This document shows positions 1-64,000 of a stretch of DNA of 64,000 nucleotides, one piece after another. Numbering within the stretch: the first letter of the stretch is position 1; each line of letters begins with the position of its first letter. This stretch comes from Leisingera sp. S132 (lineage in GTDB: Bacteria; Pseudomonadota; Alphaproteobacteria; Rhodobacterales; Rhodobacteraceae): positions 826,501-890,500 of the forward strand of contig NZ_CP083553.1 of the NCBI RefSeq assembly GCF_025144465.1. The letters run 5' to 3'. A program made the position numbers and the translations under genes. The notes beneath the pieces are model-generated. The model worked only from the letters and a program-made list of their open reading frames with translations. It did not search any database and was not told the origin of the DNA.

Positions 1-553
1 TGCGGTTTTCCATCTTGCCCAGCAGGATCAGGTTGGAGCGCGCCACGCGGCTATGGGCAATGTCGCCGCAGATTGCGATGTTCAGCCGGTGCAGCCGGCC
101 CTTGGAGCGGCGGATGGTCAGCGCATCCAGCAGCGCCTGGGTCGGGTGCTCATGCTTGCCGTCGCCGGCGTTCAGAACTGCGCAGTTCACTTTCTGGGCC
201 AGCAGATCCACCGCACCGGAATGCGGGTGGCGCACGACCAGCAGGTCCGGGTGCATCGCATTCAGCGTCATCGCCGTGTCGATCAGGGTTTCGCCTTTTT
301 TGATCGAGGACGCCTGCATCGCCATGTTCATCACATCGGCGCCCAGCCGCTTGCCCGCCAGCTCGAAAGAGGCCTGAGTGCGGGTGGAGTTCTCAAAGAA
401 CATGTTGATCTGTGTGAGCCCCGCCAGCACGTCGGAATGCTTTTCCGGGCGGCGGTTCAGCGCCACATAGTCGTCGGCCAGATCGAGGATCGCGGTGATC
501 TCATGCGGCTTCAGCGGTTCGATGCCAAGCAAATGGCGGTGTTCGAAGGACAT
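1..553 (-). CDS. pyrB: Aspartate carbamoyltransferase catalytic subunit (partial, 3' end off the left edge)
   Basis: The first ~184 residues are visible, beginning [14 protein letters not shown] at the ATG at 553. The protein condenses carbamoyl phosphate with aspartate in de novo pyrimidine synthesis in the cytoplasm. The carbamoyl-phosphate loop FFENSTRT and the later [10 protein letters not shown] motif, both diagnostic of aspartate/ornithine transcarbamylases, are intact, and the length before HPTQ fits PyrB. The gene reads leftwards and runs off the window, so the aspartate-binding C-terminal domain is not seen. It is divergent from the uracil-DNA glycosylase gene; the 186-bp gap between them holds a perfect 18-bp palindrome and a copy of the GAGTATTT repeat. 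Confidence 0.95.
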
Positions 554-622
554 ATGGGGCAGCTCCGCTTGATTTGCCGGTTCTTATAGGCGGGGCAGGC
601 GGATGCGGCAAGGCAGAGCAGG

Positions 623-640
623 CGAGGGGCCGGCCCCTCG
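623..640. repeat. Perfect 18-bp palindrome between pyrB and the UDG gene
   Basis: CGAGGGGCCGGCCCCTCG is self-complementary over its whole length. It lies between two divergent genes, so it is not an obvious terminator for either, and no T-tract follows. It sits just 5' of the repeat box at 645. Confidence 0.5.
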
Positions 641-644
641 CGCT

Positions 645-672
645 CCCCGGAGTATTTTCTGAAAGATGAAAG
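645..672 (+). repeat. GAGTATTT box, copy 1
   Basis: CCCCGGAGTATTTTCTGAAA followed by GATGAAAG. The same word recurs near 21.06, 28.48, 41.72, 41.77 and 57.32 kb, always outside genes, with consensus CCCGGAGTATTTnnn(n)AAAGRTGAAAG. The function is unknown. Confidence 0.6.
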
Positions 673-739
673 GCTTGAATCTGCGGCATGGCCGCGGAGA
701 GGTGTTCCGCTTGCCGGCTGGGCGGAGTAGCTTGGGCGC

Positions 740-1504
740 ATGGAATCGGCATTGGATTACTGGAGCGCGCGGGCGCTGTTGGAGTGGCAGGCGGAGCTTG
801 GCGCCACTGAGGCGCTGTGCGACGAACCTGTCGACCGGTATGCGCTGGAGCAGGCCGCGCCGAAGCCGAAACCGGGTGCGGCTCCCGTGCCGCCGCCCAA
901 GCCCAAGGAGGCGGATCCTGTCGAAGTGGCGCAGAAGGCGGCCAGGGCCGCGGGTTCGCTGCCCGCCCTGCGCGATGCGATGGACGGCTTCAGCCACTGC
1001 GAGCTGAAACGCGGCGCCCGCAATCTGGTGTTCTCCGACGGCCAGGCCGGGGCGCGGGTGATGATCATCGGCGAGGCACCGGGCCGCGACGAGGACCTGC
1101 AGGGCAAGCCGTTTGTCGGCCGCGCCGGGCAGCTTCTGGACAAGATGCTGGAGTCGATCGGCCTCAGCCGCGCCGATAACGTCTATATCACCAATGTGCT
1201 GCCCTGGCGGCCGCCGCAGAACCGCGATCCGCTGCCCGCCGAGATTGCCATGCTGACACCGTTCCTGGAGAGGCATGTGGCGCTGGCTGAGCCCGAGGTG
1301 CTGGTCCTGATGGGCAATATCAGCTGCCAGGCGGTGCTGGGCAAACGCGGCATCACCCGGCTGCGCGGGCAGTGGGACCAGGCCTGGGGCAAGCCGGTCA
1401 TTCCGATGTTTCACCCCGCCTACTTGCTGCGCCAGCCTCCGCAAAAGCGGCTGGCCTGGACCGACCTCCTCGAACTGAAGGCACGGCTTGGGAGCTTGAC
1501 TTAA
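740..1504 (+). CDS. Uracil-DNA glycosylase, family 4-like
   Basis: A 254-aa protein that should remove uracil from DNA to start base-excision repair. The catalytic loop GEAPGRDED (residues 111-119), [12 protein letters not shown] and the HPAYLLRQP motif (H225) match the family 4 superfamily. The N-terminal ~60 residues are a Pro/Lys-rich linker. Classical family 4 enzymes hold a 4Fe-4S cluster with four cysteines; here only C87 and C195 lie in the conserved part, and the usual Cys positions in the 'KCRPPxNRDP...AC' segment read [10 protein letters not shown]...ML. The cluster is therefore probably absent. The start is the ATG at 740. The gene is followed 10 bp later by a phosphoesterase gene on the same strand. 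Confidence 0.9.
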
Positions 1505-1513
1505 GGTAATCAC

Positions 1514-2113
1514 ATGAAAATCCTGGCGTTCTCCGATCTGCACCTGTCTGCTCCTCATGCAGCGGATATCGTGGCGGCCAGTGCGGGTGCGGATCTGGTG
1601 ATCGGCGCCGGCGATTTCTGCAACATGCGGATGGGAATGGACAGTGCCGTTGCTATGCTGTCGGGGCTTAAGGCGCCGATGGTCGCAGTGCCTGGCAATG
1701 GCGAAAGCGCTGATGAATTGCGCACTGCCGGATTCGCAAATACCGCTGTGCTGCACGGCGAAGGCATTGATGTCGAAGGCCTGCGCCTGTTCGGACTGGG
1801 ATATGGCGTGCCGGAGACTCCTTTTGGCGGCTGGTCCTGCGACCTGAGCGAGGTGCAGGCGGGCGCGATGCTGGCAGCCTGCGATCATGCCGATATCCTG
1901 GTCTCCCATTCGCCGCCCAAGGGCGTCGGGGATGTGACGTCCGGCGGGCTTTCCGTTGGCTCCACCTCGGTCCGCGCAGCAGCGAAACGGATCCAGCCGC
2001 AGCTCTTGCTGTGCGGCCATGTGCATGATTGCTGGGGATTTCGCGGCGATCTAGGAAAGACTCAGGTGGCCAACCTAGGCCCCGGAATAAATTGGTTCGA
2101 GGTGGAGCCGTGA
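1514..2113 (+). CDS. Metallophosphoesterase family protein
   Basis: A 199-aa calcineurin-like phosphoesterase. The dimetal-site motifs appear in order: SDLH at the N-terminus, GAGDF, GNGE (most relatives have GNHE), SHSPPKG and a C-terminal CGHVHD. The substrate cannot be told from sequence; single-domain relatives act on phosphodiesters or nucleotides. The replacement of His by Gly in the GNHE motif may alter activity. The stop overlaps the GTG start of the next gene (GTGA), which suggests translational coupling. UDG, this gene, lysE-like and moaB form a tight same-strand run. Confidence 0.85.
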   Translation: MKILAFSDLHLSAPHAADIVAASAGADLVIGAGDFCNMRMGMDSAVAMLSGLKAPMVAVPGNGESADELRTAGFANTAVLHGEGIDVEGLRLFGLGYGVPETPFGGWSCDLSEVQAGAMLAACDHADILVSHSPPKGVGDVTSGGLSVGSTSVRAAAKRIQPQLLLCGHVHDCWGFRGDLGKTQVANLGPGINWFEVEP

Positions 2114-2730
2114 TTGATCCTGTGACCCTGCTGGCTTTTGTCCCCGCAGCGCTGGCGCTGAACCTGACGCCGGGCGCAGACATGATGTTCTGCCTCGGCC
2201 AGGGGTTGCGCTCCGGCCGCGCGGCAGCCGTGGCCGCCAGCGCCGGCATATCGGCAGGCAGCATGGTGCATGTGACGCTGGCCGGACTGGGGCTGGGGGC
2301 TGTGGTCTCTGCCATGCCCGCACTTTTTGACGTCATCCGGTGGATCGGTGTGGGGTATCTCCTTTTCCTCGCCTGGGGCGCTTTGCGCAAAGGGGCAGCC
2401 CGGGCGAATGCGCCGGCGGTGCCGGTCCGGCGGGCGTTCCGCGCCGGCTTCCTCGTCAACCTGGCAAATCCCAAGGTGATCCTGTTCGTTCTTGCTTTCG
2501 TGCCCCAATTCGTGCGGCCGGAGGCAGGGCCGGTGCTTGCGCAATTCCTGGTCTTCGGGCTGATCCTGGCCGCAGGCGGGTTTGTCATAAACGGGCTGGT
2601 GGGCATTTTTGCAGGCCAAGCCGGACGGCAGCTGACCGGTTCGCCGGTTTTTGCGCGCTGGCTGGGCCGGGTCTCGGCCGGAATTTTTGCAGGGCTGGCC
2701 GTTCGGCTGGCAATCATGGAGAGGGCGTAG
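2110..2730 (+). CDS. LysE family amino-acid exporter
   Basis: A 206-aa inner-membrane protein of the LysE/RhtB translocator family, which exports amino acids or their derivatives. The family signature NLTPGADMMFCLGQGLRSG follows the first hydrophobic segment. About six membrane helices are visible, ending at LARLAI-like residues near the C-terminus, and NLANPKVILF is the conserved half-repeat. I start it at GTG 2110, four bases inside the preceding gene, because this restores the usual MIDPVTLLAF N-terminus. The exported substrate is not predictable. The stop codon directly abuts the ATG of moaB. Confidence 0.88.
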   Translation: MIDPVTLLAFVPAALALNLTPGADMMFCLGQGLRSGRAAAVAASAGISAGSMVHVTLAGLGLGAVVSAMPALFDVIRWIGVGYLLFLAWGALRKGAARANAPAVPVRRAFRAGFLVNLANPKVILFVLAFVPQFVRPEAGPVLAQFLVFGLILAAGGFVINGLVGIFAGQAGRQLTGSPVFARWLGRVSAGIFAGLAVRLAIMERA

Positions 2731-3273
2731 ATGTCCCGTATCGACCAAAGCATGGAATTCATCCCGGTCCGCATTGCTGTTCTGACGGTCTCGGATACCC
2801 GCAGAATGGAGGACGACCGCTCCGGCCAGGTGCTGGCCGACCGGCTGCGGGAGGCAGGCCACACCCTGGCCGACCGTAAGATCATCCCCGATGAACGGGC
2901 CGATATCGCCGCGCAGTTGCGCGTCTGGATCGCTGATCCCAAAGTGGACGTGGTGATATCCACCGGCGGCACCGGCCTGACGGGACGCGACGTGACGGTG
3001 GAAGCGCACCGCGATGTCTACGAGAAAGAGATCGAAGCTTTCGGCACCGTCTTTACCATGGTCTCGATGCAGAAGATCGGCACCAGCGCGGTGCAGTCGC
3101 GGGCCACTGGCGGGGTGGCGGGCGGCACATACCTGTTTGCGCTGCCCGGCAGCCCCGGTGCTTGCAAGGACGGCTGGGATGAAATCCTGTCAAAACAGCT
3201 CGATTACCGCCACCGGCCCTGCAATTTCGTGGAAATCATGCCCAGATTGGAGGAACATCTGCGACGGAAGTAA
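2731..3273 (+). CDS. moaB: Molybdenum cofactor biosynthesis protein B
   Basis: A 180-aa MoaB/Mog-fold protein. It binds molybdopterin; in bacteria this family either adenylylates MPT (MogA activity) or has an undefined related role. LTVSDTR near the N-terminus, the STGGTGLTGRDVTVEA loop and LPGSPGACKDGWDEIL mark the MPT-binding domain. It immediately follows the LysE gene with a GGAGAGGG ribosome-binding site inside that gene's end. The rest of the Mo-cofactor genes (fdhD, mobA, mobB, moeA) are ~14 kb downstream, so this copy is separated from its pathway partners. Confidence 0.92.
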   Translation: MSRIDQSMEFIPVRIAVLTVSDTRRMEDDRSGQVLADRLREAGHTLADRKIIPDERADIAAQLRVWIADPKVDVVISTGGTGLTGRDVTVEAHRDVYEKEIEAFGTVFTMVSMQKIGTSAVQSRATGGVAGGTYLFALPGSPGACKDGWDEILSKQLDYRHRPCNFVEIMPRLEEHLRRK

Positions 3274-3399
3274 CCGTGCGCGGCGTGTAACCTCGCAAAC
3301 CCGTGCGGAAAATCCTATATTTCCAAGCGGGCGCAAGGCTTTTGCGCTTTGGCTGGCCGCACGCGGGCCCGGCAGCAGCCGCCACCAGAAGGGAGAGAC

Positions 3400-4854
3400 A
3401 TGCGCTTTTTGCGTCAAAGTTTGATGGGGCTTTTCCTGGCGTCGCTGACGGCGGCCCTGCTGCTTTATGCCGGGCAGATGATCTTTGGCGCCATTGAGGC
3501 GCAGCTCAACGCGGAACGAAAGCCGCCGCCGGTGCGCGAGCGTGTGTTTGCGGTCAATGTGGTGACCGCGGACCTGCAGACTGTGGCGCCGGAACTGACC
3601 GCTTTTGGCCGCGTGGAAAGCCGCCGCACTCTGGAACTGCGTACTGCTGCGGGCGGCCGGGTTGTGCAGCTGTCTGAGGATTTCGAGGAAGGCGGTGCCG
3701 TCCGTGCGGGCGAGGTGCTTGTGCAAGTCGATCCGGCAGATGCCCAGGCCGCAGTGGACCGGGCCGAGGCCGACATGATGGATGCCCGCGCCGAAGAACG
3801 CGACGCGGGGCGGGCCCTGATCCTGGCGCAGGACGAGCTGCAGGCGACCCAGGACCAGGCCCAACTGCGCGAGCGGGCCTTCCAGCGGCAGGTGGATTTG
3901 CAGGAACGCGGTGTCGGCACCGCCGCCACGGTCGAAACCGCGGAACTTGCCGCGGTTCAGGCCCGTCAAACCGTGATCTCGCGCCGCCAGGCGGTCAGCC
4001 AGGCAGAGGCGCGCGCCGATCAGGCTGCAACCCGGGTGGCCCGGGCGCAGATTGCGCTGGATGAGGCGCGGCGTGATCTTGAGGACACCACCATCAAGGC
4101 AGGCTTCGACGGCACCCTGCAATCGGTCAGCCTGGTGCAGGGGCGGCTTGTGTCTGCCAATGAAAAGCTCGCGGATCTGGTTGATCCGGACCTGCTGGAA
4201 GTGGCGTTCCGGGTCTCCACCGCACAATATGCCCGGTTGCTGGACAGCAGCGGCCGCCTGCTGGAGGCTCCTGTAAGGGTAACGCTGGATGCGGCCGGGG
4301 CTGGTCTCAGCGCAACCGGGCGGATCTCCCGCGCCAGCGGTGCGGCTGGGGACGGGCAGACCGGGCGGCTGGTCTATGCCAGCCTGAATGCGGCTCCCGG
4401 GTTCAAACCGGAAGATTTCGTGACAGTTCACGTGACAGAGCCTGAGGTTCGCGCGGTCGCACGGGTCCCTGCCTCCGCGTTTGGTGCCGACGGCACCGTC
4501 TTGCTGCTGGGCGAGGGGGACCGGCTTGAGGCGCTGCCCGTCGAGCTGGTGCGCCGTCAGGGCGATGACGTGCTGATCCGCGGCTCAGGGCTGGAAGGAC
4601 GCGAAGTTGTGACCGGCCGCACACCCTTGCTGGGGGCCGGCATCAAGGTGCGCCCCTTGCGGCAGGGCGCAGAAGCGCAGGCGCTGCCCGATCTGATCGA
4701 ACTCACGGAGGAGCGGCGCGCGCGGCTGGTGGCTCTGGTTGAGGGCAACAGCCGGATGCCCTCTGAGATGAAGGCGAAAATGCTTCAGCAGCTGGCAGAG
4801 GCCAAGGTGCCGGCACAGCTGATCAGCCGGATTGAATCCCGGATGGGAGGCTGA
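3400..4854 (+). CDS. Efflux RND transporter periplasmic adaptor subunit
   Basis: A 484-aa membrane-fusion protein linking an RND pump to an outer-membrane channel. An N-terminal membrane anchor (about residues 8-28, LMGLFLASLTAALLLYAG) precedes a split lipoyl/barrel-sandwich domain. A long Ala/Gln/Glu-rich coiled-coil hairpin (about residues 115-225), a beta-barrel domain and a membrane-proximal domain follow. I prefer the ATG at 3400, preceded by GGGAGAG, over an in-frame ATG 17 codons upstream that would put a hydrophilic extension before the anchor. The pump gene starts 5 bp after the stop, so the pair forms an operon. The substrate is unknown. Confidence 0.9.
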   Translation: MRFLRQSLMGLFLASLTAALLLYAGQMIFGAIEAQLNAERKPPPVRERVFAVNVVTADLQTVAPELTAFGRVESRRTLELRTAAGGRVVQLSEDFEEGGAVRAGEVLVQVDPADAQAAVDRAEADMMDARAEERDAGRALILAQDELQATQDQAQLRERAFQRQVDLQERGVGTAATVETAELAAVQARQTVISRRQAVSQAEARADQAATRVARAQIALDEARRDLEDTTIKAGFDGTLQSVSLVQGRLVSANEKLADLVDPDLLEVAFRVSTAQYARLLDSSGRLLEAPVRVTLDAAGAGLSATGRISRASGAAGDGQTGRLVYASLNAAPGFKPEDFVTVHVTEPEVRAVARVPASAFGADGTVLLLGEGDRLEALPVELVRRQGDDVLIRGSGLEGREVVTGRTPLLGAGIKVRPLRQGAEAQALPDLIELTEERRARLVALVEGNSRMPSEMKAKMLQQLAEAKVPAQLISRIESRMGG

Positions 4855-4859
4855 ACCCC

Positions 4860-7800
4860 ATGGCGCGCAGGCTTCCCCGGCAGGCCCGCGGGCTGTTCAG
4901 CTATTTCACCCGCCACCGCACCGCGGCCAACCTTCTGCTGGTGATCATGCTGGTGCTGGGCGCGGCGGCGATGCCCAACATGCGGGCGCAGTTCTTCCCG
5001 GATGTGATCGTCGAAAGCGTCACCGTCACCGTCGAATGGGAGGGCGCCGGTCCCGAGGACGTGGACAGCGCCATTGTGCAGGTGCTGGAGCCTGCGCTGC
5101 TGGCCGTTGACGGGGTGGAGGAGACCTCCTCCATCTCCCGCGAGGGACTGGCCACGCTGACTCTGGAATTTGAGCCCGGTTCCGATATGGGGCAGGCTAC
5201 AGACGATGTGCAGACCGCAGTGGACGGCATCACCACTTTGCCGGAAGAGGCGGAAGAGCCGGAAGTGCGCCGCGGCGCTTGGCGGGACCGGGTGACAGAT
5301 GTGGTGATCACCGGCCCGGTCGGGGCCGGGCAGCTTGGCCTTTTTGCAGATGAACTGGTTGTGCGACTCTTTGAGGCCGGCGTTACCCGCACCACAATCC
5401 GCGGCGTGGCCGCGCCGGAAACCATCGTCGAGGTGCCGACTGCCAAGCTGATCACACACGACATCACCATGCGCGAGATCGCAGAAGCGATTGCGGCTGA
5501 GGTCGATGCCGACCCTGCAGGTGATGTGTCCGGCGCCAATGCCCGTGTGCGCACCGGCAGCGAGAAGCGTAAGCCGGATGAGCTGGCGGCCATCGTGCTG
5601 CGCACCAATGCCGATGGCTCCGTGCTGACCGTCGGTGATGCGGCGCAGATCCGGGTCGAGGGCGTGGACCGCAACCGCTCCTACTTCGTGGATGATAACC
5701 CGGCGATGTCGATCCGGGTGGACCGCTCCGATCAGGGCAACGCCATCCGCCTGCAGGCACAGGTGCAGGAGGTTGTAGACGAAATGCAGGCCAGCCTTCC
5801 GCAGGGAGTGACAGCTGAGCTGATCCGCACCCGGGCTCAATCCATCACCGACCGTCTGGATATCCTGGTAGACAACGGCCTGATGGGGCTTGGCCTGGTG
5901 CTGTGCCTCCTTTTCCTGTTCCTCAACACCCGCATCGCCTTTTGGGTGGCAATGGGCATCCCGGCCTCGATGTTTGCCGCCGTGGCGCTGATGTATGCCG
6001 CCGGGATCACCATCAACATGGTCAGCCTGTTCGGCCTGATCATCACCCTGGGCATCGTGGTGGATGACGCCATCGTGGTTGGCGAACATGCCGATTTCCG
6101 TGTGCGCCGGCTTGGCGAAAGCCCGATGCAAGCGGCCGAGAATGCTGCCCGGCGCATGGCGATGCCGGTCTTTGCTGCAACCCTTACCACCATCATCGCC
6201 TTCTTCGGCCTTACCCTCGTGGGCGGGCGGTTTGGCGAGCTGATCCGCGACATCCCCTTTACCGTGATTGCGGTGCTGGCGGCCTCGCTGGTGGAGTGCT
6301 TCCTGATCCTGCCCAACCATCTGGCGCACGCGCTGACCCATGCCCAGGCGCGCCACTGGTATGATTGGCCGAACCGGATGGTGAACCGCGGGTTCCGCTG
6401 GCTGCGCGACCATGCCTTCCGGCCTCTGATGGGCTGCATTGTCACCGCGCGCTACGCCGTTCTGGCAGGGGCGCTGGCAATCCTGGCCAGCCAGGCCGCA
6501 CTGTTCATCAACGGCGATGTGCAATGGCGCTTTTTCAACGCGCCGGAGCGCGGATCGGTCACCGGCAACTTCGCCATGGTGGAGGGCGCCAGCCGCGCCG
6601 ACACAATGGCGATGATGCACGAGATGCAGCGAGCAACCGAGGCGCTGGGCGCTGAGTACGCCGAACGTTACGGCCGCAACCCGCTGGACTTTGTGATGGC
6701 CGAGGCGGGCGGCAATGCCGGCCGAGGCCTCAGCGGGGTGGAGGCCAAGGACGCCGACCTTCTGGGCGGTATCTCGATTGAACTGATCGACGCCGACCTG
6801 CGCCCCTATTCCAGCTTTGCCTTTGTCGCGGAGTTGCAGGAGCGCGTGGTGCGCCATCCGATGGTCGAGACAGTCTCGTTCCGCAGCTGGCGGTCGGGGC
6901 CGGGCGGCGACGCACTGGATGTGCAGTTCTCTGGCCCCAGCGTGCAAGTGCTGAAAGGCGCCTCCGAAGATCTGAAAACCGCACTTCTGCGGTTTCCTGA
7001 AGTCTCTGCAGTTGAGGACAATCTCGCCTACGACAAGGAAGAAGTGATCCTCGACCTCACCCCGCAGGGACAGGCGCTGAACTTTACCATTGGCAGCCTG
7101 GGCCAGGCGCTTCGGGCGCGGCTCAACGGGATTGAGGCGGCGACCTATCCCGACGGCCCGCGCAGCGCCACAATCCGGGTGGAACTGCCGAAGAATGAGC
7201 TGACCGCCGATTTCCTGGAGCGCACCCTGATGCGGGCCCCCAGCGGCGTCTATGTGCCGCTTGCAGATATCGTCTCGGTCACCCAGCGCACCGGTTTCTC
7301 CACCGTGCGCCGCGAAAACGGCATCCGGGTGATCAGCGTGACCGGCGATATCTCAGAGGACGATCCTGCGCGCGCCGAGGCGGTGACGCAAGCGCTGCAG
7401 AACGAGATCCTGCCGAACATTGCCAGCGAGCGGCAGGTGGAATGGCGCCTGTCCGGTCTGGCAGAGCAGGAACAGACGTTCCTCCAGGAGGCGGGCACCG
7501 GCCTGATCCTCTGCCTCACCGGCATCTACTTGGTGCTGTCCTGGATCTTTGCCAGCTGGACCCGTCCGCTGGTGGTGATGGCGATCATCCCCTTTGGCCT
7601 CGTCGGCACCATCTGGGGCCACTACGTGTGGGAGGTGCCGCTGAGCATGTTCACTGTGGTTGGCCTGTTGGGAATGACCGGGATCATCATCAACGATTCC
7701 ATCGTGCTGGTAACCACCATCGACCAGTATGCGCAGGACCGCGGCTTGATCCCGTCCATCATCGACGCGGCGGCGGACCGGCTGCGCCCGGTGATGCTGA

Positions 7801-8255
7801 CCACCATGACCACGGTGCTGGGGCTCGCGCCTTTGTTGTTTGAACGTTCCCAGCAGGCGCAGTTCCTGAAGCCCACGGTGATCACCCTGGTCTATGGCTT
7901 GGGGTTCGGGATGTTCCTGGTGCTGCTGGTGGTGCCGGCGCTGGTGGCAATGCAGCGCGACCTGTCGCGGCCGTTCACCTCGCTGCGCCGCGCGCTGCGG
8001 CAGGGGGCAGGGCGCCTGCGCTGGCTGGTACTGGGCACCGCTCTGGCTCAACTGGGCTGGCTGGTGCTGACGCTGGGCTGGGCGATGGCATCCGGCGCTT
8101 TGCATCCCGCACTGCGGATGATCCCGGCACTGGCTGCAATGGAGCCGGTGCGGGCCGGATTGCTGGCGTTCCTTCTGGGGGCCTTCGCGCTGGCACTGCT
8201 TGCCTATGCAGCGGGCGGAATTGCCTACCGGCTCAACGCCCGCCAGCGGGCCTGA
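4860..8255 (+). CDS. Efflux RND transporter permease subunit (AcrB/HAE1-like)
   Basis: A 1131-aa proton-driven inner-membrane pump. The N-terminal TM1 (RTAANLLLVIMLVLGAAAMP) is followed by the first porter domain. TM4 carries the proton-relay pair in GIVVDDAIVVGEH, and the second half carries GIIINDSIVLVTTID in TM10. After the usual final helix (LVLLVVPALVAMQRDL) there is an extra ~110-residue tail with two or three more hydrophobic segments, making it ~80-100 residues longer than typical HAE1 pumps. No outer-membrane factor gene is adjacent. The last 31 bp overlap the convergent Nudix gene. Confidence 0.92.
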   Translation: MARRLPRQARGLFSYFTRHRTAANLLLVIMLVLGAAAMPNMRAQFFPDVIVESVTVTVEWEGAGPEDVDSAIVQVLEPALLAVDGVEETSSISREGLATLTLEFEPGSDMGQATDDVQTAVDGITTLPEEAEEPEVRRGAWRDRVTDVVITGPVGAGQLGLFADELVVRLFEAGVTRTTIRGVAAPETIVEVPTAKLITHDITMREIAEAIAAEVDADPAGDVSGANARVRTGSEKRKPDELAAIVLRTNADGSVLTVGDAAQIRVEGVDRNRSYFVDDNPAMSIRVDRSDQGNAIRLQAQVQEVVDEMQASLPQGVTAELIRTRAQSITDRLDILVDNGLMGLGLVLCLLFLFLNTRIAFWVAMGIPASMFAAVALMYAAGITINMVSLFGLIITLGIVVDDAIVVGEHADFRVRRLGESPMQAAENAARRMAMPVFAATLTTIIAFFGLTLVGGRFGELIRDIPFTVIAVLAASLVECFLILPNHLAHALTHAQARHWYDWPNRMVNRGFRWLRDHAFRPLMGCIVTARYAVLAGALAILASQAALFINGDVQWRFFNAPERGSVTGNFAMVEGASRADTMAMMHEMQRATEALGAEYAERYGRNPLDFVMAEAGGNAGRGLSGVEAKDADLLGGISIELIDADLRPYSSFAFVAELQERVVRHPMVETVSFRSWRSGPGGDALDVQFSGPSVQVLKGASEDLKTALLRFPEVSAVEDNLAYDKEEVILDLTPQGQALNFTIGSLGQALRARLNGIEAATYPDGPRSATIRVELPKNELTADFLERTLMRAPSGVYVPLADIVSVTQRTGFSTVRRENGIRVISVTGDISEDDPARAEAVTQALQNEILPNIASERQVEWRLSGLAEQEQTFLQEAGTGLILCLTGIYLVLSWIFASWTRPLVVMAIIPFGLVGTIWGHYVWEVPLSMFTVVGLLGMTGIIINDSIVLVTTIDQYAQDRGLIPSIIDAAADRLRPVMLTTMTTVLGLAPLLFERSQQAQFLKPTVITLVYGLGFGMFLVLLVVPALVAMQRDLSRPFTSLRRALRQGAGRLRWLVLGTALAQLGWLVLTLGWAMASGALHPALRMIPALAAMEPVRAGLLAFLLGAFALALLAYAAGGIAYRLNARQRA

Positions 8256-8686
8256 GCCAGCCGCGCCACGTCGCCGACCTGATCCAGAAGCTGCAATCCG
8301 CGGGTCTCGATCTCTGCGACCGGGATCCATTCGGCCTGCTCGGCGTCATCATCCGGCACCGGTTCGCCGCTCACGTGTTCGCACAGCACCACGGTCAGCA
8401 GATACTGCCGTTGCGCCATGCCGGACGCATCGCGCGAGATCACATCCACATTGGTGAGATACTCCAGCGTCCGGGCGGTCACGCCGGTCTCCTCCATCAG
8501 TTCGCGTGCCGCGGCCTGCAGGGCGGTCTCGCCCATCTCCACATGACCGCCGGGAAAACCCCACCAGCCCGCGTTCGGCTCCTTGCCGCGCTGCACCAGG
8601 ATCACGTGGTCCTGCCCGCCGGAGTGGCGGCAGACCACGGCTATGGTGCCCAGAACCGGGCGGGCAAGATGGCCGGGTTCGCTCAT
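8225..8686 (-). CDS. Nudix hydrolase
   Basis: A 153-aa single-domain Nudix protein, expected to hydrolyse a nucleoside diphosphate linked to another moiety. The Nudix box GX5EX7REUXEEXGU is complete: GGHVEMGETALQAAARELME then ETGV. The LVQRGKEPNAGWWGFPGG approach is typical of the MutT/ADP-ribose-pyrophosphatase type, but the substrate is not determinable. The start ATG overlaps the stop of the upstream DsbD-alpha-like gene (ATGA), implying coupled translation. The 3' end overlaps the RND pump gene, which runs the other way, by 31 bp. Confidence 0.92.
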   Translation of the reverse strand: MSEPGHLARPVLGTIAVVCRHSGGQDHVILVQRGKEPNAGWWGFPGGHVEMGETALQAAARELMEETGVTARTLEYLTNVDVISRDASGMAQRQYLLTVVLCEHVSGEPVPDDDAEQAEWIPVAEIETRGLQLLDQVGDVARLAQARWRALSR

Positions 8687-9516
8687 CCGGCGCTGCAGCC
8701 CTGAATGTCAACGGCGTGGTTTTTCCCAAGCACAGTGATCCGCAGCTGCGAGCGGTCTATGGCATAAGGACTGCCGTCCGCGGGCAGAAACTCGGTCTCC
8801 GCCACCAGCTGTCCGCCTTCGCGGCGGGTCTTGGTTTCACCGGCATAGAGCTTGGGGTTGCCGGGTTCGATCACCGCAACCTCCTCGCCGCCGGCAGAAG
8901 GCATCGAGATGCGGGCGGTGACCGTCATACCGTACTGCGACGGGCGCAGGCTGCAGGTTGCGTTGCGCACGCCCGCTTCCTTGGCCGACCAGGGGCGGCT
9001 GGCCATCGCGGCGGCAATTGCAGGGTGGCGGCCTGCGCTGCTGTCCAGCTCATGGTCGAATTTCAGTTCGGCCGGCACGCAGACATCCTTGCACACCCCC
9101 AGCTGCATCCGCCCTTTCAGGCGCACCGGCTTGCCCGGAGTTTCAGGCGTGATCTCCACTGGCAGCACCAGCTGATCATGATAGCCGATGGTGCGGTAAC
9201 CAGAGGTCAGGAAAACTTCGGGAGAGGGCCAGGTGATCGACAGCCTGCCGACATTACGTGCCCCGCGCCAGGAAAAACTGGGCGGGATGCCCGCATCGCC
9301 GGGAGCGCGCCAATAGGTCTTCCATCCCGGCTGCAGGGTGATCCGCAACGCGCCCAGATGGGTGCCTCGGGAGGTCATACCGCCATCCAGCACCTCGACC
9401 TGCACGATATCGCCGTCCGCAGCGCCGGCAGATGCAGGCGCACCGCTTGCAGCAGCCAGCAATGCTGCCGCAGCAGCAGCGGTTTTGAGCATTGTCCGTT
9501 TCATACCCGAATACAT
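8683..9516 (-). CDS. DsbD N-terminal-domain protein, periplasmic (DsbD-alpha-like)
   Basis: A ~277-aa exported protein equivalent to the periplasmic alpha domain of the thiol:disulfide reductase DsbD, without the membrane or thioredoxin parts. A signal peptide (MKRTMLKTAAAAAALLAAAS, Ala-rich) is followed by GWKTYWRAPGDAGIPPSF and the redox pair in GVCKDVCVP. A role in passing reductant to periplasmic thiol proteins or cytochrome c maturation is inferred from the domain only. Start choice is uncertain: ATG 9516 or ATG 9504 both leave an intact signal peptide, and a TTG at 9540 would add an unneeded extension. It is translationally coupled to the Nudix gene. Confidence 0.8.
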   Translation of the reverse strand: MYSGMKRTMLKTAAAAAALLAAASGAPASAGAADGDIVQVEVLDGGMTSRGTHLGALRITLQPGWKTYWRAPGDAGIPPSFSWRGARNVGRLSITWPSPEVFLTSGYRTIGYHDQLVLPVEITPETPGKPVRLKGRMQLGVCKDVCVPAELKFDHELDSSAGRHPAIAAAMASRPWSAKEAGVRNATCSLRPSQYGMTVTARISMPSAGGEEVAVIEPGNPKLYAGETKTRREGGQLVAETEFLPADGSPYAIDRSQLRITVLGKNHAVDIQGCSAG

Positions 9517-9684
9517 GCGCCTGCCAGCCAGCTTTGCCAAGTCACGATCCGGTCATGGCTCCCTCATCCTCCTGTGTTTGCGGCAAATTTGCCGGAGCCT
9601 GTGCGGAGTTGCGCCGATGCGCCCCCTTGCGCGGCAAGCGGGTGCGCGTCATGGTGGGGGGAGGCAGCAGAAAGACGGAAATTC

Positions 9685-10242
9685 ATGGATCTGACTGGCA
9701 AGCTCTTGATTGCAATGCCTGGTATTGGCGACCCGAGGTTCGAGCATTCGGTGATCTTCCTGTGCTCGCACGGCGAGGAGGGCGCAATGGGGCTGATCGT
9801 CAACAAGCCCGCGGACGGCGTGGCGCTGGGCGATCTGCTGGAGCAGCTGGACCTGGGCGGCGACAGCAACGCGGCGGCGGCGCTGCCGGTGCGCTTTGGC
9901 GGTCCGGTGGAGACCCAGCGCGGTTTTGTGCTGCATACGCCTGATTACGAATCGGATGTGAGTTCCCTGAAGGTGCCGGGCGGTTTCTCGATGACCGCGA
10001 CGCTGGATATTCTTGAGGACATCGCCCAGGGGCAGGGGCCGCAGGACCTGCTGGTGCTGCTTGGCTATGCGGGCTGGGGGCCGGGGCAGCTGGAATCGGA
10101 GATCACCATGAACGGCTGGCTGACAGCGGAGGCCAGTCCGGACCTCGTGTTCGGGCTTGCGGATGACAGCAAGTGGGGGGCGGCGCTGAAGACCCTGGGC
10201 GTTGATCCGCTCACCTTGTCGTCCAGCGCGGGCCACGCCTGA
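9685..10242 (+). CDS. yqgE: YqgE/AlgH family protein
   Basis: A 185-aa member of the widespread YqgE (DUF179) family, whose biochemical role is not established. The characteristic start MDLTGKLLIAMPGIGDPRFE, then VIFLCSHGEEGAMGLIVNKP, the RFGGPVETQRGFVLH core and LLGYAGWGPGQLE are all present, and the length is standard. I start it at ATG 9685, 6 bp after a GACGGAA Shine-Dalgarno-like stretch. The frame stays open far upstream only because it lies opposite the DsbD-like gene. It converges on the Sua5 gene, with a hairpin at 10321-10341 between them. Confidence 0.93.
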   Translation: MDLTGKLLIAMPGIGDPRFEHSVIFLCSHGEEGAMGLIVNKPADGVALGDLLEQLDLGGDSNAAAALPVRFGGPVETQRGFVLHTPDYESDVSSLKVPGGFSMTATLDILEDIAQGQGPQDLLVLLGYAGWGPGQLESEITMNGWLTAEASPDLVFGLADDSKWGAALKTLGVDPLTLSSSAGHA

Positions 10243-10320
10243 ACGCTCATATCCGGGCGGTACAGGGGGCTCCCGCGCGTTTTCTGATTATCGGAGATAA
10301 TCCCAAAACCCTTGGGCCGG

Positions 10321-10341
10321 GCGCCCATCTTCGATGGGCGC
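10321..10341. terminator. Hairpin between convergent yqgE and tsaC/sua5
   Basis: GCGCCCATC, TTC loop, GATGGGCGC: a perfect 9-bp stem in the 124-bp gap between two convergent genes. No T-tract follows on either strand, so it may be a transcript-end structure but not a classical intrinsic terminator. Confidence 0.5.
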
Positions 10342-10366
10342 AGGTGACCCGCGGGGCCTGCCGCGT

Positions 10367-11317
10367 TCAGTCCCGCGGCGCGGCGGCGCGGCGCAGGCGG
10401 TCGTTGATGGCCTCGCCCAGCCCGTGCATCGGCACCGGCGCAACGGCAATCGGCTTGCCAAGCGCATCCAACTGATGGAGATGGCCGAAGAGATTGGCCG
10501 CGGCCTCAGCCAGGTCGCTGTTTTCGGACAGGTTCAGGTCGCAGGGGCCGGGGCCGAAGCCGAGGTAAAGCTCACCGGCTTGCGGGGCCTCCGCATTCAG
10601 CCGCACTGGCGCGCCGGGGGCATAATGCGACAGCAGTTGTCCCGGCGCTGTCAGCGGGTCATGCACGTCGCGCTGCGTCAGCCTGCGGCCCAGCACGGCC
10701 TCAATTTCTTCCGCTGCCAACCCGCCGGGGCGCAGCAGCACCGGGTCCGGCCCGGCCAGACCGATGATGGTCGACTCCAGGCCGACACCGCAGGCGCCGT
10801 CATCCAGGATCGCGGCAATCCGGCCGTCCAGCCCGGCCTTCACATGCGCAGCCGTCGTGGGGCTGATCTTGCCAGAGGGATTGGCGGAAGGTGCTGCCAC
10901 CGGCCCGTCCAGCTCCCGCAGCAGGGCCTGCGCCGCCGGATGCGCGGGCACCCGCACGCCGAGCGTCTCCAAGCCGGCGGTGACCAGCGGCGAGATCCCG
11001 TGCCCCTCGCGCAATGGCAGCACCAGGGTCAGCGGTCCGGGCCAGAAGGCCGCGGCCAGCTGTTCCGCAACGTTATTCCATGCCACGTAGCGCCGCGCAG
11101 CCTCCGCCGAATGCACATGGGCGATCAGCGGATTGAACGACGGCCGCCCCTTGGCCTCGTATATGGCCGCAACCGCAGTGCCCTGCCGGGCATCAGCGCC
11201 AAGGCCATAAACCGTCTCGGTCGGGAAGGAGACCAGTTGCCCGGCCTGCAAAAGCCGGGCGGCGCGGGCGATGCCGCTTGCCGTTGCGGCAAGGATTTCA
11301 GTGCTCTGCTGGGGCAT
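10367..11317 (-). CDS. L-threonylcarbamoyladenylate synthase (Sua5/YrdC/YwlC)
   Basis: A 316-aa enzyme making threonylcarbamoyl-AMP from Thr, bicarbonate and ATP for t6A37 modification of ANN-decoding tRNAs. The YrdC domain spans residues ~15-205 (FPTETVYGLGADA, KGRPSFNPLIAHV, FWPGPLTLVLP, APSANPSGKISPT), followed by a C-terminal Sua5 domain beginning around SHYAPGAPVRL. This makes it the long Sua5 form, not the short TsaC form. The frame is open for another 186 codons upstream but that part is antisense to the acyl-CoA dehydrogenase gene. ATG 11317 (MPQQSTEIL) gives the expected N-terminus. Confidence 0.93.
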   Translation of the reverse strand: MPQQSTEILAATASGIARAARLLQAGQLVSFPTETVYGLGADARQGTAVAAIYEAKGRPSFNPLIAHVHSAEAARRYVAWNNVAEQLAAAFWPGPLTLVLPLREGHGISPLVTAGLETLGVRVPAHPAAQALLRELDGPVAAPSANPSGKISPTTAAHVKAGLDGRIAAILDDGACGVGLESTIIGLAGPDPVLLRPGGLAAEEIEAVLGRRLTQRDVHDPLTAPGQLLSHYAPGAPVRLNAEAPQAGELYLGFGPGPCDLNLSENSDLAEAAANLFGHLHQLDALGKPIAVAPVPMHGLGEAINDRLRRAAAPRD

Positions 11318-11458
11318 TCCGGGTGACGCGGCGTTTTGGTTGATTGAAAAAAGCGCCCGGTTAGGTAATCGGACAAGCCACAGACCATAATGGGCCAGCG
11401 CCGGGAAGCCAAGACTGCCCGCGCCGCAGGCCCCAGAAACCCCCGCCAGAGGACGCCC

Positions 11459-13162
11459 ATGACCTTCCGCGCCCCCGTTTCCGAGTATGAATTTCTGCTG
11501 AACCACGTTGTGGGTTATGACAGCATCCCAGCCACAGACCGCTTTGCCGAGGCAACATCCGACACCGTAAGCGCGATCCTCACAGAGGCAGGCAAGCTGT
11601 GCGAGGAGGTGATGGCGCCGCTGCAGCGCAATGGCGACCTGCACCCTGCGCGTCTGGAAAACGGCGTGCTGCGAACCTCGCCAGGGTTTGCCGATGGCTA
11701 TCAGGCCATTTGCGAAGGCGGCTGGGTCGGCATCAGCGCAGCGGAGGAATTCGGCGGCATGGGGCTGCCGCAGACGGTTGCCGTTGCGGTTTATGAGATG
11801 ATGGCGGGTGCCTGCCTGTCGCTGCAGCTCGCGCCGCTGCTGAGCCAGGGCCAGATCGAGGCGCTGGAGCATCATGCCTCAGACTCCATCAAGGAGCTGT
11901 ACCTGCCCAAGCTGATCTCCGGCGAATGGTCCGGCACCATGAACCTGACCGAGCCGCAGGCCGGGTCGGATGTCGGCGCACTTACATCCAAGGCAGAGCC
12001 CAATGGCGACGGCACCTATGCCGTGACCGGCCAGAAGATTTTCATCTCCTGGGGCGACAATGATTTCTGCGGCAACGTCTGCCACCTGGTGCTGGCGCGG
12101 CTGCCCGACGGGGTGCCGGGGACCAAGGGGATCTCGCTGTTTCTGGTTCCGAAATACCTGCCGGACGCGGACGGTAAACCGGGCAAACCCAATGATCTCA
12201 AGGTCGTGAGCCTGGAGCACAAGATGGGCCTGCACGGCTCCCCCACCTGCGTTATGCAGTTCGACGGTGCCACCGGCTGGCTGGTCGGGCCGGAACACGG
12301 TGGCATGGCGGCGATGTTCACCATGATGAACAACGCCCGCCTCGGCGTCGGCGGCCAGGGCGTCGGCGCGGGCGAAGGTGCCTACCAGCACGCGCTGGCC
12401 TATGCGCTGGAGCGCAAACAGGGCAAGACCGCCAGCGGCTTCATCGCCGACCACGCCGACGTGCGCCGGATGCTGATGGAGATGAAGGCGGATCTTTTTG
12501 CCTCCCGCGCGATCCTGATGGCCTGTTCCCGCGCCATCGACATGCATACCGCCACCGGCGGCAGCGATTGGGCAGCCCGCGCGGCCTTCCTGACCCCGAT
12601 TGCCAAGGCCTTTGGCACCGACACCGGCATGCGCGTTTCGGAAACCGGGGTGCAGGTCTATGGCGGCATGGGCTTCATCGAAGAATCAGGCGCGGCGCAG
12701 TATTACCGCGACGTGCGGGTGACAGCGATCTACGAGGGCACCAATGGCATCCAGTCAATGGACCTGGTGGCGCGCAAGATGATGGACGGCGGCGAAATGG
12801 GTTTTGCCCTGATCGACGAGATCGAGGAGCAGGCCGAACGTGCCCGTGCCACCCATCCCAACATGGCCGAAGCCGTCTGGCAGGCATGTGAATCCCTGCG
12901 CGAAGCCACCGAATGGCTGGTGTCGCAGCAGGACATGCAGGACCGTTTTGCGGGCTCGGTGCCGTACCTGCGCGCCTTTGCCCGGGTGCTGGGCGGCCAC
13001 TATCACCTGGCAGCCGCGATGGAGGATCAGGGCGGCGCGCGCGAGAAGCTGGCCCGCTTCTACATCACCCGGATGCTGCCGGAGCACAGCGCGCTCTTGG
13101 CCCACGCGCAGGCCGGTGCAGAAGGCACCTTTGCCCTCAGCCATGACGAACTGGCAGGCTGA
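11459..13162 (+). CDS. Acyl-CoA dehydrogenase (long, C-terminal-domain type)
   Basis: A 567-aa FAD enzyme oxidising an acyl-CoA to the enoyl-CoA and passing electrons to ETF. The N-terminal segment MTFRAPVSEYEFLL is typical of the ~590-aa alphaproteobacterial class that includes 3-methylmercaptopropionyl-CoA dehydrogenase (DmdC) and FadE-like paralogues; sequence alone does not separate them. EPQAGSDVGAL and GQKIFISWGDNDF form the FAD/acyl pocket. E426 in AIYEGTNGIQ is the expected catalytic base. Its electron route could lead to the ETF-ubiquinone oxidoreductase at 24 kb. The start at 11459 is chosen by this conserved N-terminus. The MBL gene overlaps its end. Confidence 0.92.
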   Translation: MTFRAPVSEYEFLLNHVVGYDSIPATDRFAEATSDTVSAILTEAGKLCEEVMAPLQRNGDLHPARLENGVLRTSPGFADGYQAICEGGWVGISAAEEFGGMGLPQTVAVAVYEMMAGACLSLQLAPLLSQGQIEALEHHASDSIKELYLPKLISGEWSGTMNLTEPQAGSDVGALTSKAEPNGDGTYAVTGQKIFISWGDNDFCGNVCHLVLARLPDGVPGTKGISLFLVPKYLPDADGKPGKPNDLKVVSLEHKMGLHGSPTCVMQFDGATGWLVGPEHGGMAAMFTMMNNARLGVGGQGVGAGEGAYQHALAYALERKQGKTASGFIADHADVRRMLMEMKADLFASRAILMACSRAIDMHTATGGSDWAARAAFLTPIAKAFGTDTGMRVSETGVQVYGGMGFIEESGAAQYYRDVRVTAIYEGTNGIQSMDLVARKMMDGGEMGFALIDEIEEQAERARATHPNMAEAVWQACESLREATEWLVSQQDMQDRFAGSVPYLRAFARVLGGHYHLAAAMEDQGGAREKLARFYITRMLPEHSALLAHAQAGAEGTFALSHDELAG

Positions 13163-14213
13163 TCCCGTGACCGATCTTCCCGACGTCTCCCCCCGTACCC
13201 CTTGGGAAGAACCACCCGCACAGGGGGAGGCGATCGAAGTGGCCGAGGGTGTCCTCTGGATGCGCCAGCCGCTGCCGATGAAGCTGGATCACGTCAACAT
13301 CTACGCACTGGATGAGGGCGACGGCTGGACGGTGGTCGACACCGGCTTCAACTCCCGCAAAAGCCGCGGCATCTGGGAGAGCCTGATGGCCGGCCCCCTG
13401 AAGGGCAAGCCGGTGACGCGCGTTGTCGTGACCCATCACCACCCTGATCACATTGGCCTGGCGGGCTGGTTCCAGTCGCAGCACGGTGCCGAACTGGTCA
13501 CCACCCGCACCGCCTGGCTGTTCGCCCGGATGCTGACGCTGGACGTGCAGGAGACATGGCCGGAGGAGACGCTGGCCTATTACCGCAGCGCCGGCATGGC
13601 GCCGGAGATCTATGACAAACGCGTCAATGACCGGCCTTTCAACTTTGCCGACACTGTGCATCCGATGCCGCTGGGCTTCACCCGTATCAAGCAGGGCGAC
13701 GTGATCCGCATGGGCGGGCGCGACTGGGACGTGCACACCGGCAACGGCCACGCCCCGGAGCACGCGACGTTTTGGAGCCGGGATGACAATCTGGTGATCA
13801 CCGGCGACCAGATCCTGTCGACCATCAGCCCCAACATCGGCGTCTACGCGACTGAGCCGATGGCCGACCCGCTGGGCGAATGGCTGGAGGCCTGCGAGCG
13901 TCTGGCAAAACTGGCGCGCCCCGATCATCTGGCGTTGGGCGGCCACAAGCTGCCATTCTCGCGCCTGCCGCTCAGGATGCAGCAGCTGATCGGCAACCAC
14001 CACGGCGCGCTGGAACGTCTGATGGATCACCTTTCCGTGCCGCGCACAGCCGCCGATTGCTTTGCGCCGCTGTTCAAGCGCAGAATCGGCGAGGGTGAGT
14101 ACGGGCTTGCACTGGTCGAGGCGGTGGCCCATGTAAATCATCTGTACCACACCGGCCAGGTGACCCGCTGGAAACGCGAAGACGGTGCCTGGCTCTATCA
14201 AGGCAAGGGGTGA
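13143..14213 (+). CDS. MBL fold metallo-hydrolase
   Basis: A ~356-aa metallo-beta-lactamase-fold hydrolase. The THHHPDHIG metal motif is intact, with downstream ligands in GNGHAPEH and ITGDQIL and a helical C-terminal extension after GGHKLPFSRLPLRM. It most resembles the glyoxalase II-like/LACTB2-like branch, which cleaves thioesters or RNA; the substrate is not predictable. ATG 13143 overlaps the acyl-CoA dehydrogenase by 20 bp; GTG 13167 (5 bp after its stop) is an equally plausible start. The overlap suggests a shared transcript and perhaps a CoA-thioester role. Confidence 0.88.
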   Translation: MTNWQADPVTDLPDVSPRTPWEEPPAQGEAIEVAEGVLWMRQPLPMKLDHVNIYALDEGDGWTVVDTGFNSRKSRGIWESLMAGPLKGKPVTRVVVTHHHPDHIGLAGWFQSQHGAELVTTRTAWLFARMLTLDVQETWPEETLAYYRSAGMAPEIYDKRVNDRPFNFADTVHPMPLGFTRIKQGDVIRMGGRDWDVHTGNGHAPEHATFWSRDDNLVITGDQILSTISPNIGVYATEPMADPLGEWLEACERLAKLARPDHLALGGHKLPFSRLPLRMQQLIGNHHGALERLMDHLSVPRTAADCFAPLFKRRIGEGEYGLALVEAVAHVNHLYHTGQVTRWKREDGAWLYQGKG

Positions 14214-14239
14214 TCCGCACCCCGGAAAGGGGAGGCACC

Positions 14240-14692
14240 ATGAGCGACGAGATTTCCACCAGCGCCGAGGCGGCAGAGGCGGCGGTGCTGCCCTGCGTGC
14301 ATGAAGTCCATTCCGACCCGGATGCCTGTGCAGGCCTGACCAAGGTGCCGGAGAAGCTGCAGAAACCGGATGCCGCCAAAAGCCCGGCCCGCTGGGCCTA
14401 TGAAAGGCTCATCCTCTATATCCAGAACTTCGAACAGCAGCTGGATGCCGAACACGAGGTCGCCATGGGCTTCGCCGGCGGCAATACCGGCGTGCTCAGG
14501 ATCGAGGGCATGGGCTATTTCGATCCCGACATCATCACCTTCTACGGCAGTGAGCCGGACGGTTCGAGAACCCAACTGGTGCAGCATGTGAGCCAGCTCA
14601 ATGTGATGCTGCGCTCGGTGCCCAAGCCGCGTGAGGAGGAGCCTGCCACCCGCATCGGCTTCCGCCTCGCCTCGGACCTGCAGCAGGAGTGA
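14240..14692 (+). CDS. DUF6173 family protein
   Basis: A 150-aa soluble protein of unknown function found in alphaproteobacteria. The conserved part begins around SPARWAYERLILYIQNFE and runs through MGFAGGNTGVLRIEGMGYF, YFDPDIITFYG and VQHVSQLNVMLRSVPK. No catalytic motif, signal peptide or membrane segment is visible. The ATG at 14240 follows a strong AGGGGAGG ribosome-binding site. It is 26 bp downstream of the MBL hydrolase gene and could share its transcript. Confidence 0.85.
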   Translation: MSDEISTSAEAAEAAVLPCVHEVHSDPDACAGLTKVPEKLQKPDAAKSPARWAYERLILYIQNFEQQLDAEHEVAMGFAGGNTGVLRIEGMGYFDPDIITFYGSEPDGSRTQLVQHVSQLNVMLRSVPKPREEEPATRIGFRLASDLQQE

Positions 14693-14855
14693 GCCGCACG
14701 ATTCGCCGCCCGGGCCTCCGCCGCAGGATTCGCAGCGGTTTTCTGTGGTTTCCGGGCGGCATTTCCACCGGATGCGCCCGAATGACGTGGTGACAGCGCG
14801 CGGCAAATCCGGTAATCACCGGGAAAACGCACGTGAATTTTGAGGGATAACTCAC

Positions 14856-14990
14856 ATGGCTGATCACCAGCACGGCACCATGGACATCACCGTTCAGGAG
14901 AAGATGTTCTCGAGCTTCATGACCTTCGTGACCCGTTTCTGCATCGCGATGGTGTTCCTCGCGCTGTTCCTGGCTATTTTCGCTACCTGA
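14856..14990 (+). CDS. aa3-type cytochrome c oxidase subunit IV
   Basis: A 44-aa protein, MADHQHGTMDITVQEKMF..., with a single membrane helix (about residues 25-43, FCIAMVFLALFLAIFA). It matches the small bacterial aa3 oxidase subunit IV, which crosses the membrane once beside subunits I-III and has no known catalytic role. The motif HGTMDITVQEKMFSSFM before the helix is the family signature. A GAGGGATAA ribosome-binding region precedes ATG 14856. The other oxidase subunits are not in this window; standing alone away from them is common in this group. Confidence 0.9.
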   Translation: MADHQHGTMDITVQEKMFSSFMTFVTRFCIAMVFLALFLAIFAT

Positions 14991-15006
14991 TCCCGGGACA
15001 ATATTG

Positions 15007-15624
15007 ATGCGCAATCTGCTCTGCCTCGGCGCGGTGATGCTGGCGCTTGCGGGTTGCGCGGCGCCGCAGCAGCCGAACGCGGACGCCGAAACCCTGGCCA
15101 AGGCGGCCTACCGGCATCCTGGCCCCGCGACGCTCACCCTGTACACGATGATCAACAACCGCACCGGGCGGGGCGGCCATGCGTCGCTAATGATCAACGC
15201 GTCGGAACGGGTGATTTTCGATCCGGCAGGCTCGTTCTACGCCTCAGTAGTACCAGAGCGGAACGATGTCCTTTTTGGTATCACCCCGGCAGTGGAAAAA
15301 GCTTACCGCGGCGCTCATGCGCGCAGCACATTCCATGTGGTCGTGCAACGGGTTGAGGTGACGCCGGAGCAGGCCCAGAAAGCCTATCAGCTGGCCGTCA
15401 CCAACGGCCGCGTGCCCGGCGCCTACTGCGCCCAGGCCACCATCGGCATCCTGCAGCAGATCCCCGGCTTTGAAAGCCTGGACCGCACCTTCTATCCGGA
15501 GAAACTCTCCGCCCAATTCGGCCAGCTGCCGGGCGTGGTGACAGAGCGTTACTATGAGAACGACAGCGCCGATCTGCAGGCGGGCATCACCAAGAGCGAC
15601 GCTGCGCTCAGCACTGCCGAGTAA
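15007..15624 (+). CDS. Lipoprotein with possible permuted papain-like fold
   Basis: A 205-aa predicted lipoprotein: the signal MRNLLCLGAVMLALAG ends in lipobox LAGC with lipidated C17. The mature part has GRGGHASLMI (H58) followed by FDPAGSFY and, later, PGAYCAQATIGIL (C141). The order His then Cys, with a strand and 'DPAG' after the His, resembles circularly permuted NlpC/P60 (YaeF/YiiX-like) thiol hydrolases; this is inference, not a family match I can confirm. It may act on peptidoglycan or lipids in the envelope. ATG 15007 is chosen over an adjacent upstream TTG. Confidence 0.65.
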   Translation: MRNLLCLGAVMLALAGCAAPQQPNADAETLAKAAYRHPGPATLTLYTMINNRTGRGGHASLMINASERVIFDPAGSFYASVVPERNDVLFGITPAVEKAYRGAHARSTFHVVVQRVEVTPEQAQKAYQLAVTNGRVPGAYCAQATIGILQQIPGFESLDRTFYPEKLSAQFGQLPGVVTERYYENDSADLQAGITKSDAALSTAE

Positions 15625-15648
15625 TTCTTCCGCCCGGGCGCAGAGCGC

Positions 15649-15978
15649 TCAGGCGGCGAGATACAAGAGCAGCAGGCTCATCCCGCCGGTTCCAAGCCCG
15701 ATCAGCACATTGCGCGTCAGATAGCCCGCGGCGAAGGTCGCCGCAGCGGCGGCAAAATGCATCAGGCTGGGATCGCCTCTGGTGGGGGCAGGCCAGACCA
15801 CCAGCGGTGCCACCAGTGCCGGGATGATCGCCACGGCGGTATAGCGCAGATGCCGCATCAGCCATTCGGGGATGGGCTTGCCGCCCATGAAGCCGATAAA
15901 GGCAAACCGCAAGCCGTAGCTGCCAAGCGCCAGCCCGATGATCACGGTCCACAAGATTGGTGCAGGGATACTGCTCAT
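15649..15978 (-). CDS. azlD: AzlD domain-containing protein (branched-chain amino acid exporter small subunit)
   Basis: A 109-aa membrane protein with about four hydrophobic segments (ILWTVIIGLALGSYGLRFAF, YTAVAIIPALVAPLVV, FAAAAATFAAGYL and LGTGGMSLLLLYLA). It partners AzlC in export of branched-chain amino acids or related hydrophobic compounds. The start ATG overlaps the azlC stop (ATGA), the normal arrangement for this pair. The ATG at 15978 is preferred because the in-frame upstream codons belong to azlC's tail. Confidence 0.88.
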   Translation of the reverse strand: MSSIPAPILWTVIIGLALGSYGLRFAFIGFMGGKPIPEWLMRHLRYTAVAIIPALVAPLVVWPAPTRGDPSLMHFAAAAATFAAGYLTRNVLIGLGTGGMSLLLLYLAA

Positions 15979-16703
15979 TTCGCGCCCTCCGCCTTGGCCT
16001 TTTGCCGCTCCAGCCACAGTTCCGCCTGCGCACCCGCGACCATGCCGGCAATTCCGGCCACAATCAGCCCCAGGTTATAGGGCAGAGCGGATGCGGGCAG
16101 CGAGGCAGCAACTGCCACAAAACACGCTGCCACATGCGCAGGGGTGCGCAGCATCGGACCGATCATCGCCAGAAACGCCAGCGGCAGCACGAAATCCACA
16201 CCCCAGCTTTCCGGGATACGGGTGCCCACCAATGCCCCCAGCGCGGTGGCGATGACCCAGGCCGGTGTGATCAGGCCATTGGTGCCAAAGAAATACGCCA
16301 CCCGCTGCGCCAGCGGCATCTCCGGCTCCTGTTCGAATTGCACAACCGACAGCGCATAGGACTGATCGACGATGAAATAGGCCGCAATTGCCCTCTGCCA
16401 CATCGGCGCATCACCCAGGTACGGCGTCAGCGATGCCGAATACATCGCCATCCGCAGGTTCACCGCCAGCGCCGAGATCAGGATGATGATCAGCGGCGCG
16501 TTCTCCTGCATCAGCTGCAGCGCGGTAAACTGCGCGGCGCCGGCAAAGACCGTCAGCGAAAAGGCAAAGGCCTCCGGCACGATCAGCCCGGCTTCTGCCG
16601 CCAGTACCCCGAACAGGAACCCAAAGGGCGACGCCATGAACAGAAACGGCGCGCTGTCGCGGAACCCCTTCCAAAAGGCCGATTTGGTGGTGGTGATTGC
16701 CAT
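15975..16703 (-). CDS. azlC: AzlC family ABC transporter permease-like exporter subunit
   Basis: A 242-aa inner-membrane protein. GFRDSAPFLFMASPFGFLFG at the N-terminus and SLTVFAGAAQFTALQLM with LRMAMYSASLTPYL are the AzlC hallmarks. Despite the database name, it is not an ABC permease; with AzlD it exports branched-chain amino acids. About seven membrane helices are visible, and the hydrophilic C-terminus is Lys/Glu-rich. The promoter must lie in the short gap to the divergent fdhD gene (about 50 bp). Confidence 0.9.
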   Translation of the reverse strand: MAITTTKSAFWKGFRDSAPFLFMASPFGFLFGVLAAEAGLIVPEAFAFSLTVFAGAAQFTALQLMQENAPLIIILISALAVNLRMAMYSASLTPYLGDAPMWQRAIAAYFIVDQSYALSVVQFEQEPEMPLAQRVAYFFGTNGLITPAWVIATALGALVGTRIPESWGVDFVLPLAFLAMIGPMLRTPAHVAACFVAVAASLPASALPYNLGLIVAGIAGMVAGAQAELWLERQKAKAEGAK

Positions 16704-16752
16704 CTGCGCGTCCTAGATTGCCTTGAACCGCCCTAAGGCGGACGCAGAAGGA

Positions 16753-17643
16753 ATGCAATTGGTGAGTATGGATATCACGTCAGAATACCTGATTGCCCCT
16801 GGTGTCTCAGACCCGCGGCTGACGCGCGCCGTCACCGGCGTCGACCAGAACGGCGAGACAAGCGAGATCGCGGTGGTCGAGGAACGCCCGCTGACCATCT
16901 TCCTGAACAGCCAGGAAATTGTCACTGCGATGACCATCGGCGACTACCCGGAATATCTGGCGCTCGGCTTCCTGCGCAATCAGCGGATGCTGCGGGACGA
17001 GGATGAGGTGACCCGCGTCGACTATGACGAGGATCTGGAAACCGTGGTGGTGCGCACCGCGGTGGAAACCAGCCATGAGGAAAAGCTGAAAAAGAAGACC
17101 CGCACCTCCGGCTGCGCGGTCGGCACCGTCTTCGGCGACATGATGGAGGGGCTGGAGGATGTGCGCCTGCCGCAGGTGGAGGTGAAAACCTCCTGGCTTT
17201 ATACGCTGGCGCATAAGATCAACCGCACGCCGTCCCTGTATCTGGAGGCCGGCGCCATCCACGGCACCGTGCTCTGCCATCGGGACCGCCCGCTGGTCTA
17301 TATGGAGGACGTCGGCCGCCACAACGCGGTGGACAAAATCGCAGGCTGGATGCTGTCCGAACAGGCGGAAGCTGCCGACAAGATTCTTTACACCACCGGG
17401 CGGCTGACCTCCGAAATGGTGATCAAGACGGCGATGATGGGCATCCCGGTGCTGGCGTCCCGTTCGGGCTTCACCGCCTGGGGGGTGGAGATCGCCCGCG
17501 AGGTGGGCCTCACCCTGATCGGCCGGATGCGCGGCCAGCGGTTCATCTGCTTGTCCGGTGAGGAACGGCTGGTGCGGGACATGGACCCCAAGGACGCGCC
17601 TGCGGAAGAGAAGAAACATCGTAGAAAGAGCGCGGACGGGTAA
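16753..17643 (+). CDS. fdhD: Formate dehydrogenase accessory sulfurtransferase FdhD
   Basis: A ~296-aa protein that transfers sulfur to the Mo-bisMGD cofactor to activate formate dehydrogenase. EERPLTIFLN near residue 45, TSGCAVG at 118-124, VLCHRDRPLVYMEDVGRHNAVDK and LYTTGRLTSEMVIKTAMMGIP are family motifs. The usual CxxC (SSCGVCG) is reduced to one cysteine: C121 is kept but the second position is Gly. The start is uncertain (TTG 16723, ATG 16753 or ATG 16768). The C-terminal tail is Lys/Glu-rich. It heads a molybdenum gene run with mobA, mobB and moeA, so this host probably has a Mo formate dehydrogenase elsewhere. Confidence 0.9.
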   Translation: MQLVSMDITSEYLIAPGVSDPRLTRAVTGVDQNGETSEIAVVEERPLTIFLNSQEIVTAMTIGDYPEYLALGFLRNQRMLRDEDEVTRVDYDEDLETVVVRTAVETSHEEKLKKKTRTSGCAVGTVFGDMMEGLEDVRLPQVEVKTSWLYTLAHKINRTPSLYLEAGAIHGTVLCHRDRPLVYMEDVGRHNAVDKIAGWMLSEQAEAADKILYTTGRLTSEMVIKTAMMGIPVLASRSGFTAWGVEIAREVGLTLIGRMRGQRFICLSGEERLVRDMDPKDAPAEEKKHRRKSADG

Positions 17644-17688
17644 CCGGATTTCACGCGAAATCCGGCCCGGAAAACACGTGTTTTCCGG
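17644..17688. repeat. Tandem palindromes between fdhD and mobA
   Basis: Two hairpins abut. The first is CCGGATTTC-ACGC-GAAATCCGG at 17644-17652/17657-17665. The second is a perfect 22-bp palindrome centred between 17677 and 17678 with arms CCGGAAAACAC/GTGTTTTCCGG. They fill most of the 61-bp gap and begin at the base after the fdhD stop codon. No T-tract follows; an mRNA stabiliser, attenuator or dispersed palindrome unit is possible. Confidence 0.65.
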
Positions 17689-17704
17689 CGCGTGAGGAGA
17701 AGAG

Positions 17705-18349
17705 ATGACAGACCAGAAGCCATTGGGCGTAATCCTCGCAGGCGGCCTCGCCACCCGGATGGGCGGCGGCGACAAGGGACGGCTGCAGGTCGGCGGCCAA
17801 AGCCTGCTCTCCCGTGTTGTTGACCGGCTGTCGCCGCAGGTCGCTGGACTCGCGCTCAACGCCAATGGCGACCCGGAGCGGTTCGCCGATCTGGGCCTGC
17901 CCGTCATTGCCGACTCGATCGAGGGCTTTGCCGGACCGCTGGCGGGCGTGCTGGCAGGCCTCGATTGGGCAGCAGAGCAGGGCGCAGAGACCATCGTCAC
18001 CGCCGCTGCCGACACGCCGTTCTTTCCGCAGGATCTGGTCGCCCGGCTGACCGCCGCTGCACAGGGCATGGAGCACCCTCTGGTCCTCGCCACTACACCG
18101 CGCACCAGTGATGAGACGCTGAAATCCGGCGGGCGGAGCAAAGTGAACCGGCATCCGGCCTTTGGCCTCTGGCCCGTCGCCCTGCGCGACGACCTGCGCG
18201 CAGCCCTGCAGGACGGGTTGCGCAAGGTGGTGCTCTGGACAGATCAGCACAACGGCCGCGAGGCGCTGTTTGAAGCGGCCCCCTTCGACCCCTTCTTCAA
18301 CATCAACACGCCAGAGGATCTGGCCATGGCAGAGGCGCTGCTGAAATGA
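17705..18349 (+). CDS. mobA: Molybdenum cofactor guanylyltransferase
   Basis: A 214-aa cytoplasmic enzyme adding GMP from GTP to Mo-molybdopterin to form the MGD cofactor. The N-terminal nucleotide loop GVILAGGLATRMGGGDKGRL is intact; NANGDPERF, ADSIEGFAGPLAGVLAG and AADTPFFPQDL follow in the expected order. A GTGAGGAGAAGAG ribosome-binding region precedes ATG 17705. Its stop overlaps the mobB start by 4 bp. It works with FdhD upstream and MobB/MoeA downstream on bis-MGD enzymes such as formate dehydrogenase. Confidence 0.95.
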   Translation: MTDQKPLGVILAGGLATRMGGGDKGRLQVGGQSLLSRVVDRLSPQVAGLALNANGDPERFADLGLPVIADSIEGFAGPLAGVLAGLDWAAEQGAETIVTAAADTPFFPQDLVARLTAAAQGMEHPLVLATTPRTSDETLKSGGRSKVNRHPAFGLWPVALRDDLRAALQDGLRKVVLWTDQHNGREALFEAAPFDPFFNINTPEDLAMAEALLK

Positions 18350-18837
18350 AAATCTATGGCGTCACCGGCTGGAAGAACAACGGTAAGACTGGGCTGATGG
18401 AACGGCTGGTCGCGGAGTTCTGCGCCCGCGGATTTTCCGTCTCCACCATCAAGCACGCCCACCACGCCACTGATGTGGATCAGCCCGGCACCGACAGCCA
18501 CCGCCACCGACAGGCCGGCGCGTCCGAGGTGGTGCTGGCCTCTGCCGGCCGCGTCGCCATCATGCAGGAACTGCGTGGCGCGGCGGAACCGCCGCTGACA
18601 GTGCTTCTGGGCCGGTTGAACTCCGTCGATCTGGTGCTGGTCGAGGGCTACAAACGCGAACCGCATCCCAAGATCGAGGCTTTCCGGCAGGCAGCAGGCA
18701 CTGAACTGATCGCGCCGCAGGACCCTTGCATCCGCGCTGTCGCCAGCGACACTCCGCTGCAACTGGACTGCCCGGTGTTCGATCTGAACGGCACGGCAGC
18801 AATTGCGGACTTCATCCAGTCGGAATTGGGGCTGTGA
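18346..18837 (+). CDS. mobB: Molybdopterin-guanine dinucleotide biosynthesis protein B
   Basis: A 163-aa GTP-binding P-loop protein that assists MobA in MGD synthesis. The Walker A is GWKNNGKTGLMERL at the N-terminus, then STIKHAHH, the RHRQAGASEV segment, DLVLVEGYKREPHPKIE and the C-terminal half ending SELGL. Length and motif order are standard. It overlaps mobA by ATGA at the 5' end and the next gene by GTGA at the 3' end, so mobA-mobB-moeA are translationally coupled. Confidence 0.95.
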   Translation: MKIYGVTGWKNNGKTGLMERLVAEFCARGFSVSTIKHAHHATDVDQPGTDSHRHRQAGASEVVLASAGRVAIMQELRGAAEPPLTVLLGRLNSVDLVLVEGYKREPHPKIEAFRQAAGTELIAPQDPCIRAVASDTPLQLDCPVFDLNGTAAIADFIQSELGL

Positions 18838-20966
18838 CCCCCTTTGATACCGTTCTGACTGTTGACTGGTCTGCCGCCAAGCGCAGGCCCCGGCGTCCGA
18901 GCAAGGACGCGATCTGGCTCGGCGTGGCGCGCGGCGGCATAGCAGAGCAGCCAATTTACTGCCGCAGCCGGATGGAGGCGGAGGCATGGATCAGCAGCTT
19001 TCTCGCCGCGGAACAGGCAGCAGGGCGGCGGGTTCTGGCGGCTTTTGATTTCCCTTTCGGATACCCGCGCGGATTTGCGCGCCGGATCACCGGATCATAT
19101 GACCCCTTTGCCTTATGGGCATGGCTGGAAGAGCGGATCGAAGACGCGGAGGACGGCAGCAACAACCGGTTCAGCGTTGCCTCCGGGATGAACCGGAAGT
19201 TTGCTGGTTCCGGTCCGTTCTGGGGCAAGCCCGATGAGGCAAGCTGGCCGGACATTCCCTATCGCAAGTCCGGGATCACCTATGCGGATGTGGCAGAACG
19301 GCGCAGCGCGGATCTGGCAGCCAAGGCGGCCTCCTCCTGTTTTCAGCTGTTTTTCAACCCGACGGTTGGCAGCCAGGTGCTGATGGGGCTGCCGGTCCTG
19401 CAGCGGCTGCGTCTCCGGCACCGGGCGGCTGTCTGGCCTTTCGAAAAGATTGCGGCCGCGCAAATTGTGTTCGCGGAAATTTGGCCAGGATTGATCGAGC
19501 CGGCCGTCAAGGCAGCCATGGCTGTTGCCGGCCCCGAGGAAATCCGCGACCGGGTGCAGATGCGGCTGTTTTCGCAAGCGCTCAGCCGCCTGCCGGCGGA
19601 AGAGCTAAGTGAAATGCTGGCCGCAGTGCCTGAGGAAGCGCAAGAGGAGGCTTGGATTTTGGGCACGGGACACGATGACCGCTTGAACGCGCTGGCCCGG
19701 GATGAGCTGGGCGGGCTGACACCGCCGCCGCTCAGCAACGACTGTTTTGCCCTGCCTGCGGGGGTGGACTGGACCCCTGTGGATGATGCGCTGGCCCTGC
19801 TCCGGGACAGGCTGGGGCCGGTTACCGGCACTGAAACCGTGCCGCTGGCAGAAGCGCTGGGCCGGGTGCTGGCAGAAGATGCGGTTGCCCGGCGCTCCAA
19901 TCCGCCGCTGCCGAACACGGCGGTGGACGGCTATGGTTTTGCCGGCGGCCGCGAGGCGGGTCCGCATGTGCTGCCGCTGGTGCAGGGCCGGGCCGCTGCC
20001 GGGGTGCCGTTTGACGGCACCGTGCCCGAAGGTCACGCCATCCGGGTCCTGACCGGCGCGGCGCTACCCGATGGCGTGGACACGGTGATCCTGGAGGAGG
20101 ATGTCAACACCGACGGCACCCGGATCGCTTTCAACGGTCCCCTGAAACAAGGCGCGAACACCCGCAAGGCGGGCGAAGATGTCAGCGCAGATGAGGTCAT
20201 TCTGCCCGCAGGCCGGGTCATTACCCCTGCCGATCTCGCCCTGGCCTCAGCCTCCGGGCTGGCAGAACTCACGGTGCGGCTGCCGCTGCGGGTGGGTGTG
20301 CTCTCCACCGGCGACGAACTGGTCGAAGCCGGGGAACCCGCAGGCAAGGGACAGATCTTCGACGCCAACCGCCCGATGCTGATTGCGCTGATCCGTCAGC
20401 TTGGTTTTGTGCCGGTAGATCTGGGCAAGGCGGAGGACGACCGAGGGGCGCTGCGGGCGCATCTGGACGGCGCCGCGGCCCAAACGGATGTGATCCTGAC
20501 GTCCGGCGGTGCTTCCGCCGGGGACGAGGACCACATGTCGGCGCTTCTGCGCGAAGCGGGGGCGATGCAGGAATGGCGCATTGCCCTGAAACCCGGCCGC
20601 CCGCTGGCGCTGGGCATGTGGCAGGGCACGCCAGTGTTCGGCCTGCCCGGCAACCCGGTGGCGGCATTGGTCTGCACGCTGGTCTTTGCGCGCCCCGCAA
20701 TGGGGGTGATGGCGGGTGCCGGCTGGCAGGAACCGCAAGCGTTTGAAGTTCCGGCGGCATTCGAAAAGCGTAAGAAACCGGGCCGCCGCGAATACCTGCG
20801 GGCGCGGGTGCGGGACGGCAAGGCGGAAGTGTTCAAGTCCGAAGGCTCCGGCCGTATCAGCGGTCTCAGCTGGGCGGAAGGCCTGGTGGAGCTTGGCGAC
20901 GGTGCTGCTGAGATCAAGCCCGGCGATATGGTCCGTTTCATCCCTTACGGCAGTTTCGCAATGTAG
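18834..20966 (+). CDS. moeA: Fusion: uncharacterised N-terminal domain + molybdopterin molybdotransferase MoeA
   Basis: A 710-aa protein starting at GTG 18834. Residues ~312-710 are a complete MoeA, which inserts molybdate into adenylylated molybdopterin: PLAEALGRVLAEDAVA, PNTAVDGYGF, LTGAALPDGVDTVILEED, STGDELVEAGEP, LTSGGASAGDEDHM and GLPGNPVAALV are all present. Residues 1-~310 belong to no MoeA. They start TVLTVDWSAAKRRPRRPSKD and contain VLAAFDFPFGYPRGFA, NRKFAGSGPFWGKP and AEIWPGLIEP; the acidic DWSA and FDFPFG motifs recall RNase H-like DUF429 proteins, but this is inference. No stop or linker separates the halves. GTGA overlap with mobB indicates coupling. Whether the N-terminal part acts on the cofactor or nucleic acid is unknown. 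Confidence 0.9.
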   Translation: MTPFDTVLTVDWSAAKRRPRRPSKDAIWLGVARGGIAEQPIYCRSRMEAEAWISSFLAAEQAAGRRVLAAFDFPFGYPRGFARRITGSYDPFALWAWLEERIEDAEDGSNNRFSVASGMNRKFAGSGPFWGKPDEASWPDIPYRKSGITYADVAERRSADLAAKAASSCFQLFFNPTVGSQVLMGLPVLQRLRLRHRAAVWPFEKIAAAQIVFAEIWPGLIEPAVKAAMAVAGPEEIRDRVQMRLFSQALSRLPAEELSEMLAAVPEEAQEEAWILGTGHDDRLNALARDELGGLTPPPLSNDCFALPAGVDWTPVDDALALLRDRLGPVTGTETVPLAEALGRVLAEDAVARRSNPPLPNTAVDGYGFAGGREAGPHVLPLVQGRAAAGVPFDGTVPEGHAIRVLTGAALPDGVDTVILEEDVNTDGTRIAFNGPLKQGANTRKAGEDVSADEVILPAGRVITPADLALASASGLAELTVRLPLRVGVLSTGDELVEAGEPAGKGQIFDANRPMLIALIRQLGFVPVDLGKAEDDRGALRAHLDGAAAQTDVILTSGGASAGDEDHMSALLREAGAMQEWRIALKPGRPLALGMWQGTPVFGLPGNPVAALVCTLVFARPAMGVMAGAGWQEPQAFEVPAAFEKRKKPGRREYLRARVRDGKAEVFKSEGSGRISGLSWAEGLVELGDGAAEIKPGDMVRFIPYGSFAM

Positions 20967-20972
20967 GCGCAG

Positions 20973-21050
20973 CGCTCCCGCCCGCGGCCCGGCGCATCGC
21001 AGATGCTTGCCCGCCGTTGGGCCCGGCGCCGTGCTGGCGCACGGCGCCGC
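20973..21050 (+). repeat. ~80-bp GC-rich hairpin repeat, copy A
   Basis: Begins CGCTCCCGCCCGCGGCCCGG, contains GATGCTTG..CCGTTGGGCC, and ends in a 10-bp stem GGCGCCGTGC-TGGC-GCACGGCGCC at 21025-21048. The same sequence recurs at 28381-28455 and, inverted, at 41826-41911. Here it lies between the convergent moeA and hypothetical genes and could act as a bidirectional terminator, although no T-tract is seen. Confidence 0.7.
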
Positions 21051-21051
21051 T

Positions 21052-21074
21052 CTTTCATCTTTCCATAAATACTC
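21052..21074 (-). repeat. GAGTATTT box, copy 2
   Basis: On the minus strand GAGTATTTATGGAAAGATGA then AAG. It directly follows hairpin repeat A, the same order as at 28.4 kb. Downstream bases to 21141 hold two further GC hairpins (GGCGGCTTTGCCGCC and GGCAGCGCCTGAAAGGCGC). Confidence 0.65.
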
Positions 21075-21141
21075 GCGTCCCCCTGCCCGGCAGGCGGCTT
21101 TGCCGCCGATAGGGGAGGCAGCGCCTGAAAGGCGCTTCCTT

Positions 21142-22179
21142 CTAGTCGAAGGTCCCGGCAACCCGTCCGACCAGCATAAAGGCGCGGGCGGTGCGGGTGT
21201 TGCCAAGGGCGGAAATCTCGCCGTCGCTGGCCTCGGCCTCAAAGTCGGCAAACATCTGGTCGAACCGGCGCAGGAAGTGATGCGCGGCATCGCGGAAGAT
21301 CGGATCCTGCTTCATCCGCGCCGCTGTCAGCGCCAGGGAGGTCCGGTCCCGCACGCCGCCAAGCGCGGCCACCGCGCGCCCGCGCGCCCCTTGTGCAAAC
21401 TGGCGCCAGATCTCGGGGCGGGCCATGTCGGGGCGCAGGTCGTCCATGTAGATGCCGTCCTGGCTGAGCAGCGTCAGCACATCCTGTGCCGCCTGAATCA
21501 CCTGCGCCGCCTTGCGGTCCTTGAGCGCCGCGCGCAGGGCGGCAAACCCCTCGGTGTCCTCGGCGGTTTCCGGGAAATTCAGGGCCCGGATGAACTGCTC
21601 GGCGGGCAAGGGCGGCGCGGTGTCCGCAGCCTGGGTGCCAAGCGCCAGCGAGCCTTGCCCGGCGGTGGTCATCTCTGCTGCCTCTGCCGGGATGGCCGGA
21701 CGCAGCGGATTGGCTCGGCGGCTGGTCTGGAAGGTCGCCAATGCGGTCTCGGTCTTGCGGGTGGCCTCGGCGATTTCCTCCAGCCGCTTGGCAACAGAGG
21801 TCTCCGCCACCGCCGCGTGCTGCTGCGCCTGCGCCAGGTAGCTTTGGCGCAGCCCGTCGATGGCCGCCTGCAGCTGTTCGCTCTCCTCCCGCATCACCCG
21901 GGCCGACCGCGCAGCAGAGGCCGCAACCCACAGCATCGCCAGGGGCAGCACCACCGCCAGCACGCTGACGATCAAATCCGCCCATTGCGAAAGCCCGGCA
22001 TCTTCGGGCGCCAGCACAAAGGCCCCGGTCACCACCAGCAGCCACAGCGCCCCCAGCCCGACGGCCGCCAGCTCCGCCCCGCCCAGGCCGTTGGCCGCGG
22101 CGGGGCCGTCAAGACGGCGCAGCGGCTGGCTGCCGCCTGGCTTCCGGCCAGAGCCCGGACTGCTGCTGGAGCCTGTCAT
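21142..22179 (-). CDS. Hypothetical membrane protein with coiled coil
   Basis: A 345-aa protein of unknown function. After a Ser/Gly/Pro-rich N-terminus there are two membrane segments, about residues 45-65 (ELAAVGLGALWLLVVTGAFVL) and 75-100 (LIVSVLAVVLPLAMLWVAASAA). A predicted coiled coil of ~70 residues follows (MREESEQLQAAIDGLRQSYL through EATRKTETALATFQ). The C-terminal soluble helical region is rich in Asp/Arg (ALKDRKAAQVIQAAQDVL, FLRRFDQMFADFEAEA). I do not recognise a named family. ATG 22179 (MTGSSSSPGSG) is chosen; 17 bp separate it from the upstream greA stop, so the two may be co-transcribed. Confidence 0.75.
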   Translation of the reverse strand: MTGSSSSPGSGRKPGGSQPLRRLDGPAAANGLGGAELAAVGLGALWLLVVTGAFVLAPEDAGLSQWADLIVSVLAVVLPLAMLWVAASAARSARVMREESEQLQAAIDGLRQSYLAQAQQHAAVAETSVAKRLEEIAEATRKTETALATFQTSRRANPLRPAIPAEAAEMTTAGQGSLALGTQAADTAPPLPAEQFIRALNFPETAEDTEGFAALRAALKDRKAAQVIQAAQDVLTLLSQDGIYMDDLRPDMARPEIWRQFAQGARGRAVAALGGVRDRTSLALTAARMKQDPIFRDAAHHFLRRFDQMFADFEAEASDGEISALGNTRTARAFMLVGRVAGTFD

Positions 22180-22198
22180 GACCTTGCGGCCTCCCGGA

Positions 22199-22669
22199 TC
22201 AGGAATAGACGATCTTGAGAATCTCATAGGCGCGCTCGCCGCCGGGCGTGCGCACTTCCACACTGTCGCCTTCGTCCTTGCCGATCAAGGCGCGCGCAAT
22301 CGGGGATTTGATGTTCAGAAGACCCGCTTCGATGTTGGCCTCATGCTCGCCCACGATCTGCCAGGTTTTTTCCTCGTCGGTGTCCTCGTCCACCACCGTG
22401 ACCTTGGCGCCGAACTTGATGGCGCCGGACAGCTTGGCGGGGTTGATCACATCGGCCAGCGACAGGATGCCTTCCAGCTCCTTGATACGGCCCTCGATGA
22501 AGGACTGCTTTTCGCGGGCGGAGTGGTACTCGGCGTTTTCCGACAGGTCGCCCAGCTCGCGGGCTTCGGCGATCGCCTGGATGATGGCCGGGCGTTCGAC
22601 GGATTTCAGGGTCTTCAGTTCGCTTTCCAGCGCGGCGTGACCCGTGGGGGTCATCGGGATCTTTTCCAT
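22199..22669 (-). CDS. greA: Transcription elongation factor GreA
   Basis: A 156-aa RNA polymerase secondary-channel factor that stimulates cleavage of backtracked transcripts. The N-terminal coiled coil ([20 protein letters not shown] to ~75) carries the acidic tip [20 protein letters not shown], with D and E at the catalytic position. The C-terminal FKBP-like domain ([38 protein letters not shown]) is complete. The start at 22669 is fixed by the conserved MEKIPMT; the open frame upstream is spurious. A GC hairpin lies 50-70 bp upstream. Confidence 0.97.
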
Positions 22670-22717
22670 GTGATTGGTCCAGGTCGCTCTATTGTTCTTG
22701 TCAGTAGGAAAACCGCA

Positions 22718-22741
22718 GCCCCGCAGCATGTGCCGCGGGGC
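22718..22741 (-). terminator. GC hairpin upstream of greA
   Basis: On the minus strand GCCCCGC, a 10-nt loop, GCGGGGC, followed 6 nt later by TTTTCC. It lies between the VOC gene and greA, both read leftwards, so it could terminate transcription from upstream before the greA promoter. Confidence 0.45.
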
Positions 22742-22914
22742 CTCCGGTCCGGTTGACATTTACCTGACCCAATCCTGCGCCCGAATTCAAGTGGCCGCAG
22801 GGCTTTGCCGCACGCAATTCCGCCTAACGCGGCAGATTGTGCGGGTTTTCCACAGGTTTGCGCGGAAAAATGCCGCGGGCAAGGGACCCGGACCCTGCCG
22901 CCAGCCACAGCAGA

Positions 22915-23295
22915 TCAATCATATTGCACCGCCTCATATTCGATGCCGTTCTCATCATGGAAGTAGAACCGGCGGCCCGGCTCATAGTCGCCGTGGTTCA
23001 TCGGGGTGAACCCGGCGGCCTTCACCGCGGCCTCTGTGGCGTCCAGATCCTCGACGATCACCGCCAGATGGTTCAGCCCGCCTATGATGCCGTAGCTTTC
23101 CGGTGCTTGGCCGGCCGCAGTGCGCGGCGTGTACAGCGCGAGGTAGCTGTTTTCTCCGCCCACATGAACGGTGTAGCCGCCGTTCTTGGCCTCGCCCTGC
23201 CAGCGCACATGCCAGCCAAAGATCTTTTCCATCCAGGCGGCGGTGCCATTGGGATCTGCCACGGTGACATTTGCGTGTTCCAAAACTGCGCTCAT
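22915..23295 (-). CDS. VOC family protein (glyoxalase/dioxygenase fold)
   Basis: A 126-aa vicinal-oxygen-chelate protein. Metal-binding-type motifs are seen at the start (VLEHANVTVADPNGTAAWME), in the middle (GLNHLAVIVEDLD) and at the end (GRRFYFHDENGIEYEAVQYD, with the terminal Glu). Members include glyoxalase I, fosfomycin resistance proteins and dioxygenases; this single-unit form cannot be assigned a substrate. GGAGA lies 6 nt before ATG 23295. It is divergent from a SoxR-type regulator, with a MerR-like operator between them, which suggests redox-stress control. Confidence 0.88.
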   Translation of the reverse strand: MSAVLEHANVTVADPNGTAAWMEKIFGWHVRWQGEAKNGGYTVHVGGENSYLALYTPRTAAGQAPESYGIIGGLNHLAVIVEDLDATEAAVKAAGFTPMNHGDYEPGRRFYFHDENGIEYEAVQYD

Positions 23296-23349
23296 AGAAA
23301 ATCTCCTTCTCATCTTGAGCAAACCTGTTGATGCGACTCACCGTAATTC

Positions 23350-23365
23350 CTAAACCTAACTTCAG
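23350..23365. promoter_or_regulatory. Putative SoxR/MerR-type operator
   Basis: CTAAACCTAACTTCAG is an imperfect dyad of form CTnAAnnTAnnTTnAG (10 of 16 positions symmetric) in the ~98-bp gap between divergent VOC and SoxR-like genes. Read leftwards, a TTGAGC hexamer sits on its upstream side and TACGGT about 19 bp away, the long spacer expected of MerR-family promoters. This is a visual prediction. Confidence 0.45.
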
Positions 23366-23393
23366 CTCAAGGGATTTCTTCAGGGAGTTTGCC

Positions 23394-23873
23394 ATGCCCC
23401 AGTCCGCCGGCATTTCCATCGGCTACCTGGCCGAACGCACCGGCCTCGCCGTGTCCGCGATCCGCTATTACGAGGCGCAAGGACTGGTGGAGCCTTGGCG
23501 CAATGCAGGCGGCCAGCGCCGGTTCCACCGGGCCGATATCCGGCGGATGAGTTTCATCATGATTGCCCAGCAGTTCGGCTTTTCGCTGCCGGAAATCCGC
23601 GGCTTCCTGCGCAGCCTGCCGGGCGGCCGCACACCGACCAAGGAAGACTGGGCCTGCATTTCGGACAGCTTCCGCAGCCACCTGGATCAGCGAATCGAAA
23701 CCCTGGTCAAACTGCGCGACAATCTGGACGGCTGCATAGGCTGCGGCTGCCTATCGCTTCCGAATTGCAAACTTTACAACCCCGAAGACCGGGCGGCACA
23801 GAAGGGGCAGGGACCCCGTTACCTGATGGGAGACCGCCCTGAGACAGAGGCTGCGGCGGAAAATGATCCTTGA
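23394..23873 (+). CDS. soxR: Redox-sensitive MerR-family regulator, SoxR-type
   Basis: A 159-aa dimeric transcription regulator. The MerR helix-turn-helix (ISIGYLAERTGLAVSAIRYY, then YEAQGLVEPWRNAGGQRRF) opens the protein. A dimerisation helix follows. The [2Fe-2S] ligands C114-x2-C117-x-C119-x5-C125 in CIGCGCLSLPNC match the SoxR signature exactly, so it should sense redox-cycling compounds. ATG 23394 follows CAGGGAG; the longer open frame upstream overlaps the likely operator. In non-enteric bacteria SoxR usually controls a few neighbouring stress or efflux genes; here the divergent VOC gene is the obvious candidate. Confidence 0.93.
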   Translation: MPQSAGISIGYLAERTGLAVSAIRYYEAQGLVEPWRNAGGQRRFHRADIRRMSFIMIAQQFGFSLPEIRGFLRSLPGGRTPTKEDWACISDSFRSHLDQRIETLVKLRDNLDGCIGCGCLSLPNCKLYNPEDRAAQKGQGPRYLMGDRPETEAAAENDP

Positions 23874-24042
23874 GTGACGAAAATGGACGCACTTTTTGTC
23901 TCAGTTGCCTGTTTTACAGGTGTTTGACGCGGAGTTTGGATTGACCCATGGGGGCGCCAAACGCTAAGCAGCCGCGAAAGAAAATTGCGCCCGCATGACC
24001 CTGTGGGGCCGGTAGCGAACAGAAAGCCAAGGAGCGCCGCAA

Positions 24043-25692
24043 ATGGCCGAGATTGAACGCGAAGCGATGGAATACGACGTGGTGATCGTCGGGGCCGGCC
24101 CTGCCGGTCTGTCTGCGGCCATCCGCCTTAAACAGCTGGACGCCGACCTGCAGGTCGTGGTCCTGGAAAAAGGCTCCGAGGTGGGTGCGCATATCCTGTC
24201 CGGCGCTGTGCTGGATCCTTGCGGCCTGAACGCCCTGATCCCCGACTGGAAGGAAAAAGGCGCACCGCTGAACGTCGAGGTCAAGGAAGACAACTTCCTG
24301 ATGCTGGGCGAGGCCGGTCAGGTCCGTATCCCCAACTTCCCGATGCCGCCACTGATGAACAACCACGGCAACTATATCGTCTCCATGGGCAACGTCTGCC
24401 GCTGGATGGCAGAGCAGGCTGAGGAAATGGGCGTCGAGATCTTCCCGGGCATGGCGTGCTCGGAGCTGGTCTATGGCGACAACGGCGAAGTGAAGGGCGT
24501 GGTGGCCGGCGAGTTCGGCAAGAACGCCGACGGCACCCCCGGTCCGTCTTACGAGCCCGGCATGGAGCTGCACGGCAAATACGTCTTCCTGGGCGAAGGC
24601 GTGCGCGGCTCGCTGTCCAAGGAAGTGATTGCCAAATACGGCCTCTCTGACGGCAAGGAGCCGCAGAAATACGGCGTCGGCATGAAAGAGATCTGGGAGA
24701 TCGACCCGGCCAAGCATAAGGAAGGCACCGTCACCCACACCATGGGCTGGCCGCTGGGTTCCAACGCGGGCGGCGGCTCGTTCATCTACCACCTGGACAA
24801 CAATCAGGTCTACGTGGGCTTCGTGGTGCACCTGAATTACAAGAACCCGCATCTGTTCCCCTACATGGAATTCCAGCGCTTCAAGCACCACCCGGTGGTT
24901 GCCGACCTGCTGAAGGGCGGCAAGCGCGTGGCCTACGGCGCCCGTGCCATCACCGAAGGCGGCTGGCAGTCGATGCCGAAACTGGTCGCACCCGGCGTGG
25001 CCCTGCTGGGCTGCTCCGCCGGCATGGTCAACGTGCCGCGCATCAAGGGTAACCACAACGCGATGCTGTCGGGCAAGGCCGCGGCCGAAGCCGCCTTTGA
25101 TGCGATCAAGGCAGAACGTTCCGGCGATGAGCTGACCGCCTATGAGGCCGACGTGCGCGATGGCGCCATTGGCAAGGACCTCAAAAAGGTCCGCAACGTG
25201 AAGCCGATGTGGTCCAAGTGGGGCCTCACCGCATCCCTCGCTTTTGGCGGGCTGGACATGTGGACCAACACCCTCTTTGGCTTCTCCTTCTTCGGCACCC
25301 TGGGTCATGGCAAGAACGACGCCGAGGCGACAGAAGAAGCCTCCAAGCACAAGGTGATCGACTATCCCAAGCCCGATGGCGTGCTGTCGTTTGACCGTCT
25401 GACCAACGTCAGCTTCTCGATGACCAACCACGAGGAAAGCCAGCCCTGCCACCTGCGGCTGGGCAATGAGGACACCCCGATCTCGGTCAACCTTCCGAAA
25501 TTCGCGGAACCGGCGCAGCGGTATTGCCCGGCCGGCGTCTACGAGGTGGTCGAAAAGGACGGCAAGCCGGAGTTCGTGGTGAACTTCCAGAACTGCGTCC
25601 ACTGCAAGACTTGCGACATCAAGGACCCGTCCCAGAACATCACCTGGACCACGCCGCAGGGCGGCGACGGCCCGAACTACCCGAACATGTAA
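24043..25692 (+). CDS. Electron transfer flavoprotein-ubiquinone oxidoreductase
   Basis: A 549-aa inner-membrane-associated enzyme carrying electrons from ETF to ubiquinone, completing acyl-CoA and sarcosine-type dehydrogenations. The FAD motif YDVVIVGAGPAGLSAAIRL starts at residue ~11, then VVLEKGSEVGAHILSGAV. The ubiquinone-pocket region follows. The C-terminal ferredoxin-like domain has four cluster cysteines, C495, C518, C521 and C524, in YCPAGVY and NCVHCKTCD, with SQNITWTTPQGGDGPNYPNM closing the protein. Length matches bacterial ETF-QO. It stands alone on its strand, with a perfect inverted repeat 40 bp after the stop. Confidence 0.97.
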   Translation: MAEIEREAMEYDVVIVGAGPAGLSAAIRLKQLDADLQVVVLEKGSEVGAHILSGAVLDPCGLNALIPDWKEKGAPLNVEVKEDNFLMLGEAGQVRIPNFPMPPLMNNHGNYIVSMGNVCRWMAEQAEEMGVEIFPGMACSELVYGDNGEVKGVVAGEFGKNADGTPGPSYEPGMELHGKYVFLGEGVRGSLSKEVIAKYGLSDGKEPQKYGVGMKEIWEIDPAKHKEGTVTHTMGWPLGSNAGGGSFIYHLDNNQVYVGFVVHLNYKNPHLFPYMEFQRFKHHPVVADLLKGGKRVAYGARAITEGGWQSMPKLVAPGVALLGCSAGMVNVPRIKGNHNAMLSGKAAAEAAFDAIKAERSGDELTAYEADVRDGAIGKDLKKVRNVKPMWSKWGLTASLAFGGLDMWTNTLFGFSFFGTLGHGKNDAEATEEASKHKVIDYPKPDGVLSFDRLTNVSFSMTNHEESQPCHLRLGNEDTPISVNLPKFAEPAQRYCPAGVYEVVEKDGKPEFVVNFQNCVHCKTCDIKDPSQNITWTTPQGGDGPNYPNM

Positions 25693-25731
25693 CGGGAACG
25701 TTAGCATTTCGGCGTGGTTTCGCCGGATTTT

Positions 25732-25757
25732 ATGGGGCGGTCCTTGGACCGCCCCAT
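25732..25757 (+). terminator. Inverted repeat downstream of ETF-QO
   Basis: ATGGGGCGGTCC, TT, GGACCGCCCCAT: a perfect 12-bp stem with a minimal centre. It lies 40 bp after the ETF-QO stop. No T-run follows on the plus strand, so terminator activity is likely but unproven. Confidence 0.55.
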
Positions 25758-25827
25758 TGCGTGTTGACGGGCGCCGCACTACGCTTTCTTAGGAGAGCAA
25801 GAGCAGTAAACCGTAAGGGGGTCCCCA

Positions 25828-27543
25828 GTGCCCGTATCCATTCTTCGCACCCTGTCCTGTGCGGCCCTGATGGCCGCAACCGCCGCACCTGCCGTGCAGG
25901 CCGAAGGACTGGCGGGATCTTATCTGGCCGGACGGGCCGCGACCTACGGCAGCGACTTTGCCGCCGCAGCGCTTTATTACACCCAGGCGCTGGCGCGCGA
26001 CCCGCAGAACCCGCTCTTGATGGAGAACGTGGTGTTTGCCCAGCTCGCCATGGGCAAGGCCGATCTTGCCGTGCCGGTGGCCGAACGGCTGCGCCAGACT
26101 GGCGCCCGCAGCCAGGTTGCCAATATCGTTCTGGCGGGCGGTCTTGCCGCCAAAGGCGACTATCAGGCGATCCTGGACCGTGATCTGGAGCGGGAAGCGA
26201 TCCATCCGCTGGTGGACGGCCTGCTGCAAGGCTGGGCCCATGTCGGCGCGGGCTCTGTCTCCAGCGCGCTGGAAACCTTTGACCGGCTTGCCAAGGACGG
26301 CAGCCTGAAACCCTTCGTGCTCTATCATCGCGCCCTGGCGCTGGCCTCGGCCGGCGACTACGGCGGGGCAGAGGCGCTGTTTGCCGCCGAGGACGGGCGC
26401 CTGGCCACCCTCAGCCGCCGCGCGGCGGTGGCGCGGGTGCAGATTCTGTCTCAGCTGAACCGCAATGATGACGCCCGCGAGGCACTGGCCGCAGCTTTCG
26501 GCAGCAGCCTCGACCCTGGCCTTGAGGCGCTGGACGCGCAGCTCGCCGCTGGGGAGACCCTGCCCTACACCATTGCCCCCAGCCCGCAGGACGGCATTGC
26601 CGAGGTGTTCTTCACCCTTGGGGCGGCGCTGAACGGCGACACCGCCAATGACTATGTGCTGATGTACGCCCGTATGGCGGCCTCGCTGCGCCCGGATCAT
26701 GTGGACGCCATCCTGCTCAGCGCAGGTCTCTTGGATCAGCTCGGCCGCTATGAGCTGTCGGTTGCCACTTACAAGCAGGTGCCCGCCACCCATCCGGACT
26801 ATCACGCTGCCGAAATGGGCCGCGCCGAAGCGCTGCGCCGCGCCGCCAAGCCGGACGCCGCCATTGAGGTGCTGGAGAAACTCGCCCGCGACTTCCCGGA
26901 TCAGCCCAGCGTCTACATCAGCCTTGGCGACCTCCTGCGCCAGCAGGAAGACTATGCCGCCGCTGCCCGCGCCTATGACAAGGCGCTGGACAAGACGCCC
27001 GAAGACTCCTCCAGCCGCTGGTTCCTGTTCTATGCCCGCGGCATCTGCCACGAGCGGCTGGACCAGTGGCCGCAGGCTGAGGCCGACTTCCGCGCCTCGC
27101 TGGACCTGGACCCGAACCGGCCGCAGGTGCTGAACTACCTTGGGTATTCGCTGGTCGAGAAACGCAGCAAGCTGGACGAGGCGCTGGACATGATCGAACG
27201 TGCTGTCGCTGCACGCCCCGACTCCGGCTTTATCGTCGACAGCTTGGGCTGGGTGCTCTACCGCATGGGCAAGTATGAGGAGGCGGTCGCCCATATGGAG
27301 CGCGCAGTGGAGCTGATGCCGGTGGATCCGGTGGTCAATGACCACCTTGGAGATGTCTACTGGGCCGTGGGCCGCGAGCGCGAGGCGGAGTTCCAGTGGA
27401 AACGCGCGCTTTCCTTCATCGACCCTGAGGACACCGACGGTGAGGCCGACCCGGAACGCATCCGCCGCAAGCTGGACGTGGGCCTGGACGCTGTGCTGGC
27501 CGAGGAAGGCGCCCAGCCCCTGAAGGTCGCCAATGGCGGCTGA
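25828..27543 (+). CDS. Tetratricopeptide repeat protein, exported
   Basis: A 571-aa TPR scaffold. A GTG start gives MPVSILRTLSCAALMAATAA..VQA, a signal peptide likely cut after QAEG. The mature protein has numerous TPR units, clearest from ~residue 25 (YLAGRAATYGSDFAAAALYY), and from ~300 to 540 (AEALRRAAKPDAAIEVLEKL, YISLGDLLRQQEDYAAAARA, VLNYLGYSLVEKRSKLDEAL, MGKYEEAVAHMERAVELM). It should sit in the periplasm and bind partners; no enzymatic motif is seen. The 3' end overlaps ispE by 11 bp, an arrangement that suggests co-transcription, not shared function. Confidence 0.88.
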   Translation: MPVSILRTLSCAALMAATAAPAVQAEGLAGSYLAGRAATYGSDFAAAALYYTQALARDPQNPLLMENVVFAQLAMGKADLAVPVAERLRQTGARSQVANIVLAGGLAAKGDYQAILDRDLEREAIHPLVDGLLQGWAHVGAGSVSSALETFDRLAKDGSLKPFVLYHRALALASAGDYGGAEALFAAEDGRLATLSRRAAVARVQILSQLNRNDDAREALAAAFGSSLDPGLEALDAQLAAGETLPYTIAPSPQDGIAEVFFTLGAALNGDTANDYVLMYARMAASLRPDHVDAILLSAGLLDQLGRYELSVATYKQVPATHPDYHAAEMGRAEALRRAAKPDAAIEVLEKLARDFPDQPSVYISLGDLLRQQEDYAAAARAYDKALDKTPEDSSSRWFLFYARGICHERLDQWPQAEADFRASLDLDPNRPQVLNYLGYSLVEKRSKLDEALDMIERAVAARPDSGFIVDSLGWVLYRMGKYEEAVAHMERAVELMPVDPVVNDHLGDVYWAVGREREAEFQWKRALSFIDPEDTDGEADPERIRRKLDVGLDAVLAEEGAQPLKVANGG

Positions 27544-28354
27544 GGTCGCAGCACCCGCCAAGATCAACCTGACACTGCATGTGACCGGCCGCCGCAAGGA
27601 CGGCTATCACCTGCTGGATTCGCTGGTGGTCTTTGCCGATGCTGGCGACCGGCTGCAGCTGGAGCCGGGACCGGAGCTGTCGCTTGCGGTCTCCGGCCTG
27701 TTTGCAGAGGGCGTGCCCGCCGATCATCGTAACCTGGTGTGGAAAGCCGCCGAGGGCGCTGGCTGGACCGGACATATCAGCCTCGACAAGCAGCTGCCGC
27801 ACGGGGCGGGCATCGGCGGCGGGTCATCGGATGCCGCAGCAGTATTGCGCACGCTGGCGGGGCAGGGCACCGGCATCCCCGCAGACTTACCGCTGAAACT
27901 TGGCGCTGACGTCCCGGTCTGCGTGGCAGCACGCGCCTCCCGGATGCAGGGCATCGGCGGCCAGATCACGCCGGTGGAACTGCCCCAGCTGCACGCGCTC
28001 TTGGTCAATCCGGGCGTGCATGTCCCCACCGGCCCGGTGTTTTCCGCGCTCGCCTCGCACCAGAACCCGCCGATGCCGCAGGAGATCCCAGCCTTCGCAT
28101 CCGCCGAAGACTGCGCTGCCTGGCTGGCCGGTCAGCGCAACGACCTGGAGGGCCCGGCCATCAGCCTGGCACCTGAGATCGCGCGGGTTCTTGCGGACTT
28201 GCGCAGTTCCCGCCAGGCCTTGCTCGCCCGCATGTCCGGCTCCGGCGCCACCTGCTTTGCGCTCTATCCCACAAAAAAGGCCGCCCATATGGCGGCCTAT
28301 GAAATCGGCGCAGCACATCCCGAGTGGTGGTGCAGCGCGGTAACCTTGACCTGA
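27533..28354 (+). CDS. ispE: 4-diphosphocytidyl-2-C-methyl-D-erythritol kinase
   Basis: A 273-aa GHMP kinase phosphorylating CDP-methylerythritol in the MEP isoprenoid pathway. APAKINLTLHVTGRRKDGYH is the canonical IspE N-terminus; the ATP loop LPHGAGIGGGSSDAAAVLR and the C-terminal MSGSGATCFALY motif are both intact. The overlap with the TPR gene fixes ATG 27533. Its isoprenoid products feed the polyprenyl diphosphate synthase encoded on the opposite strand 185 bp away. Confidence 0.96.
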   Translation: MAAEVAAPAKINLTLHVTGRRKDGYHLLDSLVVFADAGDRLQLEPGPELSLAVSGLFAEGVPADHRNLVWKAAEGAGWTGHISLDKQLPHGAGIGGGSSDAAAVLRTLAGQGTGIPADLPLKLGADVPVCVAARASRMQGIGGQITPVELPQLHALLVNPGVHVPTGPVFSALASHQNPPMPQEIPAFASAEDCAAWLAGQRNDLEGPAISLAPEIARVLADLRSSRQALLARMSGSGATCFALYPTKKAAHMAAYEIGAAHPEWWCSAVTLT

Positions 28355-28380
28355 TCCGCCGCGCTCAGCCGCAGACGAAG

Positions 28381-28455
28381 CTCTCCCGCCCGCGGCACTG
28401 CGCATCAAAGATGCTTGGCCGCCGTTGGGCCAGGCGCCGCGCTGGTGCGCGGCGC
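28381..28455 (+). repeat. ~80-bp GC-rich hairpin repeat, copy B
   Basis: Matches copy A closely: CTCTCCCGCCCGCGGCACTG, then GCATCAAAGATGCTTGGCCG and a 9-bp stem GCGCCGCGC-TGGT-GCGCGGCGC at 28434-28455. It lies between convergent ispE and the polyprenyl synthase gene. Confidence 0.7.
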
Positions 28456-28471
28456 GGCACCGCCTGCCTAT

Positions 28472-28494
28472 TCACCTTTGTGGAAATACTCCGG
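28472..28494 (-). repeat. GAGTATTT box, copy 3
   Basis: On the minus strand CCGGAGTATTTCCACAAAGG then TGA, 17 bp after hairpin repeat B, mirroring the order at 21.05 kb. It is followed by GGCCGAAAGGCC and GGGGGCAGCGCCCCC hairpins up to 28533. Confidence 0.65.
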
Positions 28495-28539
28495 GGGTGA
28501 GGCCGAAAGGCCGAGGGGGCAGCGCCCCCTGACCAGGCA

Positions 28540-29538
28540 TCAGTTCAACCGCGACACCACGTAGTCCGCCAGGTCGCTCAGCATCGTACGGATCTCATGA
28601 TCGGGCAGCACCTCCAGCGCGGCCCGCGCCTTGGCGGCCCAGCCGAAGGCATCCTCGCGGGTTGCCTCCAGCGTCTTGTATTTGGCCATCAGAGCCAGCG
28701 CCTGCTCCAGGTCGCCGTTTTCCTGCTTGCCCTTCTCGATGGTGCGGGTCCAGAACGCGCGCTCCTCATCACTCGCTTGCGCAACCGCCTTGATCACCGG
28801 CAGGGTCAGCTTGCGCTCGCGGAAATCGTCGCCGACGTTCTTGCCGGTCGCCTTGCTGTCGCCCTGATAATCCAAGAGGTCGTCCGCAATCTGGAAGGCA
28901 ATCCCCAGCGCGTCACCATAGTCGAACAGCGCCTTCACCTGCTCCTCGGGCGCGCCGGAAATCACCCCGCCCACCTCGGTCGCGGCAGAGAACAGTGCCG
29001 CGGTCTTGCCGCGCACCACTTGCAGATAGACGTCCTCATCCGTCCTCAGGTTCGACGCCGCCGTCATCTGCAGCACTTCACCCTCGGCAATGGTGGCAGA
29101 GGCGTTGGCCAGAATATCCAGAACCCGCAGGCTTCCGGTCTCCACCATCAGCTGGAAGCTGCGGGCAAACAGGTAGTCGCCGACCAGAACCGAACTTTTG
29201 TTGTCCCACAGCAGGTTTGCGGTAGGGCGCCCGCGCCGCTGGGCGCTTTCGTCCACCACATCGTCATGCAGCAGGGTGGCGGTGTGGATGAACTCCACCG
29301 TCGCAGCCAGTTTCAGGTGATGGTCGCCCTCGTAGCCGCAGAGCCGTGCCGCGGCCAGCGTCAGCATCGGCCGCAGCCGCTTGCCGCCTGCTTCGACCAG
29401 ATGCGCGGTCACCTCGGGAATGCGCGGCGCGTGCTTGGAGGCCATCCGGGTGCGGATCAGCGCGTTCACCGCGTCCAGTTCCTGGCTCAGCGTTGCGGCC
29501 AGCATCTCATGCGGTTTCCTGGTCATCACTTGGTCCAT
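28540..29538 (-). CDS. Polyprenyl (octa/decaprenyl-type) diphosphate synthase
   Basis: A 332-aa trans-prenyltransferase that builds the ubiquinone side chain from FPP/GPP and IPP. First aspartate-rich motif: LLHDDVVDESAQRRG; second: FQIADDLLDYQGD; also GGKRLRPMLTL and the KTAALF motif. The residues before the first motif (VEFIHTATLL) lack a bulky aromatic stop, which fits a long-chain product; in this group UQ-10 is usual. ATG 29538 (MDQVMTRKPHEML) is selected; the frame is open upstream only by chance, antisense to two small genes. Confidence 0.94.
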   Translation of the reverse strand: MDQVMTRKPHEMLAATLSQELDAVNALIRTRMASKHAPRIPEVTAHLVEAGGKRLRPMLTLAAARLCGYEGDHHLKLAATVEFIHTATLLHDDVVDESAQRRGRPTANLLWDNKSSVLVGDYLFARSFQLMVETGSLRVLDILANASATIAEGEVLQMTAASNLRTDEDVYLQVVRGKTAALFSAATEVGGVISGAPEEQVKALFDYGDALGIAFQIADDLLDYQGDSKATGKNVGDDFRERKLTLPVIKAVAQASDEERAFWTRTIEKGKQENGDLEQALALMAKYKTLEATREDAFGWAAKARAALEVLPDHEIRTMLSDLADYVVSRLN

Positions 29539-29595
29539 CACTTTCCCGCTCGCAAGTCTCGACAAGGGGGACGCCTTGCCCTTAGATCCATCCCC

Positions 29596-29811
29596 ATGAA
29601 AGAGCTTCTGCGCAGCACCGATCCGACGATCATGGCCTTTGCCTCGGCCCTCCTTGAGGGAGAGGATATAGACTGCTTTCAAATGGACGTAAATATGAGC
29701 ATCCTGGAAGGCGGGATCGGAATTTTCCCGCGCCGTCTGATGGTTCACGAGGACGACTACGATGCTGCCGTAATCGTGATGCGTGACAATGAAATCCCGC
29801 TGGGCAGATGA
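29596..29811 (+). CDS. DUF2007 domain-containing protein
   Basis: A 71-aa protein, MKELLRSTDPTIMAFASALL..., of the DUF2007 family annotated as putative signal-transducing protein; no function is established. The signature is an N-terminal 'RSTDPTIMAFASALLEGEDI' stretch followed by VNMSILEGGIGIFPRRLMV and a VIVMRDNE C-terminus, a compact alpha/beta fold. Its end overlaps the methyltransferase gene by 4 bp (ATGA), so the two are coupled. Confidence 0.88.
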   Translation: MKELLRSTDPTIMAFASALLEGEDIDCFQMDVNMSILEGGIGIFPRRLMVHEDDYDAAVIVMRDNEIPLGR

Positions 29812-30575
29812 CCTGCTTCTCTGATGACGAGCTGACCCGCAACGGTTTCCTCGGCGGCAGGGTGCAGTTGTGGCAGCCTGTTCAGGGTTACCGAGCCGGG
29901 GTGGACCCGGTGCTGCTGGCCGCCGCTGTTCCCGCGCGGGCAGGCGATGCGGTGCTGGAACTGGGCTGCGGTGCCGGCCAGGCGCTGTTGTGCCTGGGCG
30001 CACGTGTGCCCGGACTGGCACTGGCCGGAGTGGAGCTGCAGGTGCCTTATGCGGACCTTGCCCGGCGAAACGCCCGAGCCAACGGTCAGGATACCGAAGT
30101 GTTTGAAGCCGATCTTTCAGCCTTGCCGGAGGCGCTGAAGCAGCGCCAATTCCATCACGTTATCGCCAACCCGCCTTATTACAAGGCTGGCGCCCACAGC
30201 CAAGCGCGTGACGACGGCCGCAAGGTTGCCTTGGGGGAGGGCACGCCTTTGTCAGACTGGATCACCACAGCGGCCCGCCGTCTTGCGCCCAAGGGTTATC
30301 TGCACATGATTCAGCGCGCCGACCGGCTGCCGGATATGCTGGCGGGCTGCGCCAGTGTTCTGGGATCGGTGGAGGTGCTGCCGCTGGCGCCGCGCGAAAC
30401 CCGCGCGGCAGAGCTGGTGATCCTGCGCGCACGCAAGGGCGGGCGGGCGGACTTCCGTCTGCATGCTCCACTGATTCTGCACGAAGGCCACCGTCATGAG
30501 CGCGATGGAGAGAGCTACCGCCCCGATATCCGCGCCATCCTGCGCGACGGGGCCGCCTTGTCCTGGCCTGGCTGA
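29808..30575 (+). CDS. tRNA1(Val) (adenine(37)-N6)-methyltransferase-like protein
   Basis: A 255-aa SAM-dependent N6-adenine methyltransferase. The N-terminal FLGGRVQLWQPVQGYRAGVD is typical of the TrmN6/YfiC class. The SAM loop is VLELGCGAGQALLCLG, followed by GVELQ and the catalytic NPPYYKAG. It should methylate A37 of a tRNA; other NPPY-family targets (rRNA, protein Gln) cannot be excluded. Translationally coupled to the DUF2007 gene upstream. Downstream is a 234-bp gap before the YdcH-like gene. Confidence 0.9.
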   Translation: MTCFSDDELTRNGFLGGRVQLWQPVQGYRAGVDPVLLAAAVPARAGDAVLELGCGAGQALLCLGARVPGLALAGVELQVPYADLARRNARANGQDTEVFEADLSALPEALKQRQFHHVIANPPYYKAGAHSQARDDGRKVALGEGTPLSDWITTAARRLAPKGYLHMIQRADRLPDMLAGCASVLGSVEVLPLAPRETRAAELVILRARKGGRADFRLHAPLILHEGHRHERDGESYRPDIRAILRDGAALSWPG

Positions 30576-30703
30576 GGCGCCTTCAGAAGCCGCGCCAATG
30601 TAGGAATGCCGCCTAAGTGTTTCAACCTCTGGCGAATCCATGCATCCGGTTTTCTGCAGAAACGCGCGGTGCCCTGCGGTAAAATGCGCGGCGCATAGCC
30701 GAT

Positions 30704-30716
30704 ATGAAAATTTCAT
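30704..30716. promoter_or_regulatory. ATGAAA-A-TTTCAT inverted repeat upstream of the DUF465 gene
   Basis: A 13-bp symmetric sequence in an AT-rich stretch about 94 bp before the DUF465 start. It is a candidate regulator-binding site. The rest of the 30576-30809 gap shows no gene; a second weak dyad TGCGCGGCGCA is at ~30685. Confidence 0.3.
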
Positions 30717-30809
30717 GACAAAAATAGTGCGGCTGCAGCGTGACAGACGCGGAAACATATGCTCCACTCTTTCTGTCAAACACATCTAGCTCAAAAAAGG
30801 AGGGTTACC

Positions 30810-30983
30810 ATGAGCCTCAGCTCGCATCTGACCGAACTTAAGAAGAAGCACGAGCATCTGAGCATGGAAGTGGAACAGGCCCAACGATCGCCCAGTACCG
30901 ACGATCTGGAAATTGCAGCAATGAAAAAGCAGAAGCTGAAGCTGAAGGAAGAGATCACGCGCCTGACAGCTGAAGCCGTCTGA
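30810..30983 (+). CDS. DUF465 family small protein (YdcH-like)
   Basis: A 57-aa highly charged, entirely helical protein: MSLSSHLTELKKKHEHLSME at the start, LEIAAMKKQKLKLKEEITRL near the end. This is the YdcH/DUF465 family, short coiled-coil proteins of unknown function. ATG 30810 has an excellent AAAAGGAGGGTTACC ribosome-binding site, which, with a clear terminator at 31020, suggests strong independent expression. Confidence 0.9.
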   Translation: MSLSSHLTELKKKHEHLSMEVEQAQRSPSTDDLEIAAMKKQKLKLKEEITRLTAEAV

Positions 30984-31019
30984 AGAGTTCCCGCCGGCGT
31001 CTAGCCCGGCACAGTCAAC

Positions 31020-31056
31020 AGGAGGGCCTGCCAGAGCGGCGGCCCTCCTTTCGTTT
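31020..31056 (+). terminator. Intrinsic terminator of the DUF465 gene
   Basis: Stem AGGAGGGCC at 31020-31028 with GGCCCTCCT at 31041-31049, 12-nt loop, then TTTCGTTT. It lies between convergent genes; on the minus strand no T-run follows. Confidence 0.75.
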
Positions 31057-31064
31057 GAACGGGG

Positions 31065-31928
31065 TTATTTGCCGGCGCTGGCCCGCGCTGCAATCAGCGC
31101 CCCGCCGGTGATCAGCGCCGCTGCCAAGGCAAGCCCCCAGGAGGCTGCTGCAATCCCCGCCAGCACCAGGATCAGCGTCGACAGCAGGGGCGCTGCATAA
31201 GAGCTGGTGCCGAGCATCTGGATATCGCCCTGCTTGACGCCGATATCCCAAACATAAAACGCCAGCCCGACGGGGCCGAGACCCAGCAGCAGGGTCGAGA
31301 CCCAGCCCAGCGTGCCTGCGGGCCAAACGGTTTCCTCCAGCGCGAAATGCAGCCCCCAGGAGGCCGCCGCGGTCGCCAGACAGAACACAGCAACCGAACT
31401 GGTCGGGGCATTGCCCACCAGCCGTGACAGCACCGAGTAGCCGGACCATGTCAGCGCGCACAAGAGCGCCAGCCCGTAGCCCGGCAGATACTGCGCCTCA
31501 AACCCGCCGCCGCCGCCCGAAATGATGGTGGCCGCCCCGGCAAAGCCCAGGCCTGCACCAATCAGATGTCCTGCCTTCAGCTTTTCGCCGGGCAACAGGC
31601 CGGAAAACAGCACGATCAGCAGCGGCCACAAATAGGCGATCAGCCCAGCCTCTGCCGCCGGGGCCAGCCGCAGTGCCGAGAAGTAGAGCGCGTGATAGCC
31701 AAACAGGCCAATCGTGCCAAAGATATAGACCCTCAGCGGCACATGGCGCAGCTGCCCCAGCTTGCCCGATGCCGCGGTCCAGATAATCCCCAGCGTGCCG
31801 CCGATGGTGAAACACATCGCGTTCAGTAACAGCGGCGGGGCGGGTTCCGACCCCACGGTCAGCAGCGCCAGCAGCGCCCAGAGCAAAACAGCGATGAAGC
31901 CAATGGCGGTCGCGCGGGTCTTGGTCAT
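31065..31928 (-). CDS. DMT family transporter (EamA)
   Basis: A 287-aa inner-membrane protein with ten predicted helices in two EamA halves. TKTRATAIGFIAVLLWALLA opens the first, GLIAYLWPLLIVLFSGLLPGE is the typical mid-motif, and LALLCALTWSGYSVLSRLVG opens the second. Such proteins export amino acids, metabolites or drugs; the substrate is unknown. The start ATG overlaps the stop of the LysR regulator upstream (ATGA), so regulator and transporter are co-expressed, an arrangement that suggests the regulator controls the exporter. Confidence 0.92.
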   Translation of the reverse strand: MTKTRATAIGFIAVLLWALLALLTVGSEPAPPLLLNAMCFTIGGTLGIIWTAASGKLGQLRHVPLRVYIFGTIGLFGYHALYFSALRLAPAAEAGLIAYLWPLLIVLFSGLLPGEKLKAGHLIGAGLGFAGAATIISGGGGGFEAQYLPGYGLALLCALTWSGYSVLSRLVGNAPTSSVAVFCLATAAASWGLHFALEETVWPAGTLGWVSTLLLGLGPVGLAFYVWDIGVKQGDIQMLGTSSYAAPLLSTLILVLAGIAAASWGLALAAALITGGALIAARASAGK

Positions 31929-32872
31929 TGGGGGGGCAGATCCTGAATCGGGATAATCTTGATATCGCCCCACATATGCGCGGTTTTCTCGATCTCCGCA
32001 AAGTACCATTCGCGGAAGGCCGCAATCTGCGGCCGGTCCTTGGCTTCCGGCAGGCACAGGAAACGGAACCGCGCGTCGGATTGAATGGCGATCTTGAAGG
32101 GTGCCACCAGCCGCCCCTCGCGCACGTCCTTGATGATCAGCGGCCGCCGCCCCAGCGCCACGCCCAGCCCCGCGCAGGCGGCGTCAATGGCATGATCGGG
32201 GGCTGAAAAGTGGGTGCCGCTGGTGGGGCTGAAACCCACCCCCGCCGCCTGGAACCAGGTTGGCCAGTCGCAACCCGGGGCCACTTTGCTGATGGAGTCG
32301 TCAAAGATCAGCGGCGCGTTCATCAGCGCTTCCGGGGTGGGGAATTGTTCATGCAGTTCCGGCGTCATCACCGGCGTCAGCCAGTCCGGCCTTGTGCCAT
32401 AAGACGCAAGGCCCACGTCGTCCGAGACGCCAAAGCGGATTGCCACATCCACATCGCCGCGCCGCAGATCCACCACCTTGAGCGACGCCGACAGCCGCAG
32501 TTCGATCTCCGGATGGCTGCGGGCAAACTCGAACAGCCGCGGCGCCAGCCATTTAGCCGTCAGCGCAGGCCCTGCCGTCACTGTCAGCGTGATCTCATCC
32601 AGCAGCCGCCGGGTGCTTTGCCAGGCCTGCCCCAGGGTGCGGAAACCCTCTGCCGCGCCGGGGGCCAGCGTTTCGCCCGCCTCGGTCAGCTCCACCGCCC
32701 GGTTCAGGCGGCGGAACAGCAGCTGGCCCAGATGCTCCTCCAGCGATTTGATCTGAAAGGACAGCGCCGCCGGGGTCACGTTCAGCTCCTCCGCCGCCTT
32801 GGCAAAGGACATGTGGCGGGCAGCAGCGTCAAAGGCGCGCAAAGCGGTGAGGGGCGGCAGGCGGTCAGTCAT
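31925..32872 (-). CDS. LysR family transcriptional regulator (GcvA-like)
   Basis: A 315-aa regulator. The winged helix-turn-helix (PPLTALRAFDAAARHMSFAK, then AAEELNVTPAALSFQIKSLE) is the GcvA/AmpR-type sequence. The substrate-binding domain runs from ~residue 92 (EITLTVTAGPALTAKWLAPR), with ASLKVVDLRRGDVDVAIRFG. The ligand cannot be predicted. ATG 32872 (MTDRLPPLTALRAF) fits the family; a 23-residue upstream extension would be atypical. It is coupled to the DMT exporter gene. Confidence 0.93.
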   Translation of the reverse strand: MTDRLPPLTALRAFDAAARHMSFAKAAEELNVTPAALSFQIKSLEEHLGQLLFRRLNRAVELTEAGETLAPGAAEGFRTLGQAWQSTRRLLDEITLTVTAGPALTAKWLAPRLFEFARSHPEIELRLSASLKVVDLRRGDVDVAIRFGVSDDVGLASYGTRPDWLTPVMTPELHEQFPTPEALMNAPLIFDDSISKVAPGCDWPTWFQAAGVGFSPTSGTHFSAPDHAIDAACAGLGVALGRRPLIIKDVREGRLVAPFKIAIQSDARFRFLCLPEAKDRPQIAAFREWYFAEIEKTAHMWGDIKIIPIQDLPPQ

Positions 32873-32985
32873 GTTCGCACAAGTATACCTTAACTGAAGT
32901 CTTGCAAAGTCTCGTTTGTCAACGTGACGGTACGTCCTCATATTGGATGCAGGTAAAGGATACTGATCCGAGAAGGAGGTCTGAA

Positions 32986-33135
32986 ATGCTGGAGTATACT
33001 GCTGATGCCGCCGTCAAATCCGCCATGGCCCGCGCCCACGCCGAGCGGGGGCAGGTGCTGAAACAGGCCTGGATCTGGCTGTTCGGCAAGCGCCCGGTGC
33101 CGGTCCTCCGCCCCAAGGTTTCCCGCTGGGCCTGA
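32986..33135 (+). CDS. Small uncharacterised protein
   Basis: A 49-aa basic protein, MLEYTADAAVKSAMARAHAE... ending RPKVSRWA, with a mid-region amphipathic or short hydrophobic stretch (VLKQAWIWLFGKRPVPVL). No named family is recognised. Support for its being real: a strong GAGAAGGAGG ribosome-binding site 6 nt before ATG 32986, low-ambiguity coding frame and a hairpin terminator at 33164. It is divergent from the LysR gene. Confidence 0.65.
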   Translation: MLEYTADAAVKSAMARAHAERGQVLKQAWIWLFGKRPVPVLRPKVSRWA

Positions 33136-33163
33136 GCGCGCAAGCGTCCTTACGGGATAGGAA

Positions 33164-33191
33164 AAGGGCCGGTCCAAATGGACCGGCCCTT
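33164..33191. terminator. Bidirectional terminator between the small ORF and phbB
   Basis: A perfect 12-bp stem AAGGGCCGGTCC/GGACCGGCCCTT with AAAT loop. Read leftwards it is followed by TTTTCC and closes phbB; read rightwards it closes the 49-aa gene. Confidence 0.8.
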
Positions 33192-33214
33192 GCCGTTTCT
33201 GCTGATGCCAGGGA

Positions 33215-33937
33215 TCAGACGAAGAACTGCGCGCCGTTGGCGGAGATGGTCGAGCCGTTGATAAAGCCCGAGTCGTCAGACGCCAGGAAGGCCACGCAGC
33301 GGGCGATCTCTTCCGGCTCGCCCAGGCGGCCGGCCGGGATCTGGCCGATGATCGATTCACGCACCTTCTCCGGCACCGCCATCACCATCTCGGTGGCGAT
33401 ATAGCCGGGGCAGACCGCGTTGGCGGTGATGCCGGCGCGGGCGCCTTCCTGGGCCAGCGATTTCACGATGCCCAGATCGCCTGCCTTGGTGGCGGCATAG
33501 TTCACCTGAGCGAACTGGCCCTTCTGGCCGTTGATCGAGGAGATCACGATGACGCGGCCGAACTTGCGCTCACGCATGCCGGGCCAGATCGGGTGCACGG
33601 TGTTGAACACGCCGGTCAGGTTGGTGTCGATCACTTCCTGCCATTGCTGCGGCGTCATCTTGTGGAACGGCGCGTCGCGGGTGATGCCGGCGTTGGCCAC
33701 CACAATGTCGATAGGGCCCACTTCCTCTTCGACCTTGGCGATGCCCGCAGCGCTGTCCTCATAGCTGCCGACGTTCCACTTGTAGGTCTTGATGCCGGTT
33801 TCCTCGGTGAATTTCGCCGCGGCTTCGTCATTGCCGGCATAGGTTGCGGCCACATTGCAGCCCTGCGCCTTCAGCGCCTGGGAAATTGCTGCGCCGATGC
33901 CGCGGGAGCCGCCGGTGACGAGTGCAGTACGTGCCAT
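33215..33937 (-). CDS. phbB: Acetoacetyl-CoA reductase
   Basis: A 240-aa NADPH-dependent short-chain dehydrogenase reducing acetoacetyl-CoA to (R)-3-hydroxybutyryl-CoA for polyhydroxybutyrate. The cofactor loop is VTGGSRGIGAAISQALK, then VANAGITRD, catalytic Ser in ISSINGQKGQFAQ, and YAATKAG with the Tyr/Lys pair. QFAQVNYAATKAGDLG and PGYIATEMV identify PhbB within the SDRs. GGAGG lies upstream of ATG 33937. It follows phbA on the same strand after a terminator and a 189-bp gap, so it probably has its own promoter. Confidence 0.95.
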   Translation of the reverse strand: MARTALVTGGSRGIGAAISQALKAQGCNVAATYAGNDEAAAKFTEETGIKTYKWNVGSYEDSAAGIAKVEEEVGPIDIVVANAGITRDAPFHKMTPQQWQEVIDTNLTGVFNTVHPIWPGMRERKFGRVIVISSINGQKGQFAQVNYAATKAGDLGIVKSLAQEGARAGITANAVCPGYIATEMVMAVPEKVRESIIGQIPAGRLGEPEEIARCVAFLASDDSGFINGSTISANGAQFFV

Positions 33938-34005
33938 TTAAGAATCCTCCAGTCATAGTCTCTTGGTAATCTTGCTACAGATTACAGTAGGTGAGAGCAA
34001 CAATA

Positions 34006-34016
34006 TTGCGCAGCAA
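34006..34016. promoter_or_regulatory. Candidate PhaR-like site upstream of phbB
   Basis: TTGCGCAGCAA, arms TTGC/GCAA with a 3-bp centre, in a TGC-rich stretch ~70 bp before the phbB start (minus strand). It resembles the longer palindrome upstream of phbA and could bind the same PHB-responsive repressor. Confidence 0.35.
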
Positions 34017-34070
34017 AATTCTGCATTGCCGCAAGAAAATTGTCGCACCTGCAGTATAGGCCTGCAGTGT

Positions 34071-34101
34071 AAAAGAAAAAGGACGCCACGGGGGCGTCCT
34101 T
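34071..34101 (-). terminator. Intrinsic terminator of phbA
   Basis: Read leftwards: AAGGACGCC, loop CCCGT, GGCGTCCTT, then TTTCTTTT. It stands 26 bp after the phbA stop and separates phbA from phbB transcription. Confidence 0.85.
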
Positions 34102-34126
34102 CTCATTTTACGGTTTGTTGCCGGTT

Positions 34127-35302
34127 TTATGGGCGCTCGACACACATGGCGACGCCCATGCCGCCGCCGATGCACAGGGTGGCAAGGCCTTTCTTGGCGC
34201 CGCGGCGCTTCATTTCGAACAGCAGCGTGTTCAGCACCCGGCAGCCGGAGGCGCCGATCGGGTGGCCGATGGCAATGGCGCCGCCGTTCACGTTCACGAT
34301 CGACGGATCCCAGCCCATGTCCTTGTTCACCGCGCAGGCCTGGGCGGCAAAGGCTTCGTTGGCTTCGACCAGGTCCAGGTCATTGACCGACCAGCCGGCC
34401 TTCTCCAGCGCCTTGCGCGAGGCATAGACCGGGCCGACGCCCATGATCGACGGGTCCAGGCCTGCGGTGGCATAAGACGCAATGCGGGCCAGCGGCTCGA
34501 TGCCGCGGCGCTCGGCTTCGTCGGCGCTCATCAGCAGGGTGGCAGCAGCGCCGTCGTTCAGGCCGGAGGCGTTCGCCGCGGTGACAGAGCCGTCCTTGGT
34601 GAAGGCCGGGCGCAGTTTCTGCATCGCCTCGATGGTGGCGCCGTGACGGATATATTCGTCCGCATCCACAGTGATGTCGCCCTTACGGTGCTTGACGATG
34701 AACGGGGTGATTTCGTCAGCGAATTTGCCCGCCTTCTGCGCCGCTTCTGCCTTGTTCTGCGAGGCGACAGCGAATTCATCCTGCATATCGCGGGAGATCT
34801 GCCACTGCTCAGCCACGTTCTCGGCGGTCTGGCCCATGTGGTAGCCGTTGAAGGCGTCCCACAGCCCGTCGCGGATCATGGTGTCGATGTATTTCATGTC
34901 GCCCATCTTGTGGCCGGCGCGCAGATGCGCGGCATGGGGGGACAGGGTCATGTTCTCCTGGCCGCCGGCCGCCACGATGGAGGCGTCGCCCAGCTGGATG
35001 TGCTGCGCACCCAGCGCCACCGCGCGCAGGCCGGAGCCGCAGACCTGGTTGATGCCCCAGGCGGCGCTTTCCTTGGGCAGGCCTGCGTTGATGTGGGCCT
35101 GGCGGGCCGGGTTCTGGCCCTGCGCCGCGGTCAGCACCTGGCCCAGGATGGTCTCGGACACTTCGGATTTATCCACACCGGCGCGTTCAACCACGGCTTC
35201 CAGCACCGCGGCGCCAAGGTCATGGGCGGGGGTGTTGGCGAACGAGCCGCCAAAGGAGCCGACGGCGGTGCGCGCGGCGGATGCGATTACAACATTGGTC
35301 AT
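34127..35302 (-). CDS. phbA: Acetyl-CoA C-acetyltransferase (beta-ketothiolase)
   Basis: A 391-aa tetrameric thiolase condensing two acetyl-CoA to acetoacetyl-CoA, the first step of PHB synthesis. The nucleophile lies in [15 protein letters not shown], the catalytic His in [17 protein letters not shown] and the second Cys in [19 protein letters not shown]. Length and termini match PhaA/PhbA. AGAGGA precedes ATG 35302. A perfect 20-bp TGC-type palindrome lies 112 bp upstream. Confidence 0.96.
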
Positions 35303-35674
35303 TGATTCTGGTCCTCTGCCATCAATTCAGGTCTTCCGGGAGAGCCTGGCACCCGCATCTTCAGATGGTCGCGCAAGAATCTTTCCCGATCACTCCGGGT
35401 ACCGACATAATCTATTGCTGCACGTGCAGCAATTGACAGCGTGTCTCAGGGGGGGCGGCAAAGTCAACCGCAGGATACGTCCAGAACGGCAGGATTTCCG
35501 TCAGCAGGGCGCCACGATGCTGCAGGGCAGCAACGGCGCCCTATGCGGGCCGCTGCCGGGCGGGGCGGCAAAGCAGTTGAAAAGACCGGAACAAATCCCG
35601 GAATCCGGGGCGGGGCGGGGGATCGCTGCCGGGTGCAGGCCTTGGGCCTGCGCCACGGCCCGTGCTGCGTCCGA
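35303..35674. other. 372-bp intergenic region upstream of phbA
   Basis: No gene is supported here. It holds the phbA promoter region, including the 20-bp palindrome at 35414-35433, and GC-rich sequence (35450-35670) between that and the EAL gene's stop, with no convincing hairpin. The short open frames crossing it have no recognisable protein features. Confidence 0.6.
35414..35433. promoter_or_regulatory. Putative PhaR operator upstream of phbA
   Basis: ATTGCTGCACGTGCAGCAAT is a perfect 20-bp palindrome with core CTGC-N4-GCAG. PhaR, the PHB-responsive repressor of related bacteria, is known to bind TGC-rich sites of the CTGC-N3-GCAG type. Position upstream of phbA and symmetry support an operator; the 4-base spacer differs by one. 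Confidence 0.55.
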
Positions 35675-36505
35675 TCAGCCGTTTTCCTGCCGTTTCATGT
35701 CCTCGATCCAGGGCGGTGTGACCGACGGGGCGCCGAACAGGTAGCCCTGCAGGCAGTCGACACCGTTGTCCACCAGGAATTCCGCGTCTGCCTGGCTCTC
35801 GACCGATTCCGCGACGGTCAGCATGTCGAATTGCTTGGCGATGCCGATCAGCGCGCGGACAACGGCCTGGTTGTCGTGGCTGGTGTGAATGCCGCGCACG
35901 AACTGGCCGTCGATCTTGACCGCGTCAAAGAAGAACTGGCGGAAGTTGCCGATCGAGGTCGTGCTGGCGCCGAAATTGTCGAGCGCAAAGGCGATCCCGT
36001 GCGGCTGCATCCGGCCCATGAAGTCAGTCACCAGTTCCGGAGCGGCCATGGCAGAGGCCTCGGTGATTTCCAGCACCAGCCGTTCGCCAAGCGTGCTGTC
36101 GCGTTTCAGGAAACGTTCCAGCACCTGCATCCAGCGCTGATAGCCGATGGACCGCGCTGACATGTTCACGGACAGGCGGACCTGAGGATATTTCTCCAGC
36201 GCCTTCAGCCCGTGCTGCAGCGCCAGGCAGTCCATTTCGCGGCCGATCTCCTTGTCTTCGACCACATGCATGAATTCGCGTGCCGGGATCACCCGGCCGG
36301 TCGGGTCCAGCACCCGGATGTAACCCTCGTAGAAGGCAACGCCATGCGGCGCCATCGCCTGCATGATGGGCTGGTAGGCCAGAACGGTCTGATTGTGCCG
36401 CACGGCTTCGGCCACCATTTCAAGCGTGGAGCGGTCGCGTCCGGCCACCGCTGCGCTCAGCGGATTTTCTGCACCTTCCGGAAAATCTGTCTTACGTCTG
36501 CTCAT
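35675..36505 (-). CDS. Stand-alone EAL-domain protein, possibly degenerate
   Basis: A ~276-aa protein made almost wholly of one EAL domain, the c-di-GMP phosphodiesterase fold, with no GGDEF or membrane part. Signature residues: FYEGY replaces EAL (E60 kept), N114 in LSVNMS, EITE at 146-149, DNFGAS (D176 kept, second Asp changed to N177), K197 in DAVKIDG, AESVE (E233) in place of AEGVE, and Q253. Changes at the second metal-ligand Asp and the loop-6 Gly make catalysis doubtful; it may bind c-di-GMP as an effector. ATG 36505 is chosen; ATG 36550 is possible. Confidence 0.85.
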   Translation of the reverse strand: MSRRKTDFPEGAENPLSAAVAGRDRSTLEMVAEAVRHNQTVLAYQPIMQAMAPHGVAFYEGYIRVLDPTGRVIPAREFMHVVEDKEIGREMDCLALQHGLKALEKYPQVRLSVNMSARSIGYQRWMQVLERFLKRDSTLGERLVLEITEASAMAAPELVTDFMGRMQPHGIAFALDNFGASTTSIGNFRQFFFDAVKIDGQFVRGIHTSHDNQAVVRALIGIAKQFDMLTVAESVESQADAEFLVDNGVDCLQGYLFGAPSVTPPWIEDMKRQENG

Positions 36506-36630
36506 CTGCTGCGAGGCCCCTTTTTGTGCTGAAGCTGGGGTGAGTATCATGTTCCGCGCAGGCTGCCGCAAAAGGGTTGAGGCAGGATTAAAGTTCAAAT
36601 TTGAATGATCTTCCCGGGCGCCGCAGGCGG

Positions 36631-37559
<929 letters not shown>

Positions 37560-37563
<4 letters not shown>

Positions 37564-37958
37564 GCGGCCTCCGCCGGGGTGCTGATCAGCGCCAGCCACT
37601 GCCGGCGTTCGCTTTCGGATAGGGTGAGGGAGAGGCCGGGGGCGGCGAAGTCGTTGAATTCAAAGCGCAGCCCGGTGGCGGTTTCGCGGACATCGCTTCC
37701 GGCCAGATGGCGGCCAACAGTATCGGCGCCAAAGGACCATAGCAGCCCGGGCCCGCCGCTGGTCAGCACCAGCGCGGCCTGTCCGCTGGCGGCAGGCAGC
37801 ACTTTGAGGACACAGTCACCGGGGAAATGGCGCAGCCAGGCGCCGCGTGCGGTTTCAAAGCCCAGCACAGCCTGCCGGGAGCGCCCGGTCAGATGCAGCA
37901 GCACCGCAATTCCAGATATCCCGCCCAGCACAAGGGCCAAGAGCAATTCCAGCGCCAT
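37560..37958 (-). CDS. Hypothetical protein with N-terminal membrane anchor
   Basis: A 132-aa protein. An N-terminal hydrophobic helix (MALELLLALVLGGISGIAVL) is followed by a soluble part with beta-strand-like alternation (CVLKVLPAASGQAALVLTSG, ETATGLRFEFNDFAAPGLSL). No family is recognised. The 3' end is translationally coupled to the sterol desaturase gene, so a shared role in membrane lipid handling is possible. Confidence 0.7.
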
Positions 37959-38034
37959 CTGCGACCTCCCGCAAGCAGACTGGCGGGCGGGCTGAGGCCT
38001 GTCAAAGGTGGCGTGGGGTCAAGCCCGGCCGCCG

Positions 38035-38376
38035 CTAACCGGCCATGGCGGCGCTGCGCGGGCGGGCCAGAACCTGCATCTGGACGACGCGCTCGACAAA
38101 GGGCACCAGCCCTTCGGGGCCGGAGGCGCGGTCCTTGAGATGGATGCAGACATCGGGCCTGAGCGCCGCGATGATGCCGATGAGGTCGCCGCGGATCTGA
38201 TCATCCAGGCCCGCGCCCATGATCACGCATTCGATGCGCGGCTCGTTTTCCAGCTGGCGCACCACCTCGGGCTGGTCATGCGCGCCCAGCCAGTGGATCG
38301 GCAGATGGTCCAGCTCCTCAGCCACATTGCCGATCACATGCGGCAGCTTTCCGATCAGTAAAACAACAGGTTTCAT
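38035..38376 (-). CDS. Hypothetical small alpha/beta protein
   Basis: A 113-aa protein beginning MKPVVLLIGKLPHVIGNVAE. Alternating hydrophobic strands and helices (VLLIGKL, IHWLGA, IECVIMGAGLDD, ALRPDVCIHLKD) suggest a Rossmann- or receiver-like fold, but the phospho-acceptor Asp pattern of response regulators is not clear. No family name can be given. Start at ATG 38376; the codons upstream in the same frame look non-coding. It precedes the 132-aa anchored protein on the same strand, 77 bp apart. Confidence 0.7.
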   Translation of the reverse strand: MKPVVLLIGKLPHVIGNVAEELDHLPIHWLGAHDQPEVVRQLENEPRIECVIMGAGLDDQIRGDLIGIIAALRPDVCIHLKDRASGPEGLVPFVERVVQMQVLARPRSAAMAG

Positions 38377-38485
38377 TTCACTCTCCACCCAATGTACTGG
38401 GGGCACCCTGTGCGAGCGTCCCTCATTAAAAGGGTAGTGCGAATGTCTGCTGGGTCAGGTGGAGTAGCTTGGGGCGCGCGCAGGC

Positions 38486-38776
38486 TCAGACCTCTTGGTT
38501 TGAAGGAAGTGTTGAAAAACTCTTGAGTGCAGCGGATTTAGTCGAATGCCATTGCCGTTCATGCAAGTCTCCGAATGCAGACTCCAGAGTATAAAATGTC
38601 ATGTTCAGAAGCACCTTCTGCAATGCTTCAGACTGCAAGCTCAAATCCTTTTCAGTCAAGAAATGAGCGCACAAGACAGAAAATTGCCCTCCAGAATTTT
38701 CTAAGCCGAAGTACACAGTCAATCTTTCAGGAGATTTTTTTATGATTGTAAACGGTTCGTAGATCTCATCAGCCAT
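38486..38776 (-). CDS. Hypothetical protein, AT-rich
   Basis: A 96-aa soluble protein, MADEIYEPFTIIKKSPERLT..., of unknown function. No signal peptide, membrane segment or known motif. Its base composition is visibly AT-richer than the flanking genes (many AAA, TTT, TCA codons), which points to recent acquisition, and the surrounding 38400-38940 stretch shares this. A small exclusion-type or phage-derived gene is possible. Start ATG 38776 is preferred to 38794. Confidence 0.6.
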   Translation of the reverse strand: MADEIYEPFTIIKKSPERLTVYFGLENSGGQFSVLCAHFLTEKDLSLQSEALQKVLLNMTFYTLESAFGDLHERQWHSTKSAALKSFSTLPSNQEV

Positions 38777-38944
38777 GCTGTTATTCCCAATCACCTTCTG
38801 CCTTCCGGTAAGAAGCCTATGTTTGCGGCTGTGTGGAAAATTGTTTGAGCTTCCCCAGTGCGGCCAACTTCGCCCAGCAATCGTCTATACGTGGAACTTC
38901 TGCGCAATCCTTTGTGAAAAGCCGGAGCGTAGATCTCCGTTCCT

Positions 38945-39514
38945 TCACTCCTCAGCCTCACCAATCATCGCGCTGACAATCGCCTTGGCACTGTCCGAGT
39001 TCCACTCGGCATCACCCAGGAGCCGCGCCACTTCCTTGCCCTCGCGGTCCAGCAGCACCGTGATCGGCAGGCCGATCACCGCCATCTCGCGGGCCAGCGC
39101 CTGTTTCGGGTCCTGGTGGCGGGGCAGGCTGGTGATGCCGTTCTCGTCAAAAAACTTCTGGATGCCGGCTGGCGAATTGCGCCCGGTGGCGATGGTCAGC
39201 ACCTCGAAATCCTCGCCGCCGAACTCCGCCTGCAGCTCCGCCAGCTGCGGCATCTCCTTGCGGCAGGGGGCGCACCAGGTGGCCCAGAAGTTCAACAGCA
39301 CGATCTTGCCCTGGTAATCTGCCAGGGTTGCGGTGCCGGCACCGTCGGCCAGATCAAAGGCGGCGGCGGACACATCGCGCGGCTCGGCATGCACGACCAG
39401 TTTCTTCATCGAGCCGTCGCGCAGGGCCTCCAGCTGCGCGGGGTCCGCTGCAAAGGCGGCATTTGCACCCAAGGCGAGGGCCATATAAAGGGAAAGCTGA
39501 CGAAACAGACGCAT
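38945..39514 (-). CDS. TlpA family thiol:disulfide oxidoreductase
   Basis: A 189-aa periplasmic thioredoxin-like protein. A signal peptide ([22 protein letters not shown]) precedes the TlpA fold; the active site is [19 protein letters not shown] with a CAPC pair, and the cis-Pro loop is [11 protein letters not shown]. TlpA-type proteins keep cysteines of cytochrome oxidase or cytochrome c apoproteins reduced. It is divergent from argH with 22 bp between start codons, so promoters must overlap the coding ends. Confidence 0.92.
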
Positions 39515-39536
39515 TTTATCTCCGGGGTTCCACACC

Positions 39537-40931
39537 ATGACAGATCAATCCTCGAACCAGATGTGGGGCGGCCGCTTTGCCGCTGGCCCGGACGCGATCA
39601 TGGAGGCGATCAACGCCTCGATCGGGTTCGACAAGCGGATGGCAGCACAGGACATCGCAGGCTCCAGGGCCCATGCGGCGATGCTCGCCGCCACAGGCGT
39701 CATTACGGATAATGATGCCGAGGCCATTCGGGAAGGGCTGCTCACCGTTTTGTCAGAGATCGAGGGCGGAACCTTCCAGTTTTCCACCGCGCTGGAGGAC
39801 ATCCACATGAATGTGGAGGCGCGCCTGAAGGAGATCATCGGCGAGCCCGCAGGCCGTCTGCACACCGGCCGGAGCCGTAACGACCAGGTGGCAACCGACT
39901 TCAAACTCTGGGTGCGCGACCAGCTGGATGCGGCGGAAACGGGCCTGCTGGCGCTGATCCGCGCGCTTCTGTCGCAGGCCGAAGCCGGCGCGGACTGGGT
40001 GATGCCGGGCTTCACCCATCTGCAGACCGCGCAGCCGGTCACCTGGGGCCACCACATGATGGCCTATGTCGAAATGTTCGGCCGCGATCTGTCCCGCGTC
40101 CGCGACGCCCGCGCGCGGATGAACGAATCGCCGCTGGGTGCCGCAGCGCTGGCCGGCACCTCCTTCCCGATCGACCGGGAGATGACCGCAAAGGCGCTGG
40201 GCTTTGACCGCCCTGCTGCCAATTCGCTGGATGCGGTCTCTGACCGTGACTTCGCGCTGGAATTCCTGTCCTGCGCCTCGATCAGCGCCATGCACCTCAG
40301 CCGCTTTGCCGAAGAGCTGGTGATCTGGTCTTCCGCCCAGTTCCGCTTCGTGACCCTCTCGGACCGTTTCTCCACCGGCTCGTCGATCATGCCGCAGAAG
40401 AAGAACCCGGATGCCGCCGAGCTGATCCGCGCCAAGGTGGGCCGGATTTTTGGCGCCAACACCGCGCTGATGATGGTGATGAAGGGGCTGCCGCTCACCT
40501 ATTCCAAGGACATGCAGGAAGACAAGGAACAGGTGTTTGACGCCGCCGATAACTGGATGCTGGCACTGGCGGCGATGGAAGGCATGGTGAAGGACATGAC
40601 CGGCAACCGCGAGTCTCTGGCGGCAGCAGCGGGTTCCGGCTTCTCCACCGCCACCGATCTGGCCGACTGGCTGGTGCGGGTGCTGAAGGTGCCGTTCCGC
40701 GATGCCCACCACGTGACCGGCACGCTTGTGGCGATGGCCGAAAAACGCGGCTGCGACCTGCCGGACCTCTCCCTGGAGGATATGCAGGGTGTGCATGCAG
40801 GGATCACCGGAGACATATTCTCTGTGCTTGGCGTTGAGAATTCAGTAAACTCGCGCATGTCTTATGGCGGCACCGCGCCCGCCCAGGTGCGCGCGCAGGT
40901 GGCCCGCTGGACAGAGATTCTGGCAGGCTGA
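39537..40931 (+). CDS. argH: Argininosuccinate lyase
   Basis: A 464-aa enzyme splitting argininosuccinate to arginine and fumarate, last step of arginine synthesis. [20 protein letters not shown] opens the protein; [17 protein letters not shown] and the fumarase-superfamily signature [16 protein letters not shown] are complete, and the catalytic Ser lies in this loop. Length is standard. It heads a plus-strand group argH, two mini-lipoproteins, lysA, as often seen in Rhodobacteraceae. Confidence 0.97.
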
Positions 40932-40966
40932 TCCCGTCAGGGGCGGCTGCGGCAAGGAGGCAGACA

Positions 40967-41143
40967 ATGCGCAACATGATCTTTGCTTTGCTGGGGTTGG
41001 CGGTGCTGTCGGCCTGCGGCGCCGATGGCGAACCGGTGCAGCCGACACTGAACGCCGGTGTTGGCGTCGGCAGCGGCGGTGTCCACGTCGGCGGCGCTGT
41101 GGGGCTGCACAAGGGGCCGCTCAGCGTCTTTCTGGGCTTCTAG
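40967..41143 (+). CDS. Small lipoprotein, glycine-rich
   Basis: A 58-aa predicted lipoprotein, MRNMIFALLGLAVLSACGAD..., lipobox LSAC. The mature part is Gly/Val-rich (NAGVGVGSGGVHVGGAVGLH) and ends SVFLGF. Function unknown. GGCAAGGAGG lies upstream of ATG 40967. It is 35 bp after argH and 91 bp before a second mini-lipoprotein with a similar final '-G-x-V-S-x-F' ending. Confidence 0.75.
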   Translation: MRNMIFALLGLAVLSACGADGEPVQPTLNAGVGVGSGGVHVGGAVGLHKGPLSVFLGF

Positions 41144-41234
41144 TTCCGTGCGCCCTTGATGCGGCGCTGCAAAACAGCCATTTCAGAGCCGCCCCGCATT
41201 TCCGCCGGGGCGGTTTTGGTTGAAGGATATTGCC

Positions 41235-41387
41235 ATGAAAACGGCTGTTGTTGTTCTGGCCCTGCTGGGCCTTGCTGCCTGCGATACCGGCGCGCCAGCC
41301 GCCAGCCCGCCGCAAAAGCCCGAACCAGCGGCAACCGGTGTGAAAGTCTCAGGCTTTGGCCGGGTCGGGGTTTCCGCCAGCTTCTAG
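41235..41387 (+). CDS. Small lipoprotein, proline-rich
   Basis: A 50-aa predicted lipoprotein, MKTAVVVLALLGLAACDTGA..., lipobox LAAC. The mature part is Ala/Pro-rich, then VKVSGFGRVGVSASF at the C-terminus. Function unknown. The pair of mini-lipoproteins between argH and lysA is an arrangement seen in this group, so it is unlikely to be random, but a role is not established. Confidence 0.75.
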   Translation: MKTAVVVLALLGLAACDTGAPAASPPQKPEPAATGVKVSGFGRVGVSASF

Positions 41388-41718
41388 CACACACGGGCAA
41401 GAGCCGGTCCGGGCCTCTGTCCCGTCCGGTTTCTGTCCGCTGTTGAGCGTTCCGTATCTGATATGCTGTATTCAGCTGTTAAGGATGGCGGCGCCGCCAA
41501 GGGGCGGAGGCGGGACGGGAGGGTTGCTCCCGCACGCGAAACGTCGTCTGTGCGTGCCCGTGCCAAGGGGCCCTGTTCCTGAACGCCGGGGGTGTCAGGC
41601 CCGGCAGTGACCGCGATCAGGAAACATCATGGCACAGGGGGCTTAAAATGCCGTCACTGGGGCGTACGCCGGGTGCGCAACACCACAGGCGCCGCGGGTG
41701 CCGCTGATGCCGGGCAGT

Positions 41719-41777
41719 GAGTATTTTGGGAAAGATGAAGGCGCAGGCCGGGTGTTTTCATCTTTCCCGAAATACTC
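41719..41777. repeat. Face-to-face pair of GAGTATTT boxes (copies 4 and 5)
   Basis: Left arm 41719-41739 reads GAGTATTTTGGGAAAGATGA then A; right arm 41757-41777 is its inverse with one mismatch (20/21), separated by 17 bp. The pair would form a long hairpin in RNA or a cruciform. Only here are two boxes paired. Confidence 0.75.
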
Positions 41778-41825
41778 AAATTCGGCCGCTCGTGCGGGAC
41801 GTGACGCCGGAGGGGTTTGCTTTGG

Positions 41826-41911
41826 CCCGCCGCGCGCCAGCGCGGCGCCGGACCCAACGGGCGCGGGCACATCTTTGATGCGTCTGCGGCGGGCGGGAGA
41901 GCGCCTTTGTG
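41826..41911 (-). repeat. ~80-bp GC-rich hairpin repeat, copy C (inverted)
   Basis: Read on the minus strand it begins CTCTCCCGCCCGCCGCAGAC, then GCATCAAAGATG, CCGTTGGG and a stem CGCCGCGC/GCGCGGCG (41828-41847). It matches copies A and B. Unlike those, it lies between two plus-strand genes. Confidence 0.7.
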
Positions 41912-41976
41912 TCCGCCAGGTCGCGCGGGGCGGAATCATTTGATCCATCTGCCCGTTTTGCCCTAAACGCGGGGGC

Positions 41977-43242
41977 ATGGACCATTTTCTCTACCGCGAC
42001 GGCGCGCTTTACGCCGAAGACGTTCCCATCTCCGAGATCGCCGCGGCGGTGGGCACTCCGTTCTATGTCTATTCCACCGCCACCCTGCTGCGCCATTTCC
42101 GCCTGTTTGACGAAGCACTGGATGGGACCGATCATCTGGTCTGCTTTGCGATGAAGGCAGCCTCCAACCAGGCGATCCTCAAGACCCTGGCACAGGCCGG
42201 TGCGGGCATGGATGTGGTCAGCCAGGGCGAATACCTGCGCGCCAAGGCGGCAGGCGTGCCGGGGGACAGGATCGTCTTTTCCGGCGTCGGCAAGACGGCA
42301 GATGAAATCCGCACGGCTTTGACCGGCGGCATCCGCCAGTTCAACGTGGAATCCGAGCCGGAGATGGAGGTGATCAGCGCCGTGGCTGCGGAGCTGGGCA
42401 CCAAGGCCCCCATCACCATCCGGGTGAACCCGGATGTGGACGCCAAGACCCACGCCAAGATCGCCACCGGCAAATCCGAGAACAAATTCGGCATCCCGAT
42501 TGCCCGCGCCCGCGAGGTCTATGCCCGCGCCGCCGCGCTTTCGGGGCTGGAGGTGGTGGGGATCGACGTCCACATCGGTTCGCAGCTGACCGACCTGGAG
42601 CCGTTCCGGCTGGCCTATCAGAAGGTGGCGGAGCTGACGGAAACCCTGCGCGCCGATGGCCACGATATCCGCCGCCTCGACTTGGGCGGCGGACTTGGCA
42701 TCCCGTATGAGCGTTCCAACACCGCACCGCCGCTGCCGGTGGAATACGGCCAGATGGTCAAAGAAACCCTGGGCCACCTCGGCTGCGAGATCGAGATCGA
42801 GCCGGGCCGCCTGATCGCCGGCAACGCGGGCCAGCTGGTCAGCAAGGTGATCTATGTGAAGTCGGGCGAGGGGCGAGATTTCCTGATCCTGGATGCGGCG
42901 ATGAACGACCTGATCCGCCCGGCGATGTATGAGGCGCATCACGACATCATCCCTGTTCAGGAAGCCGTAGCGGGCGTGGAAAGCCAGCCCTATGACATTG
43001 TCGGACCGGTCTGCGAGACCGGCGATACCTTTGCCAAGCAGCGCGATCTGCCGCCGCTGGCGGCGGGTGATATGGTCTCCTTCCGCAGTGCAGGCGCCTA
43101 TGGCGCGGTGATGGCGAGCGAGTACAATTCCCGCCCGCTGATCCCCGAAGTGCTTGTGCACGGGGATCAATTCGCGGTTATTCGCCGCCGCCCGGACTAT
43201 GAAGAGATGATAAACCGCGATACCATCCCGGAGTGGCTCTGA
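41977..43242 (+). CDS. lysA: Diaminopimelate decarboxylase
   Basis: A 421-aa PLP enzyme making L-lysine from meso-diaminopimelate. The PLP lysine is in LVCFAMKAASNQAIL; HIGSQLTDLEPF, DLGGGLGIPY, EPGRLIAGNAG and VGPVCETGDTFAKQRDLPPL form the pocket, the last carrying the Cys. Length is standard. It follows the argH/lipoprotein genes and precedes the TIGR02302 gene by 48 bp. Confidence 0.96.
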   Translation: MDHFLYRDGALYAEDVPISEIAAAVGTPFYVYSTATLLRHFRLFDEALDGTDHLVCFAMKAASNQAILKTLAQAGAGMDVVSQGEYLRAKAAGVPGDRIVFSGVGKTADEIRTALTGGIRQFNVESEPEMEVISAVAAELGTKAPITIRVNPDVDAKTHAKIATGKSENKFGIPIARAREVYARAAALSGLEVVGIDVHIGSQLTDLEPFRLAYQKVAELTETLRADGHDIRRLDLGGGLGIPYERSNTAPPLPVEYGQMVKETLGHLGCEIEIEPGRLIAGNAGQLVSKVIYVKSGEGRDFLILDAAMNDLIRPAMYEAHHDIIPVQEAVAGVESQPYDIVGPVCETGDTFAKQRDLPPLAAGDMVSFRSAGAYGAVMASEYNSRPLIPEVLVHGDQFAVIRRRPDYEEMINRDTIPEWL

Positions 43243-43290
43243 AGCAATCCGGACACGATCCGGCGCGGGCCATCAGATCATGAGGCCCCT

Positions 43291-45915
43291 ATGCCCTTTG
43301 ACCGCCAAAGAAACCGGCAGGCCGATCCGGTCCTGAAACCCCTGCGCTGGCCGCTGGGCCTGACGCGGGCCGGGCTGGTAGCGGAGCGTGCCTTGCGCAG
43401 CTTCTGGCCGCTGGCCTCGCTGCTGATGGCGGCGCTGGCGGCGCTGATGCTGGGGCTGCACCAGATACTGCCGGAGCGGCTGGCCTGGACTGGTGCGATG
43501 GCGGTGCTGATTGCCGCCACAGCAGCGCTGGGCTGGGGCGCCTGGCGCTTTCGCTGGCCCAGCAGGGCGGCAGCGCTGGACCGCATGGATCAAACCTTGC
43601 CGGGCCGTCCGGTCACGGCGCTGCTGGATACCCAGGCCATCGGTGCTGAGGATGCGGCCTCCGCCGCGCTGTGGCAGGCCCACCAGCGCCGGATGGCCGC
43701 GGCGGCAGCCAAGGCCAAGGCGCCGGCGCCTGATCTGAACATTGCATCCTCTGACCCCTATGGCCTGCGCTATATGGCGGGGCTGATGCTGGCTGTGGCG
43801 GTTCTGTTCGGCTCTGTCTGGCAGCTGGCCACGGTGAAGGATCTGAGGGCAGGCGGCAGCGCAGCCCTGAATGGCCCGGCTTGGGAGGGCTGGGCGGAAC
43901 CGCCTGCCTATACCCGCTTGCCGGTGCTTTATCTGAATGATCAGGACGCAGGGGTGCTGAAACTGCCGCAGGGCAGCCGCGTCACCCTGCGCTTTTATGG
44001 CGAACTGGGTGCGCTGGAACTGGCGGAGACCGTCTCCGGCCTGAACAGCAGCGGAGCGGAATCGCCGCAGGCTTCAATGGAGTTCGACGTCACCCGCAGC
44101 GGCAGCTTTGCCATCGAGGGGGACGGCGGGCGCAGCTGGCAGGTGGAGGTGATCCCGGACACCCCGCCCTCAGTTGCGGTTGCGGGCGCGCCGGAGCTGG
44201 AAAACGACGGCTACACCACCCTAGGTTTTGCGGCGCAGGATGATTATGGCGTGGCAGCCGGCCAGGTGCGGATTGCGCTGGATCTGGCGGCGGTGGAGCG
44301 GCAGCACGGGCTGGCCGCGGACCCCGATCCGCGCGAGGCGCTGGTGCTGGACCTGCCATTGCCCTTGTCCGGCTCGCGCAAGGACTTCACCGAAAAGCTG
44401 ATCGAGGATTTCTCCCAGCACCCCTGGGCCAACCTGCCGGTGGTTTTCACCTTCTCCGCGATGGATGAGGCAGGCCAGTCGTCTGCTGCCGCGGGATACG
44501 GGGCCGAACTGCTGACCCGCCGCTTCTTTGATCCGCTGGCTGCGGCGGTGATCGAACAGCGCCGTGACCTGTTGTGGGCGCGCGCGAATGCGGTGCGGGT
44601 GGCGCAGGTGATCCGCACCCTGACGCACCGCCCCGAAGGGCTGTTCCGCGACTATGGCGATTACCTGCGGCTGCGCACCATCCTGCGGCGGCTGGAGAGC
44701 TATACCGTTGCCGGAACAATCCCCGAACCGCAGCAGGAGGAGATCGCCGCCGCGCTGTGGGATCTGGCAATCCAGCTTGAAGAGGGCGACGTGGGCGACG
44801 CGCTGGAGCGGATGCAGCGGGCGCAGGAGCGGCTGAGCCAGGCGATGCGCGACGGCGCCAGCGAGCAGGAGATCGCGCGCCTGATGCAGGAACTGCGCGA
44901 AGCCACCCAGGACTATATGCGCCAGCTCAGCCGCCAGGCAGAGGCGAACGGGGAGATGATGGATCCGGGTGATATGCCCGAAGACATGATGACGCTCAGC
45001 CAGGACGACCTGCAAGCGATGATGGACCGTATCCAGGAACTGATGGAGCAGGGCCGCATGGCCGAGGCCGAGCAGGCGCTGCGTGAGTTCCAGGAGATGA
45101 TGGAGAACATGCGGATGACCCGCTCGCAGCAGGGGCAGGGCCAGGGCAACGAGGGCCGCGAGGCGATGGAGGGGCTGGCCGAAACCCTGCGTGAGCAGCA
45201 GGGGCTGTCTGATCAGGCATTCCGCGATCTGCAGGAGCAGTTCAACCCCGGCGCCCGCCGCGGCGAGAACCAGGGCAATGAGGGTCGCGACGGCGGCCTT
45301 GGCCGCGGACAGAGCCATCAGGGCGGCCAGGGCGGCGACCAGGGCGACGGGCAGGGCAGCGACGGCGCCGAGAGCCGCAACCCTGATGGCCAAGGCGGCC
45401 AGGGCGGCAGCAATCGCGAACAGCCGGGTCAGGGCGGCGCGCTGGCCGACCGGCAGCAGGCGCTGCGCCAGCAGTTGCAGCAGCAGCGCGACGGGTTGCC
45501 CTATATGGGCGGTGAGGCCGGTGAGGCAGCGCGCGAGGCGCTGGACCGCGCAGGCCGCGCCATGGAAGGCGCCGAGGAGGCGCTGCGCGGCCGTGACAAT
45601 GCCGAGGCCATCGACCGCCAGTCCGACGCCATGGAGGCGTTGCGCGAAGGCATGCGCAGCCTCGGCGAGGCGCTGGCGCAGCAGCAGCAACCGGGACCGC
45701 AGAACGGGCAGCAGCCCTCTGCCACGGCGCAGGGAGACCGGCTGGACCCGCTGGGCCGCAACAACGGCAGTATCGATGACGGCGGCAAGGTGGGCGAAGG
45801 CACGGCCTACCGCCGTGCCTGGGACCTTCTGGAGGACATCCGCCGCCGGGCCGGAGAACGCGAGCGCAGCGACCGCGAGCGCAGCTATCTGCAGCGGCTG
45901 CTGGACCGGTTCTGA
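43291..45915 (+). CDS. TIGR02302 family (DUF4175-like) membrane protein
   Basis: An 874-aa protein of the alphaproteobacterial TIGR02302 family, function unknown. Membrane helices lie at ~35-75 (SLLMAALAALMLGLHQILPE, GAMAVLIAATAALGWGAWRF) and ~155-172 (YMAGLMLAVAVLFGSVWQLA). The middle is a predicted periplasmic beta-rich domain with DxxPPSVAVAG. From ~residue 490 it is Gln/Glu/Met-rich helical, then a low-complexity Gly/Gln/Asn repeat tract (residues ~620-740) before a helical end. It is 48 bp downstream of lysA. The family is often next to lysA in this group; cell-envelope role is inferred. Confidence 0.88.
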   Translation: MPFDRQRNRQADPVLKPLRWPLGLTRAGLVAERALRSFWPLASLLMAALAALMLGLHQILPERLAWTGAMAVLIAATAALGWGAWRFRWPSRAAALDRMDQTLPGRPVTALLDTQAIGAEDAASAALWQAHQRRMAAAAAKAKAPAPDLNIASSDPYGLRYMAGLMLAVAVLFGSVWQLATVKDLRAGGSAALNGPAWEGWAEPPAYTRLPVLYLNDQDAGVLKLPQGSRVTLRFYGELGALELAETVSGLNSSGAESPQASMEFDVTRSGSFAIEGDGGRSWQVEVIPDTPPSVAVAGAPELENDGYTTLGFAAQDDYGVAAGQVRIALDLAAVERQHGLAADPDPREALVLDLPLPLSGSRKDFTEKLIEDFSQHPWANLPVVFTFSAMDEAGQSSAAAGYGAELLTRRFFDPLAAAVIEQRRDLLWARANAVRVAQVIRTLTHRPEGLFRDYGDYLRLRTILRRLESYTVAGTIPEPQQEEIAAALWDLAIQLEEGDVGDALERMQRAQERLSQAMRDGASEQEIARLMQELREATQDYMRQLSRQAEANGEMMDPGDMPEDMMTLSQDDLQAMMDRIQELMEQGRMAEAEQALREFQEMMENMRMTRSQQGQGQGNEGREAMEGLAETLREQQGLSDQAFRDLQEQFNPGARRGENQGNEGRDGGLGRGQSHQGGQGGDQGDGQGSDGAESRNPDGQGGQGGSNREQPGQGGALADRQQALRQQLQQQRDGLPYMGGEAGEAAREALDRAGRAMEGAEEALRGRDNAEAIDRQSDAMEALREGMRSLGEALAQQQQPGPQNGQQPSATAQGDRLDPLGRNNGSIDDGGKVGEGTAYRRAWDLLEDIRRRAGERERSDRERSYLQRLLDRF

Positions 45916-45976
45916 CCTTTGCAGCAGGGGCCGCTGACGGCAGAACCGCCCTTGGGGGTCCTCAGCGGACCTGTTA

Positions 45977-47050
45977 TTACTGGGTGGCGGTGATGGACTT
46001 CACTTGGCTGTCCAGCCACAGCCGCGCCTGATCGATCCAGTCCACGTAGCTGCTGAGCGCTGGATCTGCCTGCGGCAGCTTCTCGGCAATCAGCGGTGCC
46101 TTGTCATAGATCATCACCAGGACCAGCGCCGCAATCACCGACAGGGCAAACCCGCGGGCAAAACCGCTCTTGCGCCGCAACGGCAATTCGTCCGGATCCG
46201 CCAGCGCTGCAGGGGCCGGGCTTCCGGCGGAGCGCAGGGTGGAGTTGATTTCCTCGATATCCGGCAACAGCTCCTTGCGCGAGCCGCTTTCAGCGGCGGC
46301 CAGCTGGCGCGGGTCCTCGCCGCGCATCCGCGCCATCCGGTCGCGGGCCTGGCGGCTGCGGCGGGCTGCTTCGTCATCGGCGGGAGCGGCGCCTTCCAGC
46401 CCGAGTTCGGGCTGTGTTTCCAGGCTCTGGGCCTCTGCCTTGCGCAACTCGGCCTCGCGCGCGGCTTCCTCGCGCAGGATATCGGACATCTCAGGGTCCA
46501 GCCTGCGTCCGCGCTGCGGCTGCTGGGCGTCCCCGGCGTGAAGGTCTTCGCCCTCGTCCCGGTTCTCGTCCCCGTCATGACCGCCGGCGTCATCGTCAGA
46601 GAACTCCTGCGGCGCGGTTGCGGCGGTTTCCGCTTCCTCTGCAGGTTCCGGGCTGTCTTCTTGCGCGGTGTCTTCCGGCGTGCTGTCTTCAGGCTCAGGC
46701 TCAGGCTCAGGCTCAGGATCAGGCGCAGCGTCCAGCTGCTGCTCGGCGTCCCGCTCGGCTTGCGCTGCTCTTTCCCGTTCTTCCTTCGCTTTCGCTGCGG
46801 CTTCCTGTTCGGCCTTTGCCGCCAGCTCCTGCTCTGCCTTTTCCCGTGCCTCGGCTTCAGCCGCCCGGGCAAAGGCTTCTTCGATGCCGATGTTCTCCAG
46901 CGCGTCCTCTGCGGCGGCTTCAGCGGTGCCCGCTGCCGCCTGGAACCAGGTCTGGCCGCAGTTCGAGCACTGCACATCACGCCCCTCAGGCGGGATCACG
47001 TCCTCGGGCACTTCGTATTGGGCTGCGCAATTCGGGCAGGTCAGGCGCAT
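45977..47050 (-). CDS. Zinc-ribbon domain-containing membrane protein
   Basis: A ~357-aa protein with an N-terminal zinc ribbon, MRLTCPNCAAQYEVPEDVIP and VQCSNCGQTWFQ (CxxC...CxxC), as in MJ0042/YnfU-type families. Then comes a long acidic, Ala/Glu-rich helical segment with an EPEPEPEPED repeat (residues ~148-160), a charged linker, and a single membrane helix near residue 305 (GFARGFALSVIAALVLVMIYDK). The C-terminal tail faces the other side. Function unknown; it may link a membrane to a cytoplasmic partner. Start: second of two tandem ATGs (47050) with GAGGAG at optimal spacing. It converges on TIGR02302 and is divergent from ftsE. Confidence 0.82.
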   Translation of the reverse strand: MRLTCPNCAAQYEVPEDVIPPEGRDVQCSNCGQTWFQAAAGTAEAAAEDALENIGIEEAFARAAEAEAREKAEQELAAKAEQEAAAKAKEERERAAQAERDAEQQLDAAPDPEPEPEPEPEDSTPEDTAQEDSPEPAEEAETAATAPQEFSDDDAGGHDGDENRDEGEDLHAGDAQQPQRGRRLDPEMSDILREEAAREAELRKAEAQSLETQPELGLEGAAPADDEAARRSRQARDRMARMRGEDPRQLAAAESGSRKELLPDIEEINSTLRSAGSPAPAALADPDELPLRRKSGFARGFALSVIAALVLVMIYDKAPLIAEKLPQADPALSSYVDWIDQARLWLDSQVKSITATQ

Positions 47051-47255
47051 CATGCTCTCCTCGGCACCATCCCGCCGCCCGGCAGGCGGCAGATTGTTTT
47101 TCCTGAGATTATAGGCATCCGCCACAGGCGGTGAAAGTGGCAATTGCGGCAACCGCACTCACGCGGGTTTCCCGGCAACAGAGCCCCCATTGAAACTGCC
47201 GGCCCCTTGGGGCAAAACAGCCGGGCGCCAAAATGCGCGCGTTCAGGGGGCAGCA

Positions 47256-47933
47256 GTGATCGAGCTGGAAAATGTGGGCTACAACTACGGCGGCGGCGAG
47301 CTGCTGAACGCGGTGTCGGTGCAGCTGGCGCCGGGCTCGTTCCATTTCCTGACCGGCCCGTCCGGCGCGGGCAAGACCACGCTGCTGAAGCTGTGCTACG
47401 GCGCGCTGATGCCGACCGCGGGCCGGGTGCGCGCCTTTAACATGGATGTGCACGGGCTGGACCGCGACCAGATGGCCTATCTGCGCCGCCGGGTCGGCGT
47501 GGTGCATCAGGATTGCCGGTTTCTGGACCATCTGCCGGTGATCGAGAACATCGCGCTGCCGCTCTTGGTCTCGGGGCGTGAGCTGAGCCACGAGGAAGCC
47601 AACCTGCAGGAACTGCTGAACTGGGTCGGCCTGAGCGAGCGCGCCCATGCGCTGCCGCCGGAACTGTCGGGCGGCGAGCGCCAGCGGGCGGCGCTGGCCC
47701 GGTCGGTGATCCTGTCGCCGGATGTGATCATCGCCGATGAGCCGACCGGCAACGTCGACTGGGAAATGTCGCAGCGGCTGCTGCAGCTCCTGGTGGAGCT
47801 GAACCGGATGGGCAAGACCATCCTGGTTGCCACCCATGATCTGTCGCTGATCCGGGCCGCCAAGAACCAGGTGCAGGCGCGTGTGCTGCGGATTTCCAAC
47901 CGGCAGCTGCAACTGGCGGGGGCGGACCTATGA
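47256..47933 (+). CDS. ftsE: Cell division ATP-binding protein FtsE
   Basis: A 225-aa ABC ATPase that, with FtsX, couples division to peptidoglycan hydrolase activation. Walker A GPSGAGKTTLLKL, Q-loop VVHQDCRFLDHLPVIENIAL, signature LSGGERQRAALARSV, Walker B VIIADEPTGNVDW and the H-loop ATHDLSL are all intact; QDCRFLDHLPVIENIALPL is FtsE-specific. The GTG start at 47256 gives the expected MIELENVGYNY; an upstream in-frame ATG would extend it. The stop overlaps ftsX by 4 bp. Confidence 0.96.
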   Translation: MIELENVGYNYGGGELLNAVSVQLAPGSFHFLTGPSGAGKTTLLKLCYGALMPTAGRVRAFNMDVHGLDRDQMAYLRRRVGVVHQDCRFLDHLPVIENIALPLLVSGRELSHEEANLQELLNWVGLSERAHALPPELSGGERQRAALARSVILSPDVIIADEPTGNVDWEMSQRLLQLLVELNRMGKTILVATHDLSLIRAAKNQVQARVLRISNRQLQLAGADL

Positions 47934-48829
47934 CCGAAGGCAGGCTGCGCAAGCTGATCCTGGGTGACGTTCAGGCCGACAGGGTGGTGCCGCCCAGCGG
48001 CTTTACTGCCCAGCTGACTCTGTTTGTCTCCGGCGCCATGGCGTTCCTCACGGTCTTTGCATTGGCGCTGTCGATGGCCTCCGGCCGGCTGGCCGACCAA
48101 TGGGCCGAGGAGCTGGCCCGCGCCGCCACCCTGCGCATCAACGCCCCGGCAGAGCAGCGCGCGGCGCAGACCGAGGCGGCGCTGGAGATCCTGCGCCAGA
48201 CCCCCGGTGTCGCCACCGCCCGCGCCCTGACCGGCGCGGAGCAGGCGGCGCTGCTGGCGCCCTGGTTCGGGGCCGGCGTGCCGGTGGGTGACCTGCCGCT
48301 GCCGCAGCTGATTGAAGTGACGGGCGATGAAGCCGGCTATGACGCTCAGGGGTTGCGGCTGCGGCTGCAGGCCGAGGTGCCGGGCGCGGTGCTGGATGAC
48401 CATACCCGCTGGCGGGCGCCGCTGGTGGATGCGGCCCAGGCGCTGCGCCGCCTGGCTTGGGTGTCGATCCTGCTGATCGGCGGCGCCACCGCCGCGATGA
48501 TCACTCTGGCTGCCAATGCGGCGCTGGCCGCAAACGCCCAGGTGATCGAGGTGCTGCGGCTGGTCGGTGCGCTGGACAGCTATATCGCCCAGGCCTTCAT
48601 CCGCCGCTTCACCCTGCGGGCGCTGACCGGCACCGCCGCTGGTGTGGCAGCGGGCATGATCGGGGTCTTTCTGATGCCGGAAGCCTCTGCTGAGGGCGGT
48701 TTCCTGACCGGGCTGGGCTTTCAGGGCTGGGGCTGGCTGGCGCCCTTGCTGATCCCGCCGCTGGGCGCGCTGGTGGCCTTTGCCGCCACCACCCGGGCGG
48801 CCACCAAACGTCTGGGGGAACTGTCGTGA
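47930..48829 (+). CDS. ftsX: Cell division protein FtsX
   Basis: A 299-aa membrane partner of FtsE. TM1 (~30-50, LTLFVSGAMAFLTVFALALS), a periplasmic loop (~50-170) that contacts hydrolase adaptors, then TM2-4 (WVSILLIGGATAAMITLAAN, ALTGTAAGVAAGMIGVFLM, GWGWLAPLLIPPLGALVAF) with ANAQVIEVLRLVGALDSYIA in between. ATGA overlap with ftsE and with the downstream plsC gene (ATGA at 48826) couples all three. Confidence 0.93.
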   Translation: MTEGRLRKLILGDVQADRVVPPSGFTAQLTLFVSGAMAFLTVFALALSMASGRLADQWAEELARAATLRINAPAEQRAAQTEAALEILRQTPGVATARALTGAEQAALLAPWFGAGVPVGDLPLPQLIEVTGDEAGYDAQGLRLRLQAEVPGAVLDDHTRWRAPLVDAAQALRRLAWVSILLIGGATAAMITLAANAALAANAQVIEVLRLVGALDSYIAQAFIRRFTLRALTGTAAGVAAGMIGVFLMPEASAEGGFLTGLGFQGWGWLAPLLIPPLGALVAFAATTRAATKRLGELS

Positions 48830-49575
48830 AACACCCGATCCAATGGCTGCGCTCGCTGGTCTTCATCACGCAGATGTATCTGGCGATGCTGGTGCTGGGC
48901 ATCGTGTTTGCGCCCTGGGCGATGGTGTCGCCCAAGGGTGCGCGCACGGCTTGCAAGACCTATGCGCGCTGGTCGCTGTGGACCGCGCGCTGGATGGTCG
49001 GCATCCGCTCTGAGGTGCGCGGCCAGGTGCCTGAGGGCGAGGTGATCGTCGCCGCCAAGCACCAGAGTTTTCTGGATATCCTGATTATCTTCAACGCGGT
49101 GCCCTCTGCCCGGTTCATCATGAAGCGGGAACTGATGTGGACGCCGGTCATCGGCGTCTACGCCAAACGGCTGGGCTGCGTGCCGGTGAACCGCGGCAAG
49201 CGCGGCGCGGCGATTGCCAAGATGGTCAAGGATGTCGCCAAGGAAAGCACCGAACCGGGCCAGCTGATCATCTATTCGCAGGGCACCCGCGTGGCGCCGG
49301 GCGCCAGAAAGCCCTACAAGATCGGGACCGCGGTTCTCTATGACGGGCTGAACCAGCCCTGCGTGCCGGCCGCCACCAATGTCGGCGTGTTCTGGCCCCG
49401 CACCGGCATCTACCGCAAGCCGGGCCTGGCAGTGGTGGAATTTCTGGACCCGATGCAGCCTGGGATCGCCCGCGACGATTTCATGGCGCAGCTGGAAGAA
49501 CGGGTCGAGAGCCGCTCAGACGCGCTGATGCGCGAAGCCGGTTTTGATCCGGACAAAGCGGCCGTCCAAGCCTGA
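48826..49575 (+). CDS. 1-acyl-sn-glycerol-3-phosphate acyltransferase (PlsC-like)
   Basis: A 249-aa inner-membrane acyltransferase making phosphatidic acid. An N-terminal hydrophobic segment (LVFITQMYLAMLVLGIVFAP) precedes the HX4D motif (AAKHQSFLDILI). Motif III reads IIYSQGTRVAPG: the usual Glu of 'EGTR' is Gln, as in a number of alphaproteobacterial members. It is translationally coupled to ftsX, so lipid synthesis and division genes share a transcript. It is the last gene before the mobile island, whose left IS end starts 46 bp after the stop codon. Confidence 0.92.
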   Translation: MKHPIQWLRSLVFITQMYLAMLVLGIVFAPWAMVSPKGARTACKTYARWSLWTARWMVGIRSEVRGQVPEGEVIVAAKHQSFLDILIIFNAVPSARFIMKRELMWTPVIGVYAKRLGCVPVNRGKRGAAIAKMVKDVAKESTEPGQLIIYSQGTRVAPGARKPYKIGTAVLYDGLNQPCVPAATNVGVFWPRTGIYRKPGLAVVEFLDPMQPGIARDDFMAQLEERVESRSDALMREAGFDPDKAAVQA

Positions 49576-49669
49576 TCCGCCGGCCTGACCGTCTGTCCCG
49601 GTTGCGCGCTGCAGGCCAAGGGGCTCTGTTGCACAAATCGGCTGATGGCCGGTGTTCCCCTTTCCCCGG

Positions 49670-49674
49670 GCAGA
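49670..49674. repeat. GCAGA target-site duplication, left copy
   Basis: GCAGA immediately before TGTATGACCC at 49675. The same five bases directly follow the element's right end (53769-53773), as expected of Tn7/Tn5053-type transposition. Confidence 0.75.
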
Positions 49675-49738
49675 TGTATGACCCGCGAAAACGTGACCAT
49701 TTTGGGGTTTTCTGACCATTGTGACACGGGTTTAATGA

Positions 49739-49772
49739 CCACCGGCCGCGACGCGGCCGGTGGTTTCTTTTT
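49739..49772 (+). terminator. Strong hairpin terminator inside the element's left end
   Basis: CCACCGGCCGCG, A, CGCGGCCGGTGG followed by TTTCTTTTT: a 12-bp stem with T-tract. It would stop transcription from plsC/host genes entering the element. Confidence 0.85.
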
Positions 49773-49974
49773 AAAACAATGTCATAGGTGCCGGTTGCCT
49801 TTTGCCTGCTGACGAGGCCGGTTCGCCTGACCAAGCCCGCTGTGCCTGTTGACTGAAACCGCTGTTACGAGCAGGACTGCAGATCAAACCTGGCCAGGTT
49901 CTTTCCTTCACTTACCCGAGCACACCCTGTGCAATCGGGAGCCAGACGGCGCATTGCGCGGGAAAGGGCCAGAT

Positions 49975-51072
49975 ATGTCCAAGATCAAATTCATCGACGC
50001 AGAGTTCCTAGATGCCGACAAAGAACGTCGGGCAATACGGCGGCGCCTGGAGCGGTTTCTGATAGAACGGCGCGTATCAGAGCGCGGCGTTGTGCCTCCG
50101 GAACCGGAGGATCCGGAGGACGTCCTGCGGTGGGAAACAGACTTGATGGAGGTTCGTTTCGAGCGCGAAGTTCAGGACCGGATAGACCGCCGGGTGAACA
50201 GGCTGGCGGAGCGGCGGGAAGCGGCTGCAGGCCTCGTACACCTGAAGCGCGATGACCGAAGGGCGCTCGAGGGTCTGCGCAACGGGGTGAGCCTGATCAG
50301 GATCCGGACAGAAGACCAAGCGGATGAAATCGCCGCAGGTTTTCATGCCGGCATGCCCTGGATGGCACCTGCGACGGATCTCTTTTGGAAGTCGATGCGG
50401 CGATCCGTCCGCAACGGGGATTCGGGCTTTCGCTTGCCTCCGGTGCTGCTGGACGGCCCGCCGGGGATCGGCAAAAGCATGTGGGCCCGTCAACTGAGCA
50501 CAGCACTTTGTGTGCCCCGCTGTGGCGTAGAGGCGACGGCAGAGCAGGCGTCGTTCGGCATCGTGGGCTCCCAGCGCGGTTGGGCCAACGCACAGCCGGG
50601 ACGCCCTTTGATGACGATCCTGAAGCATCTGATCGCGAACCCGATTGTCGTTGTGGATGAGGTGGAGAAGGCCGGGGTCGCAACTTCGGTCAAAGGGAAC
50701 AGCTTTGGACTTTCCGAGGGACTGCTGTCCCTTTTGTTGCCATCCTCAGCGGCATCTTGGCAATGCCCCTATTATCAGGTCGGGTTCGACATGTCCTGGA
50801 TCAGCTGGGTGCTGACCAGCAACACCTTAACAACCTTGCCAGCCCCTCTGTTAAGCCGCCTGTAGGTCATAAAGCTGTCACCTGTCCCGGTGCCTGACCT
50901 GGTAGCCTTTGCCCGCCGTGAGGGCGGCAGGCGCGGGTTGGCTCAAGCGTCTGTCGAGGCCGTTGTCGAGGTGCTGGAGATTTCTGGTCAGACAGTGCCG
51001 TTGAGCTTGCGGCATGTCATCCGGATGCTCACCCGGGGGGAAGCGTTGGAGGCGGCTCGGCTTTTTCATTGA
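49975..51072 (+). pseudogene. AAA+ ATPase with in-frame amber stop
   Basis: MSKIKFIDAEFLDADKERRA... at ATG 49975 runs 296 codons to a TAG at 50863-50865 (after PAPLLSRL), then the same frame continues 68 more codons (VIKLSPVPDLVAFARREGGR...) to 51072. Walker A GPPGIGKS is at 161-168, Walker B VVVDEVEK at 225-232 (D228, E229), with a sensor TSN later. An Arg/Glu-rich coiled-coil-like N-terminus (~1-95) precedes it. The last part looks like the usual AAA+ lid helix. The fold is closest to Lon/bacterial AAA+ proteins; I cannot assign it to TniB. The TAG is a nonsense mutation unless suppressed. It lies upstream of tniQ in the element. Confidence 0.75.
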
Positions 51073-51118
51073 ACATGCAATTTCTTTAAACGTTGAGCTT
51101 TGCTGGAAGGAGCCGCAT

Positions 51119-51364
51119 ATGGCCAGCCGAAATCATTACATCACTGTTGAAGCGCAGCGCATCACGGAGCGGTTTCCCGAGGTGTATGGGCCTCCGCCTT
51201 GGAGCATCAAGAAGACAAGCCTCGCTTGGGGCTTCGCCTGTGGCGAGGGCTGGTATCCTCTGATTGAGCGCCTGAGTGCAGATCTCGCCGACATCATACG
51301 TGAGGATGGTCTGACACGCTTCCGGGCGCAGCAGGTTAAACAGAAACTGGGTGAGTTGCGGTGA
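51119..51364 (+). pseudogene. Small conserved hypothetical gene, truncated by the IS3 element
   Basis: MASRNHYITVEAQRITERFP... (81 codons). The part SIKKTSLAWGFACGEGWYPL and ...LSADLADIIREDG resembles a widespread phage/plasmid hypothetical family whose C-terminus normally continues past a 'QVKEKFGGLRFY'-like motif; here it reads QQVKQKLGELR and stops at TGA 51362-51364, formed by the IS3 end. The 3' end is therefore lost, probably with the 5' end of tniQ, when the IS inserted with adjacent deletion. Function unknown. Confidence 0.55.
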
Positions 51365-51395
51365 TCAGCCCCACTTGAGCGGTCCAATTTGATTG

Positions 51396-51665
51396 TTAGT
51401 GCATGACCGGCCTTTGGTCCATCTGGACGATGGTTTCCGGGGCCGGAGGGCGGTAGCCCAGAGCACTATGTGGGCGTTTCGTGTTGTAGTGTTTCCTCCA
51501 TTCTTCGATCAGGATTTGAGCTTCTCGCAGGCTGTAGAAGATTTCGCCATTCAAGAACTCATCCCTGAACCGGGCGTTGAAGCTTTCACAGTATCCGTTC
51601 TCCCAGGGTGAGCCGGGTTCGATGTAAGCCGTCTTTGCACCGACGGCTTTGATCCAGTCCTGCAC
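51396..51665 (-). pseudogene. IS3-family OrfB (DDE transposase) C-terminal remnant
   Basis: MQDWIKAVGAKTAYIEPGSP..., ...GYCESFNARFRDEFLNGEIF..., RPHSALGYRPPAPETIVQMD: the rve integrase-core C-terminal part of an IS3/IS407 transposase, with the last catalytic Glu region (ENGYCESFNARFRDE). The first two-thirds are deleted. Directly upstream in another frame is the end of OrfA's leucine-zipper tail (RLQKENERLRAAITSQRPIF), so the deletion joins OrfA to OrfB sequence. Confidence 0.8.
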
Positions 51666-51793
51666 GGCCTGCGCAACGAACTCCGGGCCATAGCACGTCG
51701 GGAAGATTGGCCGCTGAGAGGTTATGGCCGCGCGCGCAGCCGCTCGTTCTCTTTCTGAAGCCGCTTCAGTTCCCTCAATTGATCAGTGCCCAT

Positions 51794-51988
51794 TCATTCC
51801 ACCGTACCCTTCGCATCGCGCTCGAACCAGTGGCGCTGCGATGCTCCGATCTTCCAGCGGTAATAGGTCTGTTCAGTCACGCCAATCTGCCGGATCGCAT
51901 CCAGACGCGGCATTCCTTGCGCGGTCAGTATCTCAACCTGCCGCAACTTCGTGACAATCTCTTCTGGCGTCGGTCGCTTGTTGGCCAT
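51794..51988 (-). pseudogene. IS3-family OrfA (helix-turn-helix) remnant
   Basis: MANKRPTPEEIVTKLRQVEI..., TAQGMPRLDAIRQIGVTEQT, YYRWKIGASQRHWFERDAKG, the DNA-binding N-terminus of an IS407-type OrfA. The frame ends early, at residue 64, where relatives continue into a leucine zipper; that zipper is still readable downstream (LRELKRLQKENERLR). A small indel has broken the frame. Confidence 0.75.
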
Positions 51989-52044
51989 GCGTTTCCTCCG
52001 TTTTACTAAACATAGCGGAGGACCACTTCAGTGGGGGAGCCTCA

Positions 52045-53574
52045 GTGACTGGGCCGGTTACCCGCTTTTGTCCTTCCTGTTTGGCGGAGGATGCCGCGGG
52101 TGTTGCGCGTCCCGCCGCCATGTGGCGGCATCGGTTGATCTGGACCCTGTCCGTGGTCAGGGTCTGTCCCGTGCATCAGATCCCTTTGCTCAGTCACCGC
52201 GGCGGGAATTGGGACGACGGTGCGCATGAACTTCAAGCGTTGCCTTGGCAGAGCGATGCCTTGGCGGTTGGACGTCAGGCCTCGCCGTTGCAAGGATATG
52301 TAGTTGCCAGACTGGCGGGCGCTTCTGGCCCCGCATGGCTCGAGGGCCAAGGGATCGAGCAGGCCGTCCGTGCCACCGAAATGCTGGGCGCGGTCATCGC
52401 GTTCGGATCCGAGCAGAAAGCCTCCAACATGACCGAAAACATGTGGGATGAAGCCGGACGCGCGGGGTGGGCGGCGGTGAGCGAGGGAGAGACGGCGATC
52501 CGCGCCACCTTTATGGATCTACTGAAACGCGCCGAGACCAAACCTGGCCCCACTCACCCCAAAACAGCTTATGGCATGCTCTACGCTTGGATGTCCGCAT
52601 CGCGGTTTTCGAAGGATCCCGGGCCCATCCGCGCCCTTCTTCAAGAGCCCATCCTCGATACGGCCCCCCTGACGAAAGGTCAGATCCTCTTGGGCAGCCC
52701 TGTTGAGGCCCCCCGTGTCAGCAGTGTGGCGAAGATCGCAGCCGGAGAACTCGTACATCCGAGGACGCTCCGGAACCTGCTCGCCGACCAAGGGGTCATC
52801 TCCGCCTCTGACCGGGAGGCCCCGTGCGGCCATATCTTCCTGCGCTACGATGATGCGCGCCCGTCCATTCGAATGCTGAAGCATGCAGTGCCGGTCAGCC
52901 GTTTGCCGGGGTTGCTGGGGGCGTCCCGCCCCATGGTCTCAGCCCTTCTTGAAATCGGTGCACTCACGCGGCTGACGGGGGTCGAGGCGGCTTCCAGCAA
53001 GATGAGCAAGGCGGTCGATGGGCTGGAGATGGCGGCTTTCCTTGAGGGGATGCAGGCGCGCCTTCCTGAAGTCGCGGAGAAACCGACGACCATGGTGACG
53101 CTCGCCAAGGCTGCAGAGAAGGGGAGGGTAAAGCTGTCCGTCATTCTATCGATGTTGCTGCAGGGGCGCTTGCAGCGTGCATGCCGTTTGGCTGGTTCCC
53201 CTAGCCTGTCGGCCGTTCTCGTGGATCCTCGGGAGATCAAGTCGAAGCTTGCGCTTCCCCGTCCTGGGATGAGCGGGGAGTTGGCGCTCATCATCTTCGG
53301 GTTCGACCCCTCACGAGGCCGCCGAGTATTCTGCCATCCCAAGGCAGAACCGCTGATCGCATCCGAGCCTTACGGCGAGGACGTCTGGGTTTCGCCAGCG
53401 GCGCTGGAGAACTTTCGGCAGAAATACGTGGCCAAGAAGAGGCTGCCCTTGATCATGGGCGTGCGACCGCTCGCCATCGAGAAGTTGCTTCGGGAACGCG
53501 GGGTCAAGCCGATCTGGGATTCAAAGGAGTTCGGTGCCGCCATCTATGAAAGGGTAGACCTGCCCACGGTTTGA
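52045..53574 (+). pseudogene. tniQ: TniQ family protein, 5'-truncated by IS3
   Basis: A 509-codon open frame whose product begins in VTGPVTRFCPSCLAED: the zinc-ribbon part of TniQ, with CPSC and later CPVHQIPLL. TniQ family proteins guide transposition of Tn5053/Tn7-like elements (TnsD/TniQ, also the Cas-associated ones). The family's ~90-residue N-terminal segment is missing: the IS3 end lies immediately upstream, and the GTG at 52045 is the first codon after it. The rest is a long helical region without other named motifs. A terminator at 53601 follows. Confidence 0.75.
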
Positions 53575-53600
53575 TCCCGACACCACCGACTTTGAAATCG

Positions 53601-53626
53601 ATGCCGCCGAAAGGCGGCATTTTCTT
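53601..53626 (+). terminator. Terminator after tniQ
   Basis: ATGCCGCC, GAAA, GGCGGCAT then TTTCTT: an 8-bp stem with T-rich tail, 26 bp after the tniQ stop. Between it and the element's right end there is only AT-rich sequence with TGACC-type repeats. Confidence 0.75.
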
Positions 53627-53768
53627 GCAAAATCGATGGTCATTTGTCCTGTGCCAAAAGGTCAGACTGGCCGCCCGAAGTTCGGAGGGCATTATTTATA
53701 TTTAGTTATTTCAATGACTTAAATTTTTTTCGAGTGACCCCAATGGCGTATTTCAGGTGGGTCCTACA

Positions 53769-53773
53769 GCAGA
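53769..53773. repeat. GCAGA target-site duplication, right copy
   Basis: GCAGA immediately after the ...GGGTCCTACA right end. Pairs with 49670-49674. Confidence 0.75.
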
Positions 53774-53774
53774 C

Positions 53775-54747
53775 TTATCCCACGGGCTCTGTGACAGGGA
53801 TGCCGAGCGCAGTGTAGCCGTTCAGAACGGCGATACGGACCTGAAGCTCCGCGACCTGTCGGTCGAAGTCCCGCGCCATGAGGCGCTGCCCCAGCAGTTT
53901 CACGCAATGCATCTTCGTTTCGACGCGGCTTCGGCGGTGGTATCCGCTCCATCGTCGCCAGAGGGCACGACCGAGGTATTTCGATGCCCGCAGTGCTTCG
54001 TTTCGTGCGACCGCGCCGGCGGTGACGGTCTTCCACGGTTTGGCGTTCTTGCGGGGCGGGATGACAGCGTGGGCGCCGCGGTCAGCGATTGCATCGTGGC
54101 ATTTGCGGGTGTCGCAGGCACCGTCGGCAGTGACGCTGCTGATCTGCTCGTACGCCGGGATCTGGTTGAGCAGGCCGGGTAACACCGGCGCATCGCCGAT
54201 ATGGTCCCTGTGATCTCTACGGCCCGAACCTCCAGCGTTTCCTCATCAATCCCCAAGTGGATCTTGCGCCAGACGCGCCGCTTGGGACCGCCATGCTTGC
54301 GGGCGTGCCGCTCGCCTTCGCCCTCGACCTTGATGCCCGTGCTGTCCGCTGCCCGGCAGTGCATCACGCAGTGATGTCACGAGAGGGGATCAGCAGGTGC
54401 AGTGGGCCCTTCGACCCGCGATACGGGATGTTCACGGCCAGGGTCTTCTGACGGCGGCTCAGCGTGCTGAAGTCGGGCACCGACCAGTCGAGGCCGACCA
54501 GCCGCAACAGGCTCTCGACGAAGCCTGTCGTCTGCCGAAGCGCCATGCCGAACAGCACCTTCATCGAAAGGCATGCCTGGATGGAGGCATCGCTGTAGGT
54601 CTGCTGGCGGCCACGCTTGCCTGTCGGCGCGGCATCCCAGCTCATCTCAGGGTCAAACCAGATCGTCAGCGAGCCGCGGCGCTTGAGCGCTCTATTGTAG
54701 GCTGGCCAGTTCCTGGTCCTGTAGGTCGGGGGTGCAGGTCTGCTCAT
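53775..54747 (-). pseudogene. IS5-family transposase, frameshifted
   Basis: Three segments in order: MSRPAPPTYRTRNWPAYNRA... (54364-54747), DSTGIKVEGEGERHARKHGG... (to ~54200), and GDAPVLPGLLNQIPAYEQIS... through SRVETKMHCVKLLGQRLMAR to the stop at 53775. Together they make a ~310-residue IS5-type DDE transposase (RSRVETKMHCVKLLGQ near its end). The first junction is a 41-bp insertion (54347-54387) between HLLI and DSTG; the second is a frameshift near 54200. It cannot be active. A 4.1-kb element is inserted 2 nt past its stop codon. Confidence 0.85.
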
Positions 54748-54810
54748 GCATCCCAGCTACCACGCTGGATTCATGAGATGAATCCCACACGGAATTTGTG
54801 CAACAGAGCC

Positions 54811-54914
54811 ACACCTGCTGGAAGCTTTACTCCATCCCCTTCGTCAAAGCCGCGCGCCGCCTGAAGCGGAACGGCAAAACAACAGGACGCAGAAGCCGGA
54901 CGGATGCCGGATAA
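54811..54914 (+). other. 3' fragment of an unidentified gene at the IS5 right flank
   Basis: The frame ...TCWKLYSIPFVKAARRLKRN GKTTGRRSRTDAG* is open from the IS5 boundary to TAA at 54912-54914. It looks like the 3' end of a gene cut by the IS, but the source gene is not present on the left flank, which supports a deletion at the insertion. Weak evidence; it may be chance. Confidence 0.3.
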
Positions 54915-54959
54915 CCGCGCCGCCAGGGCGCGGAGAGAAACCGGCGCCGGCCGGGGCGG

Positions 54960-55268
54960 TCAGCGGATCACTTCGCCAACCAATACCTGCGGCTGCACAT
55001 CGGTAAAATTCGGAATGTCGTCCAGCGCAGGCCCTGCGGCCTTCATTGCCGCGTCCATCGCGGCCTGATCGGCAAAGACCAATGTGGCGATGGCAAAGAA
55101 CGGCGGCGCGATGTCCGGCCCGCCTGCCAGCCCCTTGGTCACCACAGCCGATTGGATGTGCGGCCCCATGTGCTGGTCCACGATCTGCATGTGGGTGCCG
55201 GCGTAGTAAGCGTAGTCGAAGGTTTTGCCTTCGGCAGCCGGGTAGATGACTTGCAATGAAACGGGCAT
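54960..55268 (-). CDS. EthD family reductase-like protein
   Basis: A 102-aa ferredoxin-like alpha/beta-barrel protein, MPVSLQVIYPAAEGKTFDYA... (TFDYAYYAGTHMQIVDQHMG, ATLVFADQAAMDAAMKAAG). The conserved YYxxxH region near residue 21 is the EthD signature, named for an ETBE-degradation protein; actual function is unknown. ATG 55268 follows AGGAGACATT; the open frame upstream is not coding. It is downstream of lpd's terminator on the same strand. Confidence 0.85.
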   Translation of the reverse strand: MPVSLQVIYPAAEGKTFDYAYYAGTHMQIVDQHMGPHIQSAVVTKGLAGGPDIAPPFFAIATLVFADQAAMDAAMKAAGPALDDIPNFTDVQPQVLVGEVIR

Positions 55269-55335
55269 GGGAATGTCTCCTGAAGAAGAATAGCTGCCCC
55301 AGTCATATGCTGATTTGCTTCCATGCAAAACTAAA

Positions 55336-55359
55336 AGGGCAGCCCCGAAGGGCTGCCCT
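55336..55359 (-). terminator. Intrinsic terminator downstream of lpd
   Basis: Read leftwards: GGGCAGCCC, TTCG loop, GGGCTGCCC then TTTTAGTTTT. It stands ~25 bp after the lpd stop codon and is among the clearest intrinsic terminators in the window. Confidence 0.9.
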
Positions 55360-55382
55360 GAACTTTCTTCTTGGGGCGCTGC

Positions 55383-56774
55383 TCAGCTGTGGATCGGCCC
55401 GTCGCCGCAGGCCAGCGCGGCTTCGCGCACGGCTTCGGAGTAAGTCGGGTGGGCGTGGCAGGTCAGCGCCACATCCTCGGCAGAGGCGCCGAATTCCATT
55501 GCCACGCACAGCTCATGGATCATGTCGCCCGCTGCCGGGCCGATGATGGCGGCGCCCAGGATGCGGTCGGTTTCCGTATCGGTGATGATCTTGACAAAAC
55601 CGCCCTCGGCCTGATTCACCGCCTTGGCGCGGGCATTGCCCATGAACATGAACTTGCCGGTCTTGATCTTCTTGCCCTCGGCCTTCAGCGCGTCCTCGGT
55701 CGCACCGACAGTGGCCACCTCGGGTGTGGTGTAGACGACGCCCGGAATGACGCCATAGTTCACATGGCCATGCTTGCCGGCAATCACCTCGGCCACAGCC
55801 ATGCCTTCATCCTCTGCCTTGTGGGCCAGCATCGGGCCTTCGATCACGTCGCCGATGGCGTAGATGCCGGGCAGGCTGGTGCGCCAGTGATCGTCGGTGG
55901 CGATCTGGCCGCGCTCGGTCATCTTGATCCCCAGCGCATCCAGTCCCAGCCCCTCGGAGTAGGGTTTGCGGCCGGTTGCCACCAGCACCACATCGGCGTC
56001 CAGCACCACCTCGTCGCCGCCCTTCTTGGGCTGGTATTTAACTTTGGCCTTGGTCTTGGAGGTCTCCACCCCCTGCACCGCGGCGCCCAGGATGATGTTG
56101 AGCCCCTGCTTTTCCAGGATCCGCTTGAAGGAGCGCTGCACGTCCTTGTCCATGCCCGGGCAGACTGCGTCCATGTACTCGACCACGGTCACTTCCGACC
56201 CGAGGCGGGCATAGACAGACCCCAGCTCCAGACCGATCACTCCGGCGCCGATCACCGCCAGTTTCTTGGGGATCTTCGGCAGTTCCAGCGCACCGGTGGA
56301 GGAGACCACGATCTTCTCGTCGATCTCCACGCCCGGGATGGAGGCAGGCACCGAGCCGGAGGCGATCACGATGTTCCTGGCCTCGTGCACCTCATCGCCG
56401 ACCTGCACCTTGCCGGCCGCCGGAATGGAGGCCCAGCCCTTGATCCAGTCGATCTTGTTCTTCTTGAACAGGAACTCGATGCCGCCGGTGTTCTGGCCGA
56501 TCACCTCGTCCTTGTAGGCCTTCATCTGGTCCCAGTCGACCGAGGGGCTTTTGCCCTTGAGACCCATATGGGCAAAGTTGTGCTCTGCCTCATGCAGCAG
56601 ATGGGTCGAATGCAGCAGCGCCTTGGAGGGAATGCAGCCCACGTTCAGGCAGGTGCCGCCGAGGGTCTCGCGGCCTTCGACAACAGCTGTCTTAAGTCCC
56701 AGCTGGGCGCAGCGGATGGCGCAGACATAGCCGCCGGGGCCGGCGCCGATTACGATGACGTCATATTGGGACAT
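55383..56774 (-). CDS. lpd: Dihydrolipoyl dehydrogenase (E3)
   Basis: A 463-aa FAD/NAD disulfide oxidoreductase re-oxidising the lipoyl groups of 2-oxoacid dehydrogenases. [19 protein letters not shown] (FAD), the redox pair [19 protein letters not shown], the NAD loop [19 protein letters not shown], and the C-terminal catalytic [12 protein letters not shown] (His/Glu) are all present. It is the last gene of the minus-strand suc group and supplies E3 to SucAB. The gene between it and the MAPEG gene (56845) is small and unknown. Confidence 0.97.
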
Positions 56775-56844
56775 GGGTCGGTTTTCCTCGTTTCTCCCCG
56801 GTTCCGTTCAGCGGAACACGCATTAGGGGATAGTGGTCTGATGA

Positions 56845-57114
56845 TCAGACGGGGGTCAACATCTTGATCGAGATATTGGTGACCCCGTCGCGTTCAAGGT
56901 GCATGGCAAGCTCTTCCGAGCCGAAGAAGGCGCGGGCCTTCTCCGGATCGGTAGTCGCGAACAGCGCCACGGCGTGGTTTTTCCGGTCCGGATCGCTCCA
57001 GACGTTCAGATCGGTGATGCCCGCGGCCTGCCGGTTGCGCTTGTCCTGCCGGAACACGGTGAGCCAGGCGTCGAAATCGGCCACATCGGCCTGCCAGAGA
57101 ACATGGGTTGCCAT
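56845..57114 (-). CDS. Hypothetical small protein in the suc cluster
   Basis: An 89-aa protein, MATHVLWQADVADFDAWLTV... ending MHLERDGVTNISIKMLTPV. Alternating strands and helices suggest a compact dimeric alpha/beta (ABM/EthD-like) barrel; it contains DPEKARAFFGSEELAMHLER. No named family is certain. Upstream AAAGGAGTAAC is a good ribosome-binding site for ATG 57114. Lies between lpd and a 226-bp gap holding the GAGTATTT repeat. Confidence 0.75.
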   Translation of the reverse strand: MATHVLWQADVADFDAWLTVFRQDKRNRQAAGITDLNVWSDPDRKNHAVALFATTDPEKARAFFGSEELAMHLERDGVTNISIKMLTPV

Positions 57115-57272
57115 CGGTGTTACTCCTTTGTCCGTATTGCAGGCAGGATGCACCGGATGGGGCGGGGAGCGCTTTGATTCCACTCAAATAAGGCGGGTTC
57201 GGTGGTCAGGTTTTCAGAAAGGGGGCGCTGCCCCCGGCCCATGCGCAATGGGGCTCCGCCCCGTTCGGCCCT

Positions 57273-57295
57273 GAAACCGTCCACTGGACGGTTTC
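57273..57295. terminator. Perfect 11-bp hairpin in the MAPEG/lpd-side gap
   Basis: GAAACCGTCCA, C, TGGACGGTTTC. No T-tract follows on either strand. Together with the GGGGGCGC/GCCCCC stem near 57225 it fills most of the 57115-57340 gap. Confidence 0.5.
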
Positions 57296-57310
57296 CAAGA
57301 CGGGCCTCAC

Positions 57311-57339
57311 CCCCCGGAGTATTTTTGCAAAGGTGAAAG
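57311..57339 (+). repeat. GAGTATTT box, copy 6
   Basis: CCCCCGGAGTATTTTTGCAA then AGGTGAAAG, ending 1 nt before the MAPEG stop codon (minus strand). Confidence 0.65.
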
Positions 57340-57340
57340 C

Positions 57341-57733
57341 TCATGCGAGGAGCACCCCCGCGAGCATTGCCGCAAGGCCGCTGGTGGCAATCAGCCAGAT
57401 GGCGGTGCGCAGGTAGGGCACTCCGCTGAGGTAGGCGGGCAGGTAGAGGGCGCGGCCCCCGAGGTATGTGCAGATCCCGGCGGAGATCAGCGCGCTGTGC
57501 AGGCTCGCCAGTTCTGCCACCAGCGCCAGGGCGATGAAGACCGGGGCGGTTTCCAGGAAATTGGTGAAGGCGCGCCGCGCCCGGCCCGCCAGCGCGCCGC
57601 GGGAGACGGATGTGTCGCGCGGGCCTGCGGTCCACGCGTTGCCGACCGAGAGCTTCAAGAGGAAGCTGTCGCAGTTCACGTGGATCAGGGCGAGGATCGA
57701 GAGGCAGACAAGGCCCCAGAGCGGGAGAGTCAT
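57341..57733 (-). CDS. MAPEG family membrane protein
   Basis: A 130-aa four-helix integral membrane protein. MTLPLWGLVCLSILALIHVN, NFLETAPVFIALALVAELAS and LGGRALYLPAYLSGVPYLRT are typical MAPEG features, as is the NxxE motif (NFLET). Eukaryotic relatives use glutathione; bacterial members' roles are mostly unknown. The ATG overlaps the stop of the upstream membrane gene by 4 bp, so the two are coupled, within the suc-lpd run. Confidence 0.88.
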   Translation of the reverse strand: MTLPLWGLVCLSILALIHVNCDSFLLKLSVGNAWTAGPRDTSVSRGALAGRARRAFTNFLETAPVFIALALVAELASLHSALISAGICTYLGGRALYLPAYLSGVPYLRTAIWLIATSGLAAMLAGVLLA

Positions 57734-58263
57734 GTCCTCTTTTTCCGCGCCAAAGACTTCAGTTCCTTTTTGAAAGCTGCAGGCAAAAACGGAGCCAAAA
57801 TGCCGTTTGTATTGCCATAAAGAAGAAGCGCAAAGTACGGTGCTGCAAGCAGACTTGACACAGTTGGAAGCAAGACTGAGTCGGAAAAGCCTGCGTTATA
57901 TGCATAGTCTAGCCCTGCACAGGTCAGGGGAACCAAGATCGCAACTTCAACTAAAAGCCGGGCTTCGCCAAAAATGGACCCCAGAAAATGGTGGGCTTTG
58001 TACGCGGCCACCATTAGGTCGGATTTGTAGCAGAAAATCGACACACAGGTGCATAGCGCGTACACGGTAAACCACTTTGGACCGTTAGGCTGTGTTTCTA
58101 AGAGGCTGACCGACAAAATATTGGACAGCGAATAGATCAATCCAAAGGCATACAATGGGAATTTTGTCAGTTGGAGAAACCAAGCTTTTCGGATCTCCTT
58201 CTGGCTGACTGCTGGAAAATTTCTCAAAACGTATCTCCGCAAATACGGCCGCCCAGTATACAA
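57730..58263 (-). CDS. Hypothetical membrane protein, AT-rich, between sucB and lpd
   Basis: A 177-aa protein with about four membrane helices (KFPLYAFGLIYSLSNILSVS, WFTVYALCTCVSIFCYKS, LVEVAILVPLTCAGLDYA, SSLLAAPYFALLLYGNTNGI) and a Lys/Arg-rich tail. No family is recognised. Base composition is clearly lower in GC than sucA/sucB and lpd, which points to acquired DNA inside the TCA-cycle cluster. Coupled to the MAPEG gene at the 3' end; 22 bp lie between it and sucB. Confidence 0.75.
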   Translation of the reverse strand: MYTGRPYLRRYVLRNFPAVSQKEIRKAWFLQLTKFPLYAFGLIYSLSNILSVSLLETQPNGPKWFTVYALCTCVSIFCYKSDLMVAAYKAHHFLGSIFGEARLLVEVAILVPLTCAGLDYAYNAGFSDSVLLPTVSSLLAAPYFALLLYGNTNGILAPFLPAAFKKELKSLARKKRT

Positions 58264-58285
58264 CCGAGCGGCCCCTTGCTTTAGC

Positions 58286-59800
<1,515 letters not shown>

Positions 59801-59812
59801 GTCTCTTTATCC

Positions 59813-62764
59813 TCAGATGCTCAGCGCTTCGTTCACGAGGGCTGCTTGTTGGGCTTTGTGTTCGCTGGCCAGGCCGGTTGCGGGCGAGGCCGAGGTGGCG
59901 CGGCCTGCGTAGACGGGCCGGGTGTGCTTGGCGCCGATACGGGTCAGCACCCATTCGATGTTGGGCTCGATGAAGGTCCAGGCGCCCTGGTTCTTGGGCT
60001 CTTCCTGGCACCAGACCATTTCCGCCTGCTTGAAGCGTTCCAGCTCCTTCACCATCGAGATGGCGGGGAACGGGTAGAACTGCTCCACCCGCATCAGGTA
60101 GACGTCGGTGATGCCGCGGGCGTCGCGTTCTTCCAGCAGGTCGTAGTAGACCTTGCCCGAGCACATCACCACACGCTTGATCTTGTCGTCCGCCACCAGC
60201 TGGGTGTCGGAGTTGCCGTGCTGGGCGTCATCCCACAGCACCCGGTGGAAGCTGGAGCCGGTGGTGAATTCCTCTGCCTTGCTGACCGCCAGCTTGTGGC
60301 GCAGCAGGGATTTCGGGGTCATCATGATCAGCGGCTTGCGGAAGGTGCGGTGCAGCTGGCGGCGCAGGATGTGGAAGTAGTTCGCCGGCGTGGTGCAGTT
60401 GGCGACGATCCAGTTGTCCTGGCCGCACATCTGCAGGAAGCGTTCCAGCCGGGCGGAGGAATGCTCCGGCCCCTGGCCCTCGAACCCGTGCGGCAGCAGG
60501 CAGACGAGGCCCGACATCCGCAGCCATTTGCTTTCGCCCGACGAGATGAACTGGTCGAACATGATCTGGGCGCCGTTGGCGAAATCGCCGAACTGGGCTT
60601 CCCATAGCGTGAGCGCGTTGGGTTCCGCCAGCGAGTAGCCGTATTCAAACCCCAGCACCGCATATTCGCTGAGCGCCGAGTCGATCACCTCATACTGCGA
60701 CTGGCCCGCGCGGATGTTGTTGAGCGGGTAGTAGCGCTCCTCGGTCTCCTGGTTGACGATACCGGAATGGCGCTGCGAGAAGGTGCCGCGGGTGGCGTCC
60801 TGGCCTGCGAGGCGCACCGGGTAGCCTTCCAGCATCAGGGAGCCGAAGGCCAGCGCTTCGCCGGTGGCCCAGTCAAAACCCTCGCCGGTTTCGAACATCT
60901 TGCCGCGGGCGTCCAGGACGCGGCCGACGGTCTTGTGCAGCGGGAAGCCCTCTGGCACCTGGCTCAGCGCGCGGCCGATATCGGCCAGGGTGTCCGGCTC
61001 GATCGCGGTGCGGCCGCGCTGGTAGTCGGCGTCCTTCTTGTCCAGATGCGACCAGCGCCCGTCCAGCCAGTCGGCCTTGTTGGGCTTGTAGTTCTTGCCG
61101 GTCTCGAACTCTTCGTTCAGATGCGCCTGGAAGGCGGCCTTCATGTCCTCGATCTCGCCCTCGGGGATCAGCCCGTCCTTGACCAGCCGGTCGGTGTACA
61201 GGGTGAGGGTGGTCTTATGACCCTTGATCTTCTTGTACATCAAGGGGTTGGTGAACATCGGCTCGTCGCCTTCGTTGTGACCGAAGCGGCGGTAGCAGAA
61301 GATGTCGATGACCACGTCCTTGTGGAACTTCTGGCGGAACTCGGTGGCGACCTTGGCGGCGTGCACAACCGCCTCCGGGTCGTCGCCGTTCACGTGGAAA
61401 ATCGGCGCCTCAACCACCAGCGCGTTGTCGGTCGGGTAAGGGGAGGAGCGCGAGAAATGCGGTGCGGTGGTGAAGCCGATCTGGTTGTTCACCACGATAT
61501 GCATGGTGCCGCCGGCCTTGTGGCCGCGCAGGCCCGACAGCGCAAAGCATTCCGCCACCACACCCTGGCCTGCAAAGGCCGCGTCCCCGTGCAGCAGGAT
61601 CGGCAGCACCTGGCTGCGATCGGTGTCGCCCAGCTGGTCCTGCTTGGCGCGGACCTTGCCGAGGACCACCGGGTTCACCGCCTCCAGGTGGGAGGGGTTG
61701 GCGGTCAGGCTGAGGTGCACGTTGTTGCCGTCGAACTCGCGGTCGGAGGAGGCGCCAAGGTGGTATTTCACGTCGCCGGAGCCGTCCACGTCCTCGGGCT
61801 TGAAGCTGCCGCCCTGGAATTCATTGAAGATCGCCCGGTAAGGCTTCTGCATCACATTGGCGAGGATGTTGAGGCGGCCGCGGTGCGGCATGCCGATCAC
61901 GATGTCGCGCACACCCAGTGCGCCGCCGCGCTTGATGATCTGCTCCATCGCCGGAATGAGGCTCTCGCCGCCATCGAGGCCAAAGCGCTTGGTGCCGGTG
62001 TATTTGACGTGCAGGAACTTCTCGAAACCCTCGGCCTCGACCATCTTGTTCAGGATCGCCTTGCGCCCCTCGCGGGTGAAGGTGATTTCCTTGTCGTAGC
62101 CCTCGATCCGCTCCTTCAGCCAGCTGGCCTGCTCCGGGTCGGAGATGTGCATGTACTGCAGCGCAAAGGTGCCGCAATAGGTGCGTTTCACGATCTCCAC
62201 GATCTGGCGCATGGTTGCGACCTGCAGGCCCAGCACGTTGTCAATAAAGATCGGCCGGTCCATGTCGGCATCAGTAAAGCCGTAGGATTTCGGGTCCAGT
62301 TCCGGATGGGAGGCCGCAGCGCGCATCCCAAGCGGATCCAGGTCGGCCGCCAGATGGCCGCGGATCCGGTAGGCGCGGATCAGCATCAGGGCGCGGATCG
62401 AGTCCAGAACCGCGCGCTGCACCTGATCGTCGGTCAGTTCGACGCCCTTGGCGGCGGCCTTGTCCTTGATCTTCTTGCCTGCGCCCTTGGCTTCGGCAGG
62501 GGCCGGCCATTCGCCGGTCAGCGCGCCGGTCAGATCGTCATTGGGGGCCGGCGGCCAGTCGCCGCGCGCCCAGGAGGGGCCCTTGGCCTCTGCCTTCACG
62601 TCCAGTTCGGCGTCGCCCATCTGGCGGAAAAACTCGGCCCAGGCGGCATCCACCGCGTTCGGGTCATTGGCGTAACGGGCATAAAGCTGCTCCAGATACT
62701 CCGCATTGTGCCCCTGCATGAAAGAGGAGGCGTGGAAGAGGTCGTTGGGCGATTGGTCGGTCAT
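59813..62764 (-). CDS. sucA: 2-oxoglutarate dehydrogenase E1 component
   Basis: A 983-aa thiamine diphosphate enzyme decarboxylating 2-oxoglutarate and reductively succinylating E2. Motifs: the N-terminal flexible region (SPNDLFHASSFMQGHNAEYL), MPHRGRLNILANVMQKPYRA, the TPP motif GDAAFAGQGVVAECFALSGL, IFCYRRFGHNEGDEPMFTNP, RHSGIVNQETEERYYPLNNI and VWCQEEPKNQGAWTFIEPNI. Length is typical. It is preceded upstream by an unknown gene and then sucD, and followed by sucB. Confidence 0.98.
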   Translation of the reverse strand: MTDQSPNDLFHASSFMQGHNAEYLEQLYARYANDPNAVDAAWAEFFRQMGDAELDVKAEAKGPSWARGDWPPAPNDDLTGALTGEWPAPAEAKGAGKKIKDKAAAKGVELTDDQVQRAVLDSIRALMLIRAYRIRGHLAADLDPLGMRAAASHPELDPKSYGFTDADMDRPIFIDNVLGLQVATMRQIVEIVKRTYCGTFALQYMHISDPEQASWLKERIEGYDKEITFTREGRKAILNKMVEAEGFEKFLHVKYTGTKRFGLDGGESLIPAMEQIIKRGGALGVRDIVIGMPHRGRLNILANVMQKPYRAIFNEFQGGSFKPEDVDGSGDVKYHLGASSDREFDGNNVHLSLTANPSHLEAVNPVVLGKVRAKQDQLGDTDRSQVLPILLHGDAAFAGQGVVAECFALSGLRGHKAGGTMHIVVNNQIGFTTAPHFSRSSPYPTDNALVVEAPIFHVNGDDPEAVVHAAKVATEFRQKFHKDVVIDIFCYRRFGHNEGDEPMFTNPLMYKKIKGHKTTLTLYTDRLVKDGLIPEGEIEDMKAAFQAHLNEEFETGKNYKPNKADWLDGRWSHLDKKDADYQRGRTAIEPDTLADIGRALSQVPEGFPLHKTVGRVLDARGKMFETGEGFDWATGEALAFGSLMLEGYPVRLAGQDATRGTFSQRHSGIVNQETEERYYPLNNIRAGQSQYEVIDSALSEYAVLGFEYGYSLAEPNALTLWEAQFGDFANGAQIMFDQFISSGESKWLRMSGLVCLLPHGFEGQGPEHSSARLERFLQMCGQDNWIVANCTTPANYFHILRRQLHRTFRKPLIMMTPKSLLRHKLAVSKAEEFTTGSSFHRVLWDDAQHGNSDTQLVADDKIKRVVMCSGKVYYDLLEERDARGITDVYLMRVEQFYPFPAISMVKELERFKQAEMVWCQEEPKNQGAWTFIEPNIEWVLTRIGAKHTRPVYAGRATSASPATGLASEHKAQQAALVNEALSI

Positions 62765-62775
62765 TGGTCGTGGCC

Positions 62776-63471
62776 CTATTCTGCGAGGGAGTTCAATACG
62801 TATGCGGTGGCGATAATATCTATCGGTGCGCCCGTCAGTTCCGAGATTCTCTGGGGCGAAAAGTAAGTCACGTAGTAGCGTCTGTTGATTCTGCCTGAAC
62901 CGTAGCTTTTCACTCTGGTCGGATTGATCGCCCTTGCGTTTTGAGCGGTAAGAGCAGGCTGAGCTTTTGAAAACGTTTCTTCCGAGATGTCTCGAGAGGC
63001 GTGCAGCTTGCAGGACAGGCTTGGGTGATGGCCAAGGCGCACAAGTTGCAGTTCCAGAATGCTAGGCGAGCCAGGAACCGTCATCCAAGTTGTGAGAGTT
63101 GGGCTATCTGGAACAACCTGAAGTTTGCGCTTGCCCTGAGAGGAGCTCAACGCGATTTCCCATATGCTTTTCCAGCGCGCTGCAGGGGCTTTTCCGTATC
63201 CAAGATGATGTTCAAGTGCTCCGGTTGCTAAGGATCGGATATGATCATCATTGAGTTCTTTTGCGGAAGTCTTAATCCATCCAAGCGTTTCCAGAGTTGC
63301 GACTAAGGCATCTTGGGATGGATCTGCTTTCAAGCAGGTAAGGATTGTTGCTTCCGAAAGATCGGCTGGAGCGGCTGAACCACTGACGGGCATGAGAAAG
63401 GCCCAGGTGGCACAGAGGCTGAAACCCGCCCGGCGCAGCGCGCCGGGCAGCGCCCGTCCCGCCCCCGTCAA
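62776..63471 (-). CDS. Hypothetical protein between sucD and sucA, AT-rich
   Basis: A predicted ~231-aa protein of unknown function. From TTG 63471 it would have a signal-like N-terminus (two Arg, then AGFSLCATWAFLMPVSGSAA) and a mature part beginning PADLSEATILTCLKADPSQD, with WKSIWEIALSSSQGKRKLQV, LTTWMTVPGSPSILELQLVR and SGRINRRYYVTYFSPQRISE. Alternatives are ATG 63567 (263 aa, adding a hydrophilic Arg-rich tail) or ATG 63393 (no signal). The region 62776-63400 is AT-richer than both neighbours, suggesting horizontal gain. No family recognised. A hairpin overlaps the upstream start region. Confidence 0.6.
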   Translation of the reverse strand: MTGAGRALPGALRRAGFSLCATWAFLMPVSGSAAPADLSEATILTCLKADPSQDALVATLETLGWIKTSAKELNDDHIRSLATGALEHHLGYGKAPAARWKSIWEIALSSSQGKRKLQVVPDSPTLTTWMTVPGSPSILELQLVRLGHHPSLSCKLHASRDISEETFSKAQPALTAQNARAINPTRVKSYGSGRINRRYYVTYFSPQRISELTGAPIDIIATAYVLNSLAE

Positions 63472-63472
63472 A

Positions 63473-63490
63473 CCGGAGGTTTGCCTCCGG
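63473..63490. terminator. Hairpin between sucD and the unknown gene
   Basis: CCGGAGG, TTTG, CCTCCGG: a 7-bp stem flanked by CAAA/TTTG. On the minus strand it follows sucD's stop by ~78 nt and could attenuate sucD-to-sucA read-through or protect an mRNA end. Confidence 0.45.
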
Positions 63491-63567
63491 CAAAACGGGG
63501 CGGGCGCTTCGCACCCTCCCCGCCGGGACGGGCGCTGGACACTGCCGTGACGCGCTGCGGGAGACAT

Positions 63568-64000
63568 TTACTTGCCGATCGCTTTCAGCACCGCTTCACC
63601 CAGGCCGGCCGGGCTTTCGGCGACCACGATGCCTGCGGATTTCATCGCTTCGATCTTGTCCTCGGCGCCGCCCTTGCCGCCGGCGACAATGGCGCCCGCG
63701 TGGCCCATGCGGCGGCCCGGAGGGGCGGTGCGCCCGGCAATGAAGCCTGCAACCGGTTTTTTGCGGCCCTTCTTGGCCTCATCGGCCAGGAACTGCGCGG
63801 CCTCTTCCTCGGCGGAGCCGCCGATTTCGCCGATCATGATGATGCTTTCGGTCTCGTCGTCGGCCAGGAACCATTCCAGCACGTCAATATGCTCAGTGCC
63901 CTTGATCGGGTCGCCGCCGATGCCGACGCAGGTCGACTGGCCCAGGCCCACGTCGGTGGTCTGCTTCACCGCCTCATAGGTCAGGGTGCCGGAGCGGGAC
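63568..64000 (-). CDS. sucD: Succinyl-CoA ligase alpha subunit (partial, 5' end off the right edge)
   Basis: About 143 C-terminal residues are visible, running [20 protein letters not shown]..., [20 protein letters not shown]..., and the phosphohistidine region [20 protein letters not shown], with the active His in GHAG. SucD with SucC converts succinyl-CoA to succinate with ATP/GTP synthesis. The start lies outside the window. Downstream genes (unknown, sucA, sucB, ..., lpd) complete a TCA-cycle cluster. Confidence 0.97.

Follow-up and report, generated by a model that had tools for sequence, protein, structure and literature searches.

A 4.1-kb element inside an IS5 copy of Leisingera sp. 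S132 is probably a gutted member of a Rhodobacterales Tn7-type family that homes to nrdJ

The 4.1-kb element at positions 49675-53768 of the window, the 64,000-nucleotide stretch of the Leisingera sp. S132 genome analysed here, appears from sequence comparison to be an internal-deletion derivative of a larger Tn7-type transposon of which the two ends were kept. Taken as a whole, the data are best explained, and with high confidence, by a gutted member of a Rhodobacterales family of nrdJ-homing Tn7-type elements in which a Lon-like ATPase is an accessory. In marine bacteria, intact relatives are often inserted directly behind nrdJ; the window copy, inside an IS5-family insertion sequence, lies off this usual site. 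A sequence-only reading of the window had already proposed a Tn7-superfamily insertion with a real target duplication, which is supported by the ends, the GCAGA repeat and the empty IS5 site. It had also called the element a non-autonomous or decayed member, and the truncated TniQ, the TAG codon in the ATPase gene and the internal deletion are in line with this.

The interrupted target (49622-54810, no strand assigned) was identified by uninterrupted copies, by its two transposase pieces, which both match NCBIfam IS5, and by the 17-bp perfect inverted repeats that bound it (49622-49638 and 54794-54810). The TGT...ACA ends of the element are flanked by GCAGA on both sides (49670-49674 and 53769-53773, plus strand), which is present as a single copy in the uninterrupted IS5. 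The 5-mer starts at the second nucleotide past the IS5 transposase stop, where the earlier reading had placed the insertion. We retrieved 20 of 26 IS5 matches, the window itself being one of the 20, and all 19 other copies aligned cross the site without an insertion, the letters of the 5-mer varying among them. A sister copy (G000:C1:2338565-2339601) is 100% identical to the host IS5 over 1037 bp and provides the empty site that the reading had proposed to look for, with one GCAGA; an 8-bp tandem repeat differs between the two, in the other flank. This perfect 1037-bp identity makes the insertion look young. Chance is excluded because the end type and the 5-bp duplication recur in relatives (G322, TCGGG; G010, GAGTT; G008, GCGAA; G013, ACTTC).

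The left end (49675-49764, plus strand) starts with TGTATGACCC and shares 94% identity with the left end that lies behind nrdJ in the genome G007. It carries three repeats that resemble TnsB sites and presumably bind TnsB, namely TGACCATT at 49694-49701 and again at 49713-49720, and TGACCACC at 49736-49743. A 13-bp hairpin (49738-49764) with a T-run after it is a likely terminator, and the hairpin was found in each of the 11 left ends that were folded. The right end (53635-53768), read on the minus strand and recognised by repeats and comparison, has the outer end GGGTCCTACA reaching 53768, the repeats TGACCATC (53635-53642), TGACCTTT (53657-53664) and GCCATT (53742-53747), and the terminal TGTAGGACCC. 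It shares 82% identity, over 149 bp, with its counterpart in a 37-kb element of G322. An Rfam search of four loci gave two matches, neither inside an element end.

Between the ends, profile and comparison reveal a gene for a Lon-type AAA+ ATPase without protease domain (49975-51072, plus strand), interrupted by an in-frame TAG (50863-50865) at a codon that is open in all seven relatives compared. It is followed by a truncated cargo ORF (51119-51361, plus strand), about 139 aa long in the G007 relative, and by an IS3-family remnant (51363-52044, minus strand) with pieces of orfB (51396-51665) and orfA (51794-51988), around which no target duplication was seen. The last gene (52045-53574, plus strand) encodes the C-terminal part of a TniQ/TnsD protein; about the first 95 of some 604 residues are missing, and only positions 104-142 of the 142-position Pfam TniQ domain are matched. 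The IS3-family remnant, the nonsense codon and the missing TniQ N-terminus had not been part of the sequence-only reading.

Comparison of the two arms points to the deletion. The left arm (49675-51362) shares 92.5% identity with the element that lies behind nrdJ in G007, a genus-mate, and the right arm (52046-53768) matches tniQ and the right end of G322, which belongs to another genus, with 88.5% identity over 1736 bp; both matches end at the IS3 remnant. The event marked by this remnant took out what lay between the cargo ORF and about residue 95 of TniQ, and both ends survived it intact. Neither TniQ nor TnsB was matched in G007, the nearest relative on the left, and the G322 element may itself be dead, because its TnsB carries an in-frame TGA. 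With no TnsABC match in the window and a truncated TniQ, the window copy is not an autonomous Tn7-like element. When 15 genomes were searched for the right end, near-full matches came only from G322 and the window's own genome, the five further matches being partial (E 5e-16 to 8e-4). No single genome among the loci examined holds a complete element with window-like ends on both sides.

Two complete members have both ends on one contig (G010 and G322, both behind nrdJ; 34 and 37 kb). Their order is left end, Lon-like ATPase, variable cargo, tnsA-tnsB-tnsC-tniQ and right end, and TGT...ACA ends with repeats are present in relatives. The elements of G008 and G013, away from nrdJ, are also complete, with their ends split over two contigs each. 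TnsB of G010 matches Pfam Mu-transpos_C above the cut-off (E 1.1e-5) and, weakly and below the cut-off, rve (E 2.5e-6); in G322, TnsC is Pfam TniB (E 4e-16) and TniQ is Pfam TniQ (E 1.8e-18). A profile of 15 TnsA-like proteins has Tn7 TnsA (1f1z, 1t0f) as its best PDB match, weak but specific (E 0.0016), and a Pfam search of three of these proteins at 0.01 gave no match. Some relatives have a VKP motif in TnsA, the K of which we take to be the catalytic lysine of Tn7 TnsA, while the subgroup nearest the window differs from Tn7 in having VRP.

Because the full relatives carry a TnsA homologue, the family is, as judged from its genes, Tn7-type and not Tn5053-type. Elements of the Tn5053/Tn402 group have TniQ, a TniB-like AAA+ protein, 5-bp duplications and TGT...ACA ends, all of which recur here, but they are organised as tniA-tniB-tniQ without tnsA, with a tniR resolvase and a res site. 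Complete window-family relatives, by contrast, possess the TnsA homologue, and many of them target a single gene. The sequence-only reading had named Tn5053/Tn7-type elements together; the full-length relatives that it proposed to look for were found, with TnsA-TnsB-TnsC-TniQ, and they are Tn7-type. With Tn7 the family shares TnsA, TnsB, TnsC, a long TniQ-family protein, end repeat arrays and the 5-bp duplication; the attachment gene is nrdJ instead of glmS, and a Lon-like ATPase lies inside the left end.

The gene nrdJ encodes the B12-dependent ribonucleotide reductase (identity by NCBIfam, Pfam and PDB). In 24 rows with a placeable end motif, representing 21 distinct loci, the left ends lie 18-27 nt past its stop, and Tn7 is likewise described as inserting at a conserved gene, some 20 bp past its stop (PMC2918618). 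Seven TnsB elements without the ATPase are also found behind nrdJ. Based on Tn7 and on these nrdJ-site relatives with TnsABC-TniQ, we infer that the long TnsD-like TniQ would send the elements to this position in one orientation, as Tn7 at glmS. Linkage of nrdJ and tnsB on the same contig and strand was found in only 10 of 38 genomes queried; in the others the genes are on other contigs, far apart or reversed (G243), or nrdJ has no match. The nrdJ pathway does not explain the insertions elsewhere (the window, G008, G013 and three plasmid records). Safe harbours of Tn7-type elements include glmS, tRNA genes, parE, guaC, yciA, ffs and rsmJ (PMC11406308) as well as comM (PMC10293859). We found no report of nrdJ as such a site in the open-licence literature searched, and neither "ribonucleotide" nor "nrdJ" occurs in the main texts of PMC10293859, PMC8649781 and PMC11406308. 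In a large marine order, nrdJ joins this short list.

NCBIfam (lon, E 5e-16), PDB (Lon, E 1.5e-16) and Foldseek (E 2.7e-17) all identify the ATPase as a Lon-type AAA+ module, confirming the earlier suspicion that it is not a TniB. The window protein covers only positions 356-490 of the 795-position lon profile. In sequence and in fold the ATPase is matched best by Lon AAA+ domains; a 365-aa relative has its own N-terminal part and stops after the AAA+ part, without the C-terminal protease domain. The gene is under purifying selection (dN/dS 0.11-0.24, 11 pairs), as is tniQ (0.18, window versus G322). It is mostly co-inherited with TnsC: its distances correlate with those of TnsC (r 0.76 across 14 elements, 0.88 across 11, and 0.63 with p 0.005 across 8 dereplicated elements) and of TniQ (r 0.86, 11 elements). 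The ATPase marks a real subclade of the nrdJ-homing elements, which bears out the hint that it was unusual, and it is an accessory of that one subclade, because the seven related nrdJ-site elements lack it.

The chances are almost even that the ATPase is ordinary cargo, for instance a defence or maintenance gene, which came to lie beside the left end by chance. The seven elements without it fit this view, and so does a census limited to the 80 best among 209 relatives of the ATPase, in which an IS66 TnpB precedes the gene in 22 of 80 cases, a metallophosphoesterase in 5, and none of the sought neighbours is present in 30. Two pairs suggest swaps: G170 and G183 share 71% identity in the ATPase and 31% in TnsC, G195 and G265 75% in TnsC and 46% in the ATPase (G170 and G265 were joined across contigs by assumption). 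On the other hand, the ATPase always lies some 300 bp in from the left end, its position fixed while other cargo varies. In the same census nrdJ lies within 1.5 kb upstream in 23 of 80 cases, and 17 of these 23 ATPase copies start 316-339 bp from it (six of the 23 nrdJ rows fall outside the nrdJ-to-end measurement, having no such end motif or being left aside). The tracking of TnsC and TniQ distances also speaks against cargo, and in PADLOC the G322 protein had no match and the L039 protein only weak ones to AAA domains.

The most likely active role would be remodelling of the transposition complex, perhaps in the manner of ClpX, with plain cargo at least as likely. It is conceivable, if rather improbable, that the ATPase is a built-in ClpX, an element-encoded unfoldase that dismantles the complex once joining is done, or that it opens a second target pathway for the off-nrdJ insertions. 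In that case it would be the first factor of this kind known to us in a Tn7-type element, encoded at the end opposite the transposase genes. ClpX, another unfoldase whose likeness in role is our proposal, raises the activity of Tn7-type I-F CAST systems, as is thought via post-transposition complex disassembly (PMC12326709, PMC10761935). As a transposition helper, the ATPase would be a natural parallel to the ClpX that boosts CAST activity in human cells. Tn6022-type elements are also Tn7-type and likewise carry a gene in addition to TnsABC and TniQ, but their TnsF is related to tyrosine recombinases and operonic with a short TniQ (PMC10293859), whereas TniQ of the window-type subgroup has about 510-616 aa and the additional gene, for an AAA+ ATPase, lies at the far end. 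Because of this location, surveys of genes beside tniQ would miss it.

The order of events is a further question. Cognate TnsAB supplied in trans could still move the window ends, and it is possible, though less likely than not, that the middle was already gone when the element moved into IS5 in this way. The young look of the insertion would agree with this, as would an element that holds a nonsense codon and a deletion and still has intact ends and duplication. However, two overlapping parts of the IS3 remnant (1896-2067 and 2060-2370 in element coordinates) also have 100% identical matches elsewhere in the genome, and the deletion may therefore be recent as well. No close transposase was found in the same genome either: only one TnsB match reached E <= 1e-40, and it is distant (33% identity). 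The TniA-type mover proposed by the sequence-only reading is thus not supported. The element beside this TnsB has different end repeats, as judged by eye.

That TniQ and the ATPase work as a pair in a functional non-autonomous unit is very improbable. Both are in one element and one orientation, and both are under purifying selection, but in the window copy the idea was rejected on the truncated TniQ domain, the TAG and the IS3 remnant at their junction, and 31-34 kb separate the genes in G010 and G322. The supposedly undescribed arrangement is a leftover of the internal deletion. Equally hard to credit is a choice of nrdJ by the ATPase rather than TniQ, which we rejected despite the strong association in the census, as the seven elements of the TniQ clade behind nrdJ do without it. 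The 4.1-kb copy is a natural mini-transposon and shows which end sequences were kept.

At positions 49675-53768 of the window, the sequence-only reading had placed a 4.1-kb Tn7-like element inserted into an IS5 copy and carrying TniQ and an AAA+ ATPase as a possibly undescribed arrangement. The ends, the 5-bp duplication (GCAGA) and the IS5 target were all present as described. The insertion is real, since uninterrupted IS5 copies elsewhere show the site without it: a twin in the same genome is 100% identical over 1037 bp, and 18 further fetched IS5-like copies agree. Judged from sequence, the insertion looks young. The left arm (1.69 kb, 49675-51362) shares 92.5% identity with an element behind the B12-dependent ribonucleotide reductase gene nrdJ in genome G007, where the cargo ORF truncated in the window copy is complete (about 139 aa). 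The right arm (1.72 kb, 52046-53768) matches genome G322 at 88.5% over 1736 bp, a stretch that covers the 3' five-sixths of tniQ plus the right end. Between the arms lies a 0.68-kb IS3-family remnant, at whose borders no target duplication was seen, and the ATPase gene carries one in-frame TAG at a position that is open in all seven relatives compared. Together, these data reveal two intact ends whose middle is gone. The observation was confirmed and its interpretation partly right: the element is a decayed derivative of modest interest, and TniQ and ATPase stand together as a by-product of the lost middle.

Either a full element inserted into IS5 and was then gutted in place, or an already gutted element moved there in trans; both histories fit the data, since the IS5 target, like most of the IS3 remnant, has identical counterparts elsewhere in the genome. 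The window genome yielded no close TnsB (search at E <= 1e-40), so this copy is probably now stranded. The nrdJ site of this genome is occupied by another left end with ATPase (locus L029); the surrounding 36 kb that were retrieved, some 28 kb of them beyond this left end, showed no TnsABC-TniQ. Near this second left end we also noted an ALIL pseudoknot (Rfam RF01497; L029 13240-13394) inside an apparent IS3-family element.

The family behind the window element is a Tn7-type variant with an nrdJ attachment site and an accessory ATPase. In G322 the left end, which is the nrdJ-side terminus, lies 24 nt past the nrdJ stop, the right end follows after 37 kb, and TCGGG flanks the element at either end; for G010 the corresponding values were 20 nt, 34 kb and GAGTT. 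Both share the gene order left end, ATPase, cargo, tnsA-tnsB-tnsC-tniQ, right end. The same order was found, as far as the contigs extend, in G008 and G013, whose elements lie off nrdJ and have ends on separate contigs with a common GCGAA and ACTTC, respectively. G183, with nrdJ, ATPase and tnsABC-tniQ all within about 20 kb, probably holds a shorter complete element, although its right end was not precisely located. TnsB, TnsC and TniQ of the full relatives were identified by domain matches, and the best PDB matches of the TnsA profile were two Tn7 TnsA structures (E 0.0016). The tnsB of G322 contains one in-frame TGA; tnsB, tnsC and tniQ of G010 are open reading frames. Nearest matches among plasmids were Leisingera. 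A record titled Nocardioides marinus DP1N28-1 (L160, JAHVJD010000005.1) holds Leisingera-like DNA and is probably mislabelled. Stacked insertions, in which a left end and a whole or partial ATPase gene come immediately after the right end of another element, occur at L031 7730-8283, L038 1353-2146 and L084 9682-11247; for the G010 stack we infer that the newer element sits between nrdJ and the older one.

The identity of nrdJ was supported by NCBIfam, Pfam and PDB. The left end begins 18-27 nt behind its stop in the 24 rows with a placeable end motif (21 distinct loci). Among the best 80 of 209 ATPase relatives, nrdJ lay within 1.5 kb upstream in 23, and the other neighbours were IS66 TnpB (22), metallophosphoesterase (5) or none of those sought (30). 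The ATPase starts 316-339 bp from nrdJ in 17 of these 23 copies; the stop-to-end distance was also taken in 17 of the 23, a partly different set, one via the duplicate L077. The remaining six are L184, L217, L219, L223, L235 and L236; the end motif was sought and not found in L217, L223, L235 and L236. A second genome set placed the ATPase behind nrdJ in 19 genomes (duplicates merged by eye). Since Tn7 inserts about 20 bp behind glmS (PMC2918618), both share the same insertion geometry behind a gene stop. The literature searched yielded no description of an nrdJ attachment site for Tn7-type elements.

Which component goes with nrdJ homing was read from linkage. A search at E <= 1e-40 detected TnsB relatives in 38 of 295 genomes, and nrdJ, sought in 38 genomes (34 from the TnsB list), was matched in 32. 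Ten genomes carry nrdJ no more than about 33 kb upstream of tnsB, on the same strand of one contig (for G009 and G010 this was read from their loci). Three of them have the ATPase (G322, G183, G010) and seven do not (G009, G292, G131, G282, G107, G029, G291). Whole-genome searches of these seven, scoring at most eight candidates per genome, returned only Lon-level matches (E about 1e-11), with two exceptions: G009 has a 51% fragment located far away, and G282 a weak match to the N-terminal part on a different contig. No ATPase lies between nrdJ and tnsB in six of the seven, nor in the first 19 of the 26 kb separating them in G131. Since seven linked elements do without the ATPase, nrdJ homing goes with TnsABC-TniQ. 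In the remaining 28 genomes the two genes were on different contigs or far apart, or nrdJ was unmatched; in G243 (L247 5144-10462) they are close but reversed: tnsB and tnsA, 1.8 kb away, are read in the direction of nrdJ, unlike in the ten linked elements.

The end repeats occur in the versions TGCCATT, TGACCATT and TGTCCATT, compared at left ends between L029, L071, L137, L142 and the window, L077, L078-L082, and at right ends between L030-L032 and the window, L107. All 11 left ends folded have a hairpin and T-run just inside, which probably terminates nrdJ transcription, because the insertion separates nrdJ from its former downstream sequence. A conserved stretch to which no gene is assigned (GATAGCAAATCCGGC...GGATTTCAAGGACGGCGACTG...) recurs in L030 (about 14440-14720, minus strand) and L039 (1200-1460), preceding tnsA in one of the two elements and the ATPase in the other; Rfam at gathering threshold matched nothing in it.

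The ATPase, 365 aa long, is a Lon-type AAA+ module that has an additional helical part at its N-terminus and lacks a protease domain (structure model with pLDDT 90.5). Its catalytic motifs are kept, namely Walker A (GPPGIGKS), Walker B, a sensor (TSN) and an arginine finger. Across 11 pairs, with the window copy in three of them, dN/dS ranged from 0.11 to 0.24. A count by eye with a cut-off of E 1e-30 put the ATPase in 17 of 38 genomes that have TnsB versus 14 of 257 without. Where TnsB identity reaches 50% or more, as in six genomes, the ATPase is always there, four times on the same contig. In G154 its position is past the right end, where it belongs to a stacked neighbour; in G210 it follows a metallophosphoesterase. 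ATPase and TnsC distances correlate (r 0.76, 14 elements, three joined across contigs by assumption; r 0.88 for the 11 others; r 0.63, p 0.005 for eight after dereplication), with two clear swaps.

While ends, duplications, site, gene order and conservation are observed, the remaining mechanism is modelled on Tn7: TnsB would bind the end repeats, TniQ would bind the end of nrdJ and recruit TnsC, and TnsA and TnsB would cut. In Tn7-type CASTs, ClpX increases activity and presumably disassembles the finished complex (PMC12326709, PMC10761935). By analogy, the element-borne ATPase, acting as a Lon-type unfoldase, could take the finished transposition complex apart, but seven relatives do without it and its family has other settings, such as beside IS66 TnpB or metallophosphoesterase genes.

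One such relative lies in the window genome directly after an IS66 TnpB (L086 7610-9478; G000:C1 about 3133609-3135477), with an ORF in the TnpA position before TnpB and, by eye, a serine-recombinase-like ORF upstream. This relative holds the place where the IS66 transposase TnpC would be expected. A Ketogulonicigenium plasmid (L099 9758-14688, NC_014626.1) carries an operon-like row of DUF6634, IS66 TnpB, metallophosphoesterase, Lon-like ATPase, DUF6634, metallophosphoesterase and an unknown protein; L076 is similar, and the row may represent a different type of mobile or defence unit.
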